Origin: Macrotrachela quadricornifera
Taxonomy: Eukaryota; Rotifera; Eurotatoria; Philodinida; Philodinidae
Direction of reading: 5' to 3'
Assembly (NCBI GenBank): GCA_022393335.1
Contig: JAJEKB010021337.1
Span: 664,353-728,352, forward strand
Length of the DNA stretch: 64,000 nucleotides
Shown here: piece by piece, positions 1 to 64,000 of the stretch
Layout: every line of letters starts with the position of its first letter
How positions within the stretch are numbered: the first letter of the stretch is position 1
The notes under the pieces: model-generated
The model's database searches: none
The model's input: the letters and a program-made list of their open reading frames with translations, nothing else
Told to the model about the DNA's origin: nothing
Made by a program: the position numbers and the translations under genes

Positions 1-578
1 AACATAGTTTAAGTAATTAAATAAGTGAAACTTGATTAGCTCATGCAATATCCAAGATAGCTAAAAATTTTCTCGAAAAAGACTTCGAAAAAACTTTTAA
101 CTAATCGTTAGAAAGAATTGGTCTTCGAATAAATAATACTGCCAACTATCCTAAACATTCGATAAAACAAAACTAAAAATATCTCCTTATCTTTATACTT
201 TTATGTAATGTTCTTAGAACTTTTGGTCAGACCTAAGTATATGTGGTAGATCAGTTGAGAATCTAGTTGAGATTGGAATAATATTTTTAACAGATTCTGC
301 AGTGAAATTGATTAATGAAATACAGCAGGTAAATAACGTTAGAGGTGAACTACATAAATTATTATGAATGATCGATATATTTATCGAGCTTCTTGAGGAT
401 AAGTATTATGATGTTTCGATCGTTGAGAGTTATCAATAAACAACAAATTCTAATTCCAATCACTAAATCTTTCCTTTGCTTTAAAAAAATTATGGAGATG
501 TTACAAGATTAACGATCGGTTAGAAGATAGCTGTATGAATGAACAATCGAACTTCTTTAAATAATCTATGGTGTGTAT
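1..578. other. Intergenic, nothing recognised
   Basis: AT-rich DNA with no open frame that looks coding on either strand and no clear repeat. Confidence 0.6.
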
Positions 579-1144
579 ACCCTAGTGAATGTACGCATCT
601 AGAGAGCATGACTTGCCAGCATGAGTACTCAAATTACTCGAGTGAGTACTCTCAATTATTCATGAGTATGTAAAATGACCGAATACTCGCATACGTACTC
701 ATACGAATCTTTCATCATACATCCATTCATAGACAGGACCCTGAGTACTCATTGTAGTACTCCTCGTTTTTTTTCTGAAAAGACTCAATATACAGAATGG
801 AAGATGTTGTGCACTGACTTTCTACGGATGATAAGTTTACAATTTCAACAAGGTAATTTCCTCCTGTGACTGTGACCTTGCAAAGAATCGGACTTATCCA
901 GAGTCTACGAAGCCCGTCAAAGGGCAACAAACTCGGACTTGAAATGATCTAGTTGCTATTAACTGTAAGAAATGAACGATCCTAGTACTCATCTTGAATA
1001 CACTGCCATAAAAGTAAAGATACGCAGGGCTCCTATACTCGAAACTTATCGTGAGTACGACCGACGGGTACTCATGAGTTCTTGCGGCATTTTCTAGTGT
1101 GAGTAATTTTTGAGTACTCTCTAGGTGAGTATTTTCACTAGGGT
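579..1144. repeat. MITE-like element rich in GAGTACTC
   Basis: The ends form imperfect terminal inverted repeats of about 30 bases: ACCCTAGTGAA at the left matches TTCACTAGGGT at the right, each followed inwards by a CTAGAGAG block. The palindrome GAGTACTC and near copies recur many times inside. No coding frame and no target duplication could be identified. Confidence 0.5.
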
Positions 1145-2445
1145 TGTTTTATAATGAAGAGTGAGTAAGAGAATGTGAATCATTCACTGATTAGAAAAGA
1201 ACAGAAATCAACTGTTTTTTTATTATTTTCTTCGTTAAAATATGGTGTGAGCTACCGGTTGCTTACACCATCGTGCGTGGATTAACAAATTTTCAAATAC
1301 ATCTAAAAGGAACCAGTAAACAATTCTTGATTTTCAAAAGTATATTGTCAAAACAAGCAGAAAACTTGAGGACTTTTTAAAAAAGAAATCGAATTAGTAT
1401 GTTGGTTAGTTTTTTTTATTAATGAGATATTACCAGTACCAGAAGTAGATGGAGAAAATTGTAATATGAATATTTCATGAATAGATGCAATTAGCGAACT
1501 TGAGCTTTCGCCATCAGATAGAACAGTTAACATATTCAAATGATGATATATCCAGAAGTGCTGGATTTTATTCGTCGCATTGTCCAGCAAAGGCATTTCG
1601 ATAGCATATAATGGAAGAATGAAAGAATTAATAATTAATAGCGATTTATGTATAATGAAAAATATTTTCCATAATTGTTGATATTCATCAAGGAACACTA
1701 TCTTTATGATAAATTCACCCATTTGGAGAACCTGATCACCTTGCCTTATGCCAAAACAACAACTGAATGGATTAATGAGCGAAAGATCTATTTAATGCAC
1801 ATTTTATTAGAAATAACTGGACAATTCTTGTATGAAACGTAGACGAAATTTAACGAAGATGTGCTATTCATACGATTGAATAAAAAAATTCTCAAGAATA
1901 AAAGAGGAAATGAGATTGTCTGTCATGCTGAACTGACTAATACACGATAACCCAATGGCTGATGAAGAACGTATTTATCTATATGAAAGTCACGACTGAA
2001 GAAGGTGATGTGGATGTCAGTAATGGAAAGATTAACAGAATCATCCATACTCACGCTCACACAAGAAAATCGTATGTTAATCATGTATCCTGCTGTAAAC
2101 AAATCAACAAGATGTATTCTACAGAAACGAGCAAAACTTTCAGAAGATCTATGTTAATATTGTTTCATTTTAGCAACGAATTACTGCTCCTGTTTTAAAA
2201 TTTCGAATCAACTGGTAACTACCTAATGTGTGTGTGATTGCTAATCTGAAACTAAACTATTAGGCTTTTAATTATTTATCACCATAGTTTATATGAAACA
2301 CATAAATAATTCTAGTGTACTATATTGTATATTAAGTGACTTTGTTTGCAAACAATTTTTTCCAATGCAACAAAATAAATTGAGTATGAAATCAATAGAA
2401 ATGAAATAGATGGGACGAGATGATTGTTTACTAAATTTAATCCTA
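1145..2445. other. Intergenic with one unrecognised minus-strand frame
   Basis: A minus-strand frame at 1348-1722 (124 codons) has fairly protein-like composition but matches no family I know and has no evident partner exons. It may be a gene relic. The rest shows nothing beyond AT-rich sequence. Confidence 0.35.
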
Positions 2446-4113
2446 TCAATTGATTTGAATATCAAATCGTTGTACTCGATGATTGTGATGATCTACCACA
2501 TAGAGATTGCCCATTCGATCGAATGCTAAACCAGATGGTGAATGAAGTTGATTGGCTTGAAATCCTTGACCATTACCACCGACTATTTGAGTAACTCCAT
2601 TGTACCAACGAACTACTCGATCATTTCCTAAATCGGCCACATAAATAGCTCCTAATTGATCAACTATAACTCCATTCGGATTAGATAATTGTGTCCAATC
2701 GTCTCCGTTACCTCGACCACCAGCGACAAGAATTCCTTCAGTAGCACCTTTAGGCCATTTCATTACACGATGACTATAAGTATCGGAAACAAAAATTGAT
2801 TCGTCTCGATCGAGAAATAAATAAGTCGGAAAACGTAATTGATTCATATTATAACCTTGATCATGACCACCTGCCACTAATGTTCCATAAGTTTCACCCA
2901 TTCGATATTGTTTTACTTCATATTTTTCAATATCTGAAACGTAGAGAAATCTCTGATCATCCATGATGATTTGTGTACAATCGATATTATCAAGAATTGT
3001 TTCTTCATAATTAAGAGTTTGAAGAGACCATCGAACTATCCGTCGATTTCCCATATCAGATATAATTATACTATTTCTATCTTTATCAATGATCATATCA
3101 GTTGGATTATCCAGTTGATCCGTTCGATTACCTTGTCCATTGCCACCAGCAACGACTTGCCCACTAGTTTCACCAATTTTCCAAGCGACAATTCGATGAT
3201 TACCCCAATCAGCAATGTAGAAAGTTTGATCATCGTCTATGTAGATACCGAAAGGGCGTGATAATTGATTAAGAGAATCTCCTTGATCATCACCTCCTGC
3301 AATGGTAAGTCCATTCTGTGTCCATTTGGCATTTGAAGGAATGTTTGGAATATATCGAGCTAGAAAGTAAATTTAAATATTCATTTTTTAGCATTATTAA
3401 CATTTACTTACGCCATCGAGTTCGTATTCCAGTTGCTTGCCGAATATGTTCTTCGCATTCCTGACGAATTTGATGTAATTCTCGTTGATGTTTCTCTGAC
3501 TGATTTTCAAGTTGCTTGTTCAATCGTGTCACTTTTTCTTCAGTATATTTGAGTTGTGTTCGAAGACAATCAAGTTCCGTATGAGTTATACTCGTATCGA
3601 TACGTTTATAGACCAAATGACATTTTTCACAGATTAATTCGATCAATGGACAATCAATTTCATGTTTCTCAAAATCTTTTTTTAACAATTTCCATTGGCA
3701 TCCAGGACATTCTTGAATTCGATAATCGCATTGGATTTCATGTTTATCTAACGCTTCATATGGAATTATCTAAAAATAAACAATTTATAAAAATATCATA
3801 ATGGAGAGTTACTAACTGCAGTGCAACCATTGGATTGGTGAATGCAATGAATTTGCAATCGAGAGAGAGTTTCTGCAATGAATCGAGGACATCTTCGTTG
3901 GACATACTTTCCGCATCGCATTGGACATTTATCGGGATTTTTATCAAGCCATTCAATAATACATCGAGAACAAAATGGTGTTTCACATAATTGACATGCA
4001 ATTGGTTTCCATAAAATATCTTGACAGATCGAACATTGAATATTAATTAATTCATTTTTCATTGATGATGAAACACGATCCGATGAAAGACCTTGTTCGT
4101 CTGTCGATAACAT
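2446..4113 (-). CDS. RING / TRAF-zinc-finger / NHL beta-propeller protein
   Basis: Three exons on the minus strand, 3817-4113, 3412-3769 and 2446-3359, joined by GT-AG introns of 47 and 52 bases in matching phase, give 522 residues. Residues about 24-70 form a TRAF-style RING (CSIC, then CQLC, CSRC and CPMRC). A Cys/His-rich TRAF-type zinc-finger stretch follows at about 85-150, then a short coiled coil (about 165-210). The C-terminal 300 residues contain six NHL repeats (GG-x-G...NQL..P...D.......D..N.R...W), the number expected for a six-bladed propeller. By family, such proteins are likely E3 ubiquitin ligases or scaffolds that bind protein or RNA through the propeller; the substrate is unknown. 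The start is the first ATG after a CAG that could also be an acceptor, so an upstream exon is possible. Confidence 0.85.
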
Positions 4114-4513
4114 TCCTATCTGAAGTTTTCGAAAGTGAATTAGTGAATCTTATCAATATTAATATTAGTAAGATGAGAATTTGTCAACAATGTTGAAATT
4201 TGAGAGAAGAATATTTCTTCCCAATATCTACTATCAAATCTCAACCAACTCGCAATTCGGTCAGATAAAATTGTTTACAAAAAATGCGGTTTTAACCATG
4301 AAAATGTGCGTATTTTCCTTATATGTTAAACTTAAACATTGATTTCAATTATTCTAATTTTGAAATATTCAAGCTTTCACGCTTGAAGAAAGTACAAATG
4401 AGGGAGCACACGATGAGTGTAAGGGCGAAACTCTTTGAGGAATAGTTGAAAACTTGAATAGTAGATTGTATATTAATTTGATTCGATGGCATATTAGTAT
4501 TCGATGATTTGCG
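4114..4513. other. Intergenic, nothing recognised
   Basis: Short AT-rich spacer upstream of the RING-NHL gene. It presumably contains its promoter, but no motif stands out. Confidence 0.5.
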
Positions 4514-4843
4514 CGTTCGTAAAGTTAGCGGCAGACTTAAGTTTTTCCAGCGAACATTCGCACATTAATCTGCGTCAAAGCAGCTCATCAGCGTGTCTTG
4601 TACAACTTGATGAGCTTTAAACAATGGTACACTCAGATCTTTGGTAGCTCAAACTATGATTTTTGGCAGATTGATGTCACTAGAAAAAAATCTGAAAATC
4701 ATAGTTTGAGCTATCGAAGAATTGAATATGCCATTGAATAGAATTCATCGAGTTGCACAAGACACACCGATGAGCTGCTTCGACACAAGTTAATGTACGA
4801 ATGTTCGATGGAAAACTCAAATCTACTGCTAACTTTACTAACG
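4514..4843. repeat. Foldback element with arms of about 150 bases
   Basis: The left arm (about 4514-4667) pairs with the right arm (about 4688-4843) as an imperfect inverted repeat. Matching blocks include AGCTCAAACTATGATTTT at the loop side, CGAACATTCG in the middle and AAAGTTAGC near the ends. Identity by eye is roughly 80 percent. No coding frame. Confidence 0.8.
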
Positions 4844-6924
4844 TTATCCGGAGAGACAAAGTGCAATGATTTGATTAGTCATTAATAAAATGTGTTGTTG
4901 ACAAAGAATACCTATGTCACGTGTTGATACTGATTGTAAATCAAATCCACAAACACAGATGTGGTCAAAAATAAGAACATAAAAACGATGATTAATATCA
5001 TAGAATTAATCAATAAGTAAAATACTGGCGAACACATTAAAAAGTAATTCGTTTGACAATAATTCAAAACCATTTTTTTATTTGTTTTTTTGCATTTCCA
5101 ATTTGGTTTGTTAATGACTTAAGAAATTCAAAAGGCAAGTATATGAGATACCTTTCTATTGGACTAAAAGAAAGAAAAAGAAAAAAGGTTTTCAACACGT
5201 CTGTTTTTTTATTTACCTTTTAATGAGAAAGAAATGTGAGGAAAAAAAGCTATGTCATATTTAATACACATTTACCTCATTGCCTCCATAGAAAATGACT
5301 AATCTATGATAAAAAAATTTCATTATCAAAGTAAATGATTAAATAAACAATTTTTTTTTCTTTTTATTAACTTTAATAAAACTTTTAAATTGTAGGGCAT
5401 CAGTGTACAAACTTATCTTGGATTTATATTCACTCACATTACAATGAAAATCATAGGCAGATAAGCGAACATAATAATCAGAGGTGCAGAATCTACTCGT
5501 GTGCGCGAACAGCCATTCATAAAAAATTTTCTTCATGTAGGAAAGAATTTTTCAATATTCTAAATGAATCTTGGATTAATAATATGTTTTTATAAAATAA
5601 TCATCATTAGATCATATCAATAAAATTTTTACGTCATTTAATTGAGTAGAAACCGCTGATCACGAAAATATACTTTTTAGCCTAAGCAAATGCTTCTTTT
5701 CGGTTGGAAAAATACAAAATACTCGAAGGAGGTCGTTTTTTGAAAAATATAGTCTTTTCCAATGACGTCGAGTCCACTCTGAGCGATATTTCTCGATTTT
5801 CAGATTTAAAATAGTCTTTTAGATATTAACTAATTACATATTCGGAATCAGCACAAAAAAACTGAATGGAATGAAATATGTTTGAAGTTAATCCGACAAA
5901 TTTCAATGTATCTCAGTTTTTCAATCATGCTCAGAGCATTCAAATCGTTTCCAAATATGTAATTAATTTATGTCTAAAAAGCTTTTTCAATCTAGAAAAC
6001 CAGGAATACCGGCAAAAACGACTTTGACTTTACGAAAACTCAGCTTAAGAAAGTAAAGAGAAAAAACAAACAATATTAGGGGTGTTGATGCATATCAACG
6101 AACTTACTTTAACGATGAACTTTTAGAGCATCTTGTATTTTTCATTTGCTTTATTTTAGTTAAATCAGTTCACCAGCAAAATTGTCCTGATCATATTACA
6201 CATAAATATATGCACATATCTTATTTGATATTGTTTTTGTTTTTATACGAATATATATTGCTTGTTATTTGATATATATATGTCGTATTCAATAATAATG
6301 ACAACAAAAACTAAAAAAGTTTCAATATATTTAAATATTCAATATAAGAAACGACTTTTTAGAAAATGGTTAGCTTTAAATAGGCTTATCGTAAAAAGTT
6401 GTCCAATCTGAGAAATTTTTATGTTTTTTTGATTTTCGAAAAACTTCGTATTGCTTTTTATTGAAAACAATCTATGATTTCGCTTAAACTCTGGTTTAGT
6501 ATGGACAATCGAAATGAAAAAAGACTCATTTTAACATATGAATTTAATTTCTCGTTTACACATTAAGATAAATTATGTCGTATGTATCACACACTTTTCA
6601 ACACAATATGCTCGTCGCGACACATTTTGAAAGGGTAGTTCGAATCTTCTATACGGCGTATTTTTAATTTTTCTTTGAGAAAACTCTTCATATACTGTTT
6701 CAGTTTAATTATTGCTATTTTGAAAACTGAAAGAGATCAGATCTTAAGATTTGTTAATCAAATAGATATATATACACGACACATGAATGCGAACCATTTT
6801 TGTTTTTATATGTATGAAAGCGTAGAATTTTCTATGATCTATTTATATATAATCGAATATATCCTCTTAATTCAATATCTATGTTTAAAGTTTTGATAGG
6901 AATCTATCAAATTCATACACTTTT
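4844..6924. other. Intergenic, contains one small foldback
   Basis: No supported gene. Apart from the inverted repeat at 5732-6022, the sequence is AT-rich with homopolymer runs and short AT microsatellites. Confidence 0.5.
5732..6022. repeat. Small degenerate foldback
   Basis: GTCGTTTTT at the left end pairs with AAAAACGAC at the right, and AACTAATTACATAT pairs with the reverse complement of ATATGTAATTAATT further in. The arms are diverged, so the limits are approximate. Confidence 0.5.
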
Positions 6925-7451
6925 GTGGAACTCACATATTGACGAAGGAAAATAGTGAGTGTAAGTTTTAAGTCGAAGTTTTTAGGGCTCCCCCCCCCCC
7001 ACCCCCCCCCTTACAGACATCCTTAGCAACGAAGGTCAAAAAAAAGTTTCCATAGCAACCAAGGTCAAAAAACTTTCCATAGCAACCGCGGTTAAATGTC
7101 ATTGAGTACAAATTTTCCTTAGCAACGCTTCCTGACCATCGCAGATATGACAGGCGTGCCTATATTTTTTCGAAGAAAAAGAGTAAATGTAAATTTTAAG
7201 TCGAGACTTTTTGAGCTCTCCCCTTACAGACCAGCTTCAATTACAGACAGGTCTTCATTGCAGATATCTCTATCAAAAATACCTCCCCATTGCAGCAGAC
7301 ACGACGGAATAAATGATTCCTGTGTTTTCTCATCGTTCTCTTTCACCTTAAAGCCTTGCTGTAAATATATATCTATCAATGTAGAGCACTAACATTATAA
7401 AAAAATTTACAGTAACACAGCTCCTAGCTTATATGAATATGTGAGTTCCAC
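6925..7451. mobile_element. MITE with perfect 16-bp terminal inverted repeats
   Basis: GTGGAACTCACATATT at 6925-6940 is exactly repeated in inverted orientation at 7436-7451. The interior contains a C-rich tract (about 6990-7010) and short tandem copies of a CATAGCAACC/AAGGTCAAA motif. There is no transposase frame. A clear target duplication was not found. Superfamily unknown. Confidence 0.7.
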
Positions 7452-7747
7452 ATTTTAGCCCTAAAAGGGCTGCGCTGACAAGCTTTTTTAAGTTAATGAA
7501 AAAAAAAGTTTGCTACCGCCGCACCGCAATGGACATCTCTAAATTGTAGAATAAAATGTATCATCTATCTTATTTAAAATACGAAATGGAAATTATATAA
7601 TGACGCATGTTATTTTTATTAATAATTTGATATATGAGATATATCATTTACTAATATAATAAATATTGATCTACATAAATATCCATATTCGAATAATTGT
7701 ATATATATGCAATTTATTTTTATTTAAAATTGAATTAATTGATTAAA

Positions 7748-8788
7748 ATGGAATTAAAAAGTGTATTTGTACCAGCATCTAATTCTAGTATTGATTTGGA
7801 ATCATATATTACTCTTTCATCGATAAAAAAAATTGAATCAATTAGTGATAAAATTGTTCTTGGTGTATATTCAATAGTACTTATATTCAGTTTAATTCAA
7901 ACATTTTGGAAAAATAAACGTATTGATCGTTTCTTATCTTTTATAAATGAAGCTTATTCCGATGGAAAATTTGGATCTAGTCAAATTAATTATCATGAAC
8001 AAATAATAACTTGTTATAGATTTGATCATCGTTTTTCATATATTCCTAATCCAAATAAATTAATATTACTTATAATTGCTACTCATATTCAAATATTAAT
8101 AGTTATTATTATTCGAACATTATTTACTCGACGAAGTGAGATTATTAATGATTGTTCTATATTTGAATATCCATATGAAATTCTTCAATGTGAAAATAAT
8201 CTAGATCCATGTAAATTAAATTCAACGGAAAATTTTCCAAAATGTAATTATTATTATTTTGAAATGTCTAATATAATAACAATGGTTACATCTGTTATAA
8301 CTTGGCATTATGCTCTTCGTTATCTTGTTGTTAAATTAGTTCGATTTATTCGTTGGAGTATGTTTCGTGATGATGATCAACCACGAATGTTTTGTTGTTG
8401 TTGTCGTTTAACACCACGTATATTACGATGTATTATGTATTTTGATTATATTCTTCTATGGATTTATCTGTTTTTTATTATTTTATGTGGATTTTTATGG
8501 AATATTATTCTTTTTCGTATACCAGTAAATATGTTAGGATCTGTTTGGTCACCAATAATTATAGCAGGAGATCGTTTATGTTCACTTATTTTAGCATTAG
8601 TTCCTGAATTATTACAAAATTGGTTAGATGCGACAGAAAATGGTCAAATTTTAAAAGTTTTAGATTCTAAAGGATTGATTCTTACTAATGTTGAACCTCT
8701 TATCTATTTAACTAGAAAAAAATCAGAATTTTCTACAAAATCTAAAAATAATTCTCAAGTTATTGTGGAATCAATATCTCATACTTAA
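7748..8788 (+). CDS. Intronless multi-pass membrane protein, family unknown
   Basis: A single open frame of 346 codons starts at the ATG at 7748; an in-frame TTG nine bases upstream is unlikely to be used. Hydrophobic segments lie near residues 38-57, 104-126, 179-200 and 230-258, with a weaker one near 268-290, suggesting four or five membrane passes. A Cys-rich run (FCCCC) and basic residues lie between the third and fourth segments. The region between segments two and three has paired cysteines and an N-x-T site and could be extracellular. The C-terminal tail is polar and Ser/Lys-rich. I do not recognise the family; a channel-like or receptor-like role is only a guess. The frame is clean and more protein-like than neighbouring shadow frames. 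Confidence 0.75.
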   Translation: MELKSVFVPASNSSIDLESYITLSSIKKIESISDKIVLGVYSIVLIFSLIQTFWKNKRIDRFLSFINEAYSDGKFGSSQINYHEQIITCYRFDHRFSYIPNPNKLILLIIATHIQILIVIIIRTLFTRRSEIINDCSIFEYPYEILQCENNLDPCKLNSTENFPKCNYYYFEMSNIITMVTSVITWHYALRYLVVKLVRFIRWSMFRDDDQPRMFCCCCRLTPRILRCIMYFDYILLWIYLFFIILCGFLWNIILFRIPVNMLGSVWSPIIIAGDRLCSLILALVPELLQNWLDATENGQILKVLDSKGLILTNVEPLIYLTRKKSEFSTKSKNNSQVIVESISHT

Positions 8789-9945
8789 TTATTGAACGAT
8801 GAAACTTTTTATTTTCTTTTTACTTACTACAAGTAACTATCGTCTGAGGACTCACTCAGATCTTTCTCGTGGAAACGGTGTTTTTGATCTATCAAAAAAC
8901 TATTTATCTTGATTTATTAATAAAAACTAATCTCAAATGAGCACTACACATTCCGGATTACCTTTGGTGAACTTTTATAGATTAATTAATTAATATTAAA
9001 TCAATACTTAAGAGGTTGTCTTCCCCTGTTTAAAAATCTATTTTTTCGTCATAGCAACCGATCTTACTGAAATTTTTCAATAAATGTGTGATTAAAAATC
9101 TGGTGAGCTTATTAGAAAAATTTCATCCTGAAATATTGAGTTATTCAAAAACGAAGGGTCCATAAGTAGGTCGTCGTTTGTCATAGATTTCTTCTCCAAA
9201 TTCAATAATATAGATCTGGACTTGGTGTCAAAATGTAGCCAATACCTGCTGCTACAATTTGGTAGAGTCTGATTTTTTAAAATTCTTTCTTATTAGTTTT
9301 TGGTGGAAGTTTTTCTCAAAACATTCCAAAATAAATAGGGATATACCCTCAAAAACTATTCATTTTTTTCATAAAATATGTTAAAATTAAAAAGTCCAAC
9401 ACTATTAGATTGTAGAGAGCAATTTCTGCTTCAATTTAATCCTTTAAGGACGGGTGACCTGTATTTGGACCACCTATTTTTTAGTAAAGACAACAGTGTT
9501 TATTTCATATTAAACTATTAAACATGTGGAGTCATTAAGATCGTGAACAATTGCATTTATCATGTCATACTTTTCTTTTCTTTCTTTCTCTCTCTCTCAT
9601 ATAAATGTTTTTCGAATATTCTTTGTTTTTGCTGTTGATGTATAATGATGTCATACTTTTTCTCTTTTCGTCTGATCTATTGTTTTTCGAGAATATTCTC
9701 ATTCGTTATTGGATATATATATCTTCTCGTTCCTATTGACGAATTTATATTGTTTTTGAATTTAGAAAGCATATAATTTCTCCTTCTAACTCATACTCTA
9801 TTGCTTTGTGCCGTTTATACAATTAGAACTAAACAAATGGACTTTTATGAAAATGACGAACGTAATGACGAGTCGTATGATTTCTATACTAGTGATGATA
9901 CCAACGAGAGTGACTTCGATTTCGAGTCTGATGAAGATATGGACG
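8789..9945. other. Intergenic with a short acidic frame
   Basis: The plus-strand stretch from about 9837 encodes a very acidic, Asp/Glu/Ser-rich peptide that runs into the foldback element at 9946. This composition resembles the N-terminus of some transposases, but nothing downstream supports an assignment. A CT-rich microsatellite lies near 9577-9598. Confidence 0.35.
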
Positions 9946-12253
9946 TACTGTTCGCCTCAAAAGTGTTGTATCACTTTTTTTCTTTGGTTCGCGTTTCAAA
10001 ACTATATGATACAGATTCAGTTTTCTTTTTTTCTTCAGATAGTACATCTCGAGTACCAGGGGCGGCGGAACGATTCTATTCTAGGGGAGGCTCAAAACTT
10101 CACAGATCATAACGGAGGAGGAAAGAGAAAGGTGAAAGATGATATAATGGAAGAGAAGAAGTTTCTAGGTTTTTAACTCTAACTTTTATTAATGAGATAC
10201 CGAGTGCTCCAACGTATTTTGAATACAGTCGATTTTGTATATATCTCTGCACAGACAGATTATATAATCTCGAAATTTTTTTCAAGTGATGCAATCCTGA
10301 ATTTGAGAGTGTCACGGAATTCATTTTTTGGATTTAGTGAATTTTTTTAAACCATAGAATTTATCTATATGATAGAATGCGACAAAATTTAACTGTACCA
10401 AAAAATTCATGATTTGGAAGAGTAAGACTTGATCTTCAGTTAGTGCTCGTCCGAAACTTTGTCTGCCGTCACTCTCAGTCAGACAGTCGTCTTTGTGTTA
10501 CTTATTTTCAGTTGATGATAAAATGAAGACCGAGATTTAAAGAACAAATCCAAAAAATGAATCCTACCAACTATTGCTGAATTCTCTAGAACAATTGCAT
10601 CACAAAGTCCTGTTGACCTGTTCTGATGAGCTTTTACAAAACTGAAAAAAAAGATGCATAAAATGTTGCTACTTTCCACTGGATTCAAAAGAACAAAAAG
10701 ATTTTTAATATATCTATTTCACATTTATTTTGGCCTAAACAAATCATAGAACTTGAAGTTTTTTAAAAAAGGAAAGTGTTCTCTTGACTTGTTCTAATCG
10801 ATTTTTATGAGGGCTATAAGATGTATGAGACTCTATAATTTCTTACTATTTTGAGTTGAGTTCACTTCTCTATTTAAACAACTAATCGCCTAACTGTTCA
10901 CTATTCATCCTTTAAGACGATTTTTGAACAGGAAACCGATCATTTTGATGGTATCACTGTATTTCGTAGTGCATTTTTCTACAAAAAGACTTACTTTTGG
11001 TAATCAGCCTGCCATTTGTGACGCTGTTAGTCAACTGTTATAGTGATAAATAACAGTATCTCTGACATCTTCACATTTTGCCCTTTCAAAATCGCTTACA
11101 ATAGTCCAACGACACCTTTTTTCTGAATATTAAAAAAAATTTAACGGTACATCTTTCAAAGCAAGCTAATTTTTATCATTTTTCTGTGCGAAAATAAATG
11201 AAAAATAGATTTTATTTCTAAGATGTTTCTTATTTTTAATATAATGAAAAATAGAAACCTTTTATATATCTTTTTTTTAATTTTATAAAAATGCATCAAT
11301 AGAAGTCAATAGAACTTTTTGATACAGTTGTTGTAGAGAACGCCGGCAACGTATTTTAAAAAACATCATGGTTTTAGCATTTGTGCATATAAAGATACAT
11401 ACAAACTAAACTTTGTTGATAATATTTAGAACATTCAATTTAATTTAGAATAGGATCCTAATTTTTTTCAAATATTGGGCCTCTCCAAGCCTCTCCTTTC
11501 ATTTTTTAGGGGAGGCTTGAGCCTACCCAAGCCTAAGGGCTCCGCCGCCCCTGTCGAGTACTATATGTATGCACATGTTTGAAATGAAGAATCCTTGAAT
11601 ATGAAGTATAGAAATAAAAAACAAACTTCAACACTAAGAGAAAAAATGACGTAAAAAACTACAAATAGTACAATGCAAGTGATGCAAAAATCGAGTGGGA
11701 CTTTTCTTTGATGTTTTTACATAGTTTGATAGATCTTAACAAGCTCTACAAAACTGTTTATATAGGAATTTTGTAAACTCTATTTTGGTATTAAAAAATC
11801 ACATGTTTTATCTGTTTTATATAAAAAATTCACAATATTTTTCATATTAAAAAGGTAAAAATACGAGTTTATTGTAATTTTTTTGAGCCTAAATAGGGTT
11901 TTAAAAAATTCTCATATAACCAGTTTTGTAGAGCTTGTTAAGATCTATCAAACCAAGTAAAAATATTTTAAAAATGCTACTCACCTTTTGCATTCTCGAA
12001 TCTTACTAAAATTACTAAAACTCATAATAGTTACATCAGTTTGTAGTTTTTTACGCGATTTTTCATTTAGTACTGAAGTTTGTTTTTTATTTCTGTGCTT
12101 TATATTCCAAAATCCTCCATTTGAAAAGTATGCATACATATAGTACTTGAGCTATACTATCTGAAGATAAAAAGAAAATTGAGTCTATGTCGCATAGTTT
12201 TGAAACGCAAGCCAAAACAAAAAAGTGGTAGAATACTTTTGAGGCGAATAGTA
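9946..12253. mobile_element. Long foldback element, interrupted by a hAT-type element
   Basis: The outer ends pair: TTCGCCTCAAAAGTG near 9950 matches inverted sequence near 12225-12250. The arms continue inwards through the blocks TCTTCAGATAGTA, GAGTACTATATGTATGCA and AAAAAACAAACTTCA, meeting near 11850. The left arm is split at 10056 by the 1.5-kb insertion listed separately. Without it the element would be about 800 bases, almost all inverted repeat. Confidence 0.75.
10057..11553. mobile_element. Non-autonomous hAT-type element with 8-bp target duplication
   Basis: The element begins CAGGGGCGGCGGA and ends with its inverted copy TCCGCCGCCCCTG. The 8-bp sequence TCGAGTAC immediately flanks both ends (10049-10056 and 11554-11561). 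An 8-bp duplication with CAGGG termini is characteristic of the hAT superfamily. A second motif, AGGGGAGGCT, occurs inside each end. The 1497-base interior encodes no transposase, so movement would depend on an enzyme supplied elsewhere. Confidence 0.88.
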
Positions 12254-14054
12254 TTTTGATCATTTAATAAAATAAGGCCTGAACTTTCTCTTTCTTTTTA
12301 TATTCTTTTAAAAAAACTTCACATCTTTTTATACGACCTAAATACAAATAGATTTAAACTATTATTTATAATCATTTCAATATGAACTATCCCATATTAC
12401 TCTTGTGACACGGAAATCTGTGATATTGCAAATAATAAACAAGCTCATGATTTGTTTAAATCATTAAAACTTGAATGTCTAAATCGATATGAAGAATAAT
12501 TGAATCATTATTTCTAATCAACTGTTAATTATAATAATATGACTGATTATTTAGAAAGTATAACTAGTGAATATCTTCATGAACAAGTGAATTCTCTTAA
12601 ATTAACAGCAAAATTTGAGAATAAACATGAAGTTACATTTTGTGAAAAAAACTTCAAAAAGAACGAATTATTTTAGACTTTTTTATATGCATTACATTCA
12701 TGAAAATATCAGTCATAAAAAAAAATTTTTTGTGGATGATTAAGACGTAGGAAACTTTCACCAAATTATAAATCATGAGATGCTTTGAAAACGGTTAACC
12801 CTAATTTGATCGAAAACAAAAATGTCGAACGATAAAAATCTCGAAATGAAGACTGATCGAAATGTAATAACCTTTAAATATACACAAGCAGCAGTTACCG
12901 AGACATTTTTTGGTATTTGTTAAAAAATTCGTATACATTTTGGAAAAAATCACGGACAGCCCTGAAGGTGAGGGCGCAGAAATAGATGAGGGCGAGGGCA
13001 TGGATGGAAGCAGTCGAGTGAATGTGCCCAAAAATATTGATACGGCTTATAAATCTTGATAATTTCCCATTAAATAAATCTCACGGAAGGAATAAATCGC
13101 AAAAAAATAAGTTCCAGTAGCCCTCCTGAATACCAATAATATTCGCTATTTGAATATTTCGATTTTTTTGTGAAACACAATCTGAAAGAGAGTGTTGAAG
13201 TGTTTAGGGGTAGAAATTTACCCCCCCCCCCCCCACAGATCGTGACAGACAGACTCAATGAACTTTATCACAGATCGTGACCCACGGACTTGATGATCTT
13301 TTATCACAGACTGTGGTCGATGGGCAAAATTGGCATCACTCTCACTCTCACCCCAAGACACTGTAGTAACTCTTACTATTCTAGCATAGATTGCAATCTA
13401 TAAAGGACTAAAGATCATCATAGACACTTATTTGGACAAACTCTGAATATCTGGTTTACAAAGCACGCAGTTTCATCGTGTTTCACATTTTTAATTCCAC
13501 AGGGATTGCACTGAAAGCTTTTTATTTTCGGTATTTTTCCTTTCGACATGTTTCAGTTCATACATTTTTTTACTTCGACATTTCCGCCTTCAATGGTTTT
13601 TTCTTTCGATGTTTTTAGGGGGGATCTTGAAAGCATGAAATGATGATGCATTAAACAAAGTTCGATTATATTTCTTTTATAGAGAATTAAAATCTTAAAG
13701 CGTAGTCGAAAAAACACTTGGGAAGATATGCTCTTCATTAAATCATTTTGATTTGTCAGTATTTATTCAATTTCCAATTTCAAATAAATGAAAACAAAAC
13801 TAAAATTAGCCTGTAAAATCTTGTCGTCTATTCGAAAGGAGAATGTGGGTGAGAATAAGAATGAAAAGATATCATCGCTGCTGCATCAGAGTGTTTGGTT
13901 CTGTGTGTTACTATCATCCTGATCTTCTTCTCTGTTGTAAGTGTCCTCAAAAATTAGTGAAAACCCATAAAAAAAGACAGAATCCAATATTAAGAACAGT
14001 TAAATATTGTTAATATATTTATTTATAAATTGAAAAATCACATGGATTTTGTGA
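12254..14054. other. Intergenic with gene relic and dispersed repeat
   Basis: It holds the possible ferritin relic at 12539-12676, a C-run at about 13221-13234 and, around it, a dispersed repeat (ACACAATCTGAAAGAGAGTG to GGTAGAAATTT). This is followed by degenerate tandem copies of CACAGATCGTGAC to about 13320. Nothing else is recognised. Confidence 0.5.
12539..12676 (+). pseudogene. Possible ferritin C-terminal relic
   Basis: A frame beginning at an ATG reads MTDYLES..SEYLHEQV.SLK, which resembles the last helices of ferritin subunits (DFLE..YL.EQV..IK). The upstream sequence in the same register contains stop codons and no ferroxidase motif was found, so if the match is real this is a decayed fragment. 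The match is short and could be chance. Confidence 0.3.
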
Positions 14055-15960
14055 TTAGTTTTCTGTACGAAATGGAATAATAATTTGTTGAATATACATT
14101 CTTAAACCATTAATATCTCCAATCCATCTATAATTTTCATGTAATTTCATTGGACGATTAAGTAATTGAATATCACAAATACAGCTTTTACCCGGTTCAT
14201 ATGGGATCATTTTCACACAAATAAATCGTTTTTTCGTCGCTTGTTCTCCTTTGTCCTTAGTTCGAAACAAGATGTGATAATCCGACGGTAGTGTTGTATC
14301 ATATTTATTCGTTAAGATAATATCTGTCAACATAGGAACACCAGGATCAGTTAGAAAAGGAGCACGTCTAATGCACAAGTAACGTTCTTTTAATCCTAAC
14401 CAAGGATATCCTACCAAAGAAGCTTTAGAACTACTATCATTATAAACTAGAACAAAAAAAGACATAAGAGTTCAATTTTAATAAAGAAAAGTTAACCTTC
14501 TTCAAGACATTCATATCCATCTGGTGTTCCGCATACATGACTAACAATTTCTATGCCAGTTATTAGTGATAATGTTGAAACAGTTTTCTGTGGTATTTTA
14601 TGATCGCTAGAATTTGTTTCGTTGTTTTGCAACGATTTATTATCTAAATTATTCTGTTTTAATTGATGTAGATTCAATATAATTTCAATTTTTTGTTGTT
14701 GATCTTCATTTAATATTTTATAAATTGGTAAAGTCTTTTCAATTTTTATAACACGCCAATTACGAAAATCTTCAACTGTTAAAGCCCATTGATTTGGATT
14801 TTGACATAATGTTGTATTCCCACCAGTTGCTTGAAAAGTAACATTCATCATCTGATATTTCTCAACATTTTCATATTGACCTTCTTTTTTTGTACAAATA
14901 AAAGTATTTGTTCCAAGTTCTAATGTTGGATTAGGAGAAATAGCTACTAGAAATTTTTGTTTTTGTTTTTCTTTATGTTGAATTTCATCAATTGTGCCTG
15001 TTTTTTCTTGCATATCTGTATGATATAATTGTCCTCCAAGTGTTAATTTTGTTGCAATGATATGTCCATATTTTAGAAATAGACTTTTCAATTGATCATA
15101 TTGATTTTCCAATGGTAAAGATAATATTTTATTGATTTCATTTAAAAATTCTTCAGTTGGTTCAATATTTCGATTATCTAATTCAATTGAAACCCGTGGA
15201 AAATTCCACATACATGTTGTATAGAGTTTTTTTATAGCTTGGTTCCGAGCGGTTTGTTCGTTTCTTTGATAATCAGAAGAAATTGAAACAAATGAACTTG
15301 ATAAACTTGCTCCATTTTCATCGAATTTATTTTCTACAAATGTTTTACCTCGTTCAGTATAAGTTAAATGCGCATCAATACTTGAAGAATCTGAAATAAT
15401 AATTTTTGGTTGAGTATTTTCTTTCAATTGAATTACTGATTCATAACTATGTTTCGGTTGTTTTCCATCAATAAGGAATGCTTTATCAAGATTACATGCT
15501 TTAAATAAATATTTCCAATGTTCAATCGTTAATTGTGATGCATTTTTTATTTCAGGCAATATTATCATTGATTTTGATTCATTAGTAGAAGAACCGACAA
15601 ACTTTGAATTATTAATCAGTTTATCTTTTTCTGAATGTGATAAATTTTTGCATTTAATAGATGAATCGTCATCTTTTAATGTCTTATGATCTGATTGTTG
15701 TTTTATCTGGATATCTGTATCTAAATTAAAAAAAAAGAAAAGCAATAAAAATTATTATTGAAAACTAATGAATTTCTTTTAAAATTACCTGTAAAAACAT
15801 GATTATTTTGTGATACATTAGATTGTTTTGTTGCATGTGGTCTATTTAGACTAAATATTTTGAATAAAGATCGATGTTCACTTGATGGATAATTACAGTT
15901 AAACGTAAAACGATTGAAATATGAGACTTTGATCGCATGACAGAAGATATTTCGATACAT
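14055..15960 (-). CDS. MACPF-MABP protein
   Basis: Exons 15789-15960, 14497-15720 and 14055-14446 on the minus strand join in phase across introns of 68 and 50 bases, giving 595 residues. Residues about 200-400 show MACPF (membrane attack complex/perforin) features: a W-N-F-P-R-V strand, LFLKYGHIIATKLTLGG near 270-287, and a W-x-L-T-V...W-R-V-I...LPIYKIL segment near 368-395. The last exon (466-595) resembles a MABP beta-prism domain, with tandem elements such as GYPWLGLKERYLCIRR and the terminal WIGDINGLRMYI. MACPF proteins can oligomerise into membrane pores, and MABP domains bind membranes. No signal peptide is evident in this model. Upstream of the chosen ATG lies CATTGTAG, which could be an acceptor, so the N-terminus may be incomplete. 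Pore formation is inferred from the family only. Confidence 0.75.
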
Positions 15961-18900
15961 ATATCTACAATGTAAATCATCATTGTCATTTCAAAGGAAA
16001 AAATAAATTGAAATATTCTAAGAAAAAGTTTCTCTTTTACCGATGATATCATCTTTTAAATGTGACAGGGAAAGAACCAAATGATGAAGAAAGAGAATGT
16101 AATCATATGAATTATCATTTATAGTAAATAATAGCATTGCGTACGTGCTAAAAACAACAGAAATACTCATAAGAAAATAGATGTTTTAATATTCTCATTT
16201 GTTTATCTTGAGGATATAATTGAATTGATAATCTTAAAACAATTTCTTCATTTTGTATCGTTTAAATAATTAACTATTTCATAGAAAAAGATTCTTTATT
16301 AATATCATAATATGATAAAATATATTTAGTTTCAATTTGAATGACAGTGTAAGTACAGAAGAAGTCCTCATCCATCTGTATCTTTAATTCATTCGAAATA
16401 TCTTAAATTTATTGTTAAAATAGTCAATAAAACGAACTTTTATTCTTTTATTTACCTTCTCGATCGATATTTGATCACAATTTATCATCGAGTTAATCCA
16501 AAGAAGAATCAACTCAATTCAACCAATCATGTAATATTTCTTCTTATTAAATCTTCAAGTACAATTAAACGTTTTTTAGAAAATAAACCAAGCCACATGA
16601 TCGATTTCATTTGTTTCATATATACCTTTGCGTAAATATCACCTTTTTCCCTTTTTCCTGATTTATATGTTGTCATACTTTATACGAAATTTATTGTCTG
16701 ACGATGTAAATATAAAGTAAAAGTCACGTATCTTATATAAAAACTGGGTAATAAAACTGAAGTTAATCATAATAATATAATAAATAGATTAAGAAAGTGA
16801 TTTTTGATTTCTTTCATCGTCGAATATAAAAATAAGATAACTTTATTTCCTTTTCTGAAAGAAAGGATTATAAAGCGTTTAAATACGCCAGTTAAAATGC
16901 TTAAAGTTTGTCTGTCTGTCCTAGCCAATCAGAGAACAGCAATAGTTAGATCAGTAAAAATAGCCTTTAACATTTCCCAAAAATCTTCACCAAATGTCTT
17001 TGGAATCGAGGAATCCAATGGTATGATTAGTTTTTTATGATTTTGAAAAAAAAAAATTTTCATTGTAAAAAAAATAATGATTTTTTATAAAGTTTGACCA
17101 AAGGGTTTTTGGAGTCGGAGAATTGAATGGCAGTATTAGTTTTTTGTGATCTTGTATAAAAATTTTTACTCCAAAAAAAATGATTTCTTTTATAAAATTT
17201 AACCTGAGCGTTTTTAAGTGTGAGGAATTAATTGATGTGATTAGATTTCAAAAGTTTAGAAATTTACTGTTTCGTTGACTGAAGGGAGAGTGATACGGAA
17301 AAAATTGAAGTGTGTTTGTTTGTTTGTGCCAGGTCAAGGGTCAAAAAAACATGTTCTTAGAGAAACCAACAAGAAATCTCAACTTTGAAAAAATCAAATC
17401 TTAACGTTTCAGCAAAGGTTTTTGGTGTCGAAGAATCGAATAGTACCATTAATTTTTGAATTTTTTTAAATAATGTTTTTACTAAAAGAAGGCTTTTTTT
17501 ATGAAATAACGATTTGTTTCATGGATTGGAGGAGAGATCATGTAGCATGAAATAAGTTTGTAGTTTTACAGGTATGCTTGTTTCCAAAATTTGTCGGTAT
17601 GTTCGCAGAATCACCGAATCAGAAAATGATGTCGCCTAGATTAATATTTAAAACGTTTGATGTTCTATAAGAAAACCCAACGAAGGGTTATCGAAGGTAT
17701 AAAATTCGAATCTCGGGTCAAATTTGAAGTTAATAATAAGTAAATAAACAATTCATAGTTCATTTTGTTATTTATCTTGAAAATTTTGATTCATGATAAC
17801 CGAAGATCGATAAATCAAGATTGAATGGGTTTTACCAAATACTAATAATAAATAATATAAATTGTCTCTAGTAAAAAGTCACCAAAGATAATTTGTTATA
17901 GGGAACTCAAGTCTGATGTTAGTTTTTCAATATTGTTAGTTATTAATTAATGATAAATGAATAAATCATAGTTTTTGATAAAACTTGACTGATCATTGTC
18001 AACTACAGAAAATTCGAATTCGCAGTGAATGAAAGCTTTGTTTATCTTTTTAGCTTTTTTATTGAACTCCTTGTTGTTTTAAGCTTGAATTAAGAATAAT
18101 CGAGGGTCGTGAATCTATGCTTGACATTGATTCTAATAGAAACATTTTTTTGTACATTACTATAAGTCGAAGTTTTGAGTAAGATTTATACAGAAGTATG
18201 TAAAAAAACGAAGTGGTTGCTTGATGTCGTATTGTTGAGCCTTCATAGACATCAACCTTAAAATAATATTCAAAATAGACAAAGATTTTTCCTACATCAC
18301 AATGTAATGTACTTTATTGGTAGCAGTTTTGGAATAGTTTCCCTTTTTTAGTTCCGAAGTGAGTGTATTAACAAATGTCCAGTGACTTTTTAAGAAGAAT
18401 TCAAACAAGATGCATCTATTCGGTTCAAACCTGAACTAATATTGAACGATGTAGTGGTGTTAAATATGGAAACGGCTAGTCGTTGATTTAAAATGTTTAT
18501 CATAAGGCCATTAAGTGAGATTCGAGGTACCTTAATAGATTCTCAAATGACTCGATTCTTGAGGAAAAACAACTGTTTATTAGACATCTTATGTAACAGA
18601 GCATATCCAGTAAAGGAGTTGTGAATGCTAACATAGTGTTCTTTGCTTATTGTAGCGTAAGTAGATATAGACATGTAGTTCTATCGTCGTAAAACTTTAA
18701 GAAGTTGTTCGGAATTCTCTAGTTTGGAAAAAAAAAATTTTTTTTAATGAAATTGTGGTTTGAAGTGATCGCCACCTGATCATGCTATTGAACTTGACGA
18801 CCAAACTGAAATATTTGAACCGTATCAAATTCCGTTTTCCTAAAGAAACAGTCGTATAGCGATAAATATTGCGCTTAAAAAGACATGGATGTTTATTTCG

Positions 18901-19090
18901 TAGAATTCATGCAATCAAGGGGATTGAGATATAAGATAAATCAAATGAAAATTATTTGGAATAAAAATCATACTAAATTTTCTTTCAGAAAAGGATCAGC
19001 GAAAATCCGTATGATGAGCGCTACGTGTAATAATCTGGTATATTCTCTTCTTCCTCACAACGGAACATTTCCAAATGATCCGCTCCGCGT
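15961..19090. other. Long intergenic stretch
   Basis: No supported gene on either strand. Short frames such as 16804-17040 (+) run into tandem-repeat sequence and are not protein-like. The only structure seen is the degenerate tandem array at about 16985-17465. Confidence 0.5.
16985..17465. repeat. Degenerate tandem repeat, unit about 105 bases
   Basis: A block like CCAAAGGTTTTTGGTGTCG, followed by GAATCGAATGGTATNATTAGTTTTT, recurs at about 16990, 17098, 17203 and 17412. Units are diverged, and a weaker related unit appears near 17880. Confidence 0.6.
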
Positions 19091-19672
19091 GACTCCATAT
19101 TTTGACCATATGTAGGGGACCAGTACACCAGTTTAACTGGTAAAAGATTTCTGCTCTTATTGATATTTCCCCGAGATAATGAGTTTTCAGTAAATTTTCC
19201 CTGTAGATCACTTTATAGGGAACCAATTTTCCGAAAAAATTATATTTTTGAATTTCCATCTGAAACTTTGTACACATGAAGATCTCATTTAAACTCCTAT
19301 ATCTATAAAGTTTGGTCAGTTTTAGATATTATATTGGCAAGATATGAAATGATCAATCTATCAATGTTTTACACAAAATTTAAAGAAAAGCCTATATGTA
19401 TATATATTGAGTAGTTTGTATCTTGACAATACACTAAGCAAAACTGATGAAACTTTATAGATGAGGTTGTTAAACTGAGATCTCTATGTGCACAAAATCT
19501 CAGATGAAAATTTAAAAATAATTTTTTTTCAGATAACTGGGCCCGTGTAGGGAGCTCTATAGGAAGAATCCACTGAGAAGTCATTATTTCAGTCAAATCT
19601 TAACAAGAGCAGAAATCTTTTAGCAGTTGCGCTAGTCTACTGGTTCCCTACATATGGTCAAGATACGGAGTC
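19091..19672. repeat. Foldback element with arms of about 220 bases
   Basis: GACTCCATATTTTGACCATA at the left pairs with TATGGTCAAGATACGGAGTC at the right. The block AAAAGATTTCTGCTCTT occurs in inverted copies inside each end, and the arms extend to about 19320 and 19435. No coding frame spans it. Confidence 0.8.
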
Positions 19673-20606
19673 GAACAGATCGAGTCACTTGAAAATGTTC
19701 CTTCGTTAGATGTTGCTAAACAATGATTCAAAACTCCAGTATTCCCAATAGAAGTGACAAGTTATGCGTCTACTACGTGTCTAACCAGCATAAAAAATTT
19801 AATAAAAAATACATTTTTAAAAATGCTATTAAAGACTCATGAATTCATCCAATGCTTGAATGTTTGTTACGAACGGTGAGACAGATTGGAATTGATTTAT
19901 TTGCGCAATAACACAATGTACTGCTTTAAGCTTTCGATTGAGAGAAAAAATTGGAAGCCACATGCTGACAAGTGAAATCGCGACATGAGTTTATATTAAA
20001 AAAATTACTCATCGAAAAGTGTGTATGTCGCTTACGTATATGTACTATTTCTTCATAAGAAAAAAAACATTTTTCTTCTGTTCTGATCATAGTACACATG
20101 AAGCATTAGCCTTTCTTACTTCTCCAAACATTTTTTTAATTTTTCTATAGACTTTCTTCGTGCATATTTATGGAATTGTATATGCATTTATAAGGATAAA
20201 GACTAGCATGATACCGTTTGACACTTCCTAGCTTTTCTGTATACTGACGTAATGGTGATATGTGAAATATGCAATTTTAGTACGTCATTTATTATTTAGC
20301 ACTTAGACAAATGCACTGTGGCACGATACTTGTAAAAAAAATAAAACGAAAGGCATACAAGACTAATGTAAATATTTATTTAATACTACTTCCATGTTGC
20401 CTCATGCCATTGAGAAAAAGGGAACGATAAGTGCAAAAAAATATGACAAGAAAAAAATAACGCATATATTGAAGTATTTATATGAAAATATATTTGCATT
20501 CGTAAAGCATTCAAATGTATATTTCACTATTGGCCTAGACCTCCATCATATAAAATATCTTACACTGAATTATTAGTTAGTATTGATTTGATTTTGAAGA
20601 AAAACT
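19673..20606. other. Upstream region of the STING-domain gene
   Basis: AT-rich, no gene recognised. It presumably includes the promoter of the gene starting at 20607; no distinctive regulatory motif was seen. Confidence 0.5.
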
Positions 20607-23600
20607 ATGGTATCATATGCGGATCTTATTCAATATGGTTTATCGAAACATCATGGAAAATATTTTGACTTTTATCTTATCGATTTCTCTCTTGTATATC
20701 CAAATGTACCATTGATTATAAAATGCAAATGCAGGTGAGACTATCTTTTTCAAAGAACCAAGAGAAGAAGAAACTGATTTCGTGGTTTCACTGATTTGAA
20801 GTAATTTCGTATGAATAGATAAATTAAGAATGTACAGTCCAATATGAATTGCAGTGAGATATTGTTTGAACCATATGAAAGAGGACCCTCGATAATTTCG
20901 TGATGGTCTTGAAAAACAATACATTTCACCCTTACAATAGAGGAGAAAATTTCACTGAAATCTGATGGGTTAATATAAAAAGGCACTCAGTCAATTAGAT
21001 GTTTTCCCTTGGAAAGAGGAGACAAGAAAGATATTTCAAAATTTGATCCTTTGATTGATTTAGGGACTTTCGAGATAATCTCATTCGAACTTTCACCGAT
21101 GATGATCCAAATTACGATAATAGAAGAAGTGAAAGTGAGAGATTTTGTTTTTGTTTGATACATATGTTTTATTTATATGAAATGATTGATTAGCTTGTAA
21201 ATGGACTATTGAATTCATTTGGAATGGAATTCGTGATGATGTTATTAATTTGAATGAAAATATCAAATCCGTATCAGTATGTTTTTTATCTATTTAAATA
21301 TTGATTTATATAAATAATCTTATAGGAAGAACATAGAATTATGTTTATCTCTTTCGATAATAATATTTCATCTTCTTATCAAGATCTTCTAACAACATGT
21401 TATGTTAATAGTGTTTTTTTTCAGTTTGATAATACTCTTCCAGATAAAAATTATGATTTAATATTCAATTGTCTTCGTGAATATCAACATAATCAAATTG
21501 TACCAAAGAAAACAGTTAGAATCAAAATAAAATCTTCTCTTTTTTTTTTTATTCTTTGCTTTTTTTTTTGATCTAGAAAACATTCGATTATTTTTATCCA
21601 TTGCATCTTCATGCTAATAGTACTAGTAGTGGACTTGTTTTTAATTATTATTATTCTTATCTTAATCAACAAGTTGGATCAAGTAAAATTTTATTGATGT
21701 GACCATTTATGATATTTTGTATCAATGATAGAATATTCGATTGCTTGTTTCTTATGACACACCATCTAAAGGAGAGTATTGAGGTGTATGTGGGTAGAAA
21801 TTTGGATCCCTTCTTTCCTAGATCATGGGCGACCGAGCATGAAAAAACACTGTAACCGTTGAATTAGACAAAATATAGACATACAACTTTAAACTGAACA
21901 GATTTATGAATCGGTTTTTAATAAGATTCTATAACTTCTTTTGTAGAATTATTGTAAAACACAATCTAAAACAGAATGTTAAAGTATATGAAAGGAGAAA
22001 TTTGGTCTCACTCTTTTCCACAGGTAATAATTGACATCTTATTGTTGAAGTGAGAAATAATGCATAAAAAGACGGATCTCGGAAAGTAAAATTAGCAAAC
22101 GAATGGTATATTGAACACAAAATATCATATATTATTTCATCTTCAATGTTTTGACTATTATCATGATATTATTCTTATTTCCTTTTTGTTTTAGCAAATA
22201 ATATATTTCTTACCTTTAATTTCAATAGAAATATATGTCAAGATATGTTTCCTTCTAAAATCTATGTTGTATTAGATACATGGATTGAAAGTATTTATCA
22301 AGAAAGATGTCCATCAACAATGCAGGAAGAATCACTTTTACAATTATTATCGAATACGCTTACATTTGTATATGATACAACCAAATACAAAATTAATGAT
22401 GACAAACAAACATCAGTCACATATCAAATAATTGGTGTGAACGATTTTGGACCGAATGTTGAGAAAATTTTCATCTGGCAAGAGAAAATTGATTTCAAAG
22501 CTCTAATTTCCATTCAACTCCAAGACGATATACGGCAGTGGAATGAATATTATCAACCTACTTCAATTGATTATAGGTATACAATTTTTTTTGTTTTCAT
22601 CAAACACAAATACTCATAGATAAAATATCGAAAGTAAACTATTTGTTTTTTCGTACTTGTAATTAAACCGAATCGAGATGGTTCTATCCAACATTCGATG
22701 GTCAAAAAAACCGATCTCTAAATTTATAGCTCATCTACACATGAATTAATTCTTGAAACTATCAGGCTGATTCACCGCTTTTGACCATGGACTACGCTCA
22801 TTATTTAGGTCTTGTTGAGACTAGGAAAAGTTTTAAATGATTTCTATCCATAGGTTTTTCTGTTAAGTCATAATCTTTTTATTATATTTTTAGTCTATTA
22901 TAGGACACTGACGGTAGAAATCGAAAGATCGGGAAAAAGGTTAAGTTTTTCGGTAATTTAATACCTCGAGAGCCAAACGTGTATTCTCGCTGACGCTTTT
23001 TAACTATTGACAAAAATTCAGTTCAAAAAATACTCTTTAAATTTTTCTACTGATGTTCTATAATAGGTCTAACACAATTGTTCTGTTTTGTAATCAAACC
23101 TTTTTTGGATAGCTGAACAGTCTTAAAAATTATGTATTAAAATGTTCGTCTTTTGACTTGTACGTTTTGTTGTTTTCTTCGCTCCTTACTTTACAGCATA
23201 GAACTTCAACAAGGAAATTTTCCAATAGATTTGATTTATACATGACCTATGATGGTCTCCTATGTTGGTTACAGTCTGTGGGAAGATAGGTACAAAATAC
23301 TTATTTACTTAATTTTAGTTTGAATGAACAACCATTGGCTACATTCGAGACAAAAACCCTTTCGGAAAATAATTATCCTCAACAATGTCATATATTTTCG
23401 ATTGAAAATCTCTCAATTACTACTAATGAACATCGAGGTAAGTTTTGTAAAAACTATTTAATAATATTAAATATTATTCATTCAATATGAAGGAATCAGT
23501 ACAATGAAAAAAACTACGAAAGATTGTTATGATGCATATGAAACATATTTGAGGACAGAATGTATTGATGAAGATAAAAGTAATATTGAAATTCGATTAA

Positions 23601-26600
23601 TTCCAGTATACTATATTCTTGCACCTACATCGTGTAATTTTGGTCCACCGAATACAGACACTACATGTCAATTGAATAAGATGAATTCTTTAGGAACAAT
23701 TATTGATCCAGATGATCCAAATCGGATATGTTTAGCTTCTATGAATAAGTATGTGTATATATCTTATTCAATTATTTATTGATAATTTCTTATTTATTAG
23801 CGAAGTTCTTCGATCGAGACCAATGAAACGTTATGATCGATATCTTCGTCGTACATTTTACTATGTTGATGAAATTGATAATAATAACAAGACTATTCGA
23901 GTAAAATAATAATAATTGAGAATTATTTATGAAGAAAAACCAAAATCTTTTTTGTTTAGTATTTATTTTGTGGTGAATATCCATATATATTAAATATTCT
24001 CAATCAACTTGAACAAAATGGTCAAATAAGTAGTGCACAAAAACGTGATGAATATTTACGTTTTTGTAATATGCTTAATCGAATTATTCTTATTGATAAT
24101 TTATCCGAATCAGTTAAATTAATTCAATATAATGATGAAGAACAAAAAGATATGAATACATTCGATGAAGATGATACATGTAAAACATCAAATTGTATGT
24201 GAATTTGTTTTTTCATCTATAAAATCATATATATTTATTTGATTAAGATGCTGATAATAAATCATTATGGAGTCAAATAAAAGATGATATTGATCAATGG
24301 TATGAAAAATCGGATGAATATACATTGGAAACATTTGTAAGTTGAAGAAATTTAATTAAAAAATAAAAACATGTCAAGAATTTTTTATATTTAGATTTCA
24401 TCAGTAATTTTTCCATGTGAACCAAATCGTCATATTGTACTCTTCTTTTCTAACAAATCCACTAATGATCAATCGATTGAAATACTAATTAAGTAATTAA
24501 AGAAAAATATTAAATTCAATTTTATTTTTCTTTAGAAATCTCAAAGAAAAATTGGAAAATCATGATTATATAGTTAATTATATTGAAGATGAACTTGATT
24601 CAATTGAAGAATTAGAACAAATTATTTACATATGTTCTGATCAAATGACTGATCAAGATAATCGTCAAATGATGGAAATTATTGGACGTAGGATTATAAA
24701 AGTATATCATAAATACTTTTAATATATTAGTTTTTGATAAATAGTTTTTTAGCACGGTGTATTACGTGATGTTTTTATTTTAATTAATAATGCTATTCAA
24801 AATATTCCATGTCATATTATTAAATCAATTCCTTATCTTACATTTGATCTAATTAAACGTTCACCTGAATTAACTGATAATGAAATTGATGAAATAATCA
24901 ATTATCTTAAAAGTAATATTCAATATTCATTAATCAAATATCATAAATATTATTAAATAGATATGAATGTTCTATCAAAGACTTATACAGATATGTTTGA
25001 TGAATTAAATAATTCTATTGAAGAAAGACCTTTGGTAAGTTTTTATGTTCATAGAGGATAATGAATAATTGAATTTTTATTTTGTTTTGAGCAATGTATT
25101 GGTGTTGGTGCTGGTTGTGCTGCTGCATTTTATTTCAATTATGTTAAATTATTGACATGTTTACCTAGTAGGAGAATAAAAAATAGATAAATTTTTAATA
25201 AATATTTTTTATTGAATTTTTAAGATCATCAATTACGAATAGAACTTATTCATCAACAGATTATTAAAGAAAATTTCAATGATTTTCAAGAGAAAAATAC
25301 AATATTTATTAATAAATGGGTATTTATCATTCCATGGACAATTGAAAATTCAGATCAAATTATCAATTATGCTCTATCGTTGAATGAAACTGAACAGAAA
25401 ATCATCGGATTGAAATTAATCCGATGGGAATCAACGTAAGTTCAAGATTTTGTTGTTTATACTAGGAAGTCAAGTGAATATCGTCAAATTCTCCGAAAAA
25501 ATTTTCAATTGTTGAACCATTGTTTTCTTTCTTGTCGAGAATGAGATATTCGAATCTAAGATTAGTTTTAATTAATAATAATAAATAATTTGCTGATGGA
25601 TCCAAAATATCACTTTTATGAGAAAGAGTTGAGCGAGTCTTCGAACGAACGTTACTTGTTGTTTTTGATATTATCCGATTCCAGTTAATGATCTTTAGAA
25701 ATTCATTCGAAATTTTGTTTTATGTTTTCTTCAAGAAGTCATGAATACTTGATCGAACTAACACTCGACGAAGAGCATACCTTGTTAACTGAATACGAAT
25801 GAAGGTTTCAAAAGAGAAAAGAATTGAAAATTTTGTTTTCTAACAAAAAAATGTTTGGTGTTAATGAATTTTTGTATTAGTAATCTTTGAAAAGAACACC
25901 GTATGTCATGCTCAAGATATAAAAAAAGGTGCTTACTGTAGCCCTGAAATACGATAGAAAAGTCTTAGAAAATGATTGAGCCACTCAACAAAACAGAGCC
26001 AAATCACATATTCATCTTTTATCGATAAAGATTATTAATCATCTAATAGTCCTGATTTCAATCCATTGAAAAGCTGTATTTTGAATAAATTTGTGAATAT
26101 CATTAACTAAAATAGAATAATATCAAATAGTAAGAAGTCTATTCTTTATATTCAATCCATTATTTATTTTGTAGAGATAAAAACTTTTTCAATTTAAATA
26201 TAAAGATAACTCTTGGTGGTATCTTTGAACGATCATATAGTCCACTTATGGTTTATAAATTGACGAATCTGACTCAGAAAAAGGTTATTCATATAAAAGA
26301 ATGAGAATGTAATTAAATATTTAAAATAAAATTTTCTTATTCATTCAGAATCTCTATTTTCCAATGGAAACACCAGCAGCTCTACGTGGACTGCAAAAAC
26401 AATATGAAAATATTCTTTCTCATTTCAATTTTGGAAAATTTGATCCAATTGAACAAGCCATGACTTTTAGGGATAAAGTTGAAGAATACAAAGCGAATGA
26501 TCGGAATGCTCAATGGCATAATCATATTCTTATTGTACCTCTAGATCGACATTCAACAATATCTGAAGACATATCTATTACACCTTTTGAGCAAGCAAAA

Positions 26601-26666
26601 ATTTTATTAAATACTTTATGGCAACAATTATCTTCTTCTCCATTGTTAGACGAATTAACTATATAA
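20607..26666 (+). CDS. Tandem STING-domain protein with TIR-like region, about 989 residues
   Basis: Nineteen exons join without a stop, all in phase at GT-AG sites: 20607-20734, 21064-21134, 21194-21276, 21326-21514, 21577-21682, 22195-22576, 23319-23437, 23493-23748, 23801-23900, 23960-24194, 24248-24336, 24395-24492, 24536-24701, 24753-24912, 24961-25034, 25092-25167, 25225-25435, 26175-26283, 26349-26666. Residues about 753-989 match the STING cyclic-dinucleotide-binding domain: the first helix (GVGAGCAAAFYFNYVKLL, Y769 at human Tyr167), a WVFIIPW strand, the lid motif ERSY (R867, Y869 at Arg238, Tyr240) and ETP (T892, P893 at Thr263, Pro264). Residues about 597-735 have an alternating strand/helix pattern recalling TIR or SEFIR domains. 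Residues about 170-410 look like a second, degenerate STING unit (GLVFNYYYSYL) lacking the ligand residues. No convincing transmembrane segments are present, unlike animal STING. The likely role is binding a cyclic dinucleotide in innate defence; this is inferred. Confidence 0.8.
21770..22040. repeat. Two dispersed-repeat copies inside an intron
   Basis: The 512-base intron 21683-22194 contains two diverged copies, about 190 bases apart, of the ACACANTCTNAAANAGAGTNTTGA to GTAGAAATTTGG repeat that also occurs at about 13160-13220. This explains why this intron is long among introns of 46-60 bases. Confidence 0.5.
23150..23300. repeat. Dispersed repeat copy inside an intron
   Basis: Within the 742-base intron 22577-23318, the sequence CTTACTTTACAGCATAGAAC through GAACTTCAACAAGGAAAT and TTTATACATGACCT is closely matched at about 35020-35105. 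It is probably part of an old transposon copy. Confidence 0.55.
25436..26174. other. Long intron of the STING-domain gene
   Basis: At 739 bases this intron separates the two exons that carry the STING ligand-binding segments. No coding frame or clear inverted repeat was seen inside. Confidence 0.5.
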
Positions 26667-27707
26667 CTCATAAGGAAAAAAATGTGCCTTTTTCTTTAAA
26701 AGAATATACATTGAATTTTTACTGTGAGGTAACTTGAATATATTTATCTTGTACTTAATCATGTATTGCAAGGGGAAGGTTGCGGATCAGCGAAAATATA
26801 TTTCCGCGAACTGCGAAAGGCAAAGTAATATCCAACCGGACCAAAGTGGTAGAGATCTTTAGGCTACAGGCGACAAGTGATAAAAAAAGAATGTATAGAA
26901 ATAATTAAATATGAAAATGAGAAATTCAAGCAACTGTTTTTGGGTTTTTAGCTACTAATGTAGACAATCCATGAAGAAATTCGATCAGAGTACTTTCTCC
27001 TTCTTTATAATTTTTAGCCATTTTTTGAATTTGTTCTCGAGTTGTGCACGGTTTGTCATCTGATTTCTTTTGAAAACCACATTTTAACCTTCCCAATCGA
27101 TGCCGAAATGATAATTCCTCACGTTGTAAACATTCAAACAAATACCAAATGTTTCGATGATGCTTTTGTAAACGATTATTGAACTTATTATGCCAACCTT
27201 CCGTAAAGTTATTCGTGCGAAATTCAAGGATTGATACATGCATTATCTCGTCGGAAAGTGCAGAACGAGTAAGAATTAACACTTATATACACCTTTAACA
27301 CAATGAGCCATCGCTAAAAATAAACGTTCGAACTTGGTCCAAGGAAGAAGTTTCGCTCAAACGCTCTTCGCGATACTTATTTTCGATAATTGTTACATTC
27401 GCTAATGTCTTATTTCGATTTTTTCGCCATTTTATTTTTCGCTGTAAAATCGTTTGCTTTTATGTTTTTCGCTAAACGAACACCATGTTATTGCAAGATT
27501 CACCGAGCTCTTAAAACGCCTACTATGATATATAATGATTTTTTTAAAACAGTGGATGATGTCATTATTTAAACAAAGATTGTATTTTACTCGGTTTTAT
27601 CCAAGATAAAAGTATGATATTACCAACAAATATTATTTGTTGACTGAAAATGGAAAAAGAATAAAAGATAAATTTGTTTGTTAATGAAAATTGAAATATT
27701 TAATAAA
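26667..27707. other. Intergenic with transposase relic
   Basis: Contains the MULE-like remnant at 26926-27282. Around it lies a TTTTCGCTA/AAATCGTTTGC-rich stretch (about 27380-27480) of unknown origin. Confidence 0.5.
26926..27282 (-). pseudogene. MULE-type transposase fragment
   Basis: The minus-strand frame contains FRTNNFTEGWHNKFNNRL, then HHRNIWYLFECLQREE. This matches the conserved C-terminal part of MULE/FLYWCH-associated transposase-like proteins (NN..EGWHN...R..HPN.W.F...L..E). The DDE catalytic part and the zinc finger are absent, so this is a truncated remnant about 118 codons long. No terminal repeats were found. Confidence 0.65.
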
Positions 27708-28975
27708 ATGTTTACTATTAATAAGTATGTTAAAGTCGTATGTGTAGAAGATCAATATTCTTTACATAGAGAAGATATATTTGTTATTACTGATTCTAGA
27801 AAAAAACCAACGCCTTTTTATTCTTATCAGTATAATGTGAGTAGTGTGTGTGACTAAAAGAGAAAAGAACATGAATGTATTATGTCTCATCAAAAGGAAG
27901 TGATGCAAATGGCGTAACAATATAATAATTTATATTTATATAGATTAAATATCGACGTAAAAAGATAATTCGAAGAATCAGTAATTCTAAAGTATATAAA
28001 TATAAAAAATTCACATGTTGTTTTGTATTAATAATCATGACAGATTATATTTGTTCAAGTGACAATTGCCATCCTTTTATTTTGATTACTATTATTATTG
28101 TAAGTTTAACTGCATTGATTTTAATTGTTATATTTATTAGTGCATTAATAAAACGACAAAACAAAAAAGAATTAAATGATATATTCAAAGTGAAAGAACA
28201 AGATCCATGGATACCTTATTCAATTTCAAGTGTTGTCAATTATCCACCGCTCAGTTCATATTCTCAAAGTGATATCATTAAGACTGCATAAAACTATTCT
28301 TTTTTTTATTTTTAATAATAAATATTCAGTTGATAAATAAGGATTGATGCGAACATGTTGGAAAACTGATTCTTTCACCGTCAGATAGAGTAAAGTCTAT
28401 AGATTAAAAATATATACTTGACAAAAAGTATTGTGCGTCGATTAACGATGGAAATTTTCAATTTTGAAAAGGTATCAAAAATGCTTTGTATTCGATCAAA
28501 AAATGAATGTTTTCTCTGCAATTTGAGATTTTCATAATGGCTTTTTAACTTTTTTAAAAATGAGAGTTTCAAGTCTCTCAAAGAAAGCCTGGCTCCACAA
28601 ACATTTATATCCAATCAAAACAAGATAGCCTTAGCATTATCATGTAGATAAGCAGTTTTGAATTCATGGTTTTTAAAGAATTGTGACTGTAATGGATCGT
28701 ATGTGAAAGTTTGGGGCTCAATTGATTAACACTTCGAAAACGGAAATTTTTTTAAATGAAAAGTATTTTCCACCTTTTTATTTTATTTTAAAACAAAATG
28801 TCAATTTGCAAGTAAAGCGTGCGATGTTTGATCGAACTTCTACGTCCTTAGTGCTGCAATAAGCATATTTTCTTCTTTTTCTTTTAACAGGCAAATGCAT
28901 TTCATTGTCAAAAGGAGGTTTTTCATGACTTATTCGTTCACTGGCAGAGCAGAGAGGCTTCGCCACTGAAGTAGA
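27563..28975. repeat. Segmental duplication, copy 1 (uninterrupted)
   Basis: This segment is repeated in the same orientation from 35455 to about 39466. Near-identity runs from ACAAAGATTGTATTTTACTC through the small membrane-protein gene. Similarity then continues more weakly through GTCAGATAGAGTAAAGTC, ATTTCAAGTCTCTCAAAG-like sequence and GAGGCTTCGCCACTGAA. Copy 1 lacks the three blocks of extra sequence found in copy 2. Confidence 0.85.
27708..28291 (+). CDS. Small single-pass membrane protein, unknown function
   Basis: Exons 27708-27836 and 27944-28291 join at phase 0 across a 107-base GTGAGT...ATAG intron, giving 158 residues. The first 65 residues are basic (KYRRKKIIRRISNSK). A second-exon ATG at 28037 would give an 84-residue form. 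One strong membrane segment (ILITIIIVSLTALILIVIFI) is followed by a positive patch (KRQNKK) and a polar, Pro/Ser/Tyr-rich tail. An AATAAA lies shortly after the stop, near 28318. I do not recognise the family. A second copy at 35591-36175 is damaged in exon 1 but almost unchanged in exon 2, so the short exon-2 protein may be the conserved product. Confidence 0.6.
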
Positions 28976-29918
28976 AACAGAAGTAATCATCAAAATAGCT
29001 GCACATGCTTGTGCTTGTTGCAAAATTATTAATCATAGGATGAATCAACGAAAACACACTTTTCTTTAATGAAAATAGAAGCAAGAGTCAAAGTAATTGA
29101 TTTCCTCGCACTAAGATCGATAGAGTTTGGAAAAATAGAAAACACTGAGGATCCGAACCCTATATTGGCATGAACTTCGTTGCTCTGTTTGAAAGTTGTC
29201 AGAGAGATTAGTGACGAGACCAATACACAAAGTCATATTCATGCCATTCGATTCAAATCATTCTAAAAAATCTCGGATCAAATCAATCGAATTGTTGAAT
29301 AATTTGATTTAGTCCTGAATTCCGTTGCAATTGGTATCCTCCCATGACTCTTAATAGATATATATGTATAGGCTTTAGCAGCCTTAGAAATCTTATTGCA
29401 CCACGAGTTCCTTCTCGAAAATTACACATACCATTTCATTACAGTCCTTAAAAAAACACCATCACTACATCCAGGCAACCTGTAAAAACTTCCAAACACT
29501 ACCACCGGTTAGCCCTTAAGAAGTTACAAATATTAGCCCGAAATAATCCTTTAAGAGTTACAGATATCATCCTGAGATAGGGTCAACAAAGCTCTAAATA
29601 ATACTAACAGATTGTCATTAGAAAATTGCAAGTATCATCTCGATAGGATCGGTAAAAATTTACAGATATCATGTCCAAATAGTTTACAGAAAACTATAAA
29701 TAATTCATTCTTTCACAATAATCTAATTATTTTGAATAATAGTAAGAACCTGTATAAAGTCTTGAGTAATCTTGGAGCTGTTTCAGAAAAGCACAAGAAG
29801 CCGCACGTGCATATTCTGTCACACCGATAGTTTTAAAATTAGATGCACACCTGATTTTGAGTTCATTTATTGGTAGATCATGAAAAAGAAAAAAATCAAG
29901 TTTACAAACAAACTTCAC
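28292..29918. other. Intergenic with repeats and possible transposase tail
   Basis: It includes the end of the segmental duplication, a minus-strand frame at 28778-29023 and the minisatellite at about 29450-29690. The 28778-29023 frame has basic KRKRRK and spaced cysteines (YCST, FTCKLTFC) weakly recalling the Cys-rich tail of piggyBac transposases. Because this frame lies in the duplicated segment, it could be a shared relic. No intact gene. Confidence 0.35.
29450..29690. repeat. Degenerate minisatellite, unit about 34-45 bases
   Basis: The core GTTACAGATATCAT or close variants (GTTACAAATATTAG, TTGCAAGTATCATC, TTTACAGATATCAT) recurs with GGTC/AAAGCTC spacers. The same core forms the array at 55540-55830. 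Confidence 0.55.
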
Positions 29919-32449
29919 TCAGGAAAACTCCTCTTCCGAATCACTACACTTTTTATCACACCCCCATGCGTCTTCTTCGGATTTTGATTTTACGAATCGA
30001 TAGTCAGGCGTAGCATCAAGAGTTATATGTGGTAAATAATTTTCCAAATACACTTTCAATTTCTTCTTTCGCGATCCGGTAACCAAATTAAATCCCGCCG
30101 TAATACTCATAAAGTTCAATTTTTTGAATTGCTTTAATAATTCTCCTCTATCTTGAAAGTTATCTGTACAAGTTTCAAGTACATCAAATCTAGCACAAAG
30201 TTCAGCAATATTAGGGCATAACAAGAGTGTTCGTTTTAGATCTGAGGCTTTAGCATAGTATGATACGACCTCTACGCTTGGCAGTTGAACGTCTTCTTCT
30301 ACTGGCATAGGTTGACTTCTGATGTGATCTTCTTTCTGTTTCCCAACTTCATCATATTCATTGTGTCTCAGAATTAAGTTTGTTATACATTTAAAATTCG
30401 TTGCGATGAACTTCATAAGTTGTAACGAGTACAATCCATCATAACGGTCAATTGAAAAAGATTTTACTTTATTAAACATGTTTGGGAGCTTCTGTGGTAA
30501 ACACGTTGTCTTTAAATCAAGAAAGTCGCTAGTGACACGAGGATCGAAACTGGCAAAGCAATAAGGTAATGTAAATAGATAATATGTTGTTTTGATGGCA
30601 TTTGGTTCCATGATAAAATCAGCCCGGTTATCAACGGAGAACACTCCAACCTAAAATTAATAAAGCTCAGATAGATTATTCGATCAAGTATAGGCGACTA
30701 TTATGTAGATTCACACATGCAACGTCGTTTATCTAATTGAATACAATTTTTGATACTATCCGAAATTTTTGCATTGCTCTTGTTCAGGAAAACATAAGCA
30801 ATACGAAGCACGAGTTTGAATACATGAAAGCTTCGAAGATATTAAAACTTTTCTTAGCAACAATCTTGCTATTATCGCTAGATTGCTCTTCATAGAAACG
30901 TCACAAAAGCCTCTTAGCTTATATTTTTACCCGAAAAAGTATTGACTAGACTGACAAAAAAGGCGTTGAAAGTATCTGAAAATATCGAGAATTTGGAGAA
31001 AAATGAGTCAATCAGAAATCTCTTGGCTTCTATGAGTTTCTTCAAGGACTGAGAATCTGAAACTTGCATCTGCAGTAACAGGTCTCACATGCAGCGGAGT
31101 TTTTGGTAATAAGTAGAGGTTCTACAGTTTTACCTTGCTTCTAACAATGCAGTTTATTCTACTTACATTACAATGATGTTCTTTCAGCCAAAACTGATTT
31201 TGAAATGTTGATAGAATTGTGTCTAGATCAAAGACTCTAGATGTACCTGAACGTTTCATTTCGACACGAAACTCAAACTGAACTGTTTTCAGTTTTGTTA
31301 GGTATTGTAACAATTCATTTTGGAGAATGTTGCCATCCAATAGTGCATCATTATCGTCAAGGCGTACACGAAAATCCAGAGATAAAAATTCTAATGATGT
31401 GCGTGTTTTTAATAGAGAAACAATCATAGGAAAATCAGCACCATCATAAGCAGCAAAACTGAATTTCTTTAGAAATGGTGTTGATTTGACTGTAGTTGTT
31501 GTTACACTGGAAGAGGATCTTGTTGCTCTTCTCTGGTTTATTTCGCAAGCAAAACTAACAATGTTCGGTAAATAGTTGAATAAGATGAATACATCACGTT
31601 CAGAGAAAAGTTCGATATCCAGTGTTGTTAGATTATCAGCTGAAGAGAAACTCTTATATATATAGTCAGGCAATTCTGCACAACGGTAGATCGAAATATC
31701 TTGTACTTTGGAATTTGTTGTAAATATAACTTCCCGAAGAAATTGCTTTGGAATTGCTTGAAAGCAAGCAAAACTTTTTGGTTCTATTTTCAGTTTCAAT
31801 AGACGGTTCAGTGATGGAATCTGTCGCAGCAATACTTGTTTGACATCATCCTCTGTTACGTATCTAATCCAGAGATTTTGGAGTGATGGGAATAAATTGC
31901 TAAAGGACTCATTGCCGGTCGCATATGACACTGGTTTATGCCAGTCGTACTCAGGGCTAGTGTTGTAATTACGACCGCGAAAAGAAGGAACGTATGGACG
32001 ACGGACACAGACAGGGTCCAGTGTTTGGATTTCGAATCCATACAAATCTTTCATACTCCAAAACAGACTACAATCAGTTTTCAATGAGATAACACTTTGA
32101 TAAACAAGTGGACGAACAACATCCAAGATAGCTGGAGCAACATCGCAGAGATCAACTTGTCTCATGTATCTTTCGATTAGAGCAGAAAAACGAGAGTTCA
32201 ACGAATGAAAAGAGTAAATAATATGGACTGGTCTGAGATATTCGAAAACTGTTGCTATCAATTCATTTGGCAAAATGGTGAAGATTGTTGCTCCTAGAAT
32301 GAACGTTCATCTTTGCTTCTCTGGTGTTTTTTTTTACTGAGGAAATGTATGCACGTACCTTCTCCTGCTTTCAATGATGATTGTTGTCTTGCCAATAGTG
32401 ATAAACTTTCACTCTGATCATCGAATTCAATACTACTAGTGCTACTCAT
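29919..32449 (-). CDS. F-box protein with long leucine-rich C-terminus
   Basis: Exons 32359-32449, 31167-32293 and 29919-30650 on the minus strand join in phase (introns of 65 and 516 bases), giving 649 residues. After a Ser/Gln-rich N-terminus, residues about 38-75 form an F-box (ILPNELIATVFEYLRPVHII, then FHSLNSRFSALIE). The remainder has irregular leucine-rich segments (LQNLWIRYV, NLTTLDIELFS, LEFLSLDFRV, NIAELCARFDVLE) typical of the diverged LRR-like solenoids of F-box proteins. Such proteins recruit substrates to SCF (Skp1-cullin) ubiquitin ligases; the substrate is unknown. An acidic tail (SDSEEEFS) ends the protein. The final exon is separated by a long intron, so an alternative short form ending at the stop at 31122 is conceivable. 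Confidence 0.78.
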
Positions 32450-33459
32450 TTTTTTCTGCTGAACTCTTACTTCTCACTTAACTTGATAATAAGATTTCAT
32501 CACATTACCACACTTTTTATATCATTTATCTGCTGAGTAAGAATTGCAGCAAGAGATAAAAAGTAGGAACTAGAAGAAGAAAGTAAAGGTCTCTTTTTGA
32601 AAGATAAGACAAGCGATAGTGGAGTTGGTTATGCCGAGTGAGAAACAGCAAAAGTTGAGTCATACTGTCTAGTGTATTTTTTGCAACAAGGACATCCGTT
32701 CGAAAATAATTGTCTTAGCGACGGTTACGGGTGAGTTTCCACAGAATAGATTCAAAGCACCATACGACGCGTTTCGACTACTGCTTAGATATTCATCATC
32801 AAGTTTGTTTAGAATTATGACTATTGGGAATCATCCAAATAGCACATTTTATAATGTTTATGAATCAATATATATAAAGAAAAATGTTTGTCTGTTCGTT
32901 ATGGATTTGGACACGGTATAAGCAAATGCTATAAAATTTTGCAAGGAATACTCTTTCATCCACGGGAAGGTAAAGACGGGATCACCTCCTGGGTAGATGG
33001 ATGCAATTTCACCCAGGTTATGATATAGTGCAATTCTGACTGATTTTTGAAAAATGTTGGAGAGTTTTCTGCAACTTTTAGAAAATCCACATTCTGGGTA
33101 AGGATGAGTCTAGCAACCATTATCGGGATTTCGACCTTGCTTGAGAGTCTCATCAGATGGTTTTGACTTTACATAATTATTTAAATGGTTATTAGAGGAT
33201 GTGTAAGTTATATGAAGGATATAGTTTCGTTCAAGAATATGTAAGGTATCTGTTTGAGTGCGAGATATTTATCTTGTTTTAATTAGATATAGATCTTTTT
33301 TCTATATCCTTAACAGTGAAATTCATGTCATCGAAGAAACAGAAGTATGAGATCAGTAGACAAGTCATTTTATTATGTAATAATGATATGACATGCTTAT
33401 TTTCATTTCTGAGTAAGAAAATATCTGAGAAAAATCATGTTAAATAGGGCTACATATTT
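32450..33459. other. Intergenic, nothing recognised
   Basis: Upstream of the F-box gene; AT-rich with no coding frame or repeat that I can support. Confidence 0.5.
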
Positions 33460-34062
33460 GACGAGAAAACCTCCCTTAGTAACACCCTCCGTTTGCACTC
33501 ATATTTTGCCTATAGGTAAGACTCATAGAGTAGTTCAGAGTCCTAAAAGGGTTCATGCTCAAAACCTGCTATTGTTAAGATAACTCACTACCGTGGTCTT
33601 CCTTAGTAACATCCGTAAAACTCATTTTCGAATTTCAACTTGAAACTTTGTATAGAGAGAGGTCTCGATGAGAGTGGTTTATTGTAAAAGTTACAGCTTT
33701 GTTGAATGCTCGTAATTGGAGATAAGAATACCAAAATTTGCCTCTGCAAGTGACATTAGGTAACCATAGATGTATCTTAGGATAGGAACAAAGTATAGGT
33801 CTGAAACTTTGATAATAAACCACTCTCATTGAGATCTCTCTCTATGCAAAGTTTCAAGTCAAAATTTGAAAATGATTTTTACGGATGCTCCTGAAGGGAC
33901 CATGGCAATGAGTTATTCAATACTTTAAAAACGTCATATCTTAACAGCAACAGGATATGGGTACAAATCCTTTTAGGACTCCAAACTACTCTGTGAGTCC
34001 TATCTATAGGTAAAATATTAGTTCAAACCGAGAGTATCACTTGGGGAGGTTTCCTCTTGAGC
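33460..34062. repeat. Foldback element with arms of about 210 bases
   Basis: The block CTCATAGAGTAGTTCAGAGT in the left arm pairs with ACTCTGTGAGT-type sequence in the right. ATGAGAGTGGTTTATTGTAAA pairs with an inverted copy around 33810, and AGAAAACCTCC near the left end pairs with GGAGGTTTCCTC near the right. The arms meet around 33740. No coding content. Confidence 0.8.
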
Positions 34063-34569
34063 GAGTCATGGGATGAGCATTACTTGTTACCATTTTGTAG
34101 AGCTTTTTTTAAGATACACGTTTTTAAATAAATTTAAGAATTTATCATATAGATAAGCCAATATGTATGCCAAATAAAATATGTTCTAGAGATTTTCTCA
34201 CAGCCAGTCTATATCTGTTCATTTGCACATAGATAAAGTTATCCTCATATTCGGTTAAATTCAAGCAACATTTGTATAGGAAAGTATTCCAGCGAGTTCA
34301 GAATAGAACTTGACGAGCTCTATTGAATAGTGTGCTTATACTCTTTCTAACTCAAATTATAATATTTTTAGGTCGATGAATGGCGCTATAGGAAACATAA
34401 ATATTATGATATGAGTTAAACAGAATGTGAGAGTAACTTCGCCTACATTTAATTTGCTGTAAGTAAACATAGAATAAGATGTAAACCTTGCAGAAACGTT
34501 ATAAATAATGATTTTTTGATCGCGAAATTCATATTCTTTATGATTTACTTTTTGCTTCTCTCTTATTAG

Positions 34570-34731
34570 AATCTTTTCTGTTGCATATAGAAATGGAGAT
34601 ATTGATAAAGGCAAGCAAATGATATCTACTATTCCTTATGATCAATTGAATAAATTAGAACCTAATGGTAATACTGCTCTTCATGCTACAAGGTATTTGG
34701 ATCATATAGATATTGTTCGTCTACTTCTCCA
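34570..34731 (+). pseudogene. Isolated ankyrin-repeat exon
   Basis: After an acceptor-like TTATTAG, the frame reads GDIDKGKQMI, YDQLNKLEPNGNTALHA and HIDIVRLLLH. This is one ankyrin repeat with the TALH and IVRLLL hallmarks. Downstream the frame leaves the ankyrin pattern and reaches a stop, and no neighbouring exons were found. It is either a relic or one exon of a gene I could not assemble. Confidence 0.55.
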
Positions 34732-35189
34732 TGTTCTGTTTTCTATTCTTTGCTCATGTCTAGTCGTTAAGATTTACTAAAGACCAACTCGGAGAATCCG
34801 AACCACCATTATTAATCTCATACGATAGTCTCCTAATCAGCACTTCAATGAAAACTCTCTCTCTTTACAAAAACGTTATTTTCTTAAAAAAGCCTTTTTT
34901 CGGTAAAAAAAAGCTGTTAGCGCAATTCCTGGAGGAGTTCAAAACGTGAAACACGATGTATGTATTCTTCCTAATTACTTTAAAGCTGCATTTGATATAT
35001 GTTTAGATATACTTGGCCATTATTCCTTACTTTGCAACATCGAACTTCAACAAGGAAATACTACAAAGGTATTTTAACCAGACATAGTTTATACATGACC
35101 TCCGATAGTCCTTGATGACACATATCTCCATACGTGACAGGCACTGAACTGTATCTCTCATACTGTGTAATAGCCTCAAAATTCCATCT

Positions 35190-35370
35190 ATCTTGATCCG
35201 TGATGGCTTATACTATTCTCTCCGTCACCGTCTGCGATGCTCTCTTAACCTGTCGACCATGATCTGTGGCACCACCTTAGCCTGTCTGTTACGGTCTGTG
35301 ACGGTCCATAATGAATTGTACTCGGTGATCTTTAACACATGTCGGTCACGGCCTGTGATATGATGTTGCG
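35190..35370. repeat. Minisatellite-like array of TCTGTNACGGTCTGTGA
   Basis: Short units based on CTGT-(G/C)ACGG-TCTGTGA recur at about 25-40-base intervals. A related motif on the opposite strand (CACAGATCGTGACAGACAG) forms the repeats near 13235-13320. Confidence 0.5.
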
Positions 35371-35590
35371 AAGGGTGTCACCCTAGTTTTCACTATATTA
35401 GTACGCTTTTATTTTAAATTTCTCGTTTTAATTTCATATAAATATGATAAGAAAAACAAAGATTGTATTTTACTCGGTTTTATCCAAGATAAAAGTATGA
35501 TATTACCAACAAATATTATTTGTTGACTGAAAATGGAAAAAGAATAAAAGATAAATTTGTTTGTTAATGAAAATTGAAATATTTAATAAA

Positions 35591-36175
35591 ATGTTTACTA
35601 TTAATAAGTATGTTAAAATCTTGTGTATAGAAGGTGAATATTCATTACATAGAGAAGATATATTTGTTATTACTGATTTTAGAAAAAAAACCAACACCTT
35701 TTTATTCTTATCAGTAGAATGCGGGCGGTGTGTGTGATCAAAAGAGAAAAGAGCATGAATATATTATGTCTTATCAAAAGGAAGTGATGTAAATGGCGTA
35801 ACAATATAATAATTTATATTTATATAGATTAAATATCGACGTAAAAAGATAATTCGAAGAATCAGTAATTCTAAAGTATATAAATACAAAAAATTCACAT
35901 GTTGTTTTGTATTAATAATCATGACAGATTATATTTGTTCAAGTGACAATTGTCATCCTTTTATTTTAATTACTATTATTATTGTAAGTTTAACTGCATT
36001 GATTTTAATTGTTATATTTATTGTTGGATTAATAAAACGACAAAACAAAAAAGAATTAAATGATATATTCAAAGTAAAAGAACAAAATCCATGGATACCT
36101 TATTCAATTTCAAGTGTTGTCAATTATCCACCGCTCAGTTCATATTCTCAAAGCGATATCATTAAGACTGCATAA
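35591..36175 (+). pseudogene. Damaged copy of the small membrane-protein gene
   Basis: Compared with the gene at 27708-28291, exon 1 has one extra A in an A-run (about 35682-35690) that shifts the frame. The donor GTGAGT has become GCGGGC, and the preceding TATAAT reads TAGAAT. Exon 2 (35828-36175) is intact, with very few changes in its 84-residue open frame at 35921-36175 (for example SA to VG in the membrane segment). The full protein cannot be made in the same way, but the short form could be. Confidence 0.7.
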
Positions 36176-36405
36176 AACTATTCTTTTCTAAGAATAGATA
36201 AACATTTGTATATTTTATTTAAGAAAAAGCTATTTTTTAATTTTTAATAATAAATATTAAGTTGATAAAATAAGGACTTATGCAAACATGTTGGAAAATT
36301 GATTCTTATACTGTCAGATAGAGTAAAGTCTGTAGATTAAAAATATGTATATATAAAAGTATGAGTTGACTAACGATGGAAATTTTAAATTTTGAAAAGG
36401 CATCA

Positions 36406-37228
36406 AACCAATCGCACAATCTTGTCCTATTCTTTCCAGGTTCTTGTTTTTCTTTTCTTTCAAACAAGATTTCTGTATTCAGGCAAGATTCTTCTTGACA
36501 GAAAAGTAAAAAGAATCTTGTCTGAAAATTCTGAATAAACCGAAACTGAAAAGAAATATAAGATATTTTAAATTTCTTACTGTTCGGATAAAATTCTTGC
36601 GAAAGAAAAGAAAAAAGATTCTTCTCAGCTTCCCAAAATAAACAGCACGTGATGTCTTCTTTCTATGGTCATATATAAAAAAAAGATGTCTAAACGTTAT
36701 TTAGTCATTATTAATTCAATAACTAGTGCAACTTCACTTTGAATATGTACTTTTTCTAGAACGTTCAACTCGTTATCAAACAGTATTTAATCGCTCTATT
36801 TCACTTAGATGAAGGTAAAATATTTTCATTCGATTTAGAGTAAACAATAGGCTGTATAATATTTTGTTTTAGACTTTTTAAAATAAATCATGCTTATTGA
36901 ATACATTTCAGTATTTTATTAATCATTCTTTCTATCTAATTCATTTTTTTTACATACTCTTTTATTATGAACGAAAGGATTTTATTAAAGGACGGTAGAA
37001 ATTCTAAATGTACACGTCAATGAAAACATTAAAAAAATAAGTATTTTTTATAATAGAAATTTTATGTTTCTCGTTATGTTAAAAACTAAAGCTATAAGTA
37101 TTTTTTGTATATGATATGTAAAAATTACAATGAAATAGTCTAAAACAAATAGTAATAGCAGCCGATAAAAGGTCTTATCATTGTGACAAAATTCAAACAA
37201 GAAAGCGACAAGATCGTTGATTAGTGAA
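36406..37228. other. Block present only in duplication copy 2
   Basis: This sequence separates GAAAAGGCATCAAA from AATGTTTTGCATTCGATC, which are adjacent in copy 1. It has repeated CAAGATTCTT/AAGAATCTTG motifs near its left end but no clear termini or coding frame. It is either an insertion in copy 2 or a deletion from copy 1. Confidence 0.55.
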
Positions 37229-37782
37229 AAAATGTTTTGCATTCGATCAAAAAGTGAATGTTTTCTCAGTAATTTGAGATTTATGATCATTTTCAAAATT
37301 TTTTTAACATTATTGTGTTCTACAGAAGACGGACATCATATAACTTTCTTTTCTCAAGAACTTTAAGTTGAATTCGATCTTCTTAAATAAATCGAAGATC
37401 TGTATCTTTTGGATGACTTAAGCTCGACTTTTTTTAAAAATGAGAATTTCAAGTCTCTCAAAGGAAGCTTGATTTTATGAATATTTGTGTCAAATCAAAA
37501 CAAGATAGGCTCGTCGTTACCATAGGAATAAGCAGTTTTGAATTGATGGTTTTTAAAGAGCTGTGATTGTGATGGGTCGTATGTGAAAGTTTGAGCTCAT
37601 TTGATTAATACTTTGAGAACGAAATTTTTTTAAAATGAAAAAGCATTTTCCATTTTTTTTATTTTAAAACAAACGGACTCCATAAAAATCTTATGCTAAT
37701 CAAAAAAACATTTTTTTAACAAAATGCTAACTTGCTAGTAAAGCATGCAATGCTTGATCAATCTTGAAGTATGTTCAAATTT

Positions 37783-39210
37783 CCGAAAATACCAAAATTA
37801 TCTGCACATAAGAAAAGAAATTTCGTGAAAATTTCAGTAATTACTCGTACTACATAACGAAAATGACTAGATTATTTCTGTAAGTGCCAACTATCTAGAA
37901 TATAACTTATCGAGAAAATGAACACGTGCAGAAGAAATTAGCACGACATTTCTGAAACTAACAGGTTGTCGCGAAAAATTTTCATGAATTCTTCCACTCT
38001 TAGAGGTACGGCTCTTTAAGTCTTTGACTATATTACTTAGAGAAAACCAAGGCGCGTCGAATGGCATATATTGTATTTGATATTCATAAGACTTTAATAG
38101 AACTAGAGTCAATTTACTAGTAGATGGTCATAGTTCCCAAAAGTTATAGTATATACAAGAACGATCGGAGATGACAAGTATATGAACTATTAGCCGGTGA
38201 AAAACTCTACAAAACTGTATGTAAAAATATTTTCCTAGAAATACCTTTCAATGACATCAAGATTCGTAATGATCAATAATTGATGGGACTTTTGAGTACA
38301 TGACCGTCTATTAGTAAATTGACTATAGTTCTGCTAAAGTCTTACGAAAATCAAATTTAATATAGGCCATTCGACGCGCCTAGATTTGTTCTATCAAATG
38401 GTATTTTTGGTTTCTCAATTTCGAATAGTTCTTCTTATTCGACAGGATACGTTAAAAGTTGGGATCAGGACTTTTAGTTAACCCTAAGTATGATATACCC
38501 ATGTTATAATATCGTAGAAATTCGAGAAATTACAAGAAAATTATAGTAATTACCGAAATTTCCATAAATTCTTCGACCTTTTAATGGTAGGGTTCTTTAA
38601 TTGCATATGAGTCTGATTTTATGAGTATTATGTAATGTTGGAATTTATAGAAAGGCAACTATAACTTACAGCTAAATTTTTGACCCAATGACGAGATATC
38701 TGTAGATTTATAGAGGACGACTTCCTCAATCCAACGGTACATATATTGTTCGATTCTATTGGGCACCATGAGACAAAATCTATATATATAATATTGAATG
38801 TGTTTGGTGCAAGGTCAAAGGTCAATTATCGATGCTAAAAGATTAGAGGATGATGGACAGAATTGTGATTGATTGTGTGGTGGTAGAATTGCAGCGGCTG
38901 GTACTTGATGATCTCCGATAAAACCGGAACCTCACCCACTCGTATATCCCTGAAGATTAATCCTGTCGTTCACCTTTCAGCTATGACCCAGTGTCAGACA
39001 CGTACTCAATATTATGTATATAGATTTCCTCTCGCGGTGGACAACAGAATTGGATAATATATATACCGTTGGATAGAGGAAGTCTTCCTCTGTGAATCTT
39101 CATATATCTCATTTTCTAGTCAAAAGGTTATAGTCACCTTTTCTAATGATTACTGAAATTTCCACGAAATTTCTTTTTTTATGTGCAGGCAATTTCCAAA
39201 ATTTCCTGGA
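37783..39210. mobile_element. Long foldback element inserted in duplication copy 2
   Basis: The ends pair over about 65 bases: TCTGCACATAAGAAAAGAAA near 37813 matches the inverted TTTTTTATGTGCAGGCAATT near 39175. Two further inverted pairs lie inside. GGCGCGTCGAATGGC...TTACTAGTAGATGGTCAT (38052-38130) pairs with 38302-38382, and TCCAACGGTACATATATTG near 38730 pairs with sequence near 39055. The 1.4-kb interior encodes nothing recognisable. Confidence 0.75.
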
Positions 39211-39689
39211 TAATCCTTTGTTGTGGTTATATTGTTTTTTTTAATATTGTGGCGGTAGTTACGGTATATTCTGAAAATAGCATTTGGTTTTGGTGTAGTT
39301 TCCTGAATACGCGTTTTTAAGAGGAAAATTTCTTTTTCTGAAAATCAGCCTCCTGCTGCAAAATCAAGGACAGTTTTTCGTGATGCTATTTTAGACTTCA
39401 TTTCAGAATGAGGTTTTTCATGAGTTATTCGCTCACTGTCAGAGCAAAGGGGCTTCGCCACTGAAATCATGTAGTCAAGGTATGTTAATCTATCCCGAGC
39501 TAACTGATTATGGCAATCAAACGGACTGAAAATAGATCCATTTGAAAAATAAATAAAAGTTCGACGCCAGTTTCTTTTAGAATTATGATGAAGATTATAA
39601 TAGGATATTCTGTGACTGAGTCGATCAACTCCATGTACAAATTGATTGTATTCTTTTATTATCTTTGGACAGTTAATTGTAATATGTCA

Positions 39690-39920
39690 TTTTCAATAGA
39701 GTAATATGAGGTGAGTATTTTTATTCAATGAAATTTTATTTTTGTTTATTTCTATTTAGTTTTTCGACGCTTGGAACCTTTAAATGATACACCTACAACA
39801 TTTGGTCGTATCTTGATGGTGAATATGTAAATGTTCGAAACGTCGAAAAACTAAATAGAAATAATTAAAATAAAACTTCATTGAATAAAAATATTCACCG
39901 CTCATTACTTTATTGAAGAT
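39690..39920. repeat. Compact foldback with arms of about 85 bases
   Basis: TCAATAGAGTAATATGAGG to ATTTCTATTTAGTTTTTCGACG on the left pairs with its inverted copy ending at about 39920, leaving a loop of about 70 bases. The stem would be almost continuous. Confidence 0.75.
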
Positions 39921-40518
39921 GGAAAAAGAAATCATACGTAAACGACTCAAACGAACATTACTTACCAACAAATCGCTTAAAAGTAAGCATTAGTTAGTAC
40001 AGCATATTAGTATCGGACCGCATATATCAAATCCATTCATTCATCTACACTTCTCCGAAAGTTCAAACAAAAGATGACAATCAAAACAACAGTATCTTTT
40101 TTCTTTCTAGTTTTCCTTTCATTCTTAGAGTTTATTTATATAATACAAAAACAATATTCTCAATTACATTTTATTCTGGCAAATCGTGATCATTGTAGCT
40201 GTTCTCACCCTCATATATAGTTTTTCAATGTCTTTCGTAAACTAATAAGATTTGTTTGAGATTAACATCGATATGCAGAGTATATTAGAATTCCATCAAA
40301 CAAGGACGGAACGATCGTCGTAAGTAGCTTAGAATTACCTTTTAAACTCACAGGCCACATGAATAAATTATATATGGGCCATAATTTTTATTGAAACATG
40401 TACTAAACTTGATGTAATCACAGACGCATGGATATTACGGATAGTATGAAAAATTTAAAAAACACAAAAGAACAGGGGAAATCTGTTATTTTTCTTAATT
40501 ATTTTAAAAATATTGTCT
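39921..40518. other. Intergenic, nothing recognised
   Basis: AT-rich spacer downstream of the RING-RRM-NYN gene; no gene or clear repeat seen. Confidence 0.5.
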
Positions 40519-43500
40519 TCAATTTTGTTGGGATCTTTCTTCAAATGTAATTTGTGATCTATAATCATCTAAATATTTAATCATCATGCCAGTTGGAAAT
40601 ATTTTCTGAATATTAGAAAATCTTTGATTCAATGATTGTTTCCATGACCAAAGTTCCACGTGCCACGCTCCTTTCAATACTCTCTCTACGATGCTTGAAA
40701 AGCTTGTTTGACCATAATTTGCATTTCCATCGCCAGTAACCAAAACAAGAACTTTTTTCCTCGGACTATCGTTATGATTCAGAAAGCTGTCAAAAATTAC
40801 AGCGTGTAACGCATTGTCTACGAAGACTTCCTAAGAAAAAAGGAAAAAGTCATTTTAATATGATATTTATCTCGAATATGACTCACTAAGCCACTTGCCG
40901 ACCGATCTCCTAGTATACATTTATAACCAACAGATTCCCATTCCTTCCAAACACGTGCAGTTTTTGGTGGTGGTGTACTTCCAACGACAATACGTGTTTT
41001 TATATCTGTTTGTAACTTATCATCTTCTAGCACTCTTGCAAGATGCTTAACATTTACGCGAACCGCTAGATTTTGTTTACCTAATTCAGTGTCTGAATTG
41101 TATTTGTTTTGAGAACCAATATATACATTTGAATTATCAACAAAAATATGATATTCTATTGGTGTATATGCTGTCTAAAGTACAGACATGTAAAACATAC
41201 AAAAGAAAAAAAAATGAAGTTGCGAAAATACGTCGAAATAGAAAAAAACAGAAAAGGAAAATGCAGCAGAAGAAAATGTTACTAATTAAAATCATAGCTT
41301 CAAAGCATGGCAATAGAAATGGAATCGATAATCAGCAATGTCATTTGAATAATCGCGCTTTTTCTTCAAAGAATTGTTGATTTCGCGGATTTCTCACGAT
41401 ATAATGGATCCTATAAATCTCTATGCTTTAAGCGATTCTCATTATAGGGAAGTAGTCCTGAACTTATTATATTCTGAACATAATACCCATGATATGGATC
41501 TGATATTTCAACCGTTCTGCATTAATATATACACATTTAAAAATGTAAGAGATAAAAAGAAAGATATATAGTATATGGCATATACTAAAGGCTAACAATG
41601 CGCACACATGGGGTATCGTATTAGCTGAAGTTGTGATGGAGTCTGGTATAGTATTTTTGTATGTTTCCAAGAATATCTATATCTTATGAACATCCAAGAA
41701 ATAACTTTTTTATATTTCAGTAAATCTTATATCTTCCATATCTAAATTTAAATGAGCTCCAAGAAAATAAGCACAGCATATATAAGTAAGCGTTCAAATA
41801 TTTACATACTGGATCAGGTATGATTGGAACCGGCTCTGGTGGCTGTGGGTTGATTATTTTTTTAAATGCAATCGGACGATTACTAGTTGTCCGCAATGGA
41901 AGTCGATCTCCGGGTTTCATGTCCAGATTCGAATAAAAGGCTTTGTATAAATCTTTAGGGCCGTGACCTTTAAGTGCCACTTCTTTTAGGTCGTCAACGT
42001 TTGACGTACTTTTCAATGTTACTTGTGTTGCTTGGCGTTCTTCAATTTGAATCCAAACTTTTATGTCAGATTGATTGTCATCACTCGGTCCTGCAATATT
42101 CGAACAAAATGTAAACTAATGAATCGTATTCGTTTTAATCTTTGCTATACTAGTGACGTAGTCAGAAAAAAATGGTATGCTAGGGAAGGCATATTTACAC
42201 TTATTAACAGTTTCTAAGTTCTCCAGCATGATTCGAATGGTTATAGAAAGCTCTGATATAGGAATGTACTACACTCGATTTGCATATAAACTTATGAAAT
42301 AACCATTGCTGATCTTGCACCAAAAATGTTTCTGATCTTTGTATAAAGTGTTACATTATTTAAATAGTTTAGCATTAAATTTTACTTAATAGGTCTTCTT
42401 TACCATTATCCTTATAGTCTTATAATTATTAGGGATGAAGCTTTCGACTTAGGGACGCAACAAATCCTGTTTTACTGGAAAAAGATTATAAAATTTTCGA
42501 TATGAAACCTCCCTTCCTCCAAATCCAACCAAGTCTTTCTGTCAATCAGAACCAGTGTTATTCTTTCTCTCCAATACTGGTATTTATTTACCAAATCCCG
42601 TGTGAGATTTGGTAAATAAACATTAGTATCAGATAGACCGATTAAAACTGATTCACATTGACAGAAGGATTTAGTTGGATTTGAGAATTCTCGCACCGAA
42701 TATTTGCAGTCTTTTTTCAGAAAAACAGAATTTGTTGCATCCCTATTTATACTTAACTTAAACTTAAGATTAAGTGTTGAGCTTTTTTTTTATTTAACAC
42801 TTAATTTATCAAAAATCAACTGATTAAGTTATAATGAAAACTAGTACTGGCGTTTTAACTTTAAAAACAATAGAATTTTAAGAAATTTAAAGTTGAAGTA
42901 CTTGTGTCATTAATAAGAACAGACTATGGCTATATTTTTATTGTTATCTAATTACTCAAGAAGGCATCCTTGAGTAGTCATATGCCTATGCCACGAGGGT
43001 GCTAGAGCCCTCGTATAGCCATCGTAGGAGTGATATGTGGATCTTGGTATGTTTATTGTGGAAAGTATTGGAAGATCTCATATAGTTAGCAGAGAGCCGA
43101 TACTAAGATATTGATATTGAAATGTCTTGAACTCTATTGAGTTCGACATGTAGACACTCTATCGAATTCGAACCACATTTGACCTTTAACTATCTACTCT
43201 TACCGACGAACTAGTAAACGAAATGCCTCATTTTGCTAGACCGAACTCATCTGAAATGATGCACAGAATTATTGATCACCGTATGCGATCAAGCTAGCCT
43301 AAGAATAAAAAGAGAAAAGAACGGGAAAGTGCCACATATGAAACATCGGATCTCGGTAAGTCCTCTACAGTGGCTATTGGTCCGCTCACCGAGAAATCAA
43401 AGATACATCAATTCACGCAGAATTTCACGGACTATCAAATAAATATCTTCTCCGCACTCGACAAATGAACGGTTCCCATGATAATAGCAAGATAACGTTT

Positions 43501-46487
43501 GAAATTTGTTTAAATGGTTCGTCTAACCGTATCAAATTTTGAATGGAAGCTCTGTGTAATTACTCGAGATAGAACGACATATTCATGAGCCACACAGTAA
43601 AATTCTATGTCCATCGTCATATATTCTGCTTTCTGATGAAGAAAGGACTAGCATCTATTTCAGCTAGTTATTATTCACTTTTATAGACATCATTGAACTG
43701 ATGGAAGAGAGCAGGTTGTTCTTTAGATACACTATGCAATTCTATATCAATTGATACTTGTTTGATATCCTATTCATCAAATGGGTGCTCTCTATTTAAG
43801 ATTTTATCAGATTTAAGGTTCGATTTCTCATAGGACTTGCTTGTTGCCTCTTTTCCTATTCTAGATTGCCATGATATAATAATCTATATTCTACATCTCA
43901 ATTCTACTAGCCCCGTTTCCAGAAAAAAAACTGTATCTTGTTTACCGACTTTTGGTAAAAATTGGATCGATTAACAAAAAATGTCGATGGGATTTGTCTT
44001 AGTGCTTACATATTAAATTCAGCAACTACTGTAACTGCTCCACATCAATCTCAAAGTACCTCACTCTACGACAACTGGGTGGGACTAGAAATACTCCTTC
44101 TACTATAGGATTACGAGCATCTTCGTAATCCTACTAAGACAGCTATACAAAAAACATAGTACCTCCACCTGGCAAGCCATATAAGGACCGTAGTAGGTTC
44201 CTATGATACCTATATGAGGACTACAGCATCATCCCAAGGTAGGCGTATGGAAGTTCTGGCACTCTTCTTCGATAGACATGTTAGGGCCGTACGACTTCCC
44301 ATTAGATAGGCGTATCATGATCCTAGTATTCCTCCTAGGTTAGTACTATGGAGATCGCAATATCTCTCCTTGCGTTACCATATGAACATTCAGCATCTTC
44401 ATACGGTACCCATCTGAGTAAACTAATACCCTTCCTAGGATAGGTATATGAAAACTCCAGCACTTCTCCTATGTAAGTCATATGAGAACCCTAGTGCCAC
44501 TCCTAGTATAAGCATTGAAGAACCTAGCACGCTTCGTATGTTAGCTATAAAAGGAGTCTAGTATCCTCGTGGCATAGCCATATGACTACTCAAGGATTCA
44601 TTCTTGAGTAATCACATAACAAATAAAAATATGGTCATGGTCTTTTCTTACCAATTATACAAGCATTTCAACTTTAAATCTCTTAAAATTCTGCTATTTT
44701 TAAAGTTAAAGCGCCATTGTTAGTTTAGATTGTAACTTAATCACTTCATTTTTGATAAATTAAGTGTTAAATAAAAAGAAAACTTACCACTTAAAATTAA
44801 GAGTTCAGTTTTTTTATTGACAGGAAATATTAAGTGTTAAATATTAAATGAAAATGTTTTAACTTACTATTACGTGTTAAGTACAAACAACTTAACGTAA
44901 TTAAGTGAAATTAAGTTTAAAAGTTCATCCCTACTTATATTTACACTTTTATGAGTGAATTTACAGTCATTTAGTTAAATACTCTATCACATTTGGCGGA
45001 CGCAAAGTTGAGCGGTGTGTTGATGAACAATTACGTATTATGTGGTTTGAATTTTTTTATGTATATTCTGACGGAATAGCTTGAAGTTTTTTTCATGGCT
45101 GAGAAGGCCTTTTTTGCTTCAGTGCCTTCGAGATAGAAAATTTTATGATTGTGTATTTTTGGCTGAAACTTTCAGAGTTCAGTATTTTTTCGACACAGCT
45201 ATTTAAAGTCTTTGGTTCGCCAGTTATGGTTTGAGAACCATCTGTCGTTCAATATTTTTTGGCAGAATCATTCAGGGTTCAGTATTGTCAACCAGAACCT
45301 TTTAGGTTTTGCTACTATCATCAAGAACTATAGATTAGTTCTGCACTCTCTATGAAACGATCAAGATAATTTTATATGTGTTGGAGATCCAAAAGTGGTT
45401 CTAGAAAACTCCGTTTTTTGCAGAGTGCTCTATTTCTAGTATGAAATGTTTCATCTGCATCTTGAGGGTGTAGTACTTGAAAATATCGAACTGCACCCAT
45501 AAACAGTTTTTCCTCTTGTGAATGTTTACTACCTGGGGTTTGTGATCGTGGTGACGGGACTCCTTGCGGTACTGGCGAGGGTGCTGGTGCTATTGGTGTC
45601 TCAATTGGCACTTCTGATTTTTGGACACGGATTTCAGCATTGTTTAAGATTGGTACACATTTTCCTGAAATATACACCATAATATATTTTGTTCACCATT
45701 GTCCTGGTTTCTACCCGTGCTCACCATTATATTTTTCAATCGCTTTCTTTACCGATTCTTCTTCTTTAAATATAACTGTTGCTATGCCGTTCAATATGTT
45801 ATCTTTTTCTCTAGATAAATCGATAGAGGCTTTCTTTGTTCGTTGATTAATCTAAATACGAAATAGTCATATTTAAAATATGTTTGATAGAATTCATTCG
45901 TGTTATTACTTTGATCTCACCGACAGTTGAAAATACTTTCGACAATATATCGAACAGACGTTCTTCGGACATATACAATGGTAAACCACTGATAGATATT
46001 CCATTTTTTGTGAGTATTTGCAGATTTTCATTAACATCACTTTTAGGTTGCTGCGGGGCTGAAGCGTCTAGAATACCAAGAGAAAAGTTATACTTTGCGA
46101 ACCTTTTATTTAAAGCAGAATTGTGTAACGAGTGTCGTAGAATAAATACTTTTTCCACAATTTGAAAATTTCTCGGCCACTTTAATGCTTACTCTTTCTA
46201 TGTTTTCCATCATCTTCAGATATCTTGGATTGTGTTGCAATCAGCTCATTTATGGCGTGATTTACTTGTAGTGAACCAAACTGAGTCCGCTGAATCGTGG
46301 TTCCATCGTTCATTGGGCACATGAAATCTCCTGTGGTACGCAAAGCTTCTCTGCGTATGCATCGGAGACAATATGTATGAGAGCAAGGTAATAGACGAGG
46401 ATCATCAAAATGTTTAAGACACATTTTACAGGTCATTATGTCCTCAAGTATTTGTTTTTTGTTCATTGCTGAGAATTTTGCAGCCAT
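40519..46487 (-). CDS. RING-RRM-NYN protein (RNA-binding putative ribonuclease)
   Basis: Seven minus-strand exons join in phase: 46193-46487, 45910-46148, 45725-45851, 45410-45664, 41810-42090, 40887-41174, 40519-40830 (598 residues). Residues about 19-65 form a RING (CKMC, LPCSHTYCLRC, CPMN). Residues about 125-215 form an RRM (ISISGLPLYMSEERLFDIL, then NGIATVIFKEEESVKKAIEKYNG). A Pro/Ser-rich linker follows, then a segment near 305-395 (KVWIQIEERQATQVTL...DDLKE) that could be a ubiquitin-like beta-grasp fold. The C-terminal 200 residues form a NYN/PIN-like domain (FVDNSNVYIG, VGSTPPP, VLVTGDGNANYG, VELWSWKQSL, YLDDYRSQITFE) with acidic residues expected to bind metal. It likely targets RNA for cleavage, with the RING adding a ubiquitin-ligase module; both roles are inferred. 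The 3.3-kb fourth intron contains nested transposons, and its donor (GTTTTC) is weak, so the exon 4-5 join is the least certain. Confidence 0.75.
42452..42743. mobile_element. MITE nested in the larger element, TA-flanked
   Basis: The element starts GGGACGCAACAAAT and ends ATTTGTTGCATCCC, with TA directly outside both ends (42450-42451, 42744-42745). Its two arms of about 135 bases form an almost complete hairpin, with TATTTACCAAATC and GATTTGGTAAATA at the tip. It lies in the left arm of the 42432-44931 element, so it is the later insertion. Confidence 0.82.
44085..44600. repeat. Degenerate tandem array, unit about 33-35 bases
   Basis: About eleven or more diverged units resemble TAGGTATATGAAAACTCCAG followed by CACTTCTCCTATG. 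Related units in reverse orientation occur at the other arm of the host element (about 42985-43030). Confidence 0.65.
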
Positions 46488-49082
46488 ATTGAAACTTGTT
46501 AATATGGCAATTGAATGATAAACAACCGAATAAGAGAAGTTAAAATCTAAAATGTAACTATGTACCATATGACAAGATATACGCACCAAACAATCATAGC
46601 ATACTTAAAACAATCTAAAATATAACGGTGATATACAAAATATCTCTCTCTACATAAATAGAATATAACACAACTCTGTTGTCTTTGTACTACACATGAA
46701 AATTATCTTTGAAATGAGTTTGTGAATATTTTTAACCTATGATCTCGTTCACTAACACCCAACTTTTCTAACTATTGGGAAAATCTTTTCTACAAATATC
46801 AAGATTTCACAAACAAGGAAACATCTTCACATGATAAAAGATTTTTCGACTTACAATATGTTTGTTAGATAGAATATTACTAGAAATGAAATACTCTAAG
46901 TCAATTCATATCCAAGTTGGTTTCAGTACGAATCGTGAGTTTTTTAATCCATAACCACTGTTTTTAATAGATACTACTATAATATGCTTCAAATCACTTT
47001 AATTTCCATTTTACTCAAAGATATTACGATTTTACGGACTTTTGAACTGTTCATTTATTAGAATCGACTGGACAGTGGATTAGGACATCTGTCGATTGCT
47101 ATAAAAAAGTATGACTTTCACTTATGCCTATAAGACCAATTTCTATCTTACTTTTCAAAGCACAATGAGCATTTCAGCGTCATTCAGTATTATTAAATGC
47201 ATGGTCTTAGCATTTCTTTCCTTGGATATTCTCTAGGTATATAGAAATATTCTAAAAGACTATGGCAGATTCTCAAAGAAAAAAAGTGCCATTTTACTCG
47301 TTAGTTCTTACGATTAATTTTATAGGAACTCCCTAGAACAGAAGGCCACCTTCATGAAACCTTTCCAAAATACTTTTTCGGAAATCCAAGGAGTTTTATA
47401 ACTTTAGCACTGGAAAATCCGATGTTTTTAATAAAAACTAATATTTTTTCTAATAAAAATGTATTTTTCCCGATAAAAAGCCTGACTTTCGGGCATTTAA
47501 TTGCTCAAATTCCTTAATTTTCCAGGTAAAAGTAAGCAAAAAGGTAGTCCACAATGGAAGAATACCTTTGAAGCAGCGATGTGAATTTCCGTAATAGAAG
47601 GTTACGATCTTTTAGTCCAGGAGAAATTTAGTATATGATTAATGAAAATTTAACGGTTTGTTTCCTCCATATCTTTTAAGATTTAGAATCAAATAAGTTA
47701 TGCAAATAGTAAAACGCTAGTAATTTGAATGTTTTTTTTATCATAAGCTAAAAGCATATATATATATATATAATTTTACAACTGCAAACACAGGTGTGTC
47801 AATAATGATAAGACATAAAAGTGTTATCTTCTCTAGGGTGAAAATGTTGTCATTTTTTCTCCAGTATGATTCGGCTTTTATCTTAAAGAATGGATATAGA
47901 ATGAAAAAGAATGATGCATTCTTATGCTAAAAAAATTCTTTATGCAACTATTTCATCTTCTCTTTTTGTCTACATTTTTACTGGAAATTATGGATTCACT
48001 TATGCAAGCAGTAGCTATATTATTCATGTATCATTTTCATCTGATACAAGAGATGAAAACATGTTGTGAGGCTCAATTTTTCTGCGAAAAATTATACTTA
48101 TCTAGCCTTAATCTTTGAAAATTACGTTGCTCGATTTAGATGTTGTTTATTTGAATAACTACATGTTCTATGACAATAATTTGTTCTTTTTCTTCCCTAT
48201 ATTTTATTACACGTGTACATTTCATAACCATATCATGCAGTGGTCATTTAAATGGTTCATAATGCATAATTTAACAACATAAGCTAACTACTATCTTCAC
48301 TGAATATCTCGGGCTCGTTTATTCAATTTAATTTAATTTTGTCATTTGACCGATGTATGTTACAGGCAGGATAAGAATTTCTCAGCAGACAAGAATTCAA
48401 AGATTTTTGCATTAATATATATTTATTTTGTATTCTTAAGAAATTCGAAGCAATAACCATTCGAGTAATTAGGGTAGAAAAAGTTTTTTTCTCATATTAT
48501 TTTTTGATCTCTACGATGCTTATAGTTGATTTGAATTAAAGATGTATCTAGCCCAAGATCAAACCGAGACCGAGACTGACAGAGCCCAAGAGGTTTGAAC
48601 TCAGGCTCGGTACATCCCTAGTTCGTACTCGCACGGTAGATTTATCTCATACTGAAAATTCGTTGGCAAATAATACTACTTCTGTTTAATTTTTCAATCG
48701 ATTACAACAATTCAATAATTTATATTTTCAATTTGTAAAAAAACATATAGGCACATGACCTCCGTAATAATATTTTACTGTTCTGCAATGCCAAATAGCT
48801 TATCCGATAAGCGGTAAGACATATTCATGTGACATACATATGTCTACATAAGACGTGACCCTCTTCTAATATTCTAGAATTCTTATAGAATTCTACCTTT
48901 AGCCTTGTCTGTGTACATATCATATAAAAAATAATCAATAACTTTTTAATAGTATTTTCATGCAACGAAGTACGCACTGAGCTTAATTCTAGAATTTCTG
49001 ACTAAATATATATGAATGGACCAGGATGAGGCTGAAGATGAGCATCATCTGCTCCATTCACTCTCATCGTCACCCTCACTCT
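46488..49082. other. Intergenic, nothing recognised
   Basis: No supported gene or element. An in-frame extension of the RING exon up to 46589 begins at an upstream methionine but is less likely to be used. An AT microsatellite lies at about 47755-47772. Confidence 0.5.
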
Positions 49083-49552
49083 CAAGAGGTATATTTCACA
49101 CATACCTTGGCTTAAGTAAGTGATAAACTCAATTTTTTTAAAAAGATGTGCCGTAAAAAGTTCCATAAAAAATATTTGAACATATACTTACTGATTTGTT
49201 TTAATGCCCTATTTCATACTCAAAATGAACGAACTACGTGATAGTGCTATTTCTCATTGTCCTGAGCTTGATAAAAATTATTTCAAAGATTTTTGTGCTA
49301 TGTTATTGAGATATGTTCGCACAAATTTTGTAAAGCTTTCTATGGCACATCTCTAAATAAAAAATGGAGGATTTCACCTCTTTTTTTCAAATTGAGATAC
49401 ATGCGAAATTAAACAGTCTTCGAAATAATTTCTATAAAACTCAATACGATGGAAAATAGCACCATCATATTGATTGTTCATTTTGATTACGAAGAAAATT
49501 CAGAATTTTATCGCTTACGTAATCCAAGACATGTGCGAAATACACCTTGTAA
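49083..49552. repeat. Diverged foldback element
   Basis: The left block ATTTCACACATACCTTGG pairs with the inverted CCAAGACATGTGCGAAAT at the right. CAAAATGAACGAACTA...TAGTGCTATTT pairs with inverted sequence near 49450-49490. The arms carry many mismatches and indels. Confidence 0.65.
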
Positions 49553-49755
49553 TACGTTCGCCGATTTTGAAAGATTCATCATTACATTGTTATAAGGGAA
49601 GATACTATTCAATTATATATCATTTGAAAGGCCCCGACAAGTACTACAAGCTCATATAGGAGCATAATGGTTGAGCGTTGATTAATGTGTCCATATACAC
49701 GAAATTTGTCGCGTTCCAAGACTGATGAAACACTATATAGCTACCCTCATCTTTA

Positions 49756-49905
49756 GAATAGTCTACCAATGGTCATAGGAAGTGAACCAAACATGCTAGC
49801 CAAAGAACTATGGTTCACTTCATATAGACAAAATGAACCAATCAAATTAGAGTTCACAGTTTGCCATAACAAATCTGTTTTGCTCCTTTTCTGTGTAGAC
49901 TATTC
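49756..49905. repeat. Small element with 11-bp inverted ends
   Basis: GAATAGTCTAC at 49756-49766 is exactly inverted at 49895-49905 (GTAGACTATTC). Inside, AAGTGAACC and GGTTCACTT form a second short stem. It could be a small MITE or chance palindromes. Confidence 0.4.
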
Positions 49906-50039
49906 AACCAAATGAATCAGAACGGAATCGGTTTTCAATCGATCAGTTTGTTCTTTTCTTTCTTCAAATTCTTCCATGGTCATTACATTCGAGATAAAAA
50001 CTTGTTTGATATAATTTACCTAGGACAAAATATCTGATG

Positions 50040-50400
50040 TCAGAGCGTGCAATATGTTATAAGATCTTGTAATATGAACGAAATCTATAAGAATCTGACA
50101 AAAACATCGCGATCTCTGAAATGTTGCATAAGATCATACCTTATTTCTTTTAAAAATTTGATGTGTACTTCGTTTTCAATAGAAAATTTTAATGAGATTT
50201 CAAGGAAATATTAGTTTTAATGAAATATCATAATGGCATTCCACCACATAACGAAATCTTGTAAGAATCTTCTAATATGATCTAATGTAAGAAAGCAGAG
50301 ACCGCAAGTTTTTGTACGTTTTACATCTGGTTTTATCAGATCAGATATGATCAAGCATACGATTCTTATAAGATGTCGCTATCCGATAGTTGCACCTGAG
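50040..50400. repeat. Weak inverted repeat
   Basis: TTATAAGATCTTG and AAAAACATCGCGATCTCTG on the left have inverted counterparts near 50365 and 50300. The arms are diverged and the boundaries unclear. Confidence 0.4.
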
Positions 50401-50579
50401 TACGTCAGAAAAAGTAAGTTCGAATTCTTTTATGTATTGACATTTTACCATTGAAACATCTTCTATATTTTGAAAGTTATGATACTAAGACAATATGTTG
50501 CTCGTTGATAATTAAGAATTAATTAATTAATACACTTAATTTGAAGTTACCTAATTAGGGATATTATCGACTACTTTTT

Positions 50580-50900
50580 AAATCATATTTGGCATGATAT
50601 CAAGCGACTTTGCGAGGTTCCCTCAGATATAGTAATCAAAAGTCTTCGAGCTTTTCTCGATCTTGATATCTATGACTCTTAGAGGTGTTCTCGAACATAA
50701 TAGTTACAAATTTTTGAATACTCTGCAATCACAATCACTATGTATGTGATTTGTAGAGACTGCCTCGTGCTTAGTACTCACAAATTTTCAAGTCTTTGCA
50801 ACCATAATATCTAAGGCCTTTAAAAATTGTCGCAGGCCTAATACCCACAACTTTTCGAGCCCTAGTACACTATGATGCCCAGGTTCTTTAGATCACTTTT
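50580..50900. repeat. Degenerate tandem repeat, unit about 70-80 bases
   Basis: The block TACTCACAAATTTTCAAGTC with variants (TAGTTACAAATTTTTGAATA, TACCCACAACTTTTCGAGCC) and an intervening GTAGAGACTGCCTCGTGCTTA-like spacer recurs three to four times. Confidence 0.55.
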
Positions 50901-53900
50901 CACACGTCACATTCGTAACCTTGTCAATCTTATTTCTACATAATTTCTATGACTGCTCAACTCTTCTTTATACCTTATGTCATTAGCTTTCGACATTGCA
51001 TCTGAATATTGAATGAACAACTTATTAATTCCTATCTTTCGAATATATCTGATCGTTTTTAAGCTGATGTTTAACAGTATGTAGATAGCTTTTACATTGT
51101 TGTTCGAATAAGACTTATATGATTTTGTGGGTACGTCTTAGCAATGGTAGTGATAACTCATGAATCTCTTTTCAAGCATCCTACTTATGATTTGCTGAGG
51201 ATCGCGATTTACGGTCTAAACAAATCTGCTTTAACTAGATCTGACCGACCAACGATAGGCCGCAGATAAATTCAATCCAGTTGCGCTTGCCAAATCATTT
51301 TTTAGGCTGAACCTACCTGCTTGCCACTTTCTGCGGTCTGATTAGCTTGTCTGTCATAATCTTTGTAATTTTTCACGTGTTGATAGTATGATTCGCTTGT
51401 GACGAAGGTGGAGGATCCTATGGATAATGAGGCAACAAGCGGCAGAGCAACGTAAATTTCAAGAAAGCTAATCGGAAAGCTTTTTAAATGATGACAAGAC
51501 AGAGCCCAGACAAGACAGTGATTAGTTTTGAGAGCTTTTCAATTTTTCTAGAAACTTCTTAAAACGATTGCTAACATTTAGATAGGAACCGAGACTATTA
51601 CAGATCAGAATTTTCCAGCTTGATTTCGCGGATATGAATCATTCCTAGATTTGATCGTTATCGCATTCAATTACTTACGAAAAACAGACATTGAAAATGA
51701 CTGAATCGGATAAGATCAGTATGAGTGCATAGCTATTAGTGGCAATTGCCCTAATTCGACAAAAAATGAAAATTCTACATTAAACTATTCCATAATATAA
51801 TTCGAATGGCAGCTATTTCGTCGTAGCTTTCGACTAACTGTAAAGTAACTGGCCTCCTCTCCTTCTCCCCTTCCATCCTCCAGTGGGCAGCTTTGTGACA
51901 AAACATTTTTCCTTAATATCTTATTTTTTCGACTTCATGATGTGCAAAAAAAGATTGAATAAAATCTCATATGAAAGCCAAGTAAGCGCGCTATGAAATG
52001 CATATTTACTTGTTATTAAAATTTTTTTCCTAAAAAAAATTTACTCAAAATATTCAAAATACTTTTTGCTTCTGACCTTTTCTTACTACCCACTGTGCTC
52101 CGTTCTCCTCCCCCCCCCCCCCCCCAAAAAAAAATAAAAGTTGCTCAAAGATGTTGCTCTATGCTATTAAAAACCAGTAAAAGCGATTGAATGACACCTT
52201 ATATTCGAGATAAATTTGAAAAAGATACCTTAAATTGCTTACTGTTGTGATACTTTCAAACTTTCTGATGTTTTATAAGCAATTGACTGATGAGACAAGA
52301 AACGAAGAAGTTATTTTATGAGCAAAAAAAGAAATGCTCTTACTCAAAGCTATCAATATTGTTTACTTTTGTCAAAAAAAGCTTTTGTTAGCTGAGAGGT
52401 GTGCTTTTTAGACATCACAACACTGATGTTTTTTGCTACTTCTCTGCCTGCATGAATTGAAAAATGAAAAATCACTCACTTTTGTTTCTATACGCATTCT
52501 TTTTTGTTCTGTTCAAATTAAAGTAAGCCTTTCTTGGAGTTTGTAGTCATAATTGTCATCGAAGACATCTACATTTTTCATTTGTTTCCGATAAACAAAT
52601 GTTATATAATGTTTGTGACACTGCTGGAAGTTTTGTTTGAAATAGATAGATTAAATTCAGCCTCTCCAAGCATTAAGTCTTTGGATCTAGTGGGAGTGAA
52701 GCATCTCCAAACTTAATCGTCTTACCTGTGTAGTTGTGGCAATTTCTATTAAGAATGAGGAAAATTCATTCTCATATCATTCTATAAAAAATACGTCCAC
52801 CCAGGTCGATGATTCCGAGCGTCGTTTCCGGCGCCGTATAAGGCATAAAACGACTAAAAAACGGCTAAATTCGTGCAGGAACCGGGCATGAACGGATACC
52901 GTTTTTCGCCTTTTAACACTGTAATCCGTTAACCCAGATTTGTATATGTAGTTTTGCCGGAACGAAAACGGTGCCGTTCCAGGTCGTTTCCGATGAATAA
53001 CCATGAACCGTATCGATGCCATTTTTTAGCCATTTCATGCCTAAAACGCACCGTTTTTTTTACGTTTTACACCAGGTAGTAGTAGCTTTCATTTCGTCGA
53101 CTCTATCATAACTATTCAGGACGACCATTACCATGCTCATATATGATCGTATAAGACGAAATCCGATGATGTACGATCACAGTATACTATCGTATTTATA
53201 AATTCTGTACTGTGGTGCTCATACCATCAAAATCGGGCAGACATCGGCGGCTAATCGTCAATTTTGAGGATAATATTGCAATTCTAAGTGAAAATATAAT
53301 TATTCTATTTAAGATATCTTTCCATTTATATTGCTATTAAACCAGCCTAAATAAAAAAATAATCATTTTATCTAAAATAACTTACCGTTTGTATTAGTGT
53401 TGGACTAATCTAAATAAAAAAAATCATTGCATTTAAAATAATTATTTTCTTAAAAATAATCATTACATTTTAAGTAAGTTACCGTTCATATATATATATA
53501 CCACAAAAACATTTTTTTTGACAAAAGGCAATAGATTCTAATCTATCGGCGGAATACGGCTTGTTAACGGTGAATAACGGTAGCCCTTACGGCTGTCGTT
53601 TCAGACGAGACGGAAACGACTAAAGGAAACGACTGTAGTTTTTTGTCGTTTTTTACTGTTTAAGAACGTTTACGATGGCGTATTCTTTCACCTGGGCACT
53701 AAATATTTTCTTAACTGTATTTTTTATTCAAAACAAATGCAGTTTACTATTGAAAATATTTTAAAAAAACTACAGACAGTCAGGTAGACTACATAGTCTG
53801 TTTGAATCTTTGATCGCAAGGCTTTGTACTTTCAATTTCCGATTTCTAGGTGAACATGATAGTTTTGGTAAAAAAATCTGTAGTAATGTTTTGATCACTT

Positions 53901-54074
53901 TCTTTAGTTTCATGTCAGAGTGAATTGGATAGATTAACTGTGCATATCGTGCTGAGGTTGTAGAATTAGTCGGGGCAACTTTGATTTTCATTTTGAGGGA
54001 AATCTAATTTGAGAGATGGTACGTTTTTGGATAGCTAACAAGGAAATCATCCAAGATGATATTCTGCATTTTTT
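50901..54074. other. Long intergenic stretch with low-complexity patches
   Basis: No gene supported. A run of about 16 C followed by A-run lies near 52110-52135. Between 52790 and 53660 the sequence is unusually GC- and CpG-rich, with many AACGG/CCGTT motifs, and may be an old element: CCCAGGT at 52799 is inverted as ACCTGGG at 53691-53697. Three tandem units of about 75 bases with CTAAATAAAAAAAATCATT lie at 53290-53490. Confidence 0.45.
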
Positions 54075-54630
54075 TACATTAATATATCATTCGATAGAGG
54101 TCTTTGAGCTAGTAAAAAGCCTGAAAGGATACGGTTGAATCTTCTTCCTTCAAAGATCATGACCATTTTATAGGATTTTCAGTTCATTCTTAGATATCTA
54201 TTGGAAAAATCAAATTACATAATTTTGGCTTGGAATGTTACTTATAAATAGCTTTAATGACCCTTAAACAATCCAAAAATTTCAGACAAAAAAAAACATG
54301 CTCGCTCTTCTTGAGATACTGAATTTTCGAAAGAAACCTCGCTCGCCACAATTAGGTCATACAAACCGAGTTCATTTGAAAATTCAATATCTCAAGAAGA
54401 AAACGTTCTTTTTAGCTGAAATTTTCGGATTATTCGAAGGGTCATTCTAGATATTTATAAGCAAAACTCTAAGACAAAATTACATAATTTGATTTTTCCA
54501 ATAGATATCTAGGAAATGGGCTGGAAATCCAATAAAATAGTCATTATCTTTGAAGGACGAGAATTCGGCCAAAATCCTTCTGGGCTTTTTATCAGCTCAA
54601 TTTCTATATCGAATGATGTATAAATGAAGG
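54075..54630. repeat. Foldback element with arms of about 250 bases
   Basis: Matching inverted blocks include ATATCATTCGATA at the ends, TAGATATCTATTGGAAAAAT, AATGACCCTT and TTCTTGAGATANTGAATTTTC nearest the loop at about 54335-54378. Identity by eye is roughly 80 percent. The arms span almost the whole element. Confidence 0.82.
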
Positions 54631-55539
54631 GAATTGTAACGTATCACTTTAGGCGGTTTCCTCATAAGAATAAGAGTATTTGTTTGTTTACTATAAATTC
54701 AGGAGCGGATGATAGAAGTGCCAGCTTCCATGTCTTAATAGGAAATTCAATTAGAAACAGGTTCAATGTAGATTTTTTGAAGAACCACTAGTATTAGATG
54801 TGTAAGCTATAAATAGAAGAACAGTAATTTAAAACCATGAAAAAATGGTTATAGACACAAAATCATCTGCTTTTAAAATCTTAGGTAGAGGTCAAATTAT
54901 ATTAAATTTAATTCCTATCTCAAAATAGATTTTCCTAATGCGACAGATCGATAATGTAGATTTTCATCTTACGGTAGCGTTTTGATTGTCGTAGTCGTAG
55001 TAAGGTAAGGTAATAGACAAGTTTTAATTTTTTACAAGTCGTGAAGTGGCTTGTTATACTATAATAGTGGAAAAATCATTTGTCTGTAGTCCAGTATTTG
55101 TTGATACCAATTTTTAAGAAAGGCATGAGCTTCACATTTATTTAACCGTGTTATCAAAGTTTTCATTCTTTTTTCTATCATTCCTTTTGAAAAATCCGAC
55201 GAATAAATAGGAATAAATTTGTTATAGATACGATGATGGGAAAGGAGTTAAAAGCCAAAGAGAGAAGTATTATGTAGGAAAAAGTCAGCCGTTTTCATGA
55301 CTTCTAGACCACTCTTCAGATCTGGTCGTTCTAGCAGTTGCAAAACAGAATTCAAATTCCACATTTACCTACTAAATTTCTTAGAATTGGAAGGCGGATC
55401 TCAATTTATAACATCTTCTATAAAACTTTCCATTTAAATCTTAAAGTATATTTAAAACCATACGATATCTCTTTCTCCATTATTTGTATTCGATCACAAA
55501 TCTTATTGTTGAATTATCTATATAAACGTATAGGTAGTA
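54631..55539. other. Intergenic, nothing recognised
   Basis: AT-rich; short frames only (for example 55338-55550 plus) and no recognisable family. Confidence 0.5.
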
Positions 55540-55830
55540 TGCATAGATAAGGTTTGAAATGCTACAGATACCACACTTAAATAAGGTTTAAACAGTTGCA
55601 GGTAGCACACCAAAGTCGGGCTCCAAAAATCACAGATATTATGCTCAAGTGAGGCTTCAAAAGCTGCATTTATCATACTTAGTTAATACTGTCAAAGTTA
55701 TAGATATTGTGTCTAAGTAAGACGGAAAAAGTATAACATACCATCATTAGATAGTTCTCAAAATGTTACCTGTATGACCACCAAATATTTCTTAAGAAAT
55801 TTGGAGTGCCACCACTACGTAGCGCTCAAA
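55540..55830. repeat. Degenerate minisatellite, unit about 34 bases
   Basis: Six to seven diverged units resemble TAAGGCTTCAAAAGCTACAG followed by ATATCATACTTAAG. The core TACAGATATCAT is shared with the array at 29450-29690, so this is a dispersed family. Confidence 0.65.
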
Positions 55831-57905
55831 GGATGAAGAGCACGATCTAAAACCTCTTCAGAATACTTGCAATAATCGACAGTAGTTGTTTCATAACTCG
55901 CTCATTATATATTAAAAAAATGGTAAAATATAGATTCTGGTCTCTACTCTGACTAGCGCTAGCTTTGGCTCACTTCATGTGACGTCTACCAATTCGTATT
56001 GTTCATATTCTTCTTAAATTTTGAAATTTTCATTACTTCTCTTTCTCCAAGTTTTTATTGAGACTAAGATTCTATTTCTTCAAAACTATTTCTTCGAAAC
56101 TTCGATTGATTCTAATGCCCTTCTGATGCTGAAATTTAACCATTCCAAAACTCTAGAATTCTGACAATTTTAAAATTACATTTATACTAATGTCAAATCA
56201 ATTCATATATATTCATTCTAAAATTCTAGAATTCTAGAATTTTAGAATAAAGCTACTACTGTCGATGAGCCGTGATCATCATAATTCTATATAGCCAATA
56301 TTTTTAGTATTGAAAATGTTCAAATTTCTTGAACATATTTTTCCATTGGCTTTCACGAAAATAATAATTAGAGTAGATCCTATCGTGGGTTACTTACCGA
56401 CCTATAAAACAGAATATAAAGAGTAGACAACAATTGAAGATGATAGTAATTAAGTGAATTCTTATTTTCAAAGTATGGAAATAGTTTATTGTTGCAATGG
56501 ATTAAAAAGTCCTGTATTAATAAGTTTTTCAATAAACATAACTTATATAATTAGTATGAATCGTACGGAACGAAATATTTCTACTTGGGCTTCATAGCAC
56601 GCTTCCAACTCTTGTATCAGATGAAAATTATGCAAAATTAAGAATTACCTCTTGTGTAAGTGGAGCGAAGATTTTTCAGTAAAAAATGTAAAGAAGAAAA
56701 TAACGTTAAAGAGTTACGTATAGAGTTTTTTGCAATAAGAGTGCGCCATTCTTTGATAAAAGAATCAAATCTCACTGCAAAAAAAAGGACAACATTTTCA
56801 CTGTGGGTAAGATTACACAACTTCCATACCTTATCAGTATTAATACACTTGCATTTGCGGGTGTAAAAGTAAATATACGTATAGTATAAAATAAAAAAGC
56901 ATTCAAACCACTATCATTTTACTATTCACAAAATTCATTTGACTCTAAACTTCGGAAGGTATGCAAAGCACAAACTTTTAGGAGTCCATTATTCATATAA
57001 AGAGGGAACAGCACTCTTAAGTGAACGTTTTTTTTAGTATCACAAGACCCCATATGCTTCACAAATCGGAGAAAATTTGCTGGTATACAAGCAAAAAAAC
57101 AACGGTAATCTCATGTGTTACCGATAGCATCAGCATTCAAATTTCGAATGTACTGTCCATATTCTTATGATTATAAGAGTAAGCGTAAATTATCATCCTA
57201 CACCCTCACCTATCGCTTCTTCGCAATGAGAAGGAGGAAAAATTCCTTCTGTTCTTCCCATAAAGGCAAGTTTTCAAAATTAAATCAAAATCATCCTCAC
57301 ATCCTTACGATTGATTGTATCTTCTAGTTGGACTTAAAATCAAAAATCAAAAATTATATTGTTTAATATTATACTTACCATTGAGTGTGGCATCGAGTTG
57401 CGCCTAAAACAAATTACCAATAGTCGTTCCGTTGAGTTAAACCGAAATGAAAGATAAAAAATTATTTAGATTAAAACAATATCTATCTTTAATTAAACCA
57501 TTGAAACGGAACTAAGAAAAACTAAAAAATATATTTAATTGAAACAGTATTTACCATTACCTAACCTCGTAGTCGTCCTATAATTCCTATAATTTTTGGA
57601 AAAAGGAACATTTCTCTTAAAAAAGTCATACTTTCCTGAAAACGATAATGTTAAACTGATTAATGAATGTAAAATTTGTGTGGATGATAGCGCCACGTAG
57701 ACATGCACCACCTGTCTATATCTTTGCATTTGTAGTTTGAATGATTCATCTTTTGTATATGTAATCGTCGATTTCTTTTTTTCTTTTTGGTTGGTCAGAA
57801 ATTCTTTATTAAAACAACGTTTTACCGGGAAATATGTGAAATATTAACAATTATAATTAAATTTTAAATAATATTATTTAAGATAGTTTTAGACTATAGA
57901 TGATC
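55831..57905. other. Intergenic, nothing recognised
   Basis: No supported gene. Near 56215-56245 a short palindromic cluster repeats TTCTAGAATT. Confidence 0.5.
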
Positions 57906-59257
57906 CAGGACTGCCAACTGTATCCCATTTCGGGATACAGTACCTCGTCTCGGGAATTTATACCCCACAACGTTCGGTACCCTTGATGTGCACATTTTGT
58001 ACCCCATATAAGGTTCTGAGTTGATAATACGATATACTATGGGCTCGGACTAGAAGTATTTTGAAAATATAGACCTTCGTATAGGATTCAGTCTTTGTAA
58101 AAAAGAAGGATTTCCTTTGAAAAGTGACGAAAATGCGAGATTTTCCATCCTTAGATGTTAACGAAAGTTTTGATTAAAATAACTGTCACTTGAGTTTTTG
58201 TCCTCTTAAAGTTGTAGCTAGAATAATATGCAGTTTATAGACGTTAAAACAGAATGATTATTGTACTGATTCATACATAAAAGTCACTCTTCCAAATATA
58301 CCATAAAGTGCCTTTTATCAGATATCAACAAAACAGAAGAGAAATGTTGATGTCTCGCAATAAAAAAAAATAAAAATAAAAAATTTTACTGCTCTCGAAA
58401 TTATATCTAAACTACATCGATAAGGTACAAGTATCTGGTGACTATAAACGTTTTCAAAGCGAATTTATGAGAGTAATTATTTAGAATTTATTACTATTAT
58501 GTTGATTATATTGTATTCCCTTCATAATTAGAGTTTCTATATTCTGTAGTTGTTTTAAAATGTTTCTCGTTTGACTTTTTCACATCGAAGAGGATATGAA
58601 ACACAAGACGAATCTGACTCCCGTATATCGATCTTGTAGCAAGACTAAGTTACGTTCTCTAATACACTTCTGCCATTTTTATAGAGACTTTTACAGTGAA
58701 ATGTGCTCCAAGAGAACTAGCTAATGAACCACTCTACCTGCCCATTTGAGGCTACTGAATTACAAATAAGATTAAACTGTAAGATCAAGTATAACGAATG
58801 TTTTTTTACGTTTTTTAGAATGAACTTGAAGTAACCTATTGTGTTCGATGTTCAGAGAAGTGTAGTGATATAAAAAAACCTTGTGTTAGTAAATCCAATA
58901 TTTAACATGACTTGATCCTTTACGGCTGTATATTCGCAAAATACCGTGTTCCCTATGGGAAAATGTCACCATTAAGACACATCCGGTCGTAAAGGGCTAA
59001 TATAAAATTTTCTATATTTGTTTGTTGATTAGATTGTTTTCAAAATTATAATATACTTGTAAAAGTGCTTTTTTTGTAAGAAGATAAACAATAAAGTTAT
59101 CCTATCAGAATGTCAAATAGAATATTGTTGTTTTTTTTATAAAGAAGGTGTTCTTTCATAAGGTTTTCCAATAAAAACCTTCCATTTCAGAAAATGAGTA
59201 TGTACCCCATTCTAGTCCTGGTAAACCCCATTTCAAAATTAATTGCTGACAGCCCTG
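57906..59257. mobile_element. Second non-autonomous hAT-type element, 8-bp target duplication
   Basis: The left end CAGGACTGCCAAC and the right end GCTGACAGCCCTG (inverted CAGGGCTGTCAGC) form short terminal inverted repeats. AGATGATC is duplicated exactly at 57898-57905 and 59258-59265. TACCCCAT/ATGGGGTA motifs recur inside both ends. The 1352-base interior has no transposase frame. Its ends differ from those of the 10057-11553 element, so it belongs to another hAT-type family. Confidence 0.85.
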
Positions 59258-59564
59258 AGATGATCAGTTCTATTTTTCGAATTATAATATATCTTTTATA
59301 CGAAATTCAATTATTCATATACCACCCAAAACTTAGATTTGCGCCATAACTCCTATTTTAAAATTTTTGTTCCAATTCACATTTACAGTATCCACTATAC
59401 GTGTGTGCGAATGAAAAAACAAGAAAGACAAAGGAGTTATTTTATCATACTTTATTTACAAAATGTACATCTTCCTAATAATTAATATAATCGCCTAATT
59501 TTCAGCAAAAATTCATTAGTTAAATTTATTCATTCTTTTTTTAAATTCTTTCAATGAAATTATT

Positions 59565-59844
59565 GATAGATATATATAGTTCTTCGTCTATTCTGAGCTT
59601 CATTATTCCCCAGACATTTTCACTTGGATCATAGTCTTTGAGTTTTATATCTTGCCGGAGGCTTTTTTAAAATATCGTTACTTGTTAGCAATGGCTTTGA
59701 AGTCGGTTTCATTGAATGTACGCAAGCCTCTTTAAATCTTCTTCTTAATGTAGTTTTACGAAATGTTGAGCTACCATGGATCGAATCATTGCGTATTGTT
59801 TTCGCGGTATAGACTTGATTTTTGTGCAACTTATACGTCATCAA
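59565..59844 (-). pseudogene. Tc1/mariner transposase remnant
   Basis: The minus-strand frame from 59844 reads TIRNDSIHGSSTFRKTTLRR then FKEACVHSMKPTSKPLLT, matching the second helix-turn-helix region of Tc1-type transposases (R-L-K-E-A-G-L...KPLLT). After a stop and a frame change the text continues YDPSENVWGIMKLRI, equivalent to the DLNPIENVWG block that follows the second catalytic aspartate. The catalytic core between them is deleted, so this is a dead remnant. Confidence 0.75.
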
Positions 59845-60791
59845 CTATTTCATACCTTTTAAGCGCATATTTTACAATAACCCACTGATTCGTATAGATA
59901 CTGTGAAATATCACCATTTGACATATGAGAGGAATAGATCTGTCTTTGTAGAAAGATAATTTCTCATCTTTTCTTTAAAAAAAAGGTTCATTTTCTATTG
60001 AGTTATACATTGATAGTAGAATGAATACAAATGCTCCTATTTATATAGAATGATGAGCCCGACTAGCTCGTTCAAACAAAGCAAAAAGATAAAATAAAAG
60101 TCATTGTTGAACAAGAAAAACAGTTCGTAACCGTTTATGGCGAGTACTGTAATTGATATACTTTATGTTTTAAGTAATAATACCTCGAGATTCAATATTT
60201 AATCAATGCTGGCTAAGTCGAATAGATGCCATTGGAATTGAAATGAATAAATGGTTACAACATGAGAAAACAACAAAAACATTTCGATGTCTTCTTTGTA
60301 AAACGAATGTTCTTGATTGTTCCAATAGAGGATGAGGAGTATTACTAAAGTGATCTGATAAGGTGTTGGAGAAAACAGCACGTCCTTGAGTTCTATCATT
60401 GCCTTAATTAAAGTTTCTACGAAAAATACCCAAAACTAATTCAAAATGGATATCCTATAAATGTCCTATATAGGAATAGGTGATCCTATAAAAATAAAGC
60501 TTTAAAATTCTATATTTTTATAAAGTATCGCTACGAGGTCAAACCATTACTTAGTGCTATTGAAGTGGATCTAAATAACCGCGGTACCTTCGATTGTGAT
60601 GCCGAGATCGACCTAAAAAATTTCTATAGATATAACTAGTAACATGCTTGGATACCTTTTTAACCGCCGGCAATGCAAGTGAATATATGACATGGAAGTT
60701 AAGAAATACAGTATTTTCAATGATTTCCTTTGCTACTTTAGATTAAACAAATTTAACGGCAACCTATAACAAAAATTGTTCAACTACATCA
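59845..60791. other. Upstream region of the PARP14-like gene
   Basis: No additional gene recognised. An in-frame stop (TAA) precedes the chosen ATG, so any earlier coding exon would have to be spliced in. Confidence 0.5.
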
Positions 60792-63700
60792 ATGTCGCAA
60801 TTAACGGAAACAATAACTTTTAACGTAGATAAAAACATTATTCAAGACTCCAAGTTTCAACAATTTACTAAGACATTAGAAGATTCTCAACGAATTATGA
60901 TTATTATAAATGAAGTTCATGGAATGATAATCATTGGTGGAAATAAATCATCCGTTAATACTTCGAAAGTACAAATTCAAAATGAAATTCATAAATTATC
61001 TTCAAATGCTAATTCTGTTAAACAAAAACAAAAATTAACGGATACGATTGAATTGAGTGTAGCCCAAAATGATTTTCTTGAAAAGTTTGGCCAGGAAATT
61101 CTAAAGAAAATTCAAAAAACACCAGGCATTAGTAATACAAATATTGTAAATGGTAAATTACAATTATCAGGTGACAATACTGCAATTATACAAATTAGAA
61201 ATTATCTTAAACAAACACTTTATGAAAAAGACGTATTAGTCCCTGATAGAATAAAACAGCATCTCGAAATAACTTCTAATGGTCATATATTGAAAGAGTT
61301 TTCGAAAAAACATCGTGTAGGTACTTCTCTACAAGAGTCGAGTTGGCAGAATCAAACTAATAGTAGAAAAGTTCCGAAAAAGCATTTACGCGGTGCACGA
61401 CGTGGTGGTCATGCTGAACATAGCACAGGACCAAATAGTGCAAGTGGTAATGTGACAGTCAACTATGATCAACGGCGTGGAGTTTATCAAACAAACAATC
61501 GTAATCGTGGTCATCGTGGACGAGGAATATTTTCTTCACATCTTCCAAGATCAAATGACATTCCAGACTTTAGAAATTTGAACTTAAACGATTATGATAG
61601 AAATACAAGGAAAAACAATATTGATGATCGTGAACAAAATAAAACAACAAATCAATATTATCAAACCCAACGTGATTCATATGAAGATAATGATGATGAT
61701 GATGATGATAAAAATAGTCAAATTTCAGATTCTGATGAATCAGTGTCATCAAATTTCACAACCGACAGTTTCAATATAAAAAATTTTAATGCTCGTACTC
61801 AACAATCTATAACAGTATCATTATGTACTGATTCTGAGGCTTCTTTATCTAACGCTATAGCAGAACTGCAAAGTTATTCTTTCAATACTGAATCATGGAT
61901 ATTAACAGAAGACGAACTAAAATTTATTTTAAAACAACAACAACAAGACAAGCCTATGAAAAAATACATGTCAATTAAACAACGATATATACAAATTAAA
62001 CTTTACCTTCTCCATTTGGCACAGAATCCTTTGATACATATCTATATAAATTATACAAGAGGTATGTGGCATGTGAATATGAGTGGATTTAAATCAGATG
62101 TACACTCTGTAGTGCTTAAAATCAAAAATTATTTAAAAGATGTAGTTGATACTGAAATACAAATTCCTATATCAGGAGCAATGGCATTTTTTCTTAAAAA
62201 AAAAGCGTCTTCTGATATTAATAGACTAGGAAGCACTCACAATATCAAGATTAAAATCTTTTCTCCACCTCGTCGCGCTGATGATAATGATGAAGATAAT
62301 AATGATAATCATTGTTTAAAACTTATTGGTCCTGTGGCACGTATTAATTGGGCACAAATGGATGTTGAAAATTTTCTTGGAAATTTATCGGAACATGAAC
62401 AAGACTTTCCATGTGACACGTGGGATATTTCAAAAAACATTTCCTTAAAAATTAAAGAACTTTTGAAAAAAATACGAGATTCAGATGATTATGAAGCAGT
62501 TGGATTCGTAAAGTTCTATAATTCAGCGTTTGAAAGAAGACAAACAGCGCCGCAAGTTACTATTACAGTGGTTGGTTTAAATAAAGAAAGAGCCGATGAC
62601 GTAATTCAACAATGTAAAGATTTTGTTGAAGGATATGTTGTATGGAAACTATCTTTGGATGAATATCGAGCTCTACATAATATATTGTTCGTGCAAAAAC
62701 GACCGAATATTACTCACTTTCGAGAAGAATGGGATACTAACGTACAGCTTGAAAAAGAAAATAATACTGTTATTATTCCTGCACGATCAAAAATAATGGC
62801 AGATGAAATAAAAGAAGCTTTGCAGAATTTAGCTGCAGGAAAATCAAATCGAATGGATATCATTTCAATAACTATTCCAATTCAGCTTAACATTCGTCGT
62901 TTTGTTTATTTAGCTATTCAACCATTACTTGACGAAGTAAAAACTCAACGAGTCTATATCAACTCAAAAGATCGAAATGGACTAATACTTCGTGGTCATT
63001 CTCAAATTATAACTTCGCTCCAAGAAAAGATCAATATTATCATTAATGATATTAAACAAAAAATTATTACAAATCATTTAAAATTACCATTTATCGAATC
63101 AGAATTAATTCGTGCTAATTCATATGAAATAGTTACACGTATTGAACGTGAAACTAATACTATCATTCGCGATATGAAAGCAGATAAGAAAGTTCCAAGA
63201 TTAAATGTAAATGATAATATCAGCATGACTATAACATGTGTTGTCAATAGTCGTGATCAAACAATTCTTGTCAAGAAAGGTGATATTACAAAAGTGAAAG
63301 ATGTTGATGCTATTATAAATGCAGCATGTGGAACATTACACCATGCAGGAGGTGTTGATAAAGCAATTTCTGATGCTGCTGGTCCTGCACTCGATCAAGA
63401 ATGTAAACAATTAATTGCTAATAATAGAGGTGTAGCAATACCTACTGGTAAAGCAGTTAAAACAACAGCTGGTCGTCTTCCATATAAAGGTATTATTCAT
63501 GCAATCGGTCCACAATATGCTGATGGTAAACAACAAGAACGTCCATTATTATTCTCTAGTATTTTATCTAGTTTACAACTTGCTGAACAAGAAGGTTACA
63601 AGAGTATAGCATTACCAGCTATTAGTGCTGCGACTTACGGTTTTCCATTACAAGATTGTACTAATATCGTAATTCGTGCTATAAAACAATTCTTTGCTAA

Positions 63701-64000
63701 TTTTCCACAATCACATTTAAGAACAGTAGTCTTAATTGATATTGATGATGCAGCTTGCAATTCATTTGCATGTGAAATTGTAAAGGATCATACAAATACT
63801 GATTCAGGAAACAATGATGATATAATGAACTATAATTTATCTCCATTAACTGCTAAATGGTGTTGGAAAGGCGATTACGGCGAAAATATATATGATGATA
63901 CTCACACACGTCAAATAGAAAATGATTTTCAACGATATTTGCAAACTTTCATCCCATCAACATTGAAAATTAATGCTGATGTATTAAAATATGGTACTCT
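60792..64000 (+). CDS. PARP14-like KH/macro/WWE protein, 3' end beyond window
   Basis: An open frame of 1069 codons runs from the ATG at 60792 to the window edge without an intron. Residues about 1-130 and 380-815 contain several KH-like repeats of the kind seen in PARP14 (VHGMIIIGGNKSSV; ISITIPIQLNIRRFVYLAI; INSKDRNGLILRGHSQII). Between them lies an RG-rich stretch (about 195-250, RRGG, RGHRGRG) and an acidic Asp run (about 298-306). Residues about 820-1000 form one macro domain (GDITKVKDVDAIINAACG, HHAGGVDKAI, ALPAISAATYGFP), which binds or removes ADP-ribose. A WWE domain begins near 1018 (KWCWKGDYGENIYDD). In PARP14 a PARP catalytic domain follows WWE; here it would lie outside the window. 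The protein likely joins ADP-ribosylation with RNA or ubiquitin signalling; this is inferred. Confidence 0.85.
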   Translation, partial: MSQLTETITFNVDKNIIQDSKFQQFTKTLEDSQRIMIIINEVHGMIIIGGNKSSVNTSKVQIQNEIHKLSSNANSVKQKQKLTDTIELSVAQNDFLEKFGQEILKKIQKTPGISNTNIVNGKLQLSGDNTAIIQIRNYLKQTLYEKDVLVPDRIKQHLEITSNGHILKEFSKKHRVGTSLQESSWQNQTNSRKVPKKHLRGARRGGHAEHSTGPNSASGNVTVNYDQRRGVYQTNNRNRGHRGRGIFSSHLPRSNDIPDFRNLNLNDYDRNTRKNNIDDREQNKTTNQYYQTQRDSYEDNDDDDDDKNSQISDSDESVSSNFTTDSFNIKNFNARTQQSITVSLCTDSEASLSNAIAELQSYSFNTESWILTEDELKFILKQQQQDKPMKKYMSIKQRYIQIKLYLLHLAQNPLIHIYINYTRGMWHVNMSGFKSDVHSVVLKIKNYLKDVVDTEIQIPISGAMAFFLKKKASSDINRLGSTHNIKIKIFSPPRRADDNDEDNNDNHCLKLIGPVARINWAQMDVENFLGNLSEHEQDFPCDTWDISKNISLKIKELLKKIRDSDDYEAVGFVKFYNSAFERRQTAPQVTITVVGLNKERADDVIQQCKDFVEGYVVWKLSLDEYRALHNILFVQKRPNITHFREEWDTNVQLEKENNTVIIPARSKIMADEIKEALQNLAAGKSNRMDIISITIPIQLNIRRFVYLAIQPLLDEVKTQRVYINSKDRNGLILRGHSQIITSLQEKINIIINDIKQKIITNHLKLPFIESELIRANSYEIVTRIERETNTIIRDMKADKKVPRLNVNDNISMTITCVVNSRDQTILVKKGDITKVKDVDAIINAACGTLHHAGGVDKAISDAAGPALDQECKQLIANNRGVAIPTGKAVKTTAGRLPYKGIIHAIGPQYADGKQQERPLLFSSILSSLQLAEQEGYKSIALPAISAATYGFPLQDCTNIVIRAIKQFFANFPQSHLRTVVLIDIDDAACNSFACEIVKDHTNTDSGNNDDIMNYNLSPLTAKWCWKGDYGENIYDDTHTRQIENDFQRYLQTFIPSTLKINADVLKYGT

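Follow-up and report, generated by a model that had tools for sequence, protein, structure and literature searches.

The gene and its surroundings

The window, a 64,000-nucleotide stretch of the genome of the bdelloid rotifer Macrotrachela quadricornifera (contig JAJEKB010021337.1), contains at 20607..26666 on the forward strand a gene whose 19 joined exons encode a predicted protein of 987 amino acids, with a single terminal stop and GT-AG boundaries at all 18 introns (Table 1). An earlier note, made from the letters of the sequence, had proposed this long gene, and the model is sound given its match to P0001 of Rotaria magnacalcarata, a protein of 984 aa which is 58% identical over 99% of a 796-residue part of the window protein and whose residues 1-190 resemble the translated 5' exons when compared by eye. 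As read from the sequence, the gene is intact. Four of its introns are long (20735-21063, 21683-22194, 22577-23318 and 25436-26174; 329, 512, 742 and 739 bases), the remaining 14 being 43-65 bases. The two longest do not match one another in a self-comparison of the window, and 25559-25662, within the last long intron, has an inverted match (77%) to 8826-8933.

Table 1. Exons, domains and putative ligand-site residues of the STING gene
Feature	Position	Strand	Basis or remarks
Exons 1-7	20607-20734, 21064-21134, 21194-21270, 21326-21514, 21577-21682, 22195-22576, 23319-23437	+	Gene model
Exons 8-13	23493-23748, 23801-23900, 23960-24194, 24248-24336, 24395-24492, 24536-24701	+	Gene model
Exons 14-19	24753-24912, 24961-25034, 25092-25167, 25225-25435, 26175-26283, 26349-26666	+	Gene model
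N-terminal region, residues 1-155	20607..21514	+	Without known family; absent from Adineta P0003 and P0005
Exon 5: putative alpha-1 (dimer helix) of STING-like domain 1	21577..21682	+	Alpha-1 probes, intron phases
Exons 6-7: inserted module, ~167 aa, residues 191-358	22195..23437	+	Phases 1-2-1
Exons 8-10: putative core of STING-like domain 1	23493..24194	+	Pfam, PDB sequence match, shuffles
Exons 11-14: middle domain, residues 555-726	24248..24912	+	Strand/helix alternation, Foldseek
Exon 15: linker, residues 726-750	24961..25034	+	Exon structure
Exons 16-19: STING domain 2, residues 751-987	25092..26666	+	Pfam, PDB profile, Foldseek, VIA-align, conservation
Tyr183 (domain 1; human Tyr167)	21658-21660	+	Invariant in 6/6
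Arg456 (domain 1; human Arg238, HMMER register)	23838-23840	+	Invariant in 7/7 covering sequences
Glu482 (domain 1; human Glu260)	23975-23977	+	Invariant in 7/7 covering sequences
Tyr767 (domain 2; human Tyr167)	25140-25142	+	Invariant in 8/8
Arg865 (domain 2; human Arg238)	26230-26232	+	Invariant in 8/8
Tyr867 (domain 2; human Tyr240)	26236-26238	+	Invariant in 8/8
Glu889 (domain 2; human Glu260)	26367-26369	+	Invariant in 8/8

Several other features lie in the window. Just downstream of the STING gene is a 734-base direct repeat (27571-28303 and 35454-36187; 95.9% identical), with weaker blocks extending to ~28970 and 39465 and with a 115-residue frame resembling a small membrane protein in each copy; it looks like a broken segmental duplication. 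A perforin-like (MACPF) frame on the reverse strand (14492-15751) has a fungal MACPF-like family as its best Pfam match (109.2 bits), and its acquisition from fungi is possible on this sequence similarity. Adjacent reverse-strand frames at 2446-4149 match a RING finger (28.1 bits), zinc fingers (weakly) and an NHL propeller (88.7 bits), and perhaps form one ubiquitin-ligase-like gene. Large imperfect palindromes at 19062-19701, 54077-54626 and 4514-4843, which are 74-79% identical to their own reverse complements, are perhaps mobile elements.

Relatives among bdelloid rotifers

The eight proteins matched by the window product all belong to Rotaria or Adineta, both Bdelloidea, and the gene is most likely a bdelloid one as judged by its sequence relatives. 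The relatives as a whole represent seven named species or strains, namely R. magnacalcarata, R. sordida (two proteins), Rotaria sp. Silwood1, Rotaria sp. Silwood2, Adineta steineri, A. ricciae and A. vaga. The nearest relative is 63% identical to the window protein, and in a tree built from 11 of the 13 sequences, without P0008 and P0011, the window protein groups with P0001 and P0002, with a second Rotaria group also present. Five of the eight public records already carry a Pfam STING_LBD annotation, at a position that fits the C-terminal domain. One public model, P0008 (Rotaria sp. Silwood1), fuses part of the upstream STING-like domain to a DEAD-box helicase, and is perhaps an error of gene prediction or else a damaged copy.

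All of the proteins used are predictions, and five public models (P0006, P0007, P0009, P0010 and P0012) hold only parts of the chain, as might be expected if the gene model had joined two adjacent genes. That explanation is barely credible, however, given that P0001-P0005, predicted in four named species, each carry both STING domains in a single chain, and that the last exon of the upstream domain is in phase with the middle domain.

The C-terminal STING domain and its ligand site

The earlier note had assigned residues 753-989 (751-987 in the revised model) to the STING ligand-binding domain, and this assignment holds: the segment scores 30.5-37.6 bits against Pfam STING_LBD (PF15009; cut-off 27), so that a profile search places it in the STING family, and six of nine relatives are also above the cut-off. 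The structural comparison that the note had proposed agrees, with Foldseek and VIA-align both recovering the STING ligand-binding fold and the PDB matches listed being STING entries, while the first PDB sequence match of domain 2 in P0005 is the Crassostrea gigas TIR-STING. On profile and predicted structure, then, the C-terminal STING domain is real.

Its ligand site is, by alignment, partly kept. The ligand contacts of human STING include Tyr167, Arg238, Tyr240, Glu260, Thr263-Pro264, Ser162, Gly166 and Arg232. The earlier note, which named partners of Tyr167, Arg238, Tyr240, Thr263 and Pro264, described the ligand residues of this protein as intact. For Tyr167, Arg238 and Tyr240 that description stands, their partners being invariant in all eight sequences, but as a whole it was too strong: Ser162 is replaced by Ala, Gly166 by Asn, and Arg232 by Leu, Val or Ile. 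The placing of the proposed Thr-Pro pair depends on the alignment used. Five of six alignments (4qxr, 9q1f, 6wt6, 8ydn and 8efn) place Glu889 on Glu260 and set Thr263-Pro264 opposite an Ala-Ala that is kept in 8/8 domain 2 sequences; the sixth (human 9cua) reproduces the register of the earlier note, in which the pair reads Thr/Ile/Leu-Pro, the Pro being invariant and the Thr being Ile or Leu in 7/7 orthologs.

These substitutions bear on whether the protein binds cyclic dinucleotides at all. Both domains could have kept the STING fold and lost this activity, leaving a scaffold or a binder of some other ligand, and the altered partners of Arg232, Ser162 and Gly166, joined in the majority of alignments by those of Thr263 and Pro264, would suit such a history. 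We regard it as distinctly unlikely, given the invariance of the Tyr167, Arg238, Tyr240 and Glu260 partners in all eight domain 2 sequences. Furthermore, the oyster TIR-STING, whose structure was determined with 2',3'-cGAMP according to the PDB entry title, likewise aligns without Thr-Pro at this position, so that a missing Thr-Pro in domain 2 does not exclude binding.

A second STING-like domain upstream

The ~750 residues ahead of the C-terminal domain had been regarded in the earlier note as other sequence, but residues ~166-191 together with 358-542 appear from sequence comparisons to form a second, diverged STING-like domain. Its Pfam STING_LBD score in the window protein (18.4 bits, E 0.0015; E 0.0012 in P0002) is below the cut-off of 27, and we therefore class it as STING-related rather than as a curated STING_LBD member. 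The sole PDB sequence matched by this piece of the window protein is the oyster TIR-STING (E 0.025). When the oyster segment was aligned with domain 1 of the window protein and six orthologs (P0007 being too short to include), none of 400 shuffles each reached the observed score (z 6.8-11.6), whereas 33 of 34 control rows gave z of 2.7 or less.

The dimer helix and the exon structure point the same way. With four STING alpha-1 probes, the N- and C-terminal helix sites were the best two in all 24 probe-protein pairs in which both sites are present (6/6 proteins), and when the two helices were compared with one another, at most one of 400 shuffles attained the score in 10 of the 24 pairs. Both STING copies have the same run of intron phases, exon 5 passing from phase 0 to phase 1 as does exon 16, and domain 1 carries between alpha-1 and its core a two-exon insert bounded by phase-1 introns. 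No direct similarity between the N- and C-terminal cores was found by hhalign or by local alignment with shuffles, and the case for duplication thus rests on the matches to outside STINGs, the alpha-1 helices and the intron phases.

That lack of core similarity could be taken to mean that the protein has one STING domain only, the upstream likeness having arisen by chance. Folded alone, domain 1 gives a poor model (pLDDT 36.5) whose first ten Foldseek matches are STINGs at E 0.24 or worse, and one control, human STING against the window's insert, exceeded all shuffles (z 4.2). We nevertheless find a chance resemblance very improbable, as five lines agree (the Pfam score, the PDB match, the shuffles, the helices with their intron phases, and the alpha-1 probes) and the remaining controls were low.

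It is somewhat unlikely, though less easily set aside, that ligand is bound only by domain 2, acting as a conventional homodimer, and that domain 1 has decayed into a regulatory pseudo-STING aiding mainly in assembly. Domain 1 is split by the insert, falls below the Pfam cut-off, and has Leu at the Tyr240 position (HMMER register) and Tyr, Phe or Asp at Thr263. A decayed site need not, however, have retained Tyr183, Arg456 and Glu482, which are invariant in all covering sequences, nor would decay readily account for the window's domain 1 being nearer to the oyster segment than is domain 2 (z 11.6 against 0.6).

Insert, middle domain and membrane helices

No Pfam family above its cut-off was matched by the insert, and none by the N-terminal region in a scan of a draft piece beginning at about residue 68. 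A first TIR-like copy within residues 1-150 was considered and dropped, the best z being 2.5 among 21 pairs. In the middle domain strands and helices alternate. The first four Foldseek matches are TIR-STING chains, the oyster protein being second. Alignments to TIR-STING chains cover 385-410 columns, whereas isolated STING domains align over 220-241 and full-length STINGs over 266-291; the rmsd of 20-22 for the TIR-STING chains implies that the domain arrangement differs or that the model is poor. Profile searches identified no TIR family in the middle domain (Pfam matches of seven members), which on the predicted structure is perhaps TIR-like.

The earlier note's view that the N-terminal membrane domain is missing is borne out, in that hydropathy finds no membrane helix in the window protein (best 19-residue mean 1.29); a single stretch in P0003 reaches 1.78. 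A PADLOC defence-system scan of four of the 12 proteins gave no matches, and among BFVD viral structures there was nothing at E 0.001 or better.

Discussion

STING is generally regarded as acting as a symmetric dimer with one STING domain per chain. A close comparison for the rotifer protein is the C. gigas TIR-STING (6wt6/6wt7), which is soluble and likewise has an alpha/beta domain ahead of STING; it differs in that its TIR domain is an accepted one and its STING domain is single, and it is not known to carry an insert. Canonical STING1 (PF15009) shares the ligand-binding fold with its dimer helix and the Tyr167, Arg238, Tyr240 and Glu260 positions, but has a membrane domain and one ligand-binding domain where the rotifer protein has changed pocket residues and a second, STING-like domain.

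The earlier note rightly saw a soluble multidomain STING protein, although the missing membrane part does not make it distinct, since STINGs lacking that part are already known from bacteria and oyster. The membrane domain of canonical animal STING has four helices, and oysters possess a TIR-STING fusion (PMC10732462), while most bacterial STINGs carry a TIR domain and few have membrane helices (PMC8204762). The bacterial TIR-STING of CBASS (9lmq and others), which forms ligand-driven filaments (PMC9402430), also joins effector and STING on one chain, but has one STING domain and an NADase TIR, whereas the rotifer middle domain has no Pfam TIR match. Fungal PNP-STING is another eukaryotic STING joined to a further domain; its partner differs, and the available text describes no second STING domain (PMC12424679). 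What is really unusual here is the second STING-like domain on the same chain. Our literature search, covering titles, abstract openings and passages with subscription papers mostly outside it, found no report of a bdelloid rotifer STING and no description of a chain with two STING domains, although the phrase 'two STING domains' does occur in two bacterial STING papers.

We consider it somewhat better than an even chance (about 0.55) that the gene encodes a soluble bdelloid receptor, composed of an N-terminal region, a split STING domain 1, a middle alpha/beta domain and STING domain 2, that acts as a cyclic-dinucleotide sensor. Its basis at the sequence level is the C-terminal STING domain, the STING-related domain upstream, their conservation, the intact gene model and the lack of a membrane anchor; ligand binding, the pairing of lobes within or between chains, and an effector role for the middle domain are proposed by analogy. 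Such a receptor would most likely sense a cyclic dinucleotide in the cytosol, the ligand sitting between two STING lobes that would then close. Closure could act on the middle domain and promote assembly of a higher order, much as is described for TIR-STINGs (PMC9402430, PMC8204762, PMC13142454), and assembly may in turn switch on the middle domain, by analogy with those proteins.

More tentatively, and with the odds against it, domains 1 and 2 might form an intrachain STING pseudo-dimer, in which unlike half-pockets make an asymmetric site and the middle domain between the lobes serves as the output. Such a site, if it exists, could favour mixed ligands, for example cGAMP or cUA. With two STING domains per chain, one molecule could do work that normally needs two, and the conserved double-STING chain opens the question of an asymmetric pocket. 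The gene also suggests a route, through gene duplication and exon shuffling, by which immune sensors may be rebuilt, and it provides a concrete STING candidate for the bdelloid rotifers.
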